This document shows positions 1 to 64,000 of a stretch of 64,000 nt of DNA, piece after piece. Each line of letters begins with the position of its first letter. The stretch's first letter is position 1. The notes under the pieces are model-generated. The model saw only the letters and a list, made by a program, of their open reading frames with translations, made no database searches and was not told the origin of the DNA. Source of the stretch: Eutreptiella sp. 'Long Island Sound 2002' (taxonomy: Eukaryota; Euglenozoa; Euglenophyceae; Eutreptiales; Eutreptiaceae). A program made the translations under genes and the position numbers. The stretch spans positions 181,118,436 through 181,182,435 of the forward strand of contig OZ038379.1 in the NCBI GenBank assembly GCA_964036045.1, in the 5' to 3' direction.

Positions 1-24
1 TTAGGGTCGGCAACGCGTTGGGGG

Positions 25-60
25 GCGTCTTTGTGGGCGTCTTTGTGGATGTCTTTGCGG
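25..60. repeat. 12-bp tandem repeat, 3 units
   Basis: Three consecutive units of GCGTCTTTGTGG or close variants. Short low-complexity repeat of no visible function; the rest of 1-237 shows no gene. Confidence 0.6.
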
Positions 61-237
61 GCGACGTTTTGGGCGGCGCTGTTTTGCGCGAGTCTTCGCG
101 CTCTGAACGCTTGCCAGCCTCTGCACCAAAAATAAACGGACGCAGGACCGGGGAGAGCCGGGCAGAGAAGCGATACGCAACAGCGTGTTGCGAGGGATAC
201 CAATGCCCCGTGAGGAGGGCGGTATGCGCTTTGCGTA

Positions 238-575
238 TGGCCCCTGCCGCCTCGGGGATCCCCTCCGCTTCAGAGCGGGGGGCAAAATAAGAAGTGGCCC
301 AATCGTGGGCAAGGTGGCTACGTAACCCCTGCGGCCTCGGGGATCCCCTCCGCTTCAAAGCGGGGGGCAGAATCAGAAGTGGCCCACTTGTGGGCAAGGT
401 GGCTACATAAACCCTGCCGCCTCGGGGATCCCCTCCGCCTCAGAGCGGGGGGCAGAATCACAAGTGGTGCCCAAAAGAGGGCGGAATTGCTACGTAACTC
501 CTGCTTTCTCGGCGATCCCCAAAAAGGGGGGATAGACATGGCCCACGTTGGGCCGGGGCAAAAAGGCCTCTAGGG
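238..575. repeat. Remnant of 85-bp satellite, about 4 units
   Basis: Degenerate units with the same order of motifs as the large array at 21.4-29.7 kb: GTGGCCCAC..GTGGGC, GGTGGCTAC, a CCCCTGCCGCCTCGGGGATC block, then a CCGC..GCGGGGGGCAGAATC block. The last unit has diverged most (GCCCAAAAGAGGGC, then a shortened CCCCAAAAAGGGG block). In the two complete MULE copies this satellite lies just inside one transposon end, so this block may mark an eroded element. No matching end sequence was found here. Confidence 0.8.
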
Positions 576-586
576 GCTGTCCTTAA

Positions 587-632
587 GGGGGGTCCTGAAC
601 AAAAAAAAAATCTCGTCTTTTAAGGACCCCCC
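587..632. repeat. Fold-back repeat with poly-A spacer (copy 1)
   Basis: Perfect 10-bp arms GGGGGGTCCT (587-596) and AGGACCCCCC (623-632) separated by a spacer that starts with an A run. A second locus at 56453-56503 has the same design, with the same GGGGCTGTCC lead-in, TAAGG next to each arm and an A-rich spacer, but a different arm sequence. It could be a very small fold-back element. Bases 633-868 contain no supported gene. Confidence 0.55.
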
Positions 633-868
633 TGATGGCATATGCATACGGCATATGGCAGCCATGCCGATGGACGGCAGCTGCATAAAACAGGGCTGGT
701 TCCAAAAGAGACAGCAGCAGCCCGGACGGCGCTTGCCGTAGCCCTGCACGGCTTTGCTTCTTCAGTGCAGGGCGCTGCCTAAGGAGGCGAAAAAATGGAG
801 GCATCCACCCCCCAGTATGCCAGACTGTGCCGAAATTTGAACCCACATCCTCCTAAAAAGCAGAGGTA

Positions 869-1214
869 GAGGGAACGTTTGCCCGGCGTGCCGCGCATCC
901 AAATCAATGTTCCGGCCATCTATCCCAATGCTTTACCCCCGTCATACCGAGCTTGGGGTGCCCTTTCCACAATTGCAGAAGCACAACTCATTCATGCATG
1001 ATTGGAAGAAGTGGTGACGAGGGAGTGTAATGACAATATTAACCTCTCTTGCAATCATTGCCTGCTCCCTTGGGCACTAAATTAAGTGCCCAAAGCCCAT
1101 TGTGCTAGGCTAGGGCGGAATGTCCCATACAGACACATGCCCCCAAAACGGTTGGAGGTGGGACGGTGACCGTACAAACATTGCCCGGCGCGCCCAGCGG
1201 GCTAACGTTCCCCC
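869..1214. mobile_element. 346-bp Harbinger-type MITE, copy 1
   Basis: Non-coding element with terminal inverted repeats (left GAGGGAACGTTTGCCCGGCG, right ending AACGTTCCCCC). It is flanked by a 3-bp direct duplication GTA (866-868 and 1215-1217). The copy at 37311-37656 is nearly identical and exactly the same length, with a different 3-bp flank (CAA). Three-bp target duplications are typical of PIF/Harbinger transposons, and the related longer element at 43200-43971 keeps Harbinger-like transposase remains. No ORF of its own. Confidence 0.85.
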
Positions 1215-2370
1215 GTAGTTTTCTTGTCACAAACCACTGTGCTAGTCATTGTGTGTATATTAGTGTGACATAGTACTTGGGGTTAGAAATGTTTGGTAAG
1301 CCGGGATCAGAACAACAACAATAGTAATGGGGCTTTGTTTGCTAAGGCATTCTGCTAAGCACTGCATCTGAGATAATGAGACTGCCATGTGACATGGAGT
1401 TCTAAAGATATCTCTTTGTTTGACATGGAACGTGAGGAGCGCTCCTTCATGAAAAAGAAGAAAAAATTGAGCAATTAGAGAGCGGCCTGCTGCAGCGTGC
1501 ACGGGGGCCACGCACGAGCTCAAACAGCCGCAAAACTGCCCCGCACACGCACGCAAGCCACATGCACACCTTTTGCAGACTTCTTCAGTGGCGGTTCATC
1601 TGCTGCGACATCTGCCGCGGCAGCCTTGCGCTTGCTGCGAGTCTTCATGAGGTTGGGGGGTGTCTCGAAATGTGTCACATGCGGAACAACAACAACAACA
1701 AGTCTGTTAAGATATGAAGACCGCATGCGCACCCATGGGGTCCCGCGCCCACCGACTGCAGTGCACCTGCAATGGCAGCGGAGGTGTGCAATGATCATCA
1801 AAGCGGTACAGTCCATACCGACTCTCTGCAGCGCAACACCACTGCACACAGGACCCCCCCCCCCCCGCACCTGGTTGTGGTGAGCACCTCCCAGCCTGGG
1901 GTCTTCGTGATGACCGCATACTGGGCACGGGGAGGCCGCCATGGGCAGAAGTTGCATTCTGGATTCCCACCCAGGAAGGTGGATGCCCGCGGCAGTGCGG
2001 ATGCCTCATTGTCATAGCAGAAGGTTCAAGTGCGAGAGGCCAATAGGCGCCGCCACAGGCAACAGAGCCAACCACCAAGGCCTTGTGCCAAACCCCCCCC
2101 CCCCACCAACATCTAGAGGCACGCCTCCACAGAACACATCCAAATGCTGGGACTGGCAGCACCAGCTGGCAAACCAGCTCCGTCTTTATGGGCTGCAGCC
2201 CCCCCCGCCCCCAACCCCCACCCACCCACAGACGAGCCACCCAAAGACGCAGCACCGTACGAGGGGTAGGGTGGACCTGCTACAGGAGCTGCCGCGGCCG
2301 ATGGAAGCCAAGCAGGGCCGACCGGGAGGGTTCTTCCCGGACGAGGGGGCGGGCCCCTCCGACATAAGAG
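1215..2370. other. No firm gene; C-rich tracts
   Basis: Contains GT/AC-rich low-complexity sequence and C runs, including 13 C at 1854-1866 and another near 2092-2104. The overlapping ORFs on both strands are proline/glycine-rich products of these tracts. The only coding signal I would keep is the weak minus-strand exon candidate at 1570-1648. Confidence 0.5.
1570..1648 (-). CDS. Candidate first exon of a Lys/Arg-rich nuclear protein
   Basis: An ATG at 1646-1648 (complement) opens a reading frame starting MKTRSKRKAAAAD and continuing through a DEPPLKKSAK stretch, which looks like a bipartite nuclear localisation signal. It is followed by a plausible donor (AAAAG/GTGTGC). No downstream exon was recognised in the lower-coordinate DNA, so this may be the first exon of a truncated gene or chance. 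No function can be assigned. Confidence 0.2.
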
Positions 2371-2705
2371 ACATGAGTACCCAGGGTAATGACATACTTT
2401 GCAAGTGGTGCTGGGCAGTGGTGAAGCGGGAGGAATCATCGTTTGCAAAAGGTCATTTGAAGATTTCAAAGCACAAAACGGCAAAAGAACAGCTCCCCCT
2501 TGCGCCCCCCCCCCCCTTCCGCTGTACAGGAGCCGAATGTTGACATTGCAACCGGACCCTATTGCAGCCGCCGCCGCACCGTCCCACCGCCCCCCCACCC
2601 CCACCCCCGCTGACCCCCCGCTGCAGTTCCCCCAACAAGCCCCTCACCATCCCCCCCCCCCCCCCCGCCCGCCACCCCCCCCCCCCCGTGCCCTGTGGTG
2701 CTGCC
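2371..2705 (+). repeat. Inverted repeat, left arm
   Basis: About 330 bp that reappears, reverse-complemented and about 90% or more identical by eye, at 4343-4660. It contains a zinc-finger gene start followed by a C-rich stretch. Most differences are lengths of C homopolymers. Confidence 0.8.
2373..2543 (+). pseudogene. Zinc-finger (BED-like) gene fragment, plus copy
   Basis: ATG at 2373 opens a frame starting MSTQGND. It encodes C-x2-C (LCKWCW) and then H-x4-H (GHLKISKH), the spacing of a C2H2/BED-type finger such as those at the N-termini of hAT and other DNA-transposon proteins. About 35 residues on, the frame runs into a C homopolymer and becomes meaningless proline-rich sequence. No transposase domain follows, so this is a fragment. 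The inverted partner is at 4304-4654. Confidence 0.5.
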
Positions 2706-3050
2706 CACTGCTGCAGTTGTGCGCTTTCCAGTGCCCCTTCACCACGAGGCCCCTCCTCCATCCCCCTGCACACCCTCGTGCGCCACCCGCAATCCCCTGG
2801 CCCGTCCCACGTCACCTCGCTCGCCCCTCAAACCCACGTCCTATCCGCTTCGGATGTCCTAGGCCCGCCCCGTGGCCCTAGGTTTGCACTCCTGGTCGGT
2901 GCCCATACATTCCCGGCCCCGCCCATCACAGAGCGCTGAGATTGGCGCAAACTGGCCCCCCTTCCTCCACCGGATACGTCTCTGGGCATGTTCTAGGTCC
3001 ATTGGCCGCGCGTCCTGACCTGCCTCTCGATCAAACCCCTGTCGGGCCGC

Positions 3051-3596
3051 TCATCGGCGCTTGCGCGCCATGAGGGTGGTCCACACATCATTGTGCACCT
3101 GGATGTCCGCTGTCCCCACCGCTTCACATAGGATCTGCAACGTCCGCTCCACCCATTCCTGGAGGGGGAGATCCGGATGAGGTTCCCACGTAGAGGACCA
3201 TGTCTCATGGTCTCTAGCAAACCACTCCCATTGATGCTCCGGCACCTGCCGGTGGGCCACCTGGGCCGGCCAGGGAAGGACCGCCAGCCGCGCCGGGCGT
3301 GTCCCCAGGGAGACCTCCACCACCACCAACCGGTGGTCGGTGCGCACCGGCATACGTCCCACCAGTCGACATTCCCTCTCGGGTAGGCCATCTGGGACCA
3401 ACATAAAGTCGATCATGGAGTGCTGCCCCGCATGCGCTCCCGTACCCTGCCACGTCCACGCCCACCGAGGCGGCTGAACTTGAAAACCCCACTCCTTGAT
3501 CACCCGGCTGAGCTGTGGGTCCCGTAGGGTGTCCTTGTTAAAGGGGTCGACCCCGCTAGCCACCTGTACCATGCCGGGCAATGGCGTGGGACGCAC
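3051..3596 (-). pseudogene. LINE APE-type endonuclease fragment
   Basis: The translated minus strand carries the C-terminal half of an APE-like endonuclease of a non-LTR retrotransposon. It shows a TWQGTG segment, an S-x-IDF motif (SMIDFMLVP) and a TDHRLVVVE motif corresponding to the SDH catalytic region. This is not the same copy as the LINE at 6.2-13.5 kb: its sequence differs. The N-terminal half and any reverse transcriptase are missing. It lies in the spacer between the two inverted zinc-finger fragments. Confidence 0.6.
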
Positions 3597-4303
3597 ACGG
3601 CCCCTGCTTCACCACTGCTCCTCAGCTCTCTTCCTCGGCTCCTCATCCGTCTCCGATCAACTCCTCTCCGGCTGGGCAGTGGCATGGGGGCACTCCACGC
3701 CCCTATGCTTCACCACTGCCACTCAGCCCCAGCTCACACGCCGCCGTAGCGGGGGCCGCCGATCGCGGCGTGCACAGGACCTGGTAGTAGGTCATCCGTC
3801 TCGCCTTTGCTTGCCGCTGACTGCACCCACACGTCCCGTTTGCCCTCCCCTGTCTGACTACCATTACCGATGCCCACCCCCGGCTTGCCTTGGTGGCCGA
3901 GGCACAAGGCTGGCGCATAGAGCGCCACCGCGGGAGCCACCGGGAGGCGTTACCTGGTCGTACCGCCTGGCTGTCGCCGTTGACCTGCCCCACGTCCTGT
4001 CCACGCCGCCGCCAGCGGCCCCGCACACCCGCTTGGCCCACCAGCACCCTATCCACGTTCACGTCCACATCCACGGCCGCCGCTGCTTCCGCCACTCCCG
4101 TGCTCCGCCTCCAAGCTTCTGATCACCTCGTCGCCCACGTCCATGTCCACCCCTGCAGAGAGGAATACCATGGTGCGGCGCCCCGTAGGGCTCGCACCCC
4201 TTGCGTACCTGTTCCCCATCGTCCCCCGCCCTCGCACACCCTCTCTCTCTCTCCGTCCCCTCCTTGTGTAGTCGGCTGTGCAGGCAAGCCCTCGGCCCGC
4301 GTG

Positions 4304-4654
4304 CTACCATCCTGAGGGTTTTTCTACTGGTGCGAGGTCGCCAGAGGGCACATGGGGGGGGGGGGGTGGCGAGGGGGGCACGGTGAGGGGCTTGTGGGGG
4401 AACTGCAGCGGGGGGTCAGTGGGAGTGGGGGTGGGGAGGCGGTGGGACGGTGCGGCGGCGGATGCAATAGGGTCCGGTTGCAATGTCAACATTCGGCTCC
4501 TGTACAGCGGAAGGGGGGTGGGCGCAAGGGGGAGCTGTTCTTTTGCCGTTTTGTGCTTTGAACTCTTCAAATGACCTTTTGCAAACGATGACACCTCCCG
4601 CTCCACCACTGCCCAGCACCACTTGCAAAGCATGTCATTACCCTGGGTACTCAT
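4304..4654 (-). pseudogene. Zinc-finger (BED-like) gene fragment, minus copy
   Basis: Minus-strand copy of the fragment at 2373. ATG at 4652-4654 (complement) starts MSTQGND, followed by LCKWCW and GHLKSSKH, giving the same C-x2-C/H-x4-H finger. The frame stays open into a Pro/Thr-rich stretch because its C runs are shorter than in the plus copy. No downstream catalytic domain. The relation to a full-length transposon gene is inferred only from the finger type. Confidence 0.5.
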
Positions 4655-4660
4655 GTCGTC
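4343..4660 (-). repeat. Inverted repeat, right arm
   Basis: Reverse-complement partner of 2371-2705, leaving a spacer of about 1.6 kb. The pair may be two insertions of one element in opposite orientation or the arms of one composite unit. Confidence 0.8.
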
Positions 4661-5647
4661 AGGACACCGTGCTTCCCATTTTGCAGCTATCATGTTACCG
4701 CCAGGTCGGCAAAGTCTTTGTTGTACAAGTTTCTGGGGTGTATAGATCAGCGGGGAGATTGAAGGATTCCCAAGGGTTGTGCACACCCCCCTCACTCAGG
4801 TTCGTGCCAAAGGGTGCGCTATGCCAATTTTTGGTGGAACAAAACCACGAACAAAATCATGAATAAAATGACGAATAGTCACGAACAATCACCAATGAGG
4901 TTGGTCGTCCTGTAGCACGAGCCCACGAAAATCCCCGCCTGTGGACGTAGCTTCCCCGACGGTGGATGCTTTCCGGGGTCGTCACAGGAACGCTACCCCC
5001 CGCCCCCCTTGCAAAGTCCTGGGGTAGTGCGCGACGGTCTCCCGGGTGGGGGGGGGAGACGGTCACCAAGTGACGGTCTCCCGGGCTTCAATTGGTCAGG
5101 TGTGGACCCGCCACTCAGCTCCAGCCGCGCCTGCCTCACGGCCTTCATTGCCAACTCAGTTCCATGAATGTTCGTGTCACGCGGACAGTGTCTTGCAGTT
5201 CTTTCCTTTCCCTCCTCCCTGAATGGGGCAAGAGTCGGGCTGCATCTACTGGGTTCAGGGCATTGTCGCCGTGGACTGAGTTCGGGGCGTAGCGTTGATT
5301 GTGTCCCACTTTGGCGCCCTGTTGTTGCTGGTATGCTTGCATGCGCTGGCCCCTCTCGGCCACATACCCGCAGTTTGGGTGTGCCAGGTCATGGGGGGTG
5401 GGGCGGTCAGAGGTCACCCGTGCGGGCCACTGCCACCGGCCCTGGGATATTTAGGTCCTTAGGATTGAAAAACCCCAGTGGGTACTGGCTTTTGCGGAGG
5501 TCAACATACAGCCATACAGGGGAGGGGTGTGGGCAGCGCCTGGGCGCCTGCGTGTGCAGTCTGTGTGTGTGCTGGTGCAAACGTCAAGCGTGGCCTGGCG
5601 GAAAAATGGCCAGCCCAACGATGAACGGGCTGCCTCCTCCGTCGCCT
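4661..5647. other. No supported gene
   Basis: Holds a G-rich patch around 5034-5093 with two copies of GACGGTCTCCCGGG, a motif also found at 13491-13530 and 13971-14009. The open frames here have no recognisable domain. Confidence 0.4.
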
Positions 5648-5728
5648 CCACGGTGGGCATCGAACCTACGCCCGCGTGACGAGACCCCCGTGCACGTCCG
5701 GTATGCTATGCTGACGATGTGGTGGGTA
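5648..5728 (-). repeat. tRNA-like (SINE-type) sequence
   Basis: On the minus strand an A-box-like TAGCATACCGG is followed about 45 bp later by a B box (GGTTCGATGCC). No clean cloverleaf can be drawn. The minus strand near 33.8 kb shares the ATAGCATACC/ACRTGCAC pattern, pointing to one tRNA-derived SINE family rather than a functional tRNA. Confidence 0.4.
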
Positions 5729-6009
5729 ACCCCACCCATACCACCAGATGTCTGTAACTGGCTATCTCTGGGGGGGGACTCGGTTCTCCCCCCCCCGCCA
5801 AGGAGGCCCGCTACACCAACATCAACGCGGTGATCGGGCGGCCTGCGCCGTCGCCTCCACGAGCCGCGGTGACGCAGCGCACTGCGGGGCTGGGCCCCCG
5901 TGCACTTTCAGGTATGCTCCTCCCTACAGTAAATAATCCTCCTAGATGGAACCCATGTATTTATTACCACAACACCAGAACCATCCGTTGCGAGCCGCCA
6001 CAAGCCACG

Positions 6010-6076
6010 CTCCGGGCATCGAACCCCCGCCATCCGGCGTCAGGGCCACTGATGATACCGTTGTGCTATATCGAAG
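6010..6076 (-). repeat. tRNA-like (SINE-type) sequence
   Basis: The minus strand has a good A box (TAGCACAACGG) and B box (GGTTCGATGCC) at tRNA-like spacing. The anticodon arm is not convincing, so it is called tRNA-derived rather than a tRNA gene. Confidence 0.45.
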
Positions 6077-6219
6077 ATACCAGAAAACAGCCACTCAAAA
6101 AAAAACAGGGCATGTTCATGCATCACCGAGGCGGTGGCGTTGTGCATTAGGGGGTGAAACACATGGAGCACGCTGTGCTACAGGACATCGTGGAATCGGT
6201 ATCTGCTGCCGATTCTGTG

Positions 6220-8523
6220 TCAGAGTTGTCTGTCATCCAACGACAGTGCCCTTTCAGGGGGTGTCCCCCCCTGCATCTCCACCAGGTTCAACAACCTCAG
6301 CAGGTTGGTCCTGGCACTGGGGGTGAGCGGCGACGGCGGTTCTGGCGTCTGGAACGTGCACCTGTTGGGTCCAATTACCCGGGGCGTGTGATGCACTCCT
6401 GACATGGGCGTCGGCTGCGACTGCCGCGGTAGTTGCACCTGCCTTGGCGTGTACTTGATTTGGCTTTGTGGCTGTGGCGTGTCAAATCTGCGGCATTTGC
6501 GTATCATGGCTGGTGTGCACACTTCCACATCCCATAGTGGCGAGGCAATGACTTCCGGACTAAGATCTCCAACCGGCCGCCGTGGCGTGGCCTGCGGTGT
6601 TCGTGGCACCCGGCAGGGGGTGGGGGGGTTCTCCTCCTCCGGGGGGGGGGGGGGGGGTTCTTCCTCATCGCCCCATACCGATATCTCCCCATCCAACAGC
6701 TCTCGCTCCTCTTCCTCATCGTCCTGTCCTGGGGTCACTGATATTCTCCCGAAAAGCAACGGTGATTTTCTCCTGCCCAGGTCCGCCAGTTGGTCCGCTT
6801 TTTCATTACCCCGGATTCCAATGTGTGATGGGGCGTGCATCCACTTGATTTCTGTGCCATGGCGCTCAGTGAGCTCCAGGATCTGCGCCCACAGGTCCGC
6901 ATGGGCCACGTCCCCTGAGGTGTTGCGCCAGTTGTGCCGCCGCCACCTTTGTGCCAGGCCAAGTACTCCATCTACCACAAGCTGACAGTCGGGGCAGATC
7001 AGGGATTTGGTACCTGGGATGTGCCCCTGCAATGCACTGAGTGCTGCTCGGAGTTCCCCTCGGATGTTTGTTTGTGGCTCGTTTACGGGCAAAAATTCCG
7101 CCACATCTCTGTGGTCTCCGAAGTACACACCATAGCCCCCCACTCTCCCCACTTCCGGATGTTTTTCGGATGACCCGTCTGGGTACACGATGGACCACCC
7201 ATCCTCCACGTGACTGCGGATGATGGACTCGTGGTGTGCCGCCAACTGTGCCGCCTGCGCAAACTTTTTCCTTTTTTTGCGGGCTGGTTGGTGGAGTGTG
7301 GGTAGCGGTCTGTCCGACGCCACTCGTACCCTGGGGTGTTCCAGCACCGTTGTGGCATCCATGGTTTTGAGTGCATGAAGCAATAGTGTGATCTCGTTCT
7401 TAGGGAGGGAGGGGCACGGATGTTGTTCCCATTCCGACAGGACCTTAATCCATGTACGTAGGAAATGGGACCAGGAGGGAGGCGAGGCTAACTGCAGGAA
7501 CTTATGCTTACACCGGACTGCCCAAGATGCCCTGATTGCCGACCAGTAGACCAGCCCCAGTGGTGTTGTCACAGACAACATCGGGGTGTTGATCAGCACT
7601 TCCGTGGGATCCACGACCGTCCCCCCTTCATGGGGGATTGGACCGATGCACTGCACTGCCAGATGGAATGCCGTGGGCAGGAATCTGCACTCCGTGACTG
7701 TGTGCTCCATTGTTTCCTGTGCTCTGTCTAGGGGGCAGGCGGTGTCTGCCGGTTGCCAGTTGGCTAGCCGGCATCCTACTGTGAGTTTTTTCCAGAGTGC
7801 TGTCTGAATAAAAACCAGGTCGTTCGGGGGTAGGGAGAGCCGGGCCCACGCACGCCATGTGTCTGGCGTCTGTCTCGGGGTCTCTGGGGACAGTTGCATT
7901 AGGAAACGGAGCATGGTCCGTTTGTTCCATTGTAGCCAGAATGCTGGTTGCCCTTCGTCCTCTTTGGCTAGAGGCGCGCTGGGTTGTGCCAGGCTGGCCA
8001 GGCCACTTTGGTACACTGGGATCCATGTTCTGGGTAGGTGTGCCGCAATGTCCATGTCTCTGAGCTGTGCTATCGTGTGTATGCCTTTTCGAATGAGGGC
8101 CGGGCAGTAGTATGTGTTCATGCGCGTATCCCTGAACAACACTGAATGCCACAGCGGCATGGCGTCTATCTGCGTGTGTGGGGGGGTCGGGACCTTTGCT
8201 GGTTTGCTAAGCAGTGAGAATGCCTTGCATGACATTCCCAGGAAGGGGTACGCTTTCCATGGGATTGGTCCTAGTTGGAGCCACGGTAGAAACCTGGCCA
8301 CCAGGGGAACACGAAACGTGGAGGCCCACGCCCGGAGGTGTGACCTTGATAGGGGGGGCACCACTGTTGATTCTTGCCTGGAAAGCATGAAGGCTGTGGC
8401 GTGTTGCCATAGTAAAAATTTGGATGGCCGGGGGAGTGTGTCACCCCCCAGTCCCGGTCGGAGTTCCAAAATTGGGAGTGTCAGTCCCCAAGAGGTGAGG
8501 CATAGGGCCGTCTTGTACACTGC
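6220..8523 (-). pseudogene. LINE polyprotein: RT C-terminal region, Cys/His motif and RNase H
   Basis: Continues in the same frame directly after the TGA at 8524-8526. Around residue 260 is a CPLD..EHTVTEC pattern that resembles the Cys/His motif after many LINE RT domains. From about residue 440 comes an RNase H domain with the expected acidic residues: YPDGSS, then RGEL, then DCQLVVDG, and a C-terminal HIGIRGNEKAD stretch with the final Asp. About 170 Pro/Glu-rich residues follow, including a run of prolines at a G tract (6641-6657). All catalytic residues are present, so RNase H itself looks undamaged. Confidence 0.8.
6641..6657. repeat. G homopolymer, 17 nt
   Basis: Uninterrupted G run inside the LINE C-terminal coding region. 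One of many G/C homopolymers in the window, and a likely slippage site. Confidence 0.9.
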
Positions 8524-10194
8524 TCACACCTGGGATATCACCGCGTCTGTCGGGAAGTACGCCCTGGCTGGAAAAATGAGTAGTGGCAGGACCCACTCTT
8601 GGAACAGTGCTACTCGTTCTTGGTGTGTGAGGGGGAGCGTGCGCATGAATTCCGCTCTCTGCATGGCCCTGGCTATGGTTGGCGCGTATGCCTCCTCACT
8701 GGACACGTGCCCCAGTACTATACCCAGGTAGCTGATTTTGGCTTTAACAGGCACCCCAAAGGAGGCTAGGATGCGTTTGTGTTCCTCCCCCCACTCCCCT
8801 TTGAGTAAGAATGCCGATTTCCCCAGGTTGATCCGCAGGCCCACAAACAGTCCGTACACTCGTATGGCTTCGAATATGTGTGTCAGTAGTTTGCAGACGG
8901 TGGGGGGTGGAAGCGGTATGTAGATCAACAGATCGTCCGCATAGAAGAGTATATGGATGCAGGGTGACAGGCTCTGTAGTTTCTGGACGAGGACTGAGCT
9001 GACCATAACAAAAATTGCCGGCGACAGTGGGTCGCCCTGCTTCACTCCTGACTGCGGATGGACATGCACGTCCTTGACGACCCCTCGCGCTACTCCAAAC
9101 AGGAAGGGGGCCTTGAACAGTGCCATCAGTAGTGCAATGAGGGGGATGGGGAGGGCGATATGCAGGAAAAAAGCAACCATGTAGTTGTGTTGGATGGAGT
9201 CATATGCTTTGGAGAAGTCTATAGGGATCATGACGCCCTCTTGCATTGCTTGCCAGGCGCCCCGTGCATTCCATATATGATCGAAGATGAACCGGCCTTT
9301 GATAAAAGCTTTCTGTTCTGATGGCGTGACAAATGCCACTACGTCCTCTAGCATTAAGTACAGTGACGCCGATAGCCATTTCAGCAGGACGTTTTGCAGG
9401 CATATGGGTCGCAAACAGTTGATCGACACTGATCCTTGTTCTTTGGGGATGGGGGACAGGATGCCAAGGGACCAGTCATGCGGGATTGATCCCCTTTGCA
9501 GAAACTCAGAGATGGACTGAAACATCCTGGGCACAAACACATCCGGCAGCGCCTGAAAAATTTCCGCTGGGATTCCATCCACCCCTGGTGACGAACCTCG
9601 TTTCAGGTTCTCAAGTGCCGTGAGAACCAATTCCTGGGTGAGGGGGCGGAGGAGGATTGGCGCCACGTTTTTGATATTCTGTGCCAGGGGAAGGGAATTC
9701 AGATATTCGATGCACTCCGGCACTGTCTTTGTTCCTGCCGCCATTATGCCTGACCAGTGTTCTTGCAGTGCTTTGGCAATTGCCGTGGGTTCGGTGAGGA
9801 GCTGCCCTCCCTTGTCCCTGAGCACCGCCAGTCGCCGCCGCTGCTGCAGTTCCCTGGTGAGCCGTGCTACCTCCATTTTGCGTTGCTGCTTCTGGTATAC
9901 CGTCGCCGGCTCCTCTTGGAGTACCTGCCGCAGCTTTCTCAGGACTGTGGTCCCATTCCTGTCTGCCTTTTCCTTTTCTGCAAACGCTTGTAGCATCGCG
10001 TATGCACGTTGCGTGTCCTGGGGGTGGAGTCCTTTTTCACGCAGGAAGCGCAGTGCCTCGGCTGGCGTATGGCGCAGTGTTGCGCTCATCAACATGGCCA
10101 ATGCCTCCTGTGTGCCCTGTGTGTGGATGGATTTTTCAAACCTGAATGCCGTTTTTTTGATTATCTGTGTGGCCTCCTCCCACCAGCCATCTCC
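8524..10194 (-). pseudogene. LINE reverse transcriptase domain
   Basis: Encodes the RT fingers and palm: a GSSPGVDGIPAE motif about 170 residues after the ATG at 10101, an AFIKGRF segment, DFSKAYDS (first catalytic Asp, about residue 295), GVKQGDPLSP, and the YADD box (about residue 386). The frame is continuous with the endonuclease upstream except for the TAG at 10195, and with the RNase H part downstream except for the TGA at 8524. With those two stops the protein would be made in pieces unless they are read through. More likely they are recent nonsense mutations. Confidence 0.9.
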
Positions 10195-11216
10195 CTAGTG
10201 CCCGACAGCTTTGAGTTCAGCCTCCATTTCTTTTACCGTCTCCGGGTCCTGCAGGAAGGACACTGGGACTCGTAACCGTTGCTGGGTGTCTGTGGAGTGT
10301 GGGGGGGAGAGTGTTTCTATGACTGCACGATGGTCGGAGCCGCCCAGCCCGTGTGTGTAGCAGCGTGTCAGGGAGTGCAGCATGTGTGAGGCAAAGTGTA
10401 TCCTATCGATGCGTCTGCGGTGTGGGGCGAACGGTAGTGGAGCGTCCTCACTGCCTGGCTCTGAATCCGCTCTGTGTTCCGTGTGGAATCCCCAGGTCCA
10501 CCCCTTGGGGGTGTGGTCCGCATCGGGGTCTTCTGTGGGTTTAAACACGTGGGACCATGCATCACATAGGTCGTGGCTAACACAGAACGCCAATTCTGCG
10601 TCTCGCGCCCTCACTGCATCAGGTAACCCGTCGTGGACGGTACAGACTTCCGAATCTACACCTGGCGCCATTACAGAGTTATGGTCCGCCAGCAGGACGC
10701 AATGCCGTCCGAGGTTTATATAGTTGGACTGCTTACGGAGGAGTTCGTATTGGGCCAGTCTTTTACACGGCTCGTGGTGGAAATGTGCTCCCACCACTGA
10801 GATTTCTAGGCCATCTGCGTTCCTAAGGTGTACCACCATGATGTGTGGCGAAAATGACATCGCACTGACGCACGTCCACTCTTTATTCCAAAAAATTGCA
10901 ACCCCCCCCCCCCCCGCATCCCTCCCACCGTGAGCTGGGTCATTAGCTCATACCCTGCTCGTTTTGCGAGTGTGTTCACCTTCTTCATTTGTTGCTCCAG
11001 TGTGTCCGACTCGGTCCGTAGGTGTGGTTCCTGTATGGCGAAAATCTGGACATTGACTGCCTTAAAATATTTAAGTATGATTTCAAGTCGGGAAACCCCC
11101 CTTGAGCCCTCCCCCACCTCCGTAAGCAGTCCATTGCAGTTCAGGGTGGCGAATGAGAGGTCAGCCCCGATTGGCAGCGCCTGTACGCTGACGCTTGTCC
11201 GGCGTTTGCCCCGGTA
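10195..11216 (-). pseudogene. LINE APE-type endonuclease domain
   Basis: N-terminal part: an ATLNCNG start, then IFAIQEPHLR with the catalytic Glu. C-terminal part: LLADHNSV (usual GDFN/GDHN position), RRIDRIHF and GSDHRAV, all expected of an AP-endonuclease-like domain that nicks target DNA. The two halves are in different frames. The shift falls in the C/G run at 10902-10915 (14 nt), where the glycine-rich segment before the expected GVAIFW is coded. A TAG ends the frame at 10195. Confidence 0.85.
10902..10915. repeat. C homopolymer, 14 nt, at endonuclease frameshift
   Basis: The reading frame of the LINE endonuclease changes across this run. Slippage here, in the genome or in sequencing, explains the break. 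Confidence 0.85.
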
Positions 11217-12650
11217 TCAGAAGGGAGAGGATTCATTTTGGCTTAAGGGCCGTTTGCTCCGTACCGACGTGATGTCGAGTGCCATCATACGCTGTTCACT
11301 CGCGTCCAACGGTCGGGAAGATGAGCCTGATGACTGAGACTGGGATTGGGAGAGCAAGGCCTGCATATATGAAAGCTGATTGGCATTTAGTTGTCCCTGC
11401 TGATAAATCGGCGGGACTGCCATGCCGTTGTTCAAGATATTGGGGAGGACGGGGGGTACAGAGACATGCTGGTTAGGTACTTGATGTGTGGGGAGGAGGG
11501 AGCTTTGGGGTGCGCTCTGTGGCGCCGCCCCTGCCTGGACTTGCGGGGGTGGTGCGTTGGGCTTCTTTTGCCGTGCCTGCCAATCGGCTCTGGCCTTTTC
11601 CCATTCCCCTTTGGACCTGGCTGTCGCAATTTGTTTCGTGCCGTCCTCCTGTTGGAGCGTGAGGACCATGCCTTTCAGTTTGCTGATTCCTGGCGCTTTC
11701 ACCAGCCAATTGGGCTTTCGCAGATTCCCCATATTCCAGCGCAGTTTTTCCAGAGTGATGGCTGCGTTGTCTGTGGGGATCTGGTTTTTGCGCATAGCCT
11801 CTTTAACAACCTGTAGGAGCTCATCTGGTGATAGGAACTCTGGTAGGTCCACCAGCACGATGGTGTCTCCCTCCGCTGGTGCCGCACTCCACGACTTGTT
11901 GGTGCGGACACTGGAAGATGACGACGCGTCCCCATCTCTGTCCCAAAAATCATCTTTTGTTCCCTCGGTTTTGAATGAGTACCCGAGTTGCTGAAGGGTG
12001 GGTAGCGCTGAGGCAATAAAAGTTTGTGCGTCCTTTTTGTGTTTGAATGCGAGCCGTATTTTATTCGTGCCTTCGTACTGCAGGTACGGCCGATCCTGCA
12101 GCTGATCCATTATTTTCTGCACGTGAAAGTTCAAAACACTCCAGAAATGGGTCACGGACTGGTGGTTCCTGTGATTCTTCCCCAAGTACACTTCCGCCAC
12201 CACCTCAGCCCCTGTCAGTTTGCCCTGCTGGGCATGCAGTGGCATCATGGAAAAATTTTCTCTGGGGTGCCACCTCGCTTCCAGCGCTTCCACCTGCTCT
12301 CTGGATGTTGGGGTGAAAAAAATCCAGGATGTCAGTGTGGGGTGGGGTCCTGGCGCCACTGCGAATTTTCCCTCTGGTTGCTGCTGTATGTCCTTGATGA
12401 GTTCCGCCGACTCCTTGTTATTGGTAGAGACGGCCATTCTGTTGCCAATGGATTGCAGACTCAGGACAGTCTCCAGCGGATCCTGTCCCGGGGGCAGCAC
12501 ATTCACAAGCGCCTTGCGTGGCGCGCATGCGAAGGGGTTGGTCCTGGTAGCGTGCCTGGACTCGATGATCCACGTGTGTAGCTGCCCTCCTCCTACGACT
12601 CCCATGGGCCGGGATACTTTTTCTATGGAGTCCATGGCAAACGGGAAGCG
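11217..12650 (-). pseudogene. LINE ORF1-type protein
   Basis: A 472-residue frame from the ATG at 12635 that lies immediately before the endonuclease frame. It shares that reading frame and is separated from it by a single TGA at 11217-11219. No standard domain is certain. The middle part (HWSVLNFHVQK and TNKIRLAFKHKKDAQTF regions) could be an RNA-binding fold, and the C-terminus is Gln/Ser/Pro-rich. Its place before EN-RT argues for the nucleic-acid-binding ORF1 protein. The frame continues upstream of the ATG to a TAG at about 12649, so the real start lies further up. Confidence 0.6.
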
Positions 12651-13486
12651 CCCCTACAGGGCATCCGCTCCTTCGAATAGTCGCGACTCGTTTGGCGTGA
12701 AGATGACGATTTTCATGTTCACTTGTGCGTACTGCGCCAGGAGCTTCTTCGTCATCTCTCTGGTCTCATCCAGCGCTGTGTAACTGACGGCCAGGAGAAA
12801 AGACGCCCCCATGCGGCGAGGGCCAGATCACTTGCTTCATTTCCTTCTCCTTTTCGTCCAGGATGGTAGGCATTGACATGTACGGAACCGAGATGTCTTT
12901 GGGAGCAAAATATTTCCGGTTGCACAACACAGCAGAGAGCTCTGGGCTTGCTGCCCCGCAAACAATTGCCAGCTGCGTCGGGTCTGTCGCTACGAGAACC
13001 ACTGATTCCTCCTCCGGGATTTGGTGTTTGTGTAGGAAGTCCTGGCGCACTTTCATCGCTGCAGCAGCCTCCGTCTGTATTTCATCTGGCATCGTTCCGT
13101 GTGGTCGCAGAGCCGGGTCGCACAGCACACTTGGGCGGCTCGTATTCCTTGACTCCTCGAAGCACCCTGTCCGGCCGCTCGTCTATACCGGTGAAATCCA
13201 GTCGGTGTGACCAAAGTGTTCCCTTTTCAGCACGTCACTGGCAGCCCACGAAGCGCAGGTCTTCTAGGTCGATGTAGATTGGCGCTGGCGTCAATAACCT
13301 TTGCAGAACAGAGAAAATCCAATCCTGCAGCTCCGCAGGATGGACGTATTCGAATGCGATCACCACCGGCCGCAGTGAGTTGTACAACACGTGGCAGTGG
13401 TTGGGTGCCCTCGATGTCAGATCAGTGCTCTGGGGCATGTTCCCCGGGGAGCCCATGGCGTACAGACATCGAAAAAAAATAGACAC
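12651..13486 (-). pseudogene. Broken N-terminal part of LINE ORF1 (probable)
   Basis: Three open pieces in different frames look protein-like and join in order: 13235-13486 (VIAFEYVHPAELQDWIF), 12766-13128 (SVVLVATDPTQLAIVCG) and about 12651-12830 (FLLAVSYTALDETREM, VNMKIVIFTPNESRLF). The last runs into ORF1 through a TAG. The shift near 12.82 kb lies in a G run. Assignment to the LINE is by position and continuity only; it could be a separate gene fragment. Confidence 0.4.
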
Positions 13487-13490
13487 TCAG

Positions 13491-14009
13491 AAAGTGGTCT
13501 CCCGGGGGGGGGGGGGGGGGATTGCAAGGGTATCTCAAGGCAAACTGTGGTACCCTCCACTGACGCAAGCAAAGAGAACACGTGTGAAGCGACTTTCGCG
13601 TTGATGCGGTGCCAATGTGTTTCATCCAACACAAATGTTATTGAGGATCCAAAGGAACGGTAAAGAACTTCTGGGTACGAGAATAACACACTTTGAATTG
13701 TTGCACATGCTCGGTTTGCATGACAGTCACGGGGTGTGTTGCACTGGCCGAGGAGGAGGAGGCAATGGCGCGCGGGGCTGGTTTGGCAGCCGCTTTAGCG
13801 CCCGCTTGCACAGCCAAACCAGTCCGTTTGGCGGCTGGCTTTCCTCTTGGCTGGGGGGCACCCTTTCCTCTTGCCTTGGGGGCAGCCACCGACTTCCTCG
13901 GAGGCACCAAATCCTCAGGGATCCAGGGCAACACAAACCAGCACAATACATGTTAACTAGAAAAACATGGAAGTGACGGTCTCCCGGGGGGGGGGGGGGA
14001 TTGCAAGGG
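13491..14009. repeat. Segment bounded by duplicated G-tract motif
   Basis: The motif AAGTG..GGTCTCCC plus a long G run plus ATTGCAAGG occurs at 13491-13530 (17 G at 13504-13520) and again at 13971-14009 (14 G at 13986-13999), 480 bp apart in the same orientation. Between them a minus-strand frame (13638-13946) has a Lys/Ala/Pro-rich segment, and another frame contains VLDETHWHRI; neither is recognised. The related motif near 5034-5093 suggests an element end. Confidence 0.45.
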
Positions 14010-14389
14010 GGGGGACTTTGCAAGGGGGGGGGGGTAATTTACTGTTGGGCGCTGTGCCGAAGCGCCCCCTCAGGACCTTGTTGCTACAACTGTGGTCCGA
14101 GCTCCGAGGGCTGCCATGCTGCGATGTTCAGGGTTGGGGGGGGGATAAAGGTTAACTGTGGGCAAGGGTAGGGGCAAGTGGCCCTAGGCCCCTGTTGGCC
14201 TGTTTCTGGGGAATCTCCCCCTCACTGCTACACCCCTCACAGCCCGTCGGTGTACCTCCGGGATCCCCTGTATCATCAGTGGAGCGCACCGACCTTCCGA
14301 GGCGTGAGGACTGCTGGTTCCGGCTGCGAGCGGTGGCGGGTGCAGTGACTCTCCCCCAATTTCCCATTCCCCTTGCAGCCTCCTTCGGC
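14010..14389. other. No gene seen
   Basis: Short G runs, then unique-looking sequence leading into the 3' end of the LRR block. No domain in any frame. Confidence 0.4.
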
Positions 14390-14914
14390 CTATACCGCCC
14401 TGTGGAGTGCAGGGGCATTCTTTAGCCCGGCAAGGGCTTCAGCACCACTGTCACCCACATTGTTGTGTGCAAGATTCAGGGTCAAAGGGTGTAGTGCAGG
14501 GGCATTCTTTAGCTCCACAAGGGCTTGCGTAACACTGTCACCCACATTGCTGTTCCAAACATCCAAGGTCAGAGTGTGCAATGTAGCGGCATTCTACAGC
14601 CCTGCAAGGGCTTCCGCACCACTGTCACTCACATTGTTGTGTGCAAGATTCAAGGTCAGAGTGCAGTGCAGCGGCATTCTTCAGCCGTGCAGAGGCTTCC
14701 GCACCACTAGCTCCCAAATCATTGCCAATGACATTCAAGGACAGAGTGTGTAGTGCAGGGGCATTCTTTAGCCCTGCAAGGGCTTCAGCACCACTATCAC
14801 CGACATTGTTGTGTGCAAGATTCCAATTCAGGGTGTGCAGTGCAGCCGCATTCTTCAGCTCCGCAAGGGCTTGCGCAATACCGTCACGTACATTGCTGCT
14901 CCAAACATTCAAGG
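14390..14914 (-). pseudogene. Broken tail of the LRR repeat array
   Basis: About six more 29-aa LRR units continue the array at 14915-16363 but in shifted frames. Units at about 14690-14930 and 14390-14580 keep the LNL.HNNVGDSGAEALAGLKNA pattern (for example LNVWSSNVRDG, LDVWNSNVGDS). Shifts lie near 14.94-15.00 kb, where a short CACTCTCACTGCACACTCT stutter is seen, and near 14.63-14.67 kb. Either the gene once had about 20 repeats and now stops early, or the tail is no longer translated. Confidence 0.65.
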
Positions 14915-16363
14915 TCAGAGTGTGCAGTGAGAGTGTGCAGTGCAACGGCATTCTATAGTCCCGCAACGGCTTCTGCACCACAGCCCTGCAACGGCTTTTG
15001 CAACACTGTCACCCACATTGTTGTGCCCAAGATTCAAGGTCAGAGTATGCAGTGCAGGGGCATTCTTCAGCCCTGCAAGGGCTTGCGCACCACTGTCACC
15101 CACATCGTTGGACTCAAGGTTCAAATTCAAGGTGTGCAGTGCAGGGGCATTCTTTAGCCCCGCAAGGGCTTCAGCACCACTGTCACCCACATTGTTGTGT
15201 GAAAGATTTAAGGTCAGAGTGTGCAGTGCAATGGCATTCTTCAGCCCCGCAAGGGCTTGCACACCACTGTCACCCACGTTGTTGCCCTCAAGGTCCAAAT
15301 TCAGAGTGTGCAGTGCAGCGGCATTCTTCAGCCCTGCAAGGGCTTCTGCACCACTGTCACCCACGTTGTTGTCCTTAAGATTCAAAGTCAGAGTATGCAG
15401 TGCCGCGGCATTCTTGAGCTCCGCAAGGGCTTGCCCACCATTGTCACCCACATTGCTGGTCCAAAGATCCAAGGTCAGAGTGTGCAGTGCAGTGGCATTT
15501 TTCAGCCCTGGGAGGGCTTCCGCACCACTGTCACCCACATTGTTGTGTGAAAGATTTAAGGTCAGAGTGTGCAATGCAATGGCATTCTTTAGCCCTGCAA
15601 GGGCTTGCGCACCACTGTCACCCACAATGTTGCCCTCAAGATTCAAAGTCAGAGTGTGCATTCCAGCGGCATTCTTCAGCTCCGCAAGGGCTTGTGCACC
15701 ACTGTCATCCACATTGTTGTGCCAAAGATTCAAGGTTAGAGTGTGCAGTGCAGCGGCATTCTTCAGCCCTGAAAGGGCTTCCGCACCACTGTCACCCACA
15801 TTGTTGTATGCAAGATTCAAGGTCAGAGTGTGCAGTGCAGGGGCATTCTTCAGCCCCGCAAGGGCTTGCGCACCACTGTCACCCACATTGTTGCCCTCAA
15901 GATCCAAAGTCAAAGTGTGCAGTGCAGTGGCATTCTTCAGCCCTGCAAGGGCTTCCGCACCACTGTCACCCACATTGTTGTGTGCAAGATTCAAGGTAAG
16001 AGTGTGCAGTGCAGCGGCATTCTTCAGACTTGCAAGGGCTTCCGCACCACTGTCACCCACACCATTGGCAACGAGATTCAGGGTGAGAGTGTGCAATACA
16101 CCAGCATCCTTCAGCCCCGCAAGAGCTTCCGCACCACTGTTTCCCACCTTGTTGTCTCTGAAAGTTAGAGCTGCAGTGCGTACTGCTTGCACGCGTAAAC
16201 CCTTCATCATCGGCATGAAATCCCTCTCCTTTGGTATACAGTAATGTAAATGTCGCTGTTGCAACAAATTCCACAGTCGAGTACTCACATGGCTGCATAG
16301 TGCCGTCCCTGAGAAGTCACAGATGCAACACAACACATCGTTAGGCAACTCAAGTAAGGTCAT
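14915..16363 (-). CDS. F-box-like / leucine-rich repeat protein
   Basis: From the ATG at 16361-16363 the protein begins MTLLELPNDVLCC and continues through HVSTRLWNLL, an F-box-like segment (about residues 4-35) expected to bind Skp1 in an SCF ubiquitin ligase. About 14 LRR units of exactly 29 residues (87 bp) follow, of the RNI/NLRC3-like type, consensus ALHTLTLNLxHNNVGDSGAE then ALAGLKNA. They would form the substrate-binding solenoid. Upstream of the ATG the DNA reads TTTTGTGTTTCCAG/GC, a strong splice acceptor, so a 5' exon may exist and the in-frame ATG at 16402 lies in the presumed intron. The frame loses the repeat pattern after the last unit and stops at 14915, see 14390-14914. Substrate unknown. 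Confidence 0.65.
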   Translation of the reverse strand: MTLLELPNDVLCCICDFSGTALCSHVSTRLWNLLQQRHLHYCIPKERDFMPMMKGLRVQAVRTAALTFRDNKVGNSGAEALAGLKDAGVLHTLTLNLVANGVGDSGAEALASLKNAAALHTLTLNLAHNNVGDSGAEALAGLKNATALHTLTLDLEGNNVGDSGAQALAGLKNAPALHTLTLNLAYNNVGDSGAEALSGLKNAAALHTLTLNLWHNNVDDSGAQALAELKNAAGMHTLTLNLEGNIVGDSGAQALAGLKNAIALHTLTLNLSHNNVGDSGAEALPGLKNATALHTLTLDLWTSNVGDNGGQALAELKNAAALHTLTLNLKDNNVGDSGAEALAGLKNAAALHTLNLDLEGNNVGDSGVQALAGLKNAIALHTLTLNLSHNNVGDSGAEALAGLKNAPALHTLNLNLESNDVGDSGAQALAGLKNAPALHTLTLNLGHNNVGDSVAKAVAGLWCRSRCGTIECRCTAHSHCTL

Positions 16364-16402
16364 CTCGTACAAAAAAGAAGTAGCCTGGAAACACAAAATC
16401 AA

Positions 16403-17664
16403 TGCAAATCAAACATCAATGTTTGCATCACCCTCCCCTACAACGCCATGGCACCAGCAATCCGTCCTTCCAAAGCCAAATGCAACATGGTTGCATGATT
16501 AGGAGGAGAACCTAACGGCTATTTGGCAAGTTCTATGGGAAAGGTGTTGCGTTGTCATGTGGATTGGTTCTCTCATACCGCGACCTTTGCAGATGTGCTC
16601 ATTTGGGATTTCGAAGGCCACAGCAGTTCCAGGGCCATTTCAAAGATTATGAAGTGGGCGCCAATTGTATTTTGCTCTTGATTGTGCTATGTTTGTGGTG
16701 AGAAGGGGTGTTTAGACACCTATGGCCAAAGTGTTTGCTCTCCTTACGCGCCATTTGGGAAGGGGGTAAAAATCAAGACATTCCAGGCGCACTCGCCGCA
16801 AAGTAGCATGCGGTGCGCACATACAGTATTTACGGCCCCAATGTAGCAGGAACTTGCGTATTGCTATCTCCACCTCGAAGTTTCCAGCAGAGCGCCCTGC
16901 GGTGCTGCACCAGGGGGAAAGAGCTCAGGGTCTACAAAAGGCCCGACCGAAAACACCAGGGTAGTACAAACTGGGGGCCAAACCCCCTCCACAAATCAGC
17001 GGCCGACTTTAGCCGATGTTGCCAATTTGTTCCGCTGATTTGTTGGGAATATGGATCATGGTGATTCATTTTGCCAACTTGTTTCGGTTTCTAGGGCAAC
17101 TGAAAATAAAAATAGTCATTTAATTGGGGTCATTGGAGAGTTCATGTTTTTTTTTTCAAACTGCCCGGTGCCATCGACAATTGTTTGAGATTGCGCAAGA
17201 TTGTGCCAGCTCTTCAGAGCCATAGTTGAAGACAGCACATTACCGTTCCATGTCACCTACCCGCCATCCTCTCAGAGAGGGGGCATAAAAATTATGGTTG
17301 GAGAATTGGTGTTTTTTTGTGTTCTTTGTCAAGTTCAAGGTGGCTGTGTGCTCTTGGCATACCCCAAAGTGCACCCTGTACCTACGCTATAAGAGGGTGG
17401 ATCCCGCCAATCCGGCGCCACCACCCTAGAGTTGAAGCCGGCATACAATTTGACCTATCTTAGCTCCCAACTCTGCATGGTATACCCAAAAGTGCACCTA
17501 GTTTGGTTTTGTTTAGCCTCACAAATGGGCTTAATGCAAAGGCAAATCATTCCTTGACTGCACAGGGACCGCTGCAGCAATGACAATGCAAAATTTGGAA
17601 CTTCGGCAACTCATAACTCTTCCCCCAGCAACGTCCAACAAGAGACAGTATTTACCAGGGGGGG
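16403..17664. other. Gene-free stretch between LRR gene and MULE
   Basis: AT-richer, unique-looking DNA without convincing ORFs. It may hold the promoter and first exon of the F-box/LRR gene (minus strand), but no specific signal can be pointed to beyond the acceptor at about 16393. Confidence 0.4.
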
Positions 17665-17673
17665 TGTTGTCGC
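17665..17673. repeat. Target-site duplication, left (MULE 1)
   Basis: TGTTGTCGC, repeated exactly at 29934-29942. Nine bp is the usual target duplication of Mutator-like elements. Confidence 0.85.
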
Positions 17674-17850
17674 GGGCATTTGGTGAAACCTAGTATGCAC
17701 GTAGCAAAACCTAGTAAAATGTAGCAAAACCTAGTAAAATGTAGCAAAACCTAGTAAAATTTTTCTTAAAAAATCCTTTTAAATTTTTTTTTACTCGGGA
17801 AAAAAAGCAATTTTTTTTTCAAATTTTCCTTACTAGGTTACTAGGCAATG
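17674..17850. repeat. MULE 1 left terminal block
   Basis: Terminal sequence, then three direct copies of GTAGCAAAACCTAGTAAAAT, then A/T runs ending in the inverted form TTACTAGGTTACTAGG. These subterminal words are likely transposase-binding sites. Confidence 0.8.
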
Positions 17851-17887
17851 ACAAATTTGGACTTACATCTGAACAAAAAACAGAAAG

Positions 17888-17998
17888 TTTATGGTGGGGG
17901 TCAACGGTAGATGGTATTTGTGTTTAAGGGCATGGTGCCCCCTGGGTCTATTCCAGGCCACTTGTGTAAGTGGCGCCCCGCCCCGGCCAAACCGTGTA
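17888..17998 (+). repeat. tRNA-like A/B-box module in MULE 1
   Basis: A GGTAGATGGTA segment (A-box-like) and a GGTCTATTCCAGG segment (degenerate B box) lie about 40 bp apart. Related modules occur at 58722-58815 in MULE 2 and 35994-36055. No full cloverleaf. Confidence 0.35.
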
Positions 17999-18040
17999 TT
18001 GCAAGGTCAGCAGAAACAAAATGAGGCCTCAAGAAAAGAA

Positions 18041-18086
18041 GGAGCTTTTATATCATATATATATATACATATATTATACATATATG
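18041..18086. repeat. AT dinucleotide microsatellite
   Basis: AT/TA-rich run between the tRNA-like module and the gene. MULE 2 has a (AT)n run in the same place (58811-58828). Confidence 0.8.
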
Positions 18087-18105
18087 AGGTGCACACACGT
18101 GTGCT

Positions 18106-18690
18106 TTATCTGAAGTTGCAAAACACGCGCTTGTAGATGAGGTCCGCCTTCTTATCGTTGTATGTGGGTTGTGCAGAGGGAGGGTTGTGCTCGCACATGT
18201 TGCGAAGCACGCCCGTGGTCTTTGTATCCAACTCTTTGATTAGATTTTTGTCATACTCCAATTTCCCAGAGGCATCTTTGGGGTAATGCTCTGGAACAAA
18301 AAATTCTTGACCATGGATCACCACCTTTGGACGGACCTCATCTACAAAAGGCGGCTTGTCAACAACAAGCCGGTCACCCAAGGCGAATGCCAACACAATG
18401 CATGCCAGTGTGGCAGTAAATTGCACTCTCCTATTGCGCAATGCCACACATATCTCCGAGGGACAGAAACCGGTAGCATGCAAGGCACATTGATAAACTC
18501 CACATTCAGGGCACGTGATGTGGGCTGTATCGTCTCAAAAAAAAAAAAGCACGACGAACAACTGGGTGAACAATAGGGCGTAGCATACATCCGTGCCAAG
18601 GCCCAACCGTGTGTGGTCCCAATAGGGGGGGCATGCGGAGAATCGCGATAGTGCAAAGCTGCCTGTGCAATCTCACACAACAACACAATT
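18106..18690 (-). pseudogene. C-terminal Cys-rich domain of MULE 1 protein
   Basis: Two overlapping frames (18342-18686 and 18106-18483) together match the C-terminal frame of MULE 2 (58977-59597). Shared landmarks are C-EIAQA-LHYRDS / REMAQATLYYSGS, a SEICVALR / SEICVGLR motif, and the final KADLIYKRVFCNFR / KADLIFKRVFCNYL. In MULE 2 a Cys/His cluster (C-x2-C, C-x2-C, C-x3-H-x5-C) precedes SEIC. Here it is damaged at a T-rich run near 18540. It probably binds zinc; no function is known. Confidence 0.6.
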
Positions 18691-19275
18691 TGTCTTGTGG
18701 AAGTTGGATGCTACCGTTGACAACACGCCTAGACAAAAGGCAATGTAGCATGAGAAGGCAGGCAGGATGGCAGCTCACACCGTCGTCCTGATGTAGGAAG
18801 GTAGAGTAGAGGGGGGCTATAGGAAAAGCTACACTGCCAAATTCACCCAAAAACGTGTCCCACCTCTTCTGCGGCCTTGCCTCAATGCCTTCTCGTTCGG
18901 CAATGAGGTTCACTATTGCCAACTCCTCGGTGTTTGCACCCACTATGTACGGCTTGTTACATAGCGGATCGAACACGAGGCACAAGAAAGTGCGTGTTGG
19001 GGAAACCAACAACAAGCGCAGCACCCAATGTTGATTGCGCAAATTATATATCTGCGCCGCAAGCAAGGGAGGCGCATGGATCGATCATATCAATGGACGC
19101 TGCTTTCAAAGTACGCAGCGCCCATGACTCAGCCAACACCAACCTACGACCCAACGGCAAAGATGACCCATTCCACACTGAGTCACACACAAACCACGCC
19201 AAACCCATAACATCCCAGTCCGCACTCAAAGCTGTCAGAGCAAGCCACCAGTAATACACAACAATCTCGGCAGTA
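18691..19275 (-). pseudogene. Ulp1-like (C48) cysteine protease domain of MULE 1
   Basis: The frame from 19066 shows the landmarks of a SUMO-protease fold. His is in NQHWVL (residue 13 of the frame), Asp in VFDPL (residue 33), and Gln-x5-Cys in HQDDGVSC (Gln 93, Cys 99), matching the catalytic H-D-Q-C order and spacing of Ulp1. The preceding part (VVYYWWLALTAL) lies in another frame (19044-19592), so a frameshift splits the domain near 19.05 kb. Ulp1-like domains are known passengers of some plant MULEs. This region is absent from MULE 2. The domain call is mine from motifs. Confidence 0.6.
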
Positions 19276-20410
19276 TATGTGACGTAGGGGGTAGTTTTAG
19301 CATGGGATTGCGTGGGATGCAAGATCTTCCCAACCTCAACCTCCTTCTCCCACTTTTGCAAGACCCAGCGCGACTCGTCTCTGTCTTTAAATTTGCGAGC
19401 AACGCACTCCTCACCTTCTAAACACCACATGCACCCCTCGCAATAGACGCACCATAAGAAAACTTTCCAATGGCACTGCCCACAAGTGAACGGAGGGCGG
19501 TACAGGTGCATGGAATGCCACCGCTTGCTTCCACGGTCCAATTCCCGCTTCACAACGGGTGCAAGGGCCAGGCTCACCGTCACAGCTACCATCCTATGAG
19601 GAATTAGAATCTGAATCAGAATTAGAGTCTGACAATTCTTGGCTCCTGTTGGCGGCTTTCTTTTTTTTGGGGGCCTCCTTGTGACTTTAGAGCATGCACA
19701 TGAGGCGCTTCAACGCGGGTTACAACGGTGCGTCTCACAGGACCAAACTTAAAAGGATGGGAACCAAAAAACTTCCAGGAGTAGCGCAAAGGCACCTTGA
19801 AGCCGGGTTCCTTCACAAGAAGCCACGACAAACTGCCCTCACAAACACCTAATGTGCAATACGTGGCACATGTGCAAGCCTTAGCTGCGACACGGTGAAC
19901 CCTCAAGAAGTTGACAAATTGGGGCCATGTGACACGACCTCCGTCAGATATGGTGGCCAAGGTTTTCTTCCACTGGGCCACTTGCATGCCATCAATGGGG
20001 GGATACTCACGGACAGGCTTGCTGTTTGCACCCCGCTTTCGTGATGCAACACCTTGATGGAAGAAGATTGCATCACCATCATCGAAAAAGACTGCATCAT
20101 GAAGTATGCATTGGGCCTCTTGCCACATCCAGGGAGCACGCTGCATAGCTCTACCCCCCAGTTATTTGCGGCCTTTGGTCCATTGTTCACCCATTCGAGG
20201 CACAACCTCTTGCAAAAACTCACGCAGCCCGCGCAACTTGTGCCGGCCAAGAAGTTTCATACAAAAAGCTCTTGACTCTGCCGGTGTGCTACACGGGACA
20301 CCCGGGTCAGTGTGGCCCACATGCCGCCCTTGGCGTTTGTCGATATATTCTTTTTGGGCATGCTCCAAATAATGGGGAGTTGCCGCATAATAGTCACTTA
20401 ATGCGACCAA
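19276..20410 (-). pseudogene. Central region of MULE 1 transposase protein
   Basis: Pieces in three frames (20162-20410, 19622-20146, 19300-19592) are collinear with one intact frame in MULE 2. Shared landmarks are YYAATPHYLEHA, PGVPCSTP, HKLRGLREFL, APWMWQEAQ, DDGDAIFFHQGV and SRKRGAN. Then comes a Cys cluster CGQC-x7-WC-x-YC-x-GC-x2-C, followed by RKFKDRDESRWVLQKWEKE. The Cys cluster looks like a zinc module. Frameshifts at about 20.41, 20.15 and 19.60 kb show the gene no longer makes one protein. Confidence 0.65.
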
Positions 20411-20877
20411 CCGGCTTTGAAAACGGGTGTGCTCCAACTGAGATGCACGTCCCGGATGGCCGCGTGCACTTCTTCCCGGGTGGAACAGTCCGGGATAACC
20501 TTCTTCAAAGCCTTCAACATTGCTCTTTGTGCGTGCCAGTAACACAACAGCCACACAATTGCCACCCACACTCGCTTTGCTGCATTATACATGGCGGGGT
20601 CACCATCGCTCATGAACTTTCCCATGCTCCAAGTGAAGCCTGCATAGCGGGTGGAAATGGCACGGCTCGTGCACTCTAGAATGAACTGCAAAGCATCAGT
20701 GTTCTCCTTTTCTGCAAGACTAAAGGAAAAAAGTGCCGTGGTGTGGTTCATGGTGAGGCCCCCCAGAAGCGGAATGCGGAGGCGTTGCCATATCACCTTC
20801 CCAGTACAATCCAACCAACACCATGGCACCTGGCCTGATCGCTGGCATTCTTCAAAGATTAGTCTCGTGGTTTCCAA
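20398..20877 (-). pseudogene. MULE-type DDE transposase core (MULE 1)
   Basis: A 159-residue frame with the hallmarks of a Mutator-like catalytic core: Asp in WLDCTGK (residue 23), an AEKENTDALQFIL helix, Asp in FMSDGDPAM (residue 91), and the C-x2-H of LLCYWHAQRAM (residues 112-115) that follows the second Asp in MULE transposases. The third acidic residue should lie downstream, past the frameshift at about 20.41 kb. This core is missing from MULE 2. The frame upstream of 20877 is unclear, and an intron or truncation is possible. Confidence 0.65.
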
Positions 20878-21365
20878 GAAACGATTCGTACAAAAAACAC
20901 AGTTGAAAAAAATAGAAACGAATCAAAAGGTGCAAATACCTCGGAGGAGTCATGACAGAAACACAGCTGGGCACCCCATGTGCATAAGCAAAATGTAACA
21001 TGCAACATACAATGCAGGAAAGAAAGCCGAGCCGGAGGCGTGAAAAAACCTCCAGAAAGTCCAATGAGTGTAGCAGCCCATAATAGGGGGGCATACACTT
21101 TGATTGTCGCCCCCCCCGCATGCATTGCGCCTTAGCCTGTGTCTGTGACTCTTTACCCATGAATGATGACTAAGCTCCTTCATCAGATCAAGGGTAGAGT
21201 GTCACAAACAACCAAGCATTAAAAGTATACCGCATGCGTATTCTAAGGGTGTGATCCGTGCCCACGGGACTCATTTTCGCCGATTTCTTCGTGCCTGCCT
21301 CAGTGCCTTCCGCAGAGGTTTGCTTGGACGACACTGTTGCAAAGATGAAGGGCAAAAGGAAAAAG
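20878..21365. other. 5' part of MULE 1 gene region, not resolved
   Basis: Between the DDE frame and the satellite. Minus-strand frames have no recognisable domain. It may contain the promoter, first exon or an intron of the transposase gene. Confidence 0.35.
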
Positions 21366-22759
21366 GGGGGGCCCAAAAGAGGGCAGACTTGCTATGTCAC
21401 CCTTGCATTCTCGGGGGTCCCCAACGCCTAGCGCGGGGAGCAAAAGAAAAAAATAGGATTGTGAGTACCCCTAGAGCGGGGGGCAAAATCAAAGGTGGCC
21501 CACAAGTGGGCAAGTTGGCTACATAACCCCTGCCGCCTAGGGGTCCCCACCACTTCAGAGCAGGGGGCAGGGTCAGAGGTGGCCCACAAGTGGGCAAGGT
21601 GGCTACATAACCCCTGCCGCTCGGGGGGTCCCCACCGCTTCCTGACCGGTTCGGAGTGGGGGGCAGAATCCGAAGTGGCCCACAAGTGGGCAAGGTGGCT
21701 ACATAACCCTTGCTGCCTAGGGGGTCCCCACCGCTTTAGAGCGGAGGGCAGAGTCAAAGGTGGCCCACAAGTGGGCAAGGTGGCTACATAACCCCTGCCG
21801 CCTGGGGGGTCCCCACCGCTTCACAGCGGGGGAAAGAGTCCAAGGTGGCCCACAACCGGGCAAGGTGGCCACATAACCCATGCCGCCTGGGGGGTCCCCA
21901 CCGCTTCAGAGCGGGGGGCAGAATCAAAGGTGGTCCACAAGTGGGCAAGGTGGCTACATAACCCCTGCCGCCTGGGGGGGTCCCCACCACCTCACAGTGG
22001 GGGGCAGAATTAGAAGTGGCCCACAAGTGGGCAAGGTGGCTACATAACCCCTGCCGCCTTGGGGGTCCCCACCGCTTTAGAGCGGGGGGCAGAGTCAAAG
22101 GTGGCCCAAAAGTAGGCAAGCTGGCTACATAAACCGTGCCGCCTAGGGGGTCCCCACCGCTTCAGAGCGGGGGGCAGAATCACAAGTGGTCCACAAGTGG
22201 GCAAGGTGGCTACATAACCCCTGCCGCCTGGGGGGTCCCCACCGCCTCAGACCGGGGGGCAGGATCACAAGTGGCCCACAAGTGGGCAAGGTGGCTACAT
22301 TACCCCTGCCACCTAGGGGGTGCCCGGCGCCTGAGAGCGGGGGGCAGAATCAGAAGTGGCCCACAAGTGGGCAAGGTGGCTACATAACCCCTGCCGCCTG
22401 GGGGGTCCCCACCGCTTCACAGCGGGTGGCAGAGTTAGAGGTGGCCCACAAGTGGGCCACGTGGCTACATAACCCTTGCCGACTTGGGGGTCCCCACCGC
22501 TTGTGGCCCACAAGTGGGCAAGGTGGCTACATAACACCTGCCGCCTTGGGGGTCCCCACCGCTTCAGAGCGGGGGGGCAGAGTCAAAGGTGGCCCACAAG
22601 TGGGCAAGGTGGCTACATAACCCCTGCCGCCTAGGGGGTCCCCACCGCCTCAGAGCGGGGGGCAGAATCAGAAGTGGCCCACAAGTGGGCAAGGTGGCTA
22701 CATAACCCCTGCCGCCTGGGGGGTCCCCACCGCTTCAGAGCGGGGGGCAGAATCAGAAG

Positions 22760-23110
22760 GGGCCCACAAGTGGGCAAGGTGGCTACGTAACCCTTGGCGT
22801 CTTGAGGGTCCGCACCGCTTTAGAGCAGCGGGCAGAATCAGAAGTGCCGGACAAGGGGGCAAGGTGGCTACATAACCCCTGCCGCCTGGGGGGTCCCCAC
22901 CGCTTCAGAGCGGGGGGCAGAATCAGAAGTGGCCCACAAGTGGGCAAGGTGGCTACGTAACCCCTGGCGTCTTAAGGGTCCGCACCGCTTTAGAGCAGCG
23001 GGCAGAATCAGAAGTGCCGGACAAGGGGGCAAGGTGGCTACATAACCCCTGCCGCTTGGGGGGTCCCCACCGCTTCAGAGCAGGGGGCAGAATCACAAGT
23101 GGCGGACAAG
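22760..23110. repeat. Dimeric (170-bp) higher-order repeat in satellite
   Basis: A pair of units with the rare variants CCGCACCGCTTTAGAGCAGC and GTGCCGGACAAGGGGGC is repeated 170-180 bp later, so two-unit blocks were copied. Confidence 0.6.
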
Positions 23111-26100
23111 GGGGCAAGCTGGCCACATAACCCCTGCCGCCTGGAGGGTCCCCACCGCTTTAGAGAGGGGGACAGAGTCAAAGGTGGCCAACAAGTGGGC
23201 AAGCTGGCTACATAAACCTTGCCGCCTAGGGGGTCCCCACCGCTGCAAAGCGGGGGGCAGAATCACAAGTGGTCCACAAGTGGGCAAGACGGCTACATAA
23301 CCCCTACCGCCTGGGGGGTCCCCACCGCTTTAGAGCGGGGGGCAGAATCAAAAGTGGCCCACAAGTGGGCAAGGTGGCTACATAACCCCTGCCGCCTTGA
23401 GGGCCCCCACCGCTTCAGAGCAGGGGGCAGAATCAGAAGTGGCCCACAAGTGGGCAAGGTGGCTACATAACCCCTGCCGCCTAGGGGGTCCCCAACGCTT
23501 CAGAGCGGTGGGCAGAGTCAAAGGTGGCCCACAAGTGGGCAAGGTGGCTACATAACCCCTGCCGCCTAGGGAGTCCCCACCGCTTCAGAGCAGTGGGCAG
23601 AGTCAAAGGTGGCCCACAAGTGGGCAAGGTGGCTACATAACCCCTGCCGCATGGGGGGTCCCCACCGCTTCAGAGCGGGGGGAAGAGTCGGAAGTGGCCC
23701 ACAAGTGGGCAAGGTGGCTACATAACCCCTGCCGCCTTGAGGGTCCCCACCGCTTCAGACCGGGGGGCAGAATTAGAGGTGGCCCACAAGTGGGCAAGGT
23801 GGCTACACAACCCTTGCCGCCTTGGGGGTCCCCATCGCTTCAGAGCGGGGGGCAGAGTCAAAGGTGGCCCACAAGGGGGGTGGTCCACAAGTGGGCAAGG
23901 TGGATACGTAACCGCTGCGGCATTGGTGGTCCCCACCGCTTTAGAGTGCGCAGCAGAATCAGAAGTGGCCCACAAGTGGGCAAGGTGGCTACATAACCCC
24001 TGCCGCCTGGGGGGTCCCCAACGCCTCAGAGTGGGGGGCAGAATCCGAAGTGGCCCACAAGTGGGCAAGGTGGCTACATAACCCCTACCGCCTGGGGGGT
24101 CCCCACAGCTGCAGAGTGGGGGAAGAATCAGAAGTGGCCCACAAGTGGGCAAGGTGACTACATAACCCCTGCCGCCTGGGGGGTCCCCACCGCTTCAGAG
24201 CAGGGGGCAGAATCAGAAGTGGCCCACAAGTGGGCAAGGTGACTACATAACCCCTGCCGCCTGGGGGGTCCCCACCGCTTTAGAGCGGGGGGCAGAGTCA
24301 AAGGTGGCCCACAGGTGGGCAAGGTGGCTACATAACCCCTGCCGCCTAGGGGATCCCCACCGCCTTAGAGCGGGGGGTAGAGTCAAAGGTGGCCCACAGG
24401 TGGGCAAGGTGGCTACATAACACCTGCTGCCTAGGGGGTCCCCACCGCTTCAGACCGGGGGGCAGAATCAGAAGTGGCCAACAAGTGGGCAAGCTGGCTA
24501 CATAACCCCTGCCGCCTTGGGGGTACCCCACCGCTTTAGAGCGGGGGGGCAGAATCAGAAGTGGCCCACAAGTGGGCAAGGTGGCTACATAACCCCTGCC
24601 GCCTTGGGGGTCCCCACCGCTTTAGAGCGGGGGACAGAGTCAAAGGTGGTCCACAAGTGGGCAAGCTGGCTACCTAACCCTTGCCGCCTTGGGGGTCCCC
24701 ACCGCTTCAGGGCGGGGGGCAGAGTCAAAGGTGGCCCACAAGTGGGCAAGGTGGCTACATAACCCCTGCTGCCTAGGGGGTCCACACCGCCTCACACCGG
24801 GGGGCAGGATCACAAGTGGCCCACAAGTGGGCAAGGTGGCTACATGACCCCTACCGCCTTGGGGGTCCCCACCGCTTTAGAGCGGGGGGCGGAATCAGAA
24901 ATGCCCCACAAGTGGGCAAGGTGGCTACATAACCCCTGCCGCCTGGGGGGTCCCCACCGCTTCAGAGCGGGGGGCAGAGTCAAAGGTGGCCCACAAGTGG
25001 GCAAGGTGGCTACATAACCCCTGCCGCCTTGGGGGTCCCCACCGCTTCAGAGCGGGGGGCAGAATCAGAAGTGGCCCACAAGTGGGCAAGGTGGCTACAT
25101 AACCCTTGCCGCCTGGGGGGTCCCCACCGCTTCAGAGCAGGGGGCAGAATCAGAAGTGGCCCACAAGTGGGCAAGGTGGCTACATAACCCCTGCCGCCCT
25201 GGGGGTCCACACCGCTTCACAGCGGGGGGCAGAATGAGAAGTGGCCCACAAGTGGGCAAGGTGGCTACATAACCCCTGCCGCCTGGGGGGTGCCCACCGC
25301 TTCAGAGCAGTGGGCAGAGTCAAAGGTGGCCCACAAGTGGGCAAGGTGGCTACATAACCCTTGCCGCCTTAGGGGTCCCCACCGCTTCAGAGCGGGGGGC
25401 AGAATGAGAAGTGGCCCACAAGTGGGCAAGGTGGCTACATAACCCCTGCCGCCTTGGGGGTCCCCACCGCTTCAGAGCGGGGGGCAGAATCAGAAGTGGC
25501 CCACAAGTGGGCAAGGTGGCTACATAACCCCTGCCGCCTTGGGGGTACCCGGCGCTTCAGAGCGGGGGGCAGAATCAGAAGTGGCCCACAAGTGGGCAAG
25601 GTGGCTACATAACCCCTGCCGCCTGGAGAGTCCCCACCGCTTTAGAGCGGGGGGCAGAGTCAGAAGTGGCCCAGAAGTGGGCAAGGTGGCTACATAACCC
25701 CTGCCGCCTTCAGGGTCCCCACCGCTTCAGACCGGGGGGGAGATTCAAAGGTGCCCCACAAGTGGGCAAGGTGGCTACATGACCCTTGCCGCCTTGGGGG
25801 TCCCCACCGCTGCAGAGTGGGGGGCAGAATCAGAAGTGGCCCACAAGTGGGCAAGGTGGCTACATAACCCCTGCCGCGTGGGGGGTCCCCACCGCCTCAG
25901 AGTGGGGGGTAGAATCCGAAGTGGCCAACAAGTGGGCAAGGTGGCTACATAACCCTTGCCGCCTGGGGGGTCCCCACTGCTTTGGAGCGGGGGGCAGAGT
26001 CAAAGGTGGTCCACAAGTGGGCAAGGTGGCTACATAACCCCTGCCGCTTGGGGGGCCCCCACCGCATTAGAGCGGGGGGCAGAGTCAAAGGTGGTCCACA

Positions 26101-29089
26101 AGTGTGCAAGGTGGCTACGTAACACTTGCCGCCTTGGGGGTCCCCACCGCTTTAGAGCGGGGGGCAGAGTCAAGGGTGGCCCACAGGTGGGCAAGGTGAC
26201 TACATAACCCCTGCCGCCTGGGGGGTCCCCACCGCTTCAGAGCAGGGGGTAGAATCAGAAGTGGCCCACAAGTGGGCAAGGTGACTACATAACCCTTGCC
26301 GCCGGGGGGGTCCCCACCGCCTCAAACAAGGGGGCAGAATCAGAAGTGGCCCACAGGTGGGCAAGGTGGCTACATAACCCGTGCTGCCTAGGGGATCCCC
26401 AGCCCTTTAGAGCGGGGGGCAGAATCAGAAGTGGCCCACAAGTGGGCAAGGTGGCTACATAACCCTTGCCACCTGGGGGGTCCCCACCGCTTCAGACCGG
26501 GGGGCCGAATCAGAAGTGGCCCACAGCGGGGGGCAGAGTCAAAGGTGGCCCACAAGTGGGCAAGGTGGCTACACAACCCCTGCCGCCTTGGGGGTCCCCA
26601 CCGCTTTAGAGCGGGGGGCAGAATCGGAAGTGGCCCACAAGTGGGCAAGGTGGCTACATAACCCCTGCCGCCTTGAGGGTCCCCACCGCTTCAGAGCAGT
26701 GGGCAGAGTCAAAGGTGGCCCGCAAGTGGGCAATGTGGCTACATAACCCCTACCGCATTGGGGGTCCCCACCGCTTTAGAGCGGGGGGCGAAGTCAGAGG
26801 TGGCCCACAAGTGGGCAAGGTGGCTACATAACCCTTGCCGCCTGGGGGGTCCCCAACGCTTCAGAGCGGGGGGCAGAATCAGAAGTGGCCCACAAAGGGG
26901 CAAGGTGGCTACATAACCCCTGCCGCCTTGGGGGTTTCCCACCGCTTTAGAGCGGGGGGCAGAGTCAGAAGTGGCCCACAAGTGGGCAAGGTGGCTACAT
27001 AACCCCTGCCGCCTTGAGGGTCCCCACCGCTTCAGTCCGGGGGTAAGAATCAGAGGTGGCCCAGAAGTGGGCAAGGTGGCTACATAACCCTTGCCGCCTT
27101 GGGGGTCCCCACCGCTTCAGAGCGGGGGGCAGAGTCAGAGGTGGTCCACGAGTGGGCAAGGTGGCTACATAACCCCTGCCGCATTGGTGGTCCCCACCGC
27201 TGCAGAGTGAGGGGTAGAATCAGAAGTGGCCCTCAAGTGGGCAAGGGGACTACATAACCCCTGCCGCCTGGGGGGTCCCCACCGCCTCAGAGTGGGGGGC
27301 AGAATCCGAAGTGGCCAACAAGTGGGCAAGGTGGCTACATAACCCCTGCCGCCTTGAGAGCCCCCACCGCTTCAAAGCGCGGGGGAGATTGAGAAGTGGC
27401 CCACAAGTTGGCAAGGTGGCTACATAACCCCTGCCGCCTGGGGGGTCCCCAGCGATTTAGAGCGGGGGGGAGAGTCAAAGGTGGCCCACAAGTGGGCAAG
27501 GTGGCTACATTACCCCTGCCGCCTGGGGGGTCCCCACCGCTTCAAAGCAGGGGGCAGCGTCGGAAGTGGCCCACAAGTGGGCGAGGTGGCTACATAACCC
27601 CTGCCGCCTTGGGGGTCCCCACCGCTTCACAGCGGGGGGCAGAATCAAAGGTGGCCCACAATTGGGCAAGGTGGCTACATAACCCGTGCCGCATTGGGGG
27701 TCCCCACCGCTTTAGAGCGCGGGGTAGATTCATAGGTGGCCCACAAGTGGGCAAGGTGGCTACATAACCCCTGCCGCCTGGGGGGTTCCCACCGCCTCAG
27801 AGCGGGGGGGAGATTCAGAGGTGGCCCACAAGTGGGCAAGGTGGCTACATAACCCTTGCTGCCTTGGGGGTCCCCACCGCTTCAGAGCGGGGGGCAGAGT
27901 CAAAGGTGGCCCACAAGTGGGCAAGCTGGCTACATAACCCCTGCCGCCTGGGGGGTCCCCACCGCTTCAGAATAGGGGGTAGAATCAGAAGTGGCCCACA
28001 AGTGGGCAAGGTGGCTACATAACCCTTGCCGCCTTGGGGGTCCACACCGCTTCAGAGCGGCGGGCAGAGTCAGAGGTGGCCCACAAGTGGGCAAGGTGGC
28101 TACATAACCCTTGCCGTCTCGGGGCTCCCCACCGCTTCAGAGCGGGGGGCAGAATCAGAAGTGGCCCACAAGTGGGCAAGGTGGCTAAATAACCCCTGCC
28201 GCCCTGGGGGTCCCCACCGCTTTAGAGTGGGGGGGAGATTGAGAGGTGGCCCACAAGTGGGCAAGGTGGCTACATAACCCCTGCCAACTTGGGGGTCCCC
28301 ACCGCTTCAGAGCGGGGGGGAGATTCGGAAGCGGCCCACAAGTGGGCAAGGTGGCTACATAACCCGTGCTGCCTTGGGGGTCCCCACCGCTGGAGAGCGG
28401 GGGGCAGAGTCAAAGGTGGCCCACAAGTGGGCAAGCTGGCTACATAGCCCCTGTCGCCTGGGGGGTCCCCACCGCTTCAGAGCTGGGGGTAGAATCAGAA
28501 GTGGCCGACAAGTGGGCAAGGTGGCTACATAACCCCTGCCGCCTTGGGGGTCCACACCGCTTCAGAGCGGGGGGCAGAATCAGATCTAGCCCACAAGTGG
28601 GCAAGGTGGCTACATAACCGCTGCCGCCTTGGGGCTCCCCACTGCTTTAGAGCGGGGGGCAGAATCGGAAGTGGCCCACAAGTGGGCAAGGTGGCTACAT
28701 AACCCCTGTCGCCTGGGGGGTCCCCACCGCTTCAGAGCAGGGGGTAGAATCAGAAGTGGCCCACAAGTGGGCAAGGTGGCTACATAACCCCTGCCGCCTT
28801 GGGGGTCCACACCGCTTTAGAGCGGGGGGCAGAATCAGAAGTGGCCCACAAAGGGGCAAGGTGGCTACATAACCTTTGCCGCCCTGGGGGTCCCCACCGC
28901 TGCAGAGCGGGGGGCTGAATCAGAGGTGGCCCACAAGTGGGCAAGGTGGCTACATAACCCTTGCCGTCTCGGGGGTCCCCACCGCTTCAGACCGGGGGGC
29001 ACAATCAGAGGTGGCCCACAGGTGGGCAAGGTGGCTACATAACCCTTGCCGCCTTGGGGGTCCCCACCGCTTTAGAGCGGGGGGCAGAG

Positions 29090-29712
29090 TCAAAGGTGGC
29101 CCACAAGCGGGCAAGGTGGCTGCATAACCCCTGCCGCTTGGGGGGTCCCCACCGCTTCAAAGCGGGGCGAAGAATCAGAGGTGGCCCACAAGTGGGCAAG
29201 GTGGCTACATAACCCTTGCCGCCTGGGGGGTCCCCACCGCTTCAGAGCAGGGGGCAGAATCAAAGGTGGCCCACAAGTGGGCAAGGTGGCTACATAACCC
29301 TTGCCGCCTGGGGGGTCCCGAGCGCTTCAGAGCGGGGGGCAGAGTCAGAAGTGGCCCACAAGTGGGCAAGGTGGCTACACAACCCCTGCCGCCTAGGGGG
29401 TCCCCAGCGCTTCAGAGCGTGGGGCGGAATCAGAGGTGGCCCACAAGTCGGCAAGGTGGCTACATAACCCTTGCCGCCTTGAGGGTCCCCACCGCTTCAG
29501 AGCGGGGGGCAGAGTCAGAAGTGGCCCACAAGTGGGCAAGGTGGCTGCATAACCCCTGCCGCCTGGGGGGTGCCCACCGCTTCAAAGCGGGGCGAAGAAT
29601 CAGAGGTGGCCCACAAGTGGGCAAGGTGGCTACATAACCCCTGCCGCCTGGGGGGTCGCCACCGCTTCAGAGCGGGGGGCAGAATCAGAAAGGGCCCACA
29701 AGTGGGCAAGGT
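29090..29712. repeat. Five-unit (425-bp) higher-order repeat in satellite
   Basis: Rare variants such as AAAGCGGGGCGAAGAATCAG recur 425 bp apart (29160 and 29585), exactly five units, showing a recent segmental copy at the right end of the array. Confidence 0.65.
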
Positions 29713-29719
29713 GGCTACC

Positions 29720-29933
29720 TAGTAACCTAGTAAAAACAGAAACTTTTTTTTACCAGGTTCCGAAACCTAGTAAAAAAAACCTTTTCTTTTACCAGGTTCC
29801 GAAACCTAGTAAACAAAACTTTTTTTTTTTACTAGGTTCCCAATACCTAGTAAAAACTAGTGAACCTAGTAAGCTGTTACCTCGTGAAAATTTTTTTTAA
29901 AATTTCTTTTTACTAGGTTTCACTACAGACCCC
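29720..29933. repeat. MULE 1 right terminal block
   Basis: Several AACCTAGTA words in both orientations between T- and A-runs, ending ACTAGGTTTCACTACAGACC. Inverted counterpart of 17674-17850. Confidence 0.8.
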
Positions 29934-29942
29934 TGTTGTCGC
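29934..29942. repeat. Target-site duplication, right (MULE 1)
   Basis: TGTTGTCGC, identical to 17665-17673. Confidence 0.85.
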
Positions 29943-30034
29943 ATGCATGGTGCGCGCACGATGCGGACAGGGTTCCATGTGTTTGGAATGTTCACCCACC
30001 TTTTACCCCGTTGAACGGCCCCCACAGAACCACA

Positions 30035-30165
30035 CCCAGGGTCCCAATTTCTGCACCCCGCGGCCCTTGCTGGCATACTAGGAATTCTTAATTTTTAGTC
30101 TAATGCTTGTCACAGGTCCCAGCGTTCCAATTTCTGCACCTTGCTAGCCCTCGCTGGCCAGGGAC
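30035..30165. repeat. Dispersed repeat with internal duplication (copy 1)
   Basis: Two copies of a CCCAATTTCTGCACC block around TTAATTTTTAGTCTAATGCT. The same arrangement recurs at 46445-46575. Confidence 0.65.
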
Positions 30166-31884
30166 AAGCTGGGGCAACTCTGATTCAGGCGTTCTGGATC
30201 TGGGGAACGAACAATACCCTAAAAAATGCACGGTGCGCGCATGGTTCATGCAAGTCCCCCAAGGGCTTCAAAGGTGGACCATTTCTTGGAGAAGCTGTTC
30301 AACTACCTGACATGGTGCGCACGCAGTGCACGCACTCCCTCCAAGGTCCAATTCGCTTGAGGCTGGGCCCAGCAAGCAACACAATCACAAGACTTGGACT
30401 CAGAAATTGATATCAGCTCATGCCACAAAGGAGTGTAAGGTTCCCGACGAAAGGTGCCAAACGTTGGGCATTATCCATGCAACAAGCAATTCGTTGGCTG
30501 TTGCTTTCGGTCCGTCCCCAATTTGCATTGAAGTCGTTGGGCACATCACAATGATCCCACGATACCCGAAAGAGGATGGGTGTTCCTTGGGTGTTCCAAT
30601 CACAGCCCTCCAAAATCATGAAGCACCCCAGTGACATGCATGGTAGGTGATAGACATGTGCCATGGACGCGTTTGGGTGCCACAGTTCAAACGTGGAATT
30701 TTGCCCAATCCAGCATGCAAGATCATGCTGAATGGGTGATCAACATGAATAGTCGCCACACCATATGAAAGGCATGCTTAAGCAATGCTAAGGGCTTCAA
30801 AACCCAAACTAGCCTTAGCTCACCAGTCTGAAGCAAATATCATCGGAAATAATTCGAAATCTGCCAAATCCCGCCACCATGGCAGGTGCAAAGCACAGGG
30901 CCATCTTGCAAAACGTGTGAAAGGATTTCCAGTCCCACTGCTTCTTTCCGCCCTATTGGCCCACTTAACTCCAGTCCCATGCCTCCAAACACGTTGATGG
31001 CTTGGCATAGTGTGCAGATAGAGCGGCCCACGCCTTCAATCTCCTCCACCGAAGGGCGTCACCACAGGGTGGTGACGCCCATGAACACCATAACTAGCCA
31101 TGAAAGTTTGGGAGGGGTCAGATCCCATTGACTTCTCACTTGGCTGTCCAGGTGAGGTAGGTTGCATGAATTGATTCATGATGTTGCGGATCTATCCACT
31201 TAATATTTGGTGAGGCGGCTGGGTCCCGATCCTTAACGCCCTTAAATTGGCAATACTCGCGCCCATCTGTGTGGTTCACCTCAAGCACTATGCCCTTTGT
31301 GAGCTGCTGTCTGCAGATTGTGTGAAGGTGAGGGACCAAGGGAAGGTGAGCAACAATAGTCAAATTGAGGAAATACCAATTGTTTCAAATGAGCCCTTTT
31401 TTCCCTCAGCAAACCATTTCAGCAAAAACTGAGTAGTAAGTGGAGTAAGGTGACAATATCAGTCCCCCAAGGTACCAAGGAGCCTAGCAACTCTCATGGG
31501 GTGTTGGCTGGTGTGTTTGGCAAGAGCGACGGTTCTCCACACAATTATTTGAGGGTGTTTCTATCAATCCGGCTGGTTGCAATTTTTGTTTGTGTCATGT
31601 TGTTCAATCTGTTCATCAAGCTCCCAGTTTGGTCCAGTTGGGCAATGGATTATCCCCCAATCAATGGCGAAGATCTTACTTTTTTTTTTTTGACGAAGCT
31701 GCAATAGTTCTGCAATAGTTCTGCAGCAGTACCAGTCAATCTCGGGATCTAAGTACACTCTCAGAACATACCATAGCTTCTTCCCCCGTCAAGGACGGGG
31801 ATCAAGGATGACAAAGAAGGAGCAACTGATATTCCTACCTTGAGTATACCTGCAGAGGGACCAATCAAGGCGAATATCTTACTT
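30166..31884. other. No recognised gene
   Basis: Minus-strand frames at 30413-30664, 30840-31049 and 31136-31363 have fairly natural composition (for example INVFGGMGLELSG, KGIVLEVNHTDGREYC), but no family is recognised and each is short. They may be remains of an old element. Confidence 0.35.
31054..31080. repeat. Perfect 12-bp-arm hairpin
   Basis: GGGCGTCACCAC, loop AGG, GTGGTGACGCCC. It lies alone in unremarkable sequence; role unknown. Confidence 0.75.
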
Positions 31885-32065
31885 TTTGTGGGAGAGGGTT
31901 GGGAGAGGGTGGGAGAGGAATGGGAGAGGGTGGGAGAGGGTTGGGAGAGGGTGGGAGAGGGTTGGGAGAGGGTTAGGAGAGGGAGGCAAAGGGTTGAAAG
32001 AAGGTGGGCAAGGGTTGGGAGAGGGTGGGAGACGGTTGCGAGAGGGTGGGAGAGGGTTGGGAGGC
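31885..32065. repeat. G-rich minisatellite
   Basis: Tandem GGGAGAGGGTTG / GGGAGAGGGT units, about 13 copies, strongly G-rich on the plus strand and capable of G-quadruplex formation. Confidence 0.85.
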
Positions 32066-33757
32066 TGGTCATCAAAAGACGGATAGAACCGGCTTTCGGG
32101 GGCAATAAAATGCAGTCTTCTACCCCCCATGAGCACAGCATGGTCCATTCACGGCATCCAACCAGAATCCTGGGTGGGGACGTGGGATACTCGATGTGTA
32201 CCTAGTTGAAGATGCACCGCTGCATTCACAGGGATGCCCCACCGGAGTCCGTGCCGCGCGGCAAAGAGACAGATGAAATGTGCCACACCCTCAAGGCAGC
32301 AACGGCCATTCTCCGTGTAGCGGGGAGGGGAAAATTGGGAACAGGCGAAATTTGAAATGGCAAAATTGGGCACAACAAAAATGTGCCAAATTATGCTACG
32401 GTATTTGAAGGTCCAACCCATTTTTCTGGGTGTCATTTTTTGCCCTCTTGGCATGCACATTTCGATTCTGCCCAACAACAAGCATCCAGAAGCCTCCAAG
32501 AGACAAGAGCAACCATACACGCAACCATCTAGAAGCAACCGCAACCAACAAAAGGCCCATAGGAAATAAAAACCACCATTCACGTCTATACTTCTTCTTG
32601 TGCCACATTCTGGGATTTTGTACCAATTTTTTTGCAGCGGAATTTAAGAATTAGTGTCAAATTTTCTCTGCATCAAAATTTGCAAATTCCTAATTTTCCT
32701 CTTCCTGGTAGTTTGATGGAACGGGAATTCACCTGCCTTTGATTGTTGTAGACACGGCGTTTGCCCTTTGATGTACTTCGTGTCGTTGCCCCCCTACCCC
32801 TCATCTCAATGGACCCGCCCCTCTCGAAGGCGGAAACATGGCCTAGGCGATTTATATGGGGGGGTGATGGTGCCAATTGTGGCTCGGCAGTGTTCAGAAA
32901 TTACATGTATCCAGTGGCCCCATGAGGGAGTTCTGTGACGGAGCAAAAGTTCAAACAAGTCCACTGTCCATGGACCCATTGCAACCATCCCGCCATCCCG
33001 ACCCATCTTGTGCCAACTGGCGTCAAAAGGTGTCGGCACCCACCGGCAATGGCCAACATTGTGTACCCCCAATTTTGTTGCGGACACCTGGGTGTGCCCA
33101 TATGCGGGCCCAGCATCTGCCTCAATCGCCCGGTGAACTCACAGGTTGTACCTCTTGCAAATGAATGGTTGCCCCCTCGCCCCCAGGCCCCTTGAATAGT
33201 CCTTCCCAGAACACGCGACGGTGCCCCCCCAGCCCAGCCCCCACCCCCCAGGGGGGATCATCACCAAAGAACAACACCCCCTTGCCCCCTCTCGGGGTGA
33301 GGACTATGCGCTCAGACCCAAACCTGCCCTTTCCATTGCAACTAGGTAGTCACCAGAGGAAAATTTGAGGAGAAATTTTCTCTTTGGGGCCATGGACCTT
33401 TGGGCGAGTTACAGTGCCCGCCCCATTGCCCACCTCCCGCGTGGGGGACTGTGCAAGGGGTCTGCGGCCATGAGCAACGGAGACTGAGCTCGCACATACC
33501 CCCGTGACACAGGTATATGGTCATAGCCACGACTCTTAGTACATTGTTTTGACTTGCTGCACTGCAGCGCAAACCAGATCAGTGCCAAATGTTGCCTTCA
33601 GTTCGCCGCACAAGACGGCCATCGAATGTTCCATGGGCTGTCCGGGTAAGCTCACCCCCCTCCCAAAGGCACTGGTTAGCCTTGAACCATGCCCTCAGGT
33701 GTACGACCCACCACCTTCCATCATAGGACAGACAAAAGCGACGGCTCAGTGGCAGGC
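32066..33757. other. No gene seen
   Basis: Mixed unique sequence with short A/T- and C-rich patches. No frame has a recognisable domain. Confidence 0.4.
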
Positions 33758-33822
33758 CGACAGGGGTTCGAACTCATGATCCGTGGCGTGTGCGTGCAGT
33801 GCATGTGTGGTATGCTACGTTG
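33758..33822 (-). repeat. tRNA-like (SINE-type) sequence
   Basis: The minus strand has TAGCATACC (A-box-like) and AGTTCGAACCC (B box). Spacing and the GCATACC..ATGCAC pattern resemble the copy at 5648-5728. Confidence 0.4.
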
Positions 33823-34233
33823 TCGTCACTGAGGTAACTGTTTTCTGTGCCACCCGCTCCCAATACCCTTCCTCCCTGTGGGGGTCTTGATCTGCCGATC
33901 GGTGCATTTCAAGCACCGAAGACCGAAAGCAGGGCCGGTCCCATCGCCTCTGTGGGAGGTGAACCTGGCCTCCAACCTCGAGAGCACCGTGACACGTGTG
34001 TCCAGTGCGTTTCGAGTATGCGCCCTTCCCCTGAATAAAACGTGTTATAGGAAACGGGACTCTTGACAGGCCGTTTTGGGTACGCGCCCAAGTGTCGTGT
34101 ATGGATGCACGCCAGTCCAGGGTAGGATATTTCCGGTGCTGGCCGGGGATTCAGGTCACCTGGTGCAACCCCATCCTCAACAGGCCTTGGATATTTGGGT
34201 TTTTTGATGCACCCCAAGCATGTGCAAAGCAAG

Positions 34234-34302
34234 ATGCGCGGGAGTCGAACCAGCGTAGTATGCAGTAGGCATACTCTGCACAACCACTAGCCCATACTAC
34301 CG
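34234..34302 (-). repeat. tRNA-like sequence
   Basis: Minus strand: A box GGGCTAGTGGTT, then a 5-bp stem GTATG/CATAC around loop CCTACTG, then B box GGTTCGACTCC. Position 33 of the anticodon loop is C rather than U, and the acceptor stem does not pair. It is therefore more likely a tRNA-derived repeat than a working tRNA. Confidence 0.45.
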
Positions 34303-35745
34303 ATGTTACCGTTATTCCCGACCCCTTCGCCCCTGACCTGTCTAGGGGGGGGGGGGTGTACCATCGTCTCTTCCTGGATTCACATCCGTGCTGAAGTCCG
34401 AGTCTGAGGACCACCCCCGTGGCTTGTTGTCCTCCGAACCCGAACCCTGTACCCTTAAGCTGTTGACTGGTGCTGTGGCCACCCCCTCCTGGCAGTTGCA
34501 ACTGTCTTCCCCTGAGTCCGGGTCACTCATGGCTATCATGTACTGCTTGCCTTGGGGTGCGATCCATTCAGCCACAAACACAAAGCGAAGCACACAAAAA
34601 GTCAATTGAATTCAGCCAACTGCCGCAGGTGCCTGTGCAACGCAGGGCATTCAGAGTCACAGTCGAGTGCCTGCTGACAAGGCCCTCATTGTGTGCTGCT
34701 CGTGGGTGGGCATTGCACCAACAACCGCTGAAAACATCCAATTCAATGGCACAGAGTTGCCACCAAACATGACCTTTTGCAATGTCGGCGACAAACATTG
34801 CAAGCAGAAAAAGACGGCCAGGGACCATTGTCACGGAATTGCACCGAAAAAAAAAAGAAAAAAAAGAGGGGTCATGGTGCTTTGCGGATACTCAAATCAA
34901 AATCAGTGCCCAATTGAGAGTCATTTGAGCGGCAGCTTGTTTGACTGAGTCATAATCCGATGACGGTCGGCATCACACCCTGTCTCTCTCTCTCAGTACA
35001 CGGTTGACAAGGCATAGCTGGGCCATGGCATCGACGATGGCCGTCACCCAGCTGACAACCCACAGTACCATCGTCAGCAAGGCGCTGCCAAGTGCTACTG
35101 CTCTAGACAAGAGGGAGGGGTGGCAATACATCCCGAGGAATCTCGTGGCCCCCACACCCCATGACACATGTCAAGCGGTGGTGGGTGGGGGCCTGGGTCT
35201 GCAGCTCGGCACGCCGTCGACCCCACCACCCCGTGCCCCCTCCCCCTCGCGTCCCGCGGTCCCTGTGGAGACCCTCTTCGTGGGCGCTGTTTGGGGGCCG
35301 AGTGGTGCTGTGCAAACTTGTCCCCACGGCCTGGCAGTGCAGAGGCGACCAAGAGGATGCGGGACGTGCGCGGGCTGTGGGGAGGGCAGGGGGGGGGGGG
35401 CTGGCCTCCCGATGCACAGTGAGGACACTTCCAGGTGACACCAGGAGGGGAATGATTGAAGGGGGTTTTTTGTGAGGGCCAAGATTGGGGGGAATTTGGT
35501 ACTACTCCTCAGAAATGAAGGAAAACTTTGGTATAAGGTCCCTTGCTTTTGTTTCCTGGTGTTCGGTTACTATTATTTCCTGATGGGCTCTGGATGTTTG
35601 CTGATATTTCTTGGTGGATTCTGGATTGTCACTGCTATTTCCGGAGGTGACATCTCCATGTGCATTCATACTGCGTGTGGCAAGTAGAAAGCCTCCTCCC
35701 CTGCAGCCCGTGTCCGGTGGACGCATTGTGGAACATAGCCACAGG
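34303..35745. other. No firm gene; possible exon remnants
   Basis: A G run (34345-34356) and minus-strand frames at 34342-34605 and 34568-34834 with natural-looking composition (for example RFVFVAEWIAPQGKQYM) but no known domain. 35100-35450 is GC-rich with open frames on both strands, as expected from composition. Confidence 0.35.
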
Positions 35746-35893
35746 GGGGGGGGGGGCGTAGCAACGGGCCATACGCCGACTCCTTCCCACTTTCGGACCA
35801 CTTTCTGGGTGGTGGGTGGGTGGGGTGGGGGGAGGGGTGGGGGGGGGGGCTGGGTCTTGGGGGGAGGGGGGCCAGCCGGGAAGGGGGGGGGGT
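35746..35893. repeat. G-tract cluster (quadruplex-prone)
   Basis: Several G runs of 6 to 12 within 150 bp, including GGGTGGTGGGTGGGTGGGG. Strand-asymmetric; could form stable G-quadruplexes. Confidence 0.7.
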
Positions 35894-35993
35894 CCCGGAC
35901 CCCAACATATATGGCTTAAGATGACCGCCTCATCGTGCTGATCACTTTGAGGTATGTTCGTTGATGCAAAAAAATTTGAAACAGGGGGGGGGG

Positions 35994-36185
35994 GGATGGT
36001 AGATGGTGCTTTTGTTTAAAGGCATAGCACCCCCGAGTCAATTCCCAACCACTATTGCTATTGCAAAGGGGACAAAATCAGAAGTGGCTGGCCCCAAAAG
36101 TGGGCGCAATTGCTACATAACCCCTGCATCCTCGGGGGTCCCCAACAAAGGGGACAAAATCAGAAGTGACTACATAACCCCTCCC
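35994..36185. repeat. MULE-related remnant: tRNA-like module plus short satellite
   Basis: The module ATGGTAGATGGTGCTTTTGT ... GAGTCAATTCCC, as found near one end of MULE 1 and MULE 2, is followed directly by two shortened satellite units (GGGGACAAAATCAGAAGTG, TACATAACCCCT). In the full elements these parts are separated by the gene, so this is a deletion derivative. Terminal repeats were not found. Confidence 0.55.
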
Positions 36186-36283
36186 TTGGAAAAGTAGATT
36201 CATGATGAGGCATGGAAAAAAAAGGGAAAATACACATCCAGCTCCACACCACGCCCTGTCACCTCGTGGCTTGCTTCTACCAA

Positions 36284-36344
36284 CCCCTGGAATTGAACCC
36301 AGGACAGGTGCAGTGTCCCACCAACTAGGGTAGTAGCTATCTCT
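36284..36344 (-). repeat. tRNA-like sequence
   Basis: Minus strand: TAGTTGG in a D-arm-like context, a perfect 5-bp stem GGACA/TGTCC around loop CTGCACC (U33 present, would read as GCA anticodon), then B box GGGTTCAATTCC. The variable loop is missing and the acceptor stem does not pair, so probably tRNA-derived. Confidence 0.45.
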
Positions 36345-36875
36345 GGCACCTGGTGCTCAGAGATGGGATACTGATTTTGGGCTAATTGAAAAGTGCGAGT
36401 TTTTGTCCACTGTTGAATTCTCCTAAAAATTCCAAGTATATGGAGTATAGACAAATGGGGTGAAAACACATTTTCACCCTTTGCCACATCAAGCAAAAGT
36501 TGCTTACAGTGCCTTTGGCACCGATGGTCCGGCACTTTCCTCCCAATTTCCAGGGAGGGGGGGAGGAGTCGGCGTCAAGGACCCAGGCCCGGTGACCACC
36601 CTGTGAAAATAGCATCCGTAAAATTGAAGGAAATCTGTGGTAGGGGGGGGGGGGGGCTTCCAAATTTGTCCACATCCAATTCACATAAAATGTCTCCTCA
36701 TCTAAATTTTCCCTCTCCTGGTGTCCTGACGGGCCTTTCTGGGCTGTCTGGAGATGAGACGGTCCGAGCAGACTGCAGACATGTGCGCGGGTTGTCCAGG
36801 AAGGGCGAGCCGGCCTCCTTTTGACAATCAACGACCAGCCGGATGCGCTGTCCGTTGACCACAAAGAATCACGGG

Positions 36876-36947
36876 GTGCTCCCGCAGGTCAGTGGTATTC
36901 GGTGTCATTCACAGGCACGGGCTCCTGGGTTCGAATCCACGCGGAGG
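36876..36947 (+). repeat. tRNA-like sequence
   Basis: CAGTGGTATTC (A-box-like), stem GTGTC/GGCAC around loop ATTCACA (would read TCA), then GGGTTCGAATCC, a perfect B box. Acceptor pairing is absent; called tRNA-derived. Confidence 0.45.
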
Positions 36948-37008
36948 AGGTCCTGAGATGGGTCTTGTTTGGACCGGACCCGACCCCCCCCCCCCCCACC
37001 CGTGTGCG

Positions 37009-37066
37009 GTGTGTCTCAAGGGGTAAGCCATGCCGTGGAGTCGTGGGTTTGAGCCCGGTCACCGGC
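37009..37066 (+). repeat. tRNA-like sequence
   Basis: TCAAGGGGTAAGCC then GGGTTTGAGCCC (B-box-like) 130 bp after the previous one. Weaker match. Confidence 0.3.
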
Positions 37067-37310
37067 AACTTACCCTCCACCACCGGAGGGCACGACCGCA
37101 GGACCCCCTGTGGTACACTGCAGGGGAGGCAAGCACAAGGATTCGGCAGCGGCGTCTGTGCTGACCCCTGGCCTCAGGTGTCCTGCAGGTGACGACTAGG
37201 GACAGCAGGGGGTCCCAGGCCTTGACAAGCGCCCTACAGATGCCGGGCCGCGCAGCCGCCCCACCGCCATCACCACACCCCACGGGGGTCGGGGTCACGC
37301 AATCCGCCAA

Positions 37311-37656
37311 GAGGGAACGTTTGCCCGGCGTGCCGCGCATCCAAATCAATGTTCCGGCCATCTATCCCAATGCTTTACCCCCGTCATACCGAGCTTGGGG
37401 TGCCCTTTTGTCAATTGCAGAAGCACAACTCATTCATGCATGACTGAAAGAAGTGGTGGCGAGGGAGTGTAATGACAATATTAACCTCTCTTGGAATCAT
37501 TGCCTGCTCCCTTGGGCACTAAATTAAGTGCCCAAACCCCATTGTGCTGGGCTAGGGCAGAACATCCCATACAGACACATGCCCCCAAAACGGTTGGAGG
37601 TGGGACGGCGACCGTACAAACGTTGCCCGACGCGCCCGGCGCGCTAACGTTCCCTT
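37311..37656. mobile_element. 346-bp Harbinger-type MITE, copy 2
   Basis: Same element and same length as 869-1214, starting GAGGGAACGTTTGCCCGGCG and ending GCTAACGTTCCCTT. It is flanked by the 3-bp duplication CAA (37308-37310 and 37657-37659). Only scattered base changes separate the copies, suggesting fairly recent movement. Confidence 0.85.
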
Positions 37657-39079
37657 CAAGGCAGGGCCGTCCCCGCAGCACACCCGACCACAACCCCCTG
37701 TCCATCCCCGGCCTCACGCCCTCACGCCCCCAAAACCTTCGCCGCCAGCCCCCTGGCCCCCTGCCCAAGCCACTGCCACCACCCGCTTCATCCCTTCCGA
37801 CCACCGCATGCGGCACCGATCGTGTCCTAGGCCCACACCAGCGTGATGCGCCAGAGGGCACACCCGCATATTGAAGTCCCTGTTACAGTCATGTCGGAGG
37901 GTGTGGAGCGGGGCACGCGGCGGGAGGTCTCAGCTCGAGCCCTCCTCAGACAAGCTGCGACGGCGAAACTGGCCTGCGGACACGCCGACGTCCTGCCATG
38001 GTCTCAGGGCTGCAGGGGTCACCCCCCCCCCCCAAACCTCTCCAGGGGCTGAGCCTGCGAACCAGTAGCTCTCTGTCCCTTTCCCCATCAGCCACCCCCC
38101 CCCCCCCATCCCCAAATGGCATTCGTAACCGACAGGTACTGTTCCGGACCTCCCAGCGGCATCCCCAACCGCTCCCAATGCCCCGCTCCAGATCTTATCC
38201 CCAGACGAAGTCTGATACATCGCACTCAGTGGCCTCGCATCTTCTGCACGCACCCCCCCCCCCCATTTGTTCTCACGCCCTGTGCCCTCCCTATGCCTTC
38301 CTGGCTGCGCTTCTCCACTCCTGATCCCCTTTCTGCTTCATCGCCACCGCGTCGGGACAACTCCCGCGCCCTGTCTCCCCCCCTCCAACGCCAATGCAAC
38401 CTCGCCTTGCCCATCCCCATGGGCCTTTGAGCTTGGCCATGACCCCCCCCCCCCCAACAAAAAAACAAACGACCTCTGTCCACAAAAAACATACCGCACA
38501 CATCAGACACGGTACCGGTCACCGGGAATCCGCTCGGCCCGCGGTCCAATGCAACTCGGGGCATCAAATGGTCGGGAGGCCGAGCCGGACCTCCCCGCCG
38601 TAGACACGTCCGGCCATTGGTCTCCAGCGAGTTCATTGGCACAGTGTCCGGGCTTCTGCCAGGCGACTGTCCCGGTGCCTCCGCCTGTGTTCTCGTCGGT
38701 CAAAGGCACTGCAACTCCGGGGGGAGGGGGGCCCTGCGAGCCGGTGTGAAGTAGAGGTTGGGGGGGGGTGGGGGGGCTGGGGAACCGGCTCGAAGGGCCG
38801 GACCTGCTTGTTCCCCATCGGCATCGGTCCAGAACGGCCCTTTGGAGATGAAACAAAATGCGGAGGTGCTCTGGGGACCTTACACCAAATCTGGAGGCGG
38901 CCCGGGGCCCTTTAAGGAACCCCCCCCCCCCCCACAAACCGAACAACAGGTCACCGAAGGCATGCCCTGGCCCCCGGTTGTACCCCACGGCCATCCCCCA
39001 GCCCTTCCGGAACAGCCCCACGGCCTCCGGCCCATCCTACGGCCCCGGGAGAGCCCCGCGCAGCCCCGCCCCCCGGCCC
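37657..39079. other. No recognised gene; C-rich tracts
   Basis: C runs near 38030, 38096, 38255, 38445 and 38925 dominate. Pro/Arg-rich frames reflect composition. This is the region 3' of the SCI1-like gene. Confidence 0.4.
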
Positions 39080-39883
39080 TCAGTAGTACACCTTCTCCTT
39101 CCCCTTGTCGGCGTCCCTCTGGGCCCATCGCTTGCGCTGCTCAAACGGGTCCTCCTCCTGCCGCTCGCGCTCCCAGCGCTCCCGCTGCTCCCGCCGCTCC
39201 CGGTCCCGGGGATGCTCCTCCTCCCCCTCCCTCCGGCGCCGGAACTCCCGCGGCTGCTCGTAGAAGCTCTTCGCGTTCGTGTCCGTGTCCACGGAGTCCC
39301 GCGCGGTGGCCAGCTCCAGCGGGTCCAGCTTGTCCACGAAGCTCCACTTGTACGCCGTCCGCGTCGCCGGGTCCAGCTGCGTGCTCGAGATGCCGGAGTA
39401 GTACTTGCCCGGCAGCCTGCGGGTGTTCCACAGCTGCGCGAATCGGAAGAACAGCGCCTTGGCGCGGGAGTTGCTCAGCTCGTGCAGGTGCTTCCCTGTC
39501 TCCTCCGGACTGAACACCATCAACTCCGTGTTCTTGGCGAAGTAGTCCTCCATCGCCAGGTACGACGGCGGCTGCTGCTCTTTGGGGCCCTTCATCGTGG
39601 CGCATCGCAGCTCCAGTAACTCTTCGTTGCGCTCCAAATGCAGCTGCTCGTCCTTCGCTTGCTTCTTCTCCCGCTTGCGCTCCTCCTTCGCGATTTGCTT
39701 CTCCATGCGCTCCGCCTTGTCCTTCTTGTGCTTCTTCTCCTTCTTCTCCTTCTTCTCCTTCTTCTCCTTCTTCTCCTTCTTGTGCTTCTTGTGCTTCTTG
39801 TGTGCTACGTCCTTGTGCTTGGAGCGCTTGTGCTTCTTGGGCGACTCTTCATCGCTGGAGGGATGCTTGCGCTTCTTTCCCAT
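39080..39883 (-). CDS. SCI1-like lysine-rich nuclear protein, 267 aa
   Basis: Start MGKKRKHPSSDEE at 39881-39883 (complement); the frame runs uninterrupted to TGA at 39080. Residues 1-90 are a basic, repetitive KKHKKHKKEKKEKKEK region with nuclear localisation potential and coiled-coil character. Residues about 100-185 match the conserved core of plant style cell-cycle inhibitor 1 (SCI1)-like proteins: DYFAKNTELM, ELSNSRAKALFFRFAQLWN, LPGKYYSGI and a final YKWSF. The C-terminus is a charged Arg/Glu-rich tail. SCI1 in plants is a nuclear, cyclin-interacting inhibitor of proliferation; function here is by homology only. The frame is open for 61 more codons upstream, but the MGKKRK start is preferred because the upstream part is poorly conserved in composition. 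Confidence 0.6.
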   Translation of the reverse strand: MGKKRKHPSSDEESPKKHKRSKHKDVAHKKHKKHKKEKKEKKEKKEKKEKKHKKDKAERMEKQIAKEERKREKKQAKDEQLHLERNEELLELRCATMKGPKEQQPPSYLAMEDYFAKNTELMVFSPEETGKHLHELSNSRAKALFFRFAQLWNTRRLPGKYYSGISSTQLDPATRTAYKWSFVDKLDPLELATARDSVDTDTNAKSFYEQPREFRRRREGEEEHPRDRERREQRERWERERQEEDPFEQRKRWAQRDADKGKEKVYY

Positions 39884-39924
39884 GGTCACAGGAATAGCAT
39901 TCTGCACCGCCAAACGAAACACAG

Positions 39925-39952
39925 ACAGTCCAATGCCCAGAGGGGTGGCTAT
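39925..39952. repeat. 28-bp direct repeat, copy 1
   Basis: Exact 28-bp word (ACAGTCCAATGCCC..GGTGGCTAT) just upstream of the SCI1-like start codon; identical at 40335-40362. Confidence 0.9.
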
Positions 39953-40332
39953 TTTTTTTTTCCCCTCAGGCTCAACAAGTTCAAAGAGTGTAATGTGAGC
40001 TCTCAGGCAACCGCCTGGTTCAAGAAGTAGGGCATATAGTACAAACGAGGGCTCCACATTTGGCATGTGTTCCAGCTTTACCTGGGGAGCTGTCTCTGTT
40101 CACTACCTGCTTGGTCTACCCCTTGCATATGCACTATGCAGTGCCACGCCTAACGGCCTTATGTTGATGGTGAAGCTCACGTTGTCTCCTGTATTGCTGA
40201 GACCCATAGATTTATCTTGCCTTCCACGGTACTTCCTCCCTGCAAACTCCTGTTTTCGTTCACTGTGTGCTTTTTCCTCCTCTCTGTCGTGACATACTGT
40301 CCTCCTCTGTCCTACGCCGTTTGTGTATGCTG

Positions 40333-40625
40333 CTACAGTCCAATGCCCAGAGGGGTGGCTATGCCGCCATTGAAGCAGTGCTCGGACTGCTGCGGTTCCC
40401 TCCCTTTGCGGACACCGTGTTCAACCCTCGCCCCTGTGTTCCGGTGAGCCCCCGGAGGTGCTGAATTGAGAATGCGCCTCCAGTAGTTGGGACCTTGCTG
40501 TGTGTTTTGAAATGGTGTTGGTGCATTATCCAGGATCCACTGAATAGCTGTGGAGATGCCAAGCACTAGACCAAACATTGTCCCTAACCGCATTGTAGAC
40601 ACTGTCACAAACCCTGCCCCAAACC
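40333..40625 (-). CDS. Candidate last exon of an unidentified membrane protein
   Basis: On the minus strand, after an acceptor-like GTCCAG/GG at 40626, the frame reads a hydrophobic helix (FVTVSTMRLGTMFGLVLGIS), then NAPTPFQNTQQGPNYWRRIL, and ends with TAG at 40333. The natural composition and Gly/Ser-rich helix look like real protein, perhaps a small organelle membrane subunit, but no family was recognised and no 5' exon was found. Its C-terminus is coded by the 28-bp repeat (GIATPLGIGL). Confidence 0.3.
40335..40362. repeat. 28-bp direct repeat, copy 2
   Basis: Exact copy of 39925-39952, 410 bp away. May be a target-site-like duplication around an insertion or a shared regulatory word. Confidence 0.9.
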
Positions 40626-41189
40626 CTGGACTCCTCAAATGCAATCCCAAACCATGTGCCACAAAAGGGGGGGGGATGGAGTTGGTGCCTGGTCAATTTC
40701 GCGGTGGCAAATTTCGCTGTGGGAAAATTCACGGAGGCTGCCAGGAAAGGTGTGGGAAAATTTGCAGACACTCCCAGAAATGCTGTGGTGTGTAAGGCAT
40801 TGCAGATATGGTGGAGCGTAGCCACAGGTGCCGGGTGCATGCTGAAATGGGAAATTTCGTGGAAGCCCCGGGATTTTCTGTGGTAAACCTCGTGGCCAAT
40901 TTGAAAGACCAAATTTCCCACGCAGAATTTACTGCCCACGAAATTCCCCCTGTTCTGTTGTGGCGTGTTTTGCTGCTGCACTGCACCCCCCCCCCCCCCC
41001 CGGCTCACCAGGGGTGGCAAAAAGCGCGATGGCGGCCGCAACCCACATTTGGTCAGCGGGACTGATAGCAATACAAAAAACTCTCGGGGCTGCATATTGT
41101 TGCATAACAGACACCGAAAAAACAGACACTCACCAAGTGACAAGGGGGGGGGGGGGTCAGTTATAAAGGGCAAACCAAGACATGGTCAT

Positions 41190-41257
41190 GCTTCCAAAAA
41201 TTGCAGAAACAACACCTGCTGTCGTTCTAACAAGGGTGTTGTTCTCGCAAAGGGGGG
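41190..41257. repeat. End of GAGAACAACAC MITE family
   Basis: TTGCAGAAACAACACCTGCT..GTGTTGTTCTCGCAA: one end of the MITE best seen at 53097-53431. AACAACACC and GGTGTTGTT form an inverted pair. The other end was not found. Confidence 0.45.
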
Positions 41258-41940
41258 GGTAATTTTGGCATGGCCGCCGCCAAGACTTCAATTGCGTACA
41301 ACGAGGCCATTGTCCCATACGGCCATGTTTGGACCCTTGGCAATGGCACATATGCAATTCGATGCGTTGCACCAAAAAATTTGCAGCACAGTCATGCAAC
41401 ATGACTAAAAGGGCACAAGTGAGGAAAAGGCTATGGTGGGCAAGGAAGGACAGGAATGGTAAAGACAACAAAAGGAACAAAAGGGCAACGCCAGGGGCTA
41501 CGGTAAGGGGCAAGCTATTGCGAGAGGAACTGCATGCCATCCAAAAATTAGCAATGGATGATGCAAGGAGAAGAGGCCAACAGGCTCAGAGAGTCGGAAC
41601 CAAGGGGTGCAAGGCAATGTGAGGAGGCATATTTGTCTGAACCCGTATCCAAGAATTTGTCATCCTCAAGCAGCGCTGACTTATCGAGTGATGACCAGTG
41701 CGGTCCTTCAGGAGCTCATTTTTTCCCTTAAAGACTGCTTGAAGGGGGATGGGGTGGGGTGTGCATGATGGTGGTGTAGAGGTGAGGTGAGGAAGGGGGG
41801 TGGGTGAATGTGTCCACGAGGGGTGGGTGAGGGATGAAGGGTGTGGGGAAGGGGGGTGACAGTACTAGACTGCGTAGTACTTTGTTGTGTGACATTGTAT
41901 TGTACTTGAACTGTGCTGACACATGCTGCCTTGCACGAGA
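41258..41940. other. Short basic ORF, otherwise no gene
   Basis: A plus-strand frame 41329-41622 encodes a 97-aa Lys/Arg/Gln-rich peptide (TKRAQVRKRLWWARKDRN). It has no known domain and no partner, so I do not call it a gene. Confidence 0.3.
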
Positions 41941-42050
41941 TGTACTGCACTGCACTACGCTGCACTGCACTACAATGTACCGTATCGTACTGTACCGCAC
42001 TGCACTACACTGTACCGTACTGTACTGTACCGTACTGCACTGTACTGTAC
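41941..42050. repeat. Pentamer-based low-complexity repeat (TGTAC/TGCAC/CGTAC)
   Basis: About 110 bp of 5-bp-period sequence such as TGCACTGCACTAC and TGTACCGTACTGTAC. The words are close to self-complementary (GTAC, TGCA). A similar but different block lies at 51888-52040. Confidence 0.75.
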
Positions 42051-42650
42051 GAGGGAGAGTGTGAGAACGCTGCCATCACTTTCCCCTCTTGCTGGTCCAA
42101 CAGTAGGGCATATTGTGCGCACAACCTGAGCGACTTTGCTAGTCCAACCATCTCCCGCCCTCTCCATTGTGGTTAGGTTGGAAATGCGCAGCTTATTCCA
42201 CAGTGCAACGCGTGTGGTCCAATCTCCACAACAAACGGCAGATTTTGGAAAAAGCACAGTCAATTTTGCATATGATGCTATTCAAATGCCATTTGAAAGG
42301 CAGCATGCATGCATGATACATGCCCCAAAACCAGCTTCAGTGGAGAAGCTAAAACAAAGCAAAGCCCTGAGCAGGGGACACAACTCCATTTGTGAAATCA
42401 AGGCTCTGTGTGCTCTGGTGGTACGCAGGGTTCTAAGGCGTGAGCCTGAGCACCGTGATTAGTGTGCTCTGTGTGCTGTGCTGGATTTCTTGACATGCAC
42501 ACTGTGGGCAAGCTTTGTAGCATTACCACTGAGTGGTGCGTGCCTGTTCATTCGTCGGGCCAAGCAACTCCATTGTGTGTCCACTTGATTTAGCGCTCAG
42601 GTCAACCCTGGTCCTAGAGCCAGTTCTGTGTCCAAAACAAAACAAAAGGG
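42051..42650. other. No gene seen
   Basis: Unique-looking sequence. A 108-aa plus-strand frame (42136-42462) has no recognisable domain. Confidence 0.35.
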
Positions 42651-42834
42651 GGAATGAAATCAAAGTGGCCACAAGACCCCTGCCGTCATGGGCGCCCCAA
42701 TGTGGGTGAAGGGGCAACATAACCCCTGCTGTCTTGGGGACCCCCAAACAAGGGGAGGAAATCCAAGTGGCTGCGAAACCCGTACCATCTCGGCGCCCCC
42801 ACAACCGGGAGGTATCGAAGTGGCCGCATAGTGC
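42651..42834. repeat. Divergent short-unit relative of the 85-bp satellite
   Basis: About three units of 55-60 bp with AATCAAAGTGGCC, CCCCTGCCGTC and GGGGACCCCCAA. They have the order of the 85-bp unit but lack its GCCCACAAGTGGGC part. Possibly the older, shorter form. Confidence 0.55.
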
Positions 42835-43196
42835 TCTAAAAAGAGAAAAAGTTGGCCGTTTTCATTTTTGTTTTTTGCTGTAGGTTGGGTGCATTTTTTT
42901 TCTGGATGTACTTTCCCGTAAAAAAAAAGTGTAAATCGCCTGCTGTTTTTTTTTGGGGCGTAGGCCGCGCACCCACAGCATTTTCAATTTATTTTCCACA
43001 CGCGGCTTATGCGGAAAAAAAGTGCACGTGGCCTACAACAAAGAAGGAAAAAAACCCCCTCACATTTCTGATACTTGGGGAAAAATCCCCTCATCTAGGT
43101 GGACATATTGATTCGCGCACTACTCTTGGGGGCCTTGAGATAGCAAAGGGTGGGGAGAAATGAATATCTCTCTGGGACGGTAACATTCATGCCAAC
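42835..43196. other. T/A-run-rich sequence, no gene
   Basis: Three GTAGG..GCGC-type words between long T and A runs. No coding potential recognised. Confidence 0.35.
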
Positions 43197-43199
43197 ACG

Positions 43200-43971
43200 G
43201 GGGGAATGTTTGCCCGGCGCGCGCCCGGCGCGCTACTTTTAGACTATGTTCCCCCCGAAGAGCCCCCAAGCACAACCCTTGGAAACGCCCTTAGAATTAG
43301 GTGACCCAAACTGCCCCAGCTCAAGAAAGTTGCAAACTGGGGTACACAGTACCACTCTCGCTCCTTTAAGGGCGGTCTTGGTCAACACCTTAGCAAGTTG
43401 GGAGAATGGGGGGTTAGGATAGCACAACCGCATCGATCTTCAGTAGAAGCGATAGGCGTCATTGAGGTATCGCGAACAGTAGAGCTGCATCATAACATTG
43501 GTCCCACAAGTGTGGGTGTCAATACATTCAGTACAATAGTGCTCCTTACACTCATCCCAAACTACAACGGTGGAGCGTTCTGGCAACACAACACACACAC
43601 TTCTGCCTCATCCTCTGCCTCATCTTGCGTGCCACAACCGAGCAAACAGCTGCTCAATGCGTGCCCTATACCACCCGGGCACGTCATTGTAACATTGTTG
43701 GCGGGCTGTCAAAGTGCCATTCTTTCTTCCAATTAATGGCACAATGACATGAATCCGGCCCTTATAAGCACCATCATGGCCCCCAACTTTGAAATCAAAG
43801 AAATCACCTCGGGTACGAGAAGGTCCATACCCATCCCAAATCTGCTGATGTCCCGGGGGCCAAGGGGCGTATCCATATAATGTTGCCCAACATATCAACG
43901 GCAACAGTCCACCGGTAGGGCACGGGTCAAAAAAGATGCCCGGCGCGCGCCCGGCGCGCTAACGTTCCCCC
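43200..43971. mobile_element. Harbinger-type element related to the 346-bp MITEs
   Basis: Starts GGGGGAATGTTTGCCCGGCG and ends GCGCTAACGTTCCCCC, the same ends as the MITEs at 869 and 37311. It is flanked by the 3-bp duplication ACG (43197-43199 and 43972-43974). At 772 bp it is longer and carries transposase remains (43620-43904). The block GCCCGGCGCGCGCCCGGCGC stands near both ends in direct orientation. Confidence 0.75.
43620..43904 (-). pseudogene. PIF/Harbinger-like transposase fragment
   Basis: A 94-residue minus-strand frame. GDFFDFKVGGHDGAYKG, a PLIGRKNG loop and LTARQQCYNDVPGWYRAR with IEQLFARLWHAR resemble the C-terminal part of DDE_4 transposases, including the Asn and the Arg-x2-Glu (RARIEQLF) that holds the last catalytic Glu. 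The first Asp regions are missing. The upstream frame 43239-43433 has an NPPFSQLAKVL segment of unclear origin. Not functional as it stands. Confidence 0.5.
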
Positions 43972-43974
43972 ACG

Positions 43975-44559
43975 GAGCATTTTCAAGGGTCGGTGCCTTT
44001 GTTGCCTCATTTGTGCCCACTGAGTGTGCCCACTGGGGTTGCAAAGTGGGTGCAAGTTAGCCGGCGTACATCTGCCAGCCCAGCGAAAAGGCCTCGTACA
44101 TCCGGTTCACAGCAACTTGCATGCAACCACAAGGAACACCAGATTTTGACCACTGCTGAGGCCATTGCTTTTGCAACCCAGTTTTAGGATTGTAAAGAGC
44201 ACCCCAGCAAGGCTTCCGAGCATGAATTTCTGGATTGGGAAAAACTGAAGAAATATGTTCCTAGTCACAAGCAGGGGGATGTGTGCCACAAAGGGGTCCC
44301 AGCCCTTGTGGAGAGGGGCAACAATGAGAACGACTCGTATTCAGAATAACGAGTGATCCCTGGAGCATTGCCCCATCATGTGCGTCGTCCCGTGTACAGC
44401 TCCATGCTCAAAACTGTGACCACCTAACCCCCCCCCTCAACCCATACATTTCTGAAACGGCCTTTTCTCACAGATTTCGAAAAGCATACACATACCCCCC
44501 CCATACGGAACGAATTTTTGGTGCATTGGACCAAAACATGCGAAAACCCTGAAAAAATG
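43975..44559. other. No gene seen
   Basis: Unique-looking DNA with a short C run near 44430. Open frames have no domain. Confidence 0.35.
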
Positions 44560-45075
44560 CGAATTTGCTCCGTGTTGGCACATACCGGATGTCCCCGAGA
44601 GATAGGGCTACATATCCAATACAATCTCGTGGTCCCCAGGACGAAGAGGATTCAATATGGCCGCATAACCCTTCTAGGAACCCCAAGATGGCAAGGGTAA
44701 TGTAGCCAACGATTGATACCCACCCTTGGGGACCGTGAGACAGCACATGTTATGCAGCCATATCTAATCCTCCCAGTTATGGGACCAAAGACGGTAGGGT
44801 TAATGGAGCTAGTTTGATTCCTCCCCGCACTGGGGACCCAAGAAGGTGGGGGATATGTCGCCATATTGAACCTGCCCCAACCTTGGAGACCCCAAGACAG
44901 CAGGGGTGCGGCCATATTGATTCCTCCACCATGAGGACTTTGGTGCGGCAGGGGTTATGCAGCCAAATTTATTCATCCGTGGGGCGGTACGGGTGACTTA
45001 GCCATCCTGCTTCATGCAGCCAAATTTATTCATCCGTGGGGCGGTACGGGTGACTTAGCCATCCTGCTTCATCCC
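44560..45075. repeat. Strongly divergent satellite-like block
   Basis: Degenerate units of about 70-85 bp built on CATATTGAATCCTCC, TGGGGACCCCAAGA and GGCAGGGGTTATGCAGCC. The GGGGACCCC and CCCTGC/GCAGGG parts recall the 85-bp satellite in inverted order. Relationship to it is possible but not certain. Confidence 0.5.
44957..45072. repeat. 57-bp exact tandem duplication
   Basis: GCAGCCAAATTTATTCATCC and the following 37 bases occur twice with no difference, so the duplication is recent. Confidence 0.9.
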
Positions 45076-45307
45076 CACTATGGGGATCCCCCGCAGCAAT
45101 GAGAAGGCTGGGCGCAAAACAGCGGCACCCAAAACATACACCTCGTGCCCGTATTGACTGATTGGCAACCTGCCGCCCCCCTGCTGCTCTTGGCGTAGCG
45201 TCACATCTCCAAACACGGCTGCCCCTTGGGGCCCTCTATGGTATCCCCCCGCCCCGTCAGATCACCCCCCTTTCGTCATGCCCCCACTACCTCCCCCCTT
45301 CCCCCCT

Positions 45308-46027
45308 CGAGAACAACCCTAAAAGCACGGAGAATGACGCAAACAACGTTGACAAGGGCACGAGGGTGCCACCGGCGCACCGCGCACACTGCGTCCTTCA
45401 AGTGTCCCGGGTTGTACGCCGGGCTGCAGAGCATGGCCCCAGGGCTTGAGGCGGAGCGACAGGGTGACTTGCAGCGCCACAGGCGTGCCAATGCGCTGCA
45501 GCCATGTGCACATGCCCTGGTGGCCTGTGCGCACCGCACGCACCGCGCGGGCGGCGCCCTCATGGTTCACCCAGACCGTCAGCCGACACAAGCAGCGACA
45601 CAAGCAGGATGAACGTGCTTTGGAAGTGATGCAAGCCGCAGACTCGGGCAGGAATAAGTGCAGGGCAGACTTTGTTTATAAGAGCGGGGGGGAGGTCTTT
45701 TGGCTGTGAGCCCCCCCCCAAAAAATCTTGACCCAAAATTTGGCTCAGGGAAAATCAAAATTGAATAAGCGGCCCTTTTGTGGGACCCACCCAGCCCCCC
45801 CCCCCCCTTTGGTATTAATTCCTTGTGAACAAAGCCTGGTGCAGGGAAGGGGCGACAAGTGGCAGGACAGGCATCAGGTCCCTCCCCAAAATACCATCTG
45901 CAGCCCCAAACCACAGAAGAAACCTGACCTTCAGGGACAGCCAAAAGGGGTAACCTCCGAATTCGATGCCTCCAAAAATTGCCAGAGCAACACCTCGTGT
46001 TGCCATGAGAAGGGGCGTTGTCCGCAC
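45308..46027. mobile_element. MITE of the GAGAACAACAC family, disrupted copy
   Basis: Left end CGAGAACAACCC, internal segments CAGCCGACACAAGCAGCGAC and TGGCAGGACAGGCATCAGGT shared with 53097-53431, and a worn right end near 46015. Compared with that copy it carries at least two insertions (about 45360-45560 and 45666-45840). Confidence 0.5.
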
Positions 46028-46444
46028 AGGGGGGGCGGGGGAGGGGTACAACCAGCACCGGGCACTGGTTGTACTGCCCACCCCGCCTTCGTGGAATCCC
46101 CCCACCCCAGAGCACACGAACACCCTCGGAGGATGCCGTACAAGCGGTGTTCCTTCATTTTGGGTGGTCGCAATGACCCAAAAAAAGGCTTCTCAGAAAT
46201 TTCAATTTGTTTGAAGAGGAAAACCATCGAAGTCTCGCCACTTTCCCGCCGAGGACGGCGCGACCCACTTTCGTTGCCCACAGGCGTGTGTCTCTCGGGA
46301 GCGCGGCGGACAAGTGCCGCCACTCTGTCTGGAACTCCGGCCGGTCTGCTGCGGCCATCGATGCCCCTTGCCCCTCGGCCCTTCTGCTCCAATGCCTTGC
46401 ATCTGTGTGCCCCCTCTGCGCCTCTGCCGCTCCCCCCCCCCCCC
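46028..46444. other. No gene seen
   Basis: GC-rich with a 15-nt C run (46432-46446). Frames are compositional. Confidence 0.35.
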
Positions 46445-46575
46445 CCGCAGTGTCCATTTTATGCCCCTGTTGGCCTCTGCTGGTGTACCAAGAATTTTAA
46501 ATTTTTAGTCTGATGCTTGCCATAGGTCCCAGTGTCCGAATTTATGCCCCTGTTGGCCTCCGCTGCTGTACCAGG
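46445..46575. repeat. Dispersed repeat with internal duplication (copy 2)
   Basis: TTTATGCCCCTGTTGGCCTC occurs twice around TTTAAATTTTTAGTCTGATG, the arrangement seen at 30035-30165. Confidence 0.65.
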
Positions 46576-46962
46576 GTTAGAAATTGGGTGGCCACTCACT
46601 CCCCTCTCTCTCCCTCACCTCCCAAGCGTCGTGCTCTTGGCCCAAGAAGAGATTCTGCTCGCCCCCCACCCTTTCCTGTTCCCCACTCCTTTGAGCTGAG
46701 CGACGACCCAGTGGCCCGGGAGGAGAGAAGGACAGGCAGGCGGAGCGCAGTGCCCGCAGGCGAACCACATCCCGCTGCCGTGCCCGGACAGGGGCGGCCC
46801 TGCGCGTCCGGATCGATGATTTCCGCCGCATCCTTCGGCAAGGGGCTGGCGTGCCCGCTGCTCTGCGGCCCCAGGGCAAGGCCCCTCGAGGGACCGGGCA
46901 TGGCCAGTGCTCCGGCCTTTGGGTGCCACTGCCCGCATCAGCGTGCCCCGCAATGAACCCCC

Positions 46963-47165
46963 GTGTGACATTCCGTCGGGTTGTTGCTCCTTTACGGGGC
47001 CCTGGACAGTCACCCGTTCTTCCCTTCGCATGCTGCGTCGGGTCGCTGCTTTCTGTCGGCCGCTGCGGCCGGTGCTCCTGCTGGTGTCGTTTCCGCGTTC
47101 GCGGAGCCCAGTGGTCGGTGTGCCGGGGCTGTGCGGGATGTGGCGGGATGTGCCGTTTGCGTGTC
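46963..47165. repeat. Dispersed repeat R1, copy 1
   Basis: Begins GTGTGACATTCCGTCGGGTT, then ACGGGGCCCTGGACAGTCAC and TGCGTCGGGTCGCTGC. It ends at GCGTGTCCCCC. Related copies are at 48476, 56716 and 61554, with one interrupted copy at 58490/61291. Non-coding; no terminal repeats recognised. Confidence 0.8.
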
Positions 47166-48475
47166 CCCCCCCCCCTCAAGGGGATACATTAGAAGAAAAG
47201 CGGCATCAGAAGGGGCCCCAAAAGCGGTTAAGTTAGAGGGTTGCCAAAGCCGCTGAGGGCGGTTACTGTCGGGTAGAAATGCCATGGAAGCTTGCGGTTG
47301 CGATCAGGGAGAGAGAAGCTGAGCCATAGACTGGAAGCCCTGGAGGGCGGTCAACCCCGAAGGAACTCTGGGCCACTGCACGTGTCCACAGGAGGCAGTC
47401 AGCACAAAGCGCAGAACGAAATTTGGCTTGTCAGAGGCCCAGAAGACCAGAGGTACCTTTCTGTCACAAAGAATGAGACGCGAAGGTGCCAGTGGGTAGG
47501 TCACCGACATGTGCAATAACAGTGGCACTGCAGCTGCACGGTGCTGACCACCGCCACGCGGTGACCACCGGACGCGTTTGCCGACTAACTACTGAGCTTA
47601 CATGTTGTAGGGAAAACAGGTGTCCCCTCCCCCGGGCAACCCTGCAACCCTGGGCAACCCCCCCACCCCCCACCCCCAGCCCCCTTTGTATGAGTGGGAC
47701 AGCCCAACGGGACTGTCCATGGCCTTCCCTGTCACAAGAGGTCTTACGGACCGCGAGGCTCTAACCCTCAGAGTGTCCCGAGCGGCCTGGAGCCCGTGGA
47801 TGCTAAAGAGCGGTATGTGGCCGGCGGCTTGCCCTGCCAGGTCGGTCCTCAAAGGGTAGCAGGGGACCCCTACCAAAGGGGGCTTGTGACTCTTAGCCAT
47901 TGGCTCGGAAGAGCATGGACGGCGGGGGGGGATGACGGAGAGGAGGCTACGGAAGTTGAGGGAGTGGATGTCCTGCCGGTTTCCCGCGTCTGTTTGTTCA
48001 TCGCATCCCCATGCCGTTCTGTCTTCCGGCTGCATGCTCCGCCCCCCCCCCCCCAAACAACAAAATTTGCCCCCAACCAGGCAGTGCCCATGCCTCACCG
48101 TGTGAGGATCTACAGTGTGACCAGCCCGATGCACGGGCCGCCCTGTCAACACCCGCCGTGCAGGGCATCCACCCCGGCGTTTAGTAGTGGAGCCCTCCTC
48201 CGGACCATCGCCCGTCCGCGTCGCCCAGACCGCCCCTCCTCGTCTTCCTCTTGACTGCCACTTCCGAAGCCTGTTTCGCGCCAAGACCGTGTGCCCACGG
48301 TCGTCCGCAGGGGGGCACCGCCCGCTCCCCGACCTCCAGTTCCCCGCACTGGCGCATCGGGGCCATGGGGTCGAGGCCAGGCGGTTCCTGCCCATGACGT
48401 ATGAAGTCCGTCCGGAGCGCGCCCGACGTGCACCCAACTCCCGACCGGCACCCGTCGCACCCCATACCCCCCCCT
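47166..48475. other. No recognised gene
   Basis: Contains a C run near 48042. A long minus-strand frame (47598-48542) runs antisense through repeat R1 and has no domain. Confidence 0.35.
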
Positions 48476-48737
48476 GTGTGATTCCGTCGGGTTGTTGCTC
48501 CTTTACGGGGCCCTGGACGGTCACCCGTTCTTCCCTTCGCATGTTGCGTCGGGTCGCTGCTTTCTGTCGGCCGCTGCGGCCGGTGCTCTTGCTGGTGTCG
48601 TTTCCGCGTTCGCGGAGCCCAGTAGTTGGTGTGTTGGGACTGTGCTGAATGCGACATGGTGTGCCGTTTGCGTGTCAGCGGCGCCCAATAATTGGCGTAT
48701 TGAGGATGTGCTGGTTGTTGCTGGGGTCGTTTGACGG
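48476..48737. repeat. Dispersed repeat R1, copy 2
   Basis: About 260 bp, including the 3' part GTGCTGGTTGTTGCTGGGGT missing from copy 1. Confidence 0.8.
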
Positions 48738-48894
48738 TTTTTGCTGTCCACACACCTCTGTCCACAGGCCATCCATAGCCTGCCTCGCTGTGTTTCTGTG
48801 CGGCCCAGGTGCCCTGTTCCTCCACCCCCCATACCCATACCCCCCCCCCCAACGCCCGAATACCCCCCCTCTGCACTGCCCCAGGCCGCCCAGT

Positions 48895-58182
<9,288 letters not shown>

Positions 58183-58489
58183 GCTGACAGTCTAAGTGCA
58201 ACATATTTGTCCCGTGTGAACCACAGCTCACATGCCACTTGCGGCGGTGGGACGTATATTTGGACTCTGGTCGCCTGTCACCTGAGTGTGCAGCTGTACG
58301 TTGCCGCCACGCCCTGGGGCTTGCACGAAATCTGAAACAACCAACCGCCTTTGTTTATCTCGCCCGGGACATCAAGTTGTTCACGTGAGTCCGGCAAGGC
58401 TCCGGCTGCGCCTGCCTCACAGCGCTGGTCACCCAATGTCCAGTCAGAGCTCCACATCGCTTTCAGTCCTCAGTGCCCCCCCCCCCCCC
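58183..58489. other. Upstream region of the methyltransferase-fold gene
   Basis: Expected promoter side of the minus-strand gene. No TATA-like or other defined signal was recognised. Ends in a 14-nt C run (58476-58489). Confidence 0.35.
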
Positions 58490-58534
58490 GTGTGACATTG
58501 CGTCCTTCGTTGGTTTCTGTACGGGGCCCTGGAC
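58490..58534. repeat. Left part of interrupted R1 repeat
   Basis: GTGTGACATTGCGTCCTTCG to GCCCTGGAC. The right part resumes at 61291 after MULE 2. Confidence 0.8.
58526..58534. repeat. Target-site duplication, left (MULE 2)
   Basis: GCCCTGGAC, exactly repeated at 61291-61299. Uninterrupted R1 copies have this word once. Confidence 0.92.
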
Positions 58535-58690
58535 GGGTATTTGGTAAAACTGAGTACCAGACGAGGTAAAACTGAGTAAAATGTGGTAAAACTGAGTAGA
58601 TTTGAGGTAAAACTGAGTAGAAAAAAAATTTTTAAAAAATTTTTTTAAATTTTTTTTTTTTTACTCAGTAAAAAGACAATTTTTTTTTGA
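58535..58690. repeat. MULE 2 left terminal block
   Basis: Four direct copies of GGTAAAACTGAGTA, then A/T runs and TTACTCAGTAAAAAG. The core word is ACTGAGTA here but ACCTAGTA in MULE 1. Confidence 0.85.
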
Positions 58691-58721
58691 AAAAAAATGC
58701 ACAAAAAACTGCACACTTTGA

Positions 58722-58815
58722 TGGTAGGTGGTACTTTTGTTTAAGGGCACAAGGCCCCCGAGTCGATTCCCGGCCACTTGTGTTAGTGGCGCCCCACCCG
58801 GGCCAAACCATCATA
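58722..58815 (+). repeat. tRNA-like A/B-box module in MULE 2
   Basis: TGGTAGGTGGTACTTTTGTT and GAGTCGATTCCCGGCC, spaced like Pol III boxes. Clearer than the MULE 1 copy at 17888. Confidence 0.4.
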
Positions 58816-58827
58816 TATATATATATA

Positions 58828-58957
58828 TCACACAACCGCTTCACCAAGGAGGGTTGAGTACCGTCTGCATGCATGCACAGAGGAGGGAGGGATCACACAA
58901 CCACTTCACCAAAGAGGGTTGAGTATCGTATGCATGCATGCACAGAGGAGGGAGGGA
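58828..58957. repeat. 65-bp tandem duplication
   Basis: TCACACAACCRCTTCACCAA to GGAGGGAGGGA occurs twice with few differences, just downstream of the gene's 3' end. Confidence 0.85.
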
Positions 58958-58976
58958 GGGTGGGGCCAACTACTAC

Positions 58977-59597
58977 TTACAAGTAGTTACAAAACACACG
59001 CTTGAAGATCAAGTCGGCCTTAGTAGCTCTCTTGTGAGGCTTGCCTCTCGGGGTAGGATTCAGCTTGCATCTCTCAAAGAGATCTTCTTTCTTTTCCAGA
59101 TGCAGCTGTCTGCAAAATGCTTGGTCATTTTCCAATTGACCATCAGCATTTTGGGGGTATTGAGGAGGCAACGCATACCACTTCCGACAGATCCACACAC
59201 CGGGACGGGTGTCATCAGTGGCATTGGCATTGCCAGGAGTGGCATGCGTGGCATTGGCAGCAGTAACTGCAGCAAAAGCAACAACAGCAGCAGCAGCAGC
59301 AGCAGCAGCAACGGGGGCCGCCCGGAATTGGCGCAATCCTACACAAATCTCGGACTGACACAAGACAGTGGTATGGAAGGTACAATGAAGAACCTTACAT
59401 TCCTGACACGCTATGGCGGGTGTGCCATCGCAAAAAAAGCATGTGTCAGGGGGGTCTGCAGATTTGGGCGTGGGGTACAACCGAGACACCTCCCAATGCA
59501 TTGACCGGGTCCGGGGTGTGGGGGCCAACTTGGAACCACTGTAGTACAAAGTAGCTTGTGCCATCTCACGCAATAACCACAATCTATCCTGTGGCAT
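58977..59597 (-). pseudogene. C-terminal Cys-rich domain of MULE 2 protein
   Basis: Matches the C-terminal part of MULE 1. It has the Cys/His cluster DTCFFCDG, ACQECKVLHC, FHTTVLCQSEIC, then a poly-Ala stretch coded by a GCT repeat (59280-59310), and ends KADLIFKRVFCNYL. It begins at the point where the Ulp1-like domain has been lost, and is out of frame with the central part, so no single protein is made. Confidence 0.6.
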
Positions 59598-60823
59598 GGG
59601 GTACTAGCTACATTGTCACAAGCAGCTACACCCACATTCACAGAGGGAGTTGGGTGGGTCCCTACAGCAATTTCGGACGGGATGGAATTGGGTGGAACAC
59701 GGTTCACAGAGGGAGTGGGGTGCAAAATGGTCTCGGCATCCACCTCCTTCTCCCACTTCTGTAGCACCCATTTTACCTCATCCCTATCCTTGAACCGTCT
59801 CGCTAGGCACTCCAGTCCAACCAAGCAGTGAATGCACCCGTCGCAGTAGATGCACCACAAATACACGGCCCTATTGCATTGACCACAAGTGAATGGTGGA
59901 CGGTACAGGCGCATTGAGTGCCACGAGGCGTTCCCGCGGGCCAACTCACGCTTCAGGTCTTGGCCAAGGGAGAGGGGTTCTCCATCACAGCTACTGTCAC
60001 TGGAGGAGTCGTCCTCAACAACCTTTTGAGCTCTTTTTCGGCCACCTTTCTTGGCGGGGCTTGCTTGCGACTTGAAGTCACGCACATGTGGCGGCTCAAC
60101 ACGAGAGGCAACTGTCCGCCTCACACGGCCGTACCTAAAGGGCCGGGCGCCAACGTACTTCCATGAGTATCGCAAAGGCACGGTAAAACCAGGCTCCTTA
60201 ACAAGGAGCCATAGCAAGATGCCGTCACAGATTCCAAGGGTGGAGTACGTGGCACATGTGCAAAACTCCGCTGTGACGCGGTGAATACGGAGCAGGGACA
60301 AGAACTGCGCCCAAGTGACACGGCGGCCTTCATTAATGGCGGCGAAGGTGTCCTTCCACCGGGTAACATCACCAACCTCAATGGGGGGGTAGTCACGGAT
60401 GGCCTTGCCATTGGCCCCTCGTTTTCGCGAGGACACACCCTGGTGAAAAAATAGGGCATCACCGTCATCCACAAACACTTTGTTGTTCAGCATCACCTGG
60501 GCCTCCTGCCACATCCATGGGGCGGGCTGCATGCCTCTACCACCAAGTTGTTCACGGCTTTGGGCCCACTGTGTACCTAGGCGGGGTAGCACATCTTTCA
60601 AAAACTCACGAATTCCACGCAACTTGTGCTGCGTGACAAGCTTCAGCGACTGTGCCCTTGCCTCCACCGGTGTACTACATGGAACACCCGGAGGAGACTG
60701 ACCTACAAACCACCCGGACCGCTTGTGGATGTACTGCTCCCGAGCATGGTCCAAATAGTGGGGCGTTGCCGAATAGTGGTCCTCCAATGCAGAGCGGGGG
60801 GCAGAATCAGAAGTGGCCCACAA
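59598..60823 (-). pseudogene. Central region of MULE 2 transposase protein
   Basis: A long uninterrupted frame: DHYSATPHYLDHAREQYI, PPGVPCSTP, HKLRGIREFLKD, APWMWQEAQ, DDGDALFFHQGVSSRKRG, a Ser/Asp-rich linker, the Cys cluster CGQC..WCIYCDGCIHC and RFKDRDEVKWVLQKWEKE. Its 5' end reads straight into satellite sequence at about 60785, where MULE 1 has the DDE core, so the catalytic part was deleted. The rest of the frame is undamaged, unlike MULE 1, which suggests a younger insertion or recent loss. Confidence 0.7.
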
Positions 60824-61070
60824 GTGGGCAAAGTGGCTACCTCACCCCTGCCGTATCGGGGATCCCCACCGCTTCAGAGCGGGGGGCAGAATCAGAAGTG
60901 GCCCACAAGTGGGCAAAGTGGCTACCTCACCCCTGCCGTATCGGGGATCCCCACCGCTTCAGAGCGGGGGGCAAAATCAGAAGTGGCCCACAAGTGGGCG
61001 AAATGGCTACCTCACCCCTGCCGTATCGGGGATCCCCACCGCTTCAGAGCGGGGGGCAAAATCAGAAAAA
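60785..61070. repeat. 85-bp satellite block in MULE 2 (about 3.5 units)
   Basis: Units very alike (AAGTGGCTACCTCACCCCTG, CCGTATCGGGGATCC variant) and different from most MULE 1 units. Placed, as in MULE 1, between the gene and the right terminal block. Confidence 0.95.
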
Positions 61071-61290
61071 AGGGCTTTTTTCTACTCAGTTTTTTACTGA
61101 GTAAAAAAAAATTTTTTTTTCTACTCAGTTTTTTACTGAGTAAAAAAAATTTTTTTTTTCTACTCAGTTTCGCAACTGAGTAGAAACCCCACTTACTGAG
61201 TAAAAAAAACTTTTTTTACTCAGTTTGAAACTGAGTAAAAAATTTTTTTTTTAAAAAAATTTTTTTTTTACTCAGTTTTACCACGGACCC
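61071..61290. repeat. MULE 2 right terminal block
   Basis: TACTCAGTTTTTTACTGAGTA palindromic words repeated among A and T runs, ending ACTCAGTTTTACCACGGACC. Confidence 0.85.
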
Positions 61291-61299
61291 GCCCTGGAC
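61291..61299. repeat. Target-site duplication, right (MULE 2)
   Basis: GCCCTGGAC; see 58526-58534. Confidence 0.92.
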
Positions 61300-61530
61300 A
61301 GTCACCCGTTCCTCCCTCCGCAGAGTGAGTCGGGTCATCGCTGTCCGCTCGGCCGTGGGGCCGGTGCGCGTTGCTTCGTTTGGGTGTGCGTGGGGCGCTT
61401 GGTACTTGGTCCGCTGCGGAGGCGGGGGTCGTCCTGCATTGATTTCCTCACGGGGTCCTGGACAGTCGCGCGGTCTCCCCTACATCGCGTGTGCCGGGTC
61501 ATCGGTGCTCTGGGGTTGGCACGCTTTGCG
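61291..61530. repeat. Right part of interrupted R1 repeat and a worn second copy
   Basis: Resumes at GCCCTGGACAGTCACCCGTT. From about 61437 another diverged R1-like stretch follows (GGGGTCCTGGACAGTCGCGC). Confidence 0.7.
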
Positions 61531-61553
61531 TCGTTTTGCGCCCCCCTTCCCCC

Positions 61554-61760
61554 TGTGTGACATTCCGTCGGGTTGCGGTTTCTTTACGGGGCCCTGGACA
61601 GTCACCCGTTCTTCCCTCCGCATGTTGCGTCGGGTCACTGCGTTCTGTCGGCCGCTGCGGCCGGTGTTCCTTGTGGTGTCGTTTCCGCGGTAGCGAAGCC
61701 CAGTGGTTGGCGCACTGGGGGTTGTGCTGAGGTTGTTGCGGGGGTTGTTTGACGGTTTTC
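61554..61760. repeat. Dispersed repeat R1, copy 4
   Basis: GTGTGACATTCCGTCGGGTT to GTTTGACGGTTTT. A 16-nt C run follows at 61859-61874. Confidence 0.8.
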
Positions 61761-62204
61761 GCTGCCCACTCCCCTCCGCGTTCAGGTCGTCCACCACATG
61801 TCTCGCCGCGTTTCCGTGTGCGTGAGGCCCAATTACACCTGCGTGCCACCTCCCTGCACCCCCCCCCCCCCCTCTGACGTCACATCGCGTCAGAGGAGGC
61901 GTGCACATACCTCTGAGGTCACGCCTGTTGGCACCAAACCAGGCACTGGGTGATGGGCAAAGTCCACCGCAGGTTCGGCGCTGGCGCTGTCTGCATCGGT
62001 GGATCTGCTTTGGAGCTCATGGCCCAACGCGATTTTCTGGACGAGGACCACGAGGCCCACCAGCAGGAACAGGGCTGCCACAACCTTCAGCTGCAGCATT
62101 GGGCACCGGCCGCATGGGACACGGGAAGCACAAGCTGTGAAGCGACCTGTTGGATGACAGAAGGTTGAACGGAGAAGCGCGGGACCCGACCTGAAACACG
62201 GGCA

Positions 62205-62470
62205 GCAGCACACTTTAAGGGGGCGTTTCTGCACAGCGCGCATAGCCCAACAGGAAATTAGCCTTCTTGCGAACACCCTGAAAACCACCCACCAGTGGGG
62301 AAGCATATGTCCATGGGGCAAAAACAGCAGATTCAGAGAGCGATCTGGCATTTTCAGTGTGAAACATACGCTGATTTAACTCATTAACTGAGTTTTCGGA
62401 CTGGGTAAGAATCCGAGTAAACCTGCTTCTGGAAACACAGTACTTACCGCAGTCACCTTGGCCAAGTTGG
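62205..62470. repeat. Dispersed repeat R2, copy 3
   Basis: Contains GGGGCGTTTCTGCACAGCGC, GGGGAAGCATATGTCCATGG and AAAAACAGCAGATTCAGAG as in 54840-55145. Confidence 0.75.
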
Positions 62471-64000
62471 TGCACTGCGAGCGCACTACGAGCGCACTGC
62501 GTGGGCACTGCGTGGGCACTGCGTGCAATGCCAACACAATAAAACCTAGCCAGGGAGGAAGGGAGGAAATCACCCTGCATTTATGCAGGCGTCACAAGGG
62601 TTTTCATATCCTTGGTGATTGGTGGCCGTGGCCAAGCACAATCTGCTGTTGCGTAAGTGTGTTGGAAGATGGTGGCAGCCGTCCGGGGACATAGGCATTC
62701 TGCCTTGACCTGATTGGGGCCCAACTTGTAGCAATATGCAGCACTATGTGGGCCGTTACTGATACGCCATGCTACTGATTCGCGATGATCCGAGAGTGCG
62801 GATGGAGGGTTCAAGTGCTGGCTGGTGTTGCATTGTGAATGTACACAACGTCCGGTGATTCCCCATCATCATAATCCAGCATCCGCCTATAACAAAGAAC
62901 GTGCAACAAAACTGTGTAAAAATGGGCTAAAATGGCTGAAAATGGGTGAAAATGGGTGGCAATTCAAATATGCCACATCCTCCATCCACAAGAAGAGTAA
63001 AAAAATCTGTTATGGAATAACCAACTGGTGAAAAAAGGCCAAAACTAGGGCTCAAGTGGTTGCCGACATACAAAAGTTTGCACTGCGAGTGCACTGCGCG
63101 CACGGCATTCCCCTTGGCCATCAGGGGAAACCGGTCAGAAAAAAATAGCCTACTTTTTGCACAGCGCACAGTGCACCCCATAAATAGTCGCCGCAAAGAG
63201 AGCCACCAAAATGTGCCGAGCACTGGGAGCCCACATGGTCAATTTTGGTTTCCGTGCACGAAAATGTGAAACTCATCCTCTGTGTTTTTGGCCCTTGAGC
63301 CGAAACGTTTGAAAACAACAGGCAACGTCTCCGTGCTTGGTTGTATTGATTGCATGTACCCTTGTTGGTACAGGCACACGGGTTCGTGTCGGGGTGGGGT
63401 GCCGTTGAGAGTGCATCAGATGCGCACATTGTGCTCGTGCTGTGTACGCGTCCTGCCAAGCAGGTGCCTCAACATCGGCAGGGTGGTGGTATGAAATCGC
63501 CGTTAAAAAGCCGCTGGGTACCTATCCCAACGGGGGTAGGTGCTGTGCACACCATGTAGACTGCAGACGTTGTGTGCACTGTACGTGCCATGCACACTGG
63601 AGGTGCTATGTACACTACATGTGATCTACACACTGTAGGTGCTGTGTAGCCAGATGGTGCTGACATGGCTATGCAGCAGCACCCAGAAAGCAAAGACATG
63701 TAAGGAAACATAAGCAATAATACTACACAGCTTGAAGGCTCCTTTAGGTGACAAACCTTGCAATTGGCAGGCAGGTGATGGTGATCCAGAGGGTGAGCGG
63801 AACAGACTAAATCTGACTAAATCTCACGCAATGTTGTTGCATTGCATGTATATTTGTCAACAAACACCAGATAGGATGGGATACCCATAACACCAGCCAC
63901 TGCCCCTGCACAGCAAGGCAATGTGCCAACACAAAAAGGCTTAACATTCTTCCGTCTCCAACATGGTACTTGAATGTACCAACATACGAACCAAATTACA
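62471..64000. other. No recognised gene; R2 fragment and small repeats
   Basis: A partial R2 copy lies at about 63063-63182. Short tandem words occur at 62915-62960 (AAAATGGGTG-like) and 63540-63650 (GTGCTGTGTACAC-like). No coding region is recognised. Confidence 0.45.

Follow-up and report, generated by a model that had tools for sequence, protein, structure and literature searches.

How satellite DNA originates and spreads is an old question, and a locus in the euglenophyte Eutreptiella sp. 'Long Island Sound 2002' raises it in concrete form: does a long satellite array found wholly inside a transposon belong to that transposon, and how does its unit number change? The locus lies in a window of 64,000 nucleotides (contig OZ038379.1, positions 181,118,436 to 181,182,435; "the window" is this whole stretch). 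Here we find that the block at 17674-29933 of the window, referred to as M1, is a single insertion: it has inverted ends, is flanked by a 9-bp duplication and holds 97.0 units of an 85-bp satellite in one array (Table 1). The array spans 8,249 bp in 98 segments, 95 of them full units, and makes up 67% of the element, in agreement with the original prediction of about 97 units and two-thirds satellite.

Table 1. Features of M1, of the second element and of a short satellite run in the window.
Feature	Position	Strand	Evidence or remark
Short A-like satellite run, then a module resembling (by eye) the post-array module of some family-D copies	241..521	+	no element end found beside the run
Left target-site duplication copy, TGTTGTCGC	17665..17673	+	sequence repeat search
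Left terminal inverted repeat, family A, GGGCATTTGGTGAAACC	17674..17690	+	inverted-end match
Left subterminal repeats, three exact 20-bp copies with CCTAGTAAAA	17701..17760	+	repeat analysis
Degenerate MULE transposase gene, several frames	18536..20922	-	extent from alignment to element 2
MULE domain (PF10551) in M1	20398..20922	-	Pfam
Array of A-type 85-bp satellite (97.0 unit lengths), upstream of the transposase gene	21473..29721	+	unit segmentation
Right subterminal repeats, ACCTAGTAAAA type, both orientations	29724..29915	+	repeat analysis
Right terminal inverted repeat, family A, GGTTTCACTACAGACCC	29916..29932	-	inverted counterpart of left end
Extra C at M1 right border	29933		between right end and duplication
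Right target-site duplication copy, TGTTGTCGC	29934..29942	+	sequence repeat search
Element 2 (M2), family B, CTGAGTAAAA subterminal motif, internally deleted	58535..61290	+	exact 9-bp duplication GCCCTGGAC on both sides
476-aa stop-to-stop frame in element 2; residues 1-17 come from satellite and are fused to a truncated transposase	59411..60841	-
B-type satellite of element 2, 3.3 units	60790..61067	+

The inverted ends and the exact 9-bp duplication that had been proposed as the bounds of this 12.26-kb block are both present, but the duplication lies one base off the canonical right end. Because the C at 29933 intervenes, it is either 9 bp plus an extra C or 10 bp with one mismatch. The 9-bp word occurs twice in the window, at the two borders; shuffled windows held at least two matches in 10 of 100 cases, though not at these two positions. 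Long tandem arrays are difficult to assemble, and the two ends of the block might derive from different loci. With the duplication matching on both sides, no Ns in the window and other elements built alike at other loci (see below), we regard such an artefact as highly improbable.

MULEs produce target-site duplications of 8-11 bp, typically 9 bp. The MULE domain of M1 scores above the gathering cut-off (E=6.6e-7, 30.1 bits versus 27.6), and its stretch is 60% identical to the homologous stretch of L059, an element described below. Together with the 9-bp duplications, the domain upholds an assignment made earlier from knowledge of the family. The gene is on the minus strand, and the array therefore lies on its 5' side. 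A Ulp1-like protease, recognised as a motif by eye in M1 (18506-19084) and in a frame of the family-D element L061, found no support in Pfam and was rejected.

The second element of the window had been taken to carry the same satellite at the same place in about 3.5 units, which implied about 28-fold variation between insertions. The ratio by our count is about 29-fold, and the place is the same in that the array adjoins the right end; in element 2 it is fused into the transposase reading frame through an internal deletion. A protein search with that frame returned 19 matches, all of them unnamed proteins of source 'ena'. The transposase DNA of M1 and element 2 is only 68% identical over 1,093 bp and their subterminal motifs differ, which rules out a single family; on this comparison we assign them to different families, A and B. 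The strong variation in unit number that had been stated is upheld by the wider samples below; a pair of elements from two families was by itself too little to demonstrate it.

Element ends were searched for throughout the 2.28-Gb assembly (2,205 contigs). The pattern originally proposed, GGG-N5-GGTRAAAC, proved unspecific, with 2,816+2,872 matches versus 3,095+3,190 in the control. The terminal inverted repeats of families A and B are short ends of this type on both sides, with subterminal motifs inside them in both orientations. Over the whole assembly their exact right-end pattern was found at 599+602 places (1,201; control 1+0) and the exact left-end pattern at 753+701 (1,454; control 0+0). 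Positions were taken from the first 100 of each, which fully covered contig C1, where 41 of 78 exact right ends had an inward left end within 40 kb, compared with 0 and 4 in wrong-orientation controls. The apparent lengths of these C1 end pairs ranged from 0.1 to 35 kb, some of which may reflect nested or chance pairs.

To see how regularly such ends carry the satellite, we took the first 30 of the 1,201 right-end loci by position, which all belong to C1, and inspected the 1.5 kb inside each end. Satellite in a single orientation lay within this distance at 26 of them, 21 with at least one unit (at L022, L025 and L028 with an identity of only 70-73%) and five with a fragment of 0.46-0.78 unit. 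It was absent within 1.5 kb at the remaining four (L009, L012, L023 and L029), among which L023 has a half-unit remnant 5.2 kb inward. An exact 28-mer of the satellite matched 62 times inside the 30 loci and never in their outer flanks; satellite-like sequence outside the element was seen at one locus only, L012, whose B end is nested in another element. The junction between array and end also recurs, at unit phase 25-30 in six of seven loci with an M1-type end and at phase 84 or 25 in seven of ten satellite-bearing B loci, other GG-ended variants of family A having scattered phases (14, 21, 38, 54-59).

Eleven whole elements were fetched, nine from end pairs and two (L058, L059) through the satellite sample, their right end having one mismatch; eight of them (L049-L053, L055-L057) sit at loci of the right-end sample. 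All are shorter than 10 kb, so that short elements are favoured. Exact 9-bp duplications flank seven, namely L050 (6.1 units), L051 (2.4), L052 (37.7), L056 (1.4, diverged), L057 (0.5), L058 (27.1) and L059 (39.3), as they do element 2. The duplication of L053 (1.3 units) is ambiguous in a C run, and none that is exact was found at L054 (2.3 units), L055 (53.9 units) or L049, which has no satellite. L049 was discarded as a genuine end pair: its B right end is nested in another element, and the flanks of that other element match at 8 of 9 bases. Each fetched element has one array; in L057 the half unit is 5.2 kb from the right end, and long reading frames unlike transposase are present. Given the 26 of 30 right ends, the eleven fetched elements and the seven exact duplications, the satellite belongs regularly to the element, as the original prediction held; the prediction is weakened by the four of 30 ends noted above that have no satellite within 1.5 kb. 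The left ~1 kb of four B copies diverges by 1.6-3.2%, a low value that suggests recent activity of family B.

The satellite also occurs, in the position that it has in A and B, in at least two further families, C and D. Both were found by way of arrays lacking an exact A/B right end, "right" here denoting the end that follows the array's forward reading. In both, as in A and B, a minus-strand gene remnant lies across the array from that end. The family-D copies L061 and L063 have the ends GAGGAAAGCG...CGCTTTACAC and, on our reading, an exact 9-bp duplication each; on the same reading, one of two copies of family C (L060, L062) has a 9-bp duplication. Only a C-terminal stretch of the C and D proteins resembles that of B (42-49% identical; 47-48% over 79 residues for D), and no MULE domain was seen in the fetched C and D copies. 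The family-D right end occurs at 19+19 places genome-wide (control 0), and B-type satellite was present at 15 of 15 sampled ends of the 38, the array's terminal phase being 0 or 55 in 14 copies and 27 in one; these copies are partly dependent, L086 and L087 overlapping and L091, L092 and L094 having a common flank.

The exact 28-mer is found at 51,644 places in the genome. Since it matches 0.49 times per unit (eight elements), this would correspond to about 106,000 units, or roughly 0.4% of the genome; the contigs of prokaryote genomes gave 0 matches to the satellite. The first 100 of these places, in the first 15.8 Mb of C1, form 15 arrays, of which 11 (75 places) are inside A-D elements and four have no recognised end: two with a common unclassified flank (23 places), one lone and one old. 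This region is poorer than the genome mean, at which about 358 places would be expected, and may therefore be atypical. A second sample, which favours big arrays, used the first 100 of 131 genome-wide places of a rare unit variant; a place at 15.81 Mb of C1, which probably belongs to an array of the first sample, was left out. Ten arrays were followed and the right boundary was reached in nine, the tenth being on C5. An A/B- or C-type end borders three of the nine (exact at L069, one mismatch at L067, three at L074), one adjoins family D solely at its left (L071/L077), one has the unclassified flank of the first sample (L066), and four (L065, L068, L072/L080, L075) show no A-D end in the stretch read. 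On C3, the stretch at 48,326,606-48,362,491 covers about 36 kb, or about 420 units if unbroken; an exact A/B right end follows at a distance of 0.33 kb, and no left end was found within 2.5 kb. Carriage by MULEs is thus common among sampled arrays. The original prediction is weakened by the arrays without a recognised end, which number four of 15 in the positional sample and five of nine in the sample biased to big arrays.

These end-less arrays, and a total of 51,644 exact 28-mers that exceeds what the sampled elements account for (a mean of 7.3 in the eleven fetched, which favour short ones), could also indicate an independent genomic satellite captured separately by several transposon families. 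Independent captures should vary more than is observed, however: the array is on the same side of the gene in families A-D, junctions fall at few recurring phases and all 15 sampled D ends carry it. We therefore consider separate capture improbable.

The satellite's own sequence bears on its history in these families. The A-type and B-type consensus units are distinguished by 8 of 85 sites, and D units match B at 83-84; across families, units resemble one another far more closely than genes do. Element family does not strictly determine satellite type. Most typed arrays are pure (some units of L032 and L036, and most of the old array L040, are of undecided type), yet B-type units occur in the A-ended L052 and L053, and A-type units in the B-ended L017 and the C-ended L060. 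The C-ended L062 is a clean chimera, BBBBBBBAAAAA, that is, seven B units followed by five A units. Because of these mismatches and the one chimera, arrays have probably been exchanged between families, and the typing, the likeness of units between families and two sites (76 and 20) that are polymorphic in B arrays and likewise in L061 of family D point to the passage of multi-unit blocks. The closeness of units between families could alternatively come from recurrent mutation or functional constraint.

Constraint would be expected if the array were a promoter or other regulatory array of the transposase, with selection keeping the unit alike and unit number tuning expression. The array does lie 5' of the gene in M1 and L059, A and B units agree at 77 of 85 sites when the genes are 68% alike, and the unit contains small inverted repeats, although their folding scores are weak (z -1.96 and -1.91). 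In mouse LINE-1, tandem monomers of variable number lie 5', on the promoter side of the gene, and their promoter function is known; the layout is alike, LINE-1 being a retrotransposon. The units of old arrays are nevertheless decayed at most positions, and mixed types within one family and the chimeric array require exchange in any case. A regulatory role as the explanation of the array is accordingly one that we hold to be doubtful.

Internal deletions may connect the array with repair. The least deleted B copy, L059 (8.5 kb), retains most of the transposase, and relative to an element of its kind L050, L055 and element 2 map as deletions. On the left these begin near L059 positions 1368, 1535 and 3032; on the right they break off within units, at phases 20, 6 and 62. 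Relative to M1, L051 (only 71% like it in the compared region), L052 and L053 are deletions whose breakpoints are within units at phases 79, 51 and 62. In all six copies, then, the array-side breakpoint falls inside a unit, as would be expected of copying repair between repeats. Internally deleted maize Mu elements, which are explained by interrupted gap repair, similarly keep both ends; we know of no satellite at the breakpoints of those derivatives.

Unit order was compared with permuted order in 14 arrays, each with 12 units or more (L018 and L021 being partial views of L052 and L055). Gradual growth after insertion, through slippage or local unequal crossing-over, should leave next neighbours alike, yet their similarity significantly exceeded permuted order in 0 of 14 arrays, and polymorphic sites are scrambled along the M1 and L052 arrays. 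Units at other lags were more alike than in permuted order in L036 (lag 2, p 0.002), L024 (lag 3, p 0.007) and L032 (lag 2, p 0.048), and the 5-unit pattern seen in L055 (at one site, z 3.0 for lag 10) is an ordinary trace of unequal exchange. Step-by-step local growth thus fails to explain most arrays and is, as a general account, unlikely; their unit order is explained by large amplification or thorough mixing. The terminal branch of the left 1 kb and the divergence of the satellite from its own consensus were paired for seven elements: L059 (0.004/0.012), L055 (0.0125/0.019), L052 (0.011/0.021), M1 (0.037/0.072), element 2 (0.0126/0.012), L050 (0.011/0.051) and L058 (0.147/0.084). The two values rise together only loosely and do not separate growth before insertion from growth after it.

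The reading we favour, and think reasonably likely, is that the 85-bp satellite is a built-in module of related MULE families whose unit number is rewritten mainly through copying repair between arrays. For the built-in module, it is observed that the satellite keeps its place and orientation with respect to the gene from family A to family D, that it ranges from half a unit to about a hundred, that junction phases recur and that deletion breakpoints fall within arrays. In the proposed mechanism, the module fills the stretch from the transposase gene's 5' side to the right terminal repeat, and a double-strand gap, or the array itself, would be repaired by copying another array with out-of-register pairing. 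Such repair would shift array length in large steps, give internal deletions that end in the array and let arrays pass between otherwise differing families; copies would then move by cut-and-paste with 9-bp duplications, scattering short and long arrays over the genome. Against this proposal are the four right ends without satellite within 1.5 kb, the scattered phases of the GG-ended family-A variants, the arrays without ends, the trace of ordinary unequal exchange in L055 and the chance that constraint keeps units of different families close. The earlier idea that a DNA transposon seeds and expands satellite DNA is borne out as regards carriage inside elements and not as regards the mechanism of expansion.

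Transposon-borne satellite arrays are already known from Tetris and from oyster Helentrons. For Tetris/DAIBAM of Drosophila virilis, Dias et al. 2014 (PMC4079207) suggest membership of the Mutator superfamily and describe 8-10-bp duplications and internal tandem repeats of ~220 bp, variable in number and amplified within the element up to 66 copies, features that recall the present MULEs. Tetris, according to the same paper, is apparently non-autonomous and foldback-like, with its repeats within the terminal inverted repeats. In contrast, the present MULEs still carry transposase genes, have a satellite common to several families and have a one-sided array: in M1 and M2 it lies on one side only, not within both terminal inverted repeats. 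The Cg_HINE non-autonomous Helentrons of the Pacific oyster (PMC7492417) disperse satellite-like arrays at a fixed internal place; monomers of several element groups are related (89.8% identity between two consensus units), and one group has two consecutive arrays. Fixed place and monomers related across groups are points of likeness to the MULEs; Cg_HINE differs in being of the rolling-circle class, in a longest array of 29.3 monomers in the set and in having no assignable autonomous partner. The accessible part of a review (PMC9659126) treats satellite growth within transposons and repair-based expansion in general, and that of a barley MULE paper (PMC9168764) contains neither "satellite" nor "tandem repeats". 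Among the titles and abstract openings reached by word searches, which cover few subscription papers, we found no description of this satellite or of one common to several MULE families.

More tentatively, the satellite might be a second-order mobile module that rides in MULE families, passes between them as multi-unit blocks by recombination between arrays during repair, and supplies the large arrays of the genome when blocks expand or outlive their carriers. More than a thousand element ends in one genome, mostly carrying one satellite module where sampled, with arrays from half a unit to about a hundred, chimeric as well as pure, in families that bear transposase, make the seeding, growth and exchange of satellite DNA measurable copy by copy.

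Traces of the 85-bp satellite and other repeats occur elsewhere in the window (see the table). The module GATAGACATGGCCCACGTTGGGCC, which follows the short A-like run, was found again, as judged by eye, following the array in some copies of MULE family D; no element end was identified beside that run.

Further repeats and satellite traces in the window
Positions	Feature	Copies
241-521	Short run of A-like satellite, then module GATAGACATGGCCCACGTTGGGCC	
14401-16156	Second tandem repeat (87 bp; consensus differs), two adjacent arrays	6.1 + 13.5
36068-36144	Diverged satellite fragment	1
44957-45072	57-bp direct repeat, 100% matching	2

Elsewhere in the assembly, a large B-type array on contig C12 is accompanied on its right side by a 370-aa open frame (locus L071), which by eye looks like a BTB-domain protein, and on the opposite side by family D.

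At three further loci (L048, L064 and L066) the satellite arrays continue into a common flank of up to ~190 bp, of CATTGGGCACCTTTGGCGCC type, the L066 copy being 77-79% alike to those of L048 and L064. This flank is possibly a further carrier of the satellite.
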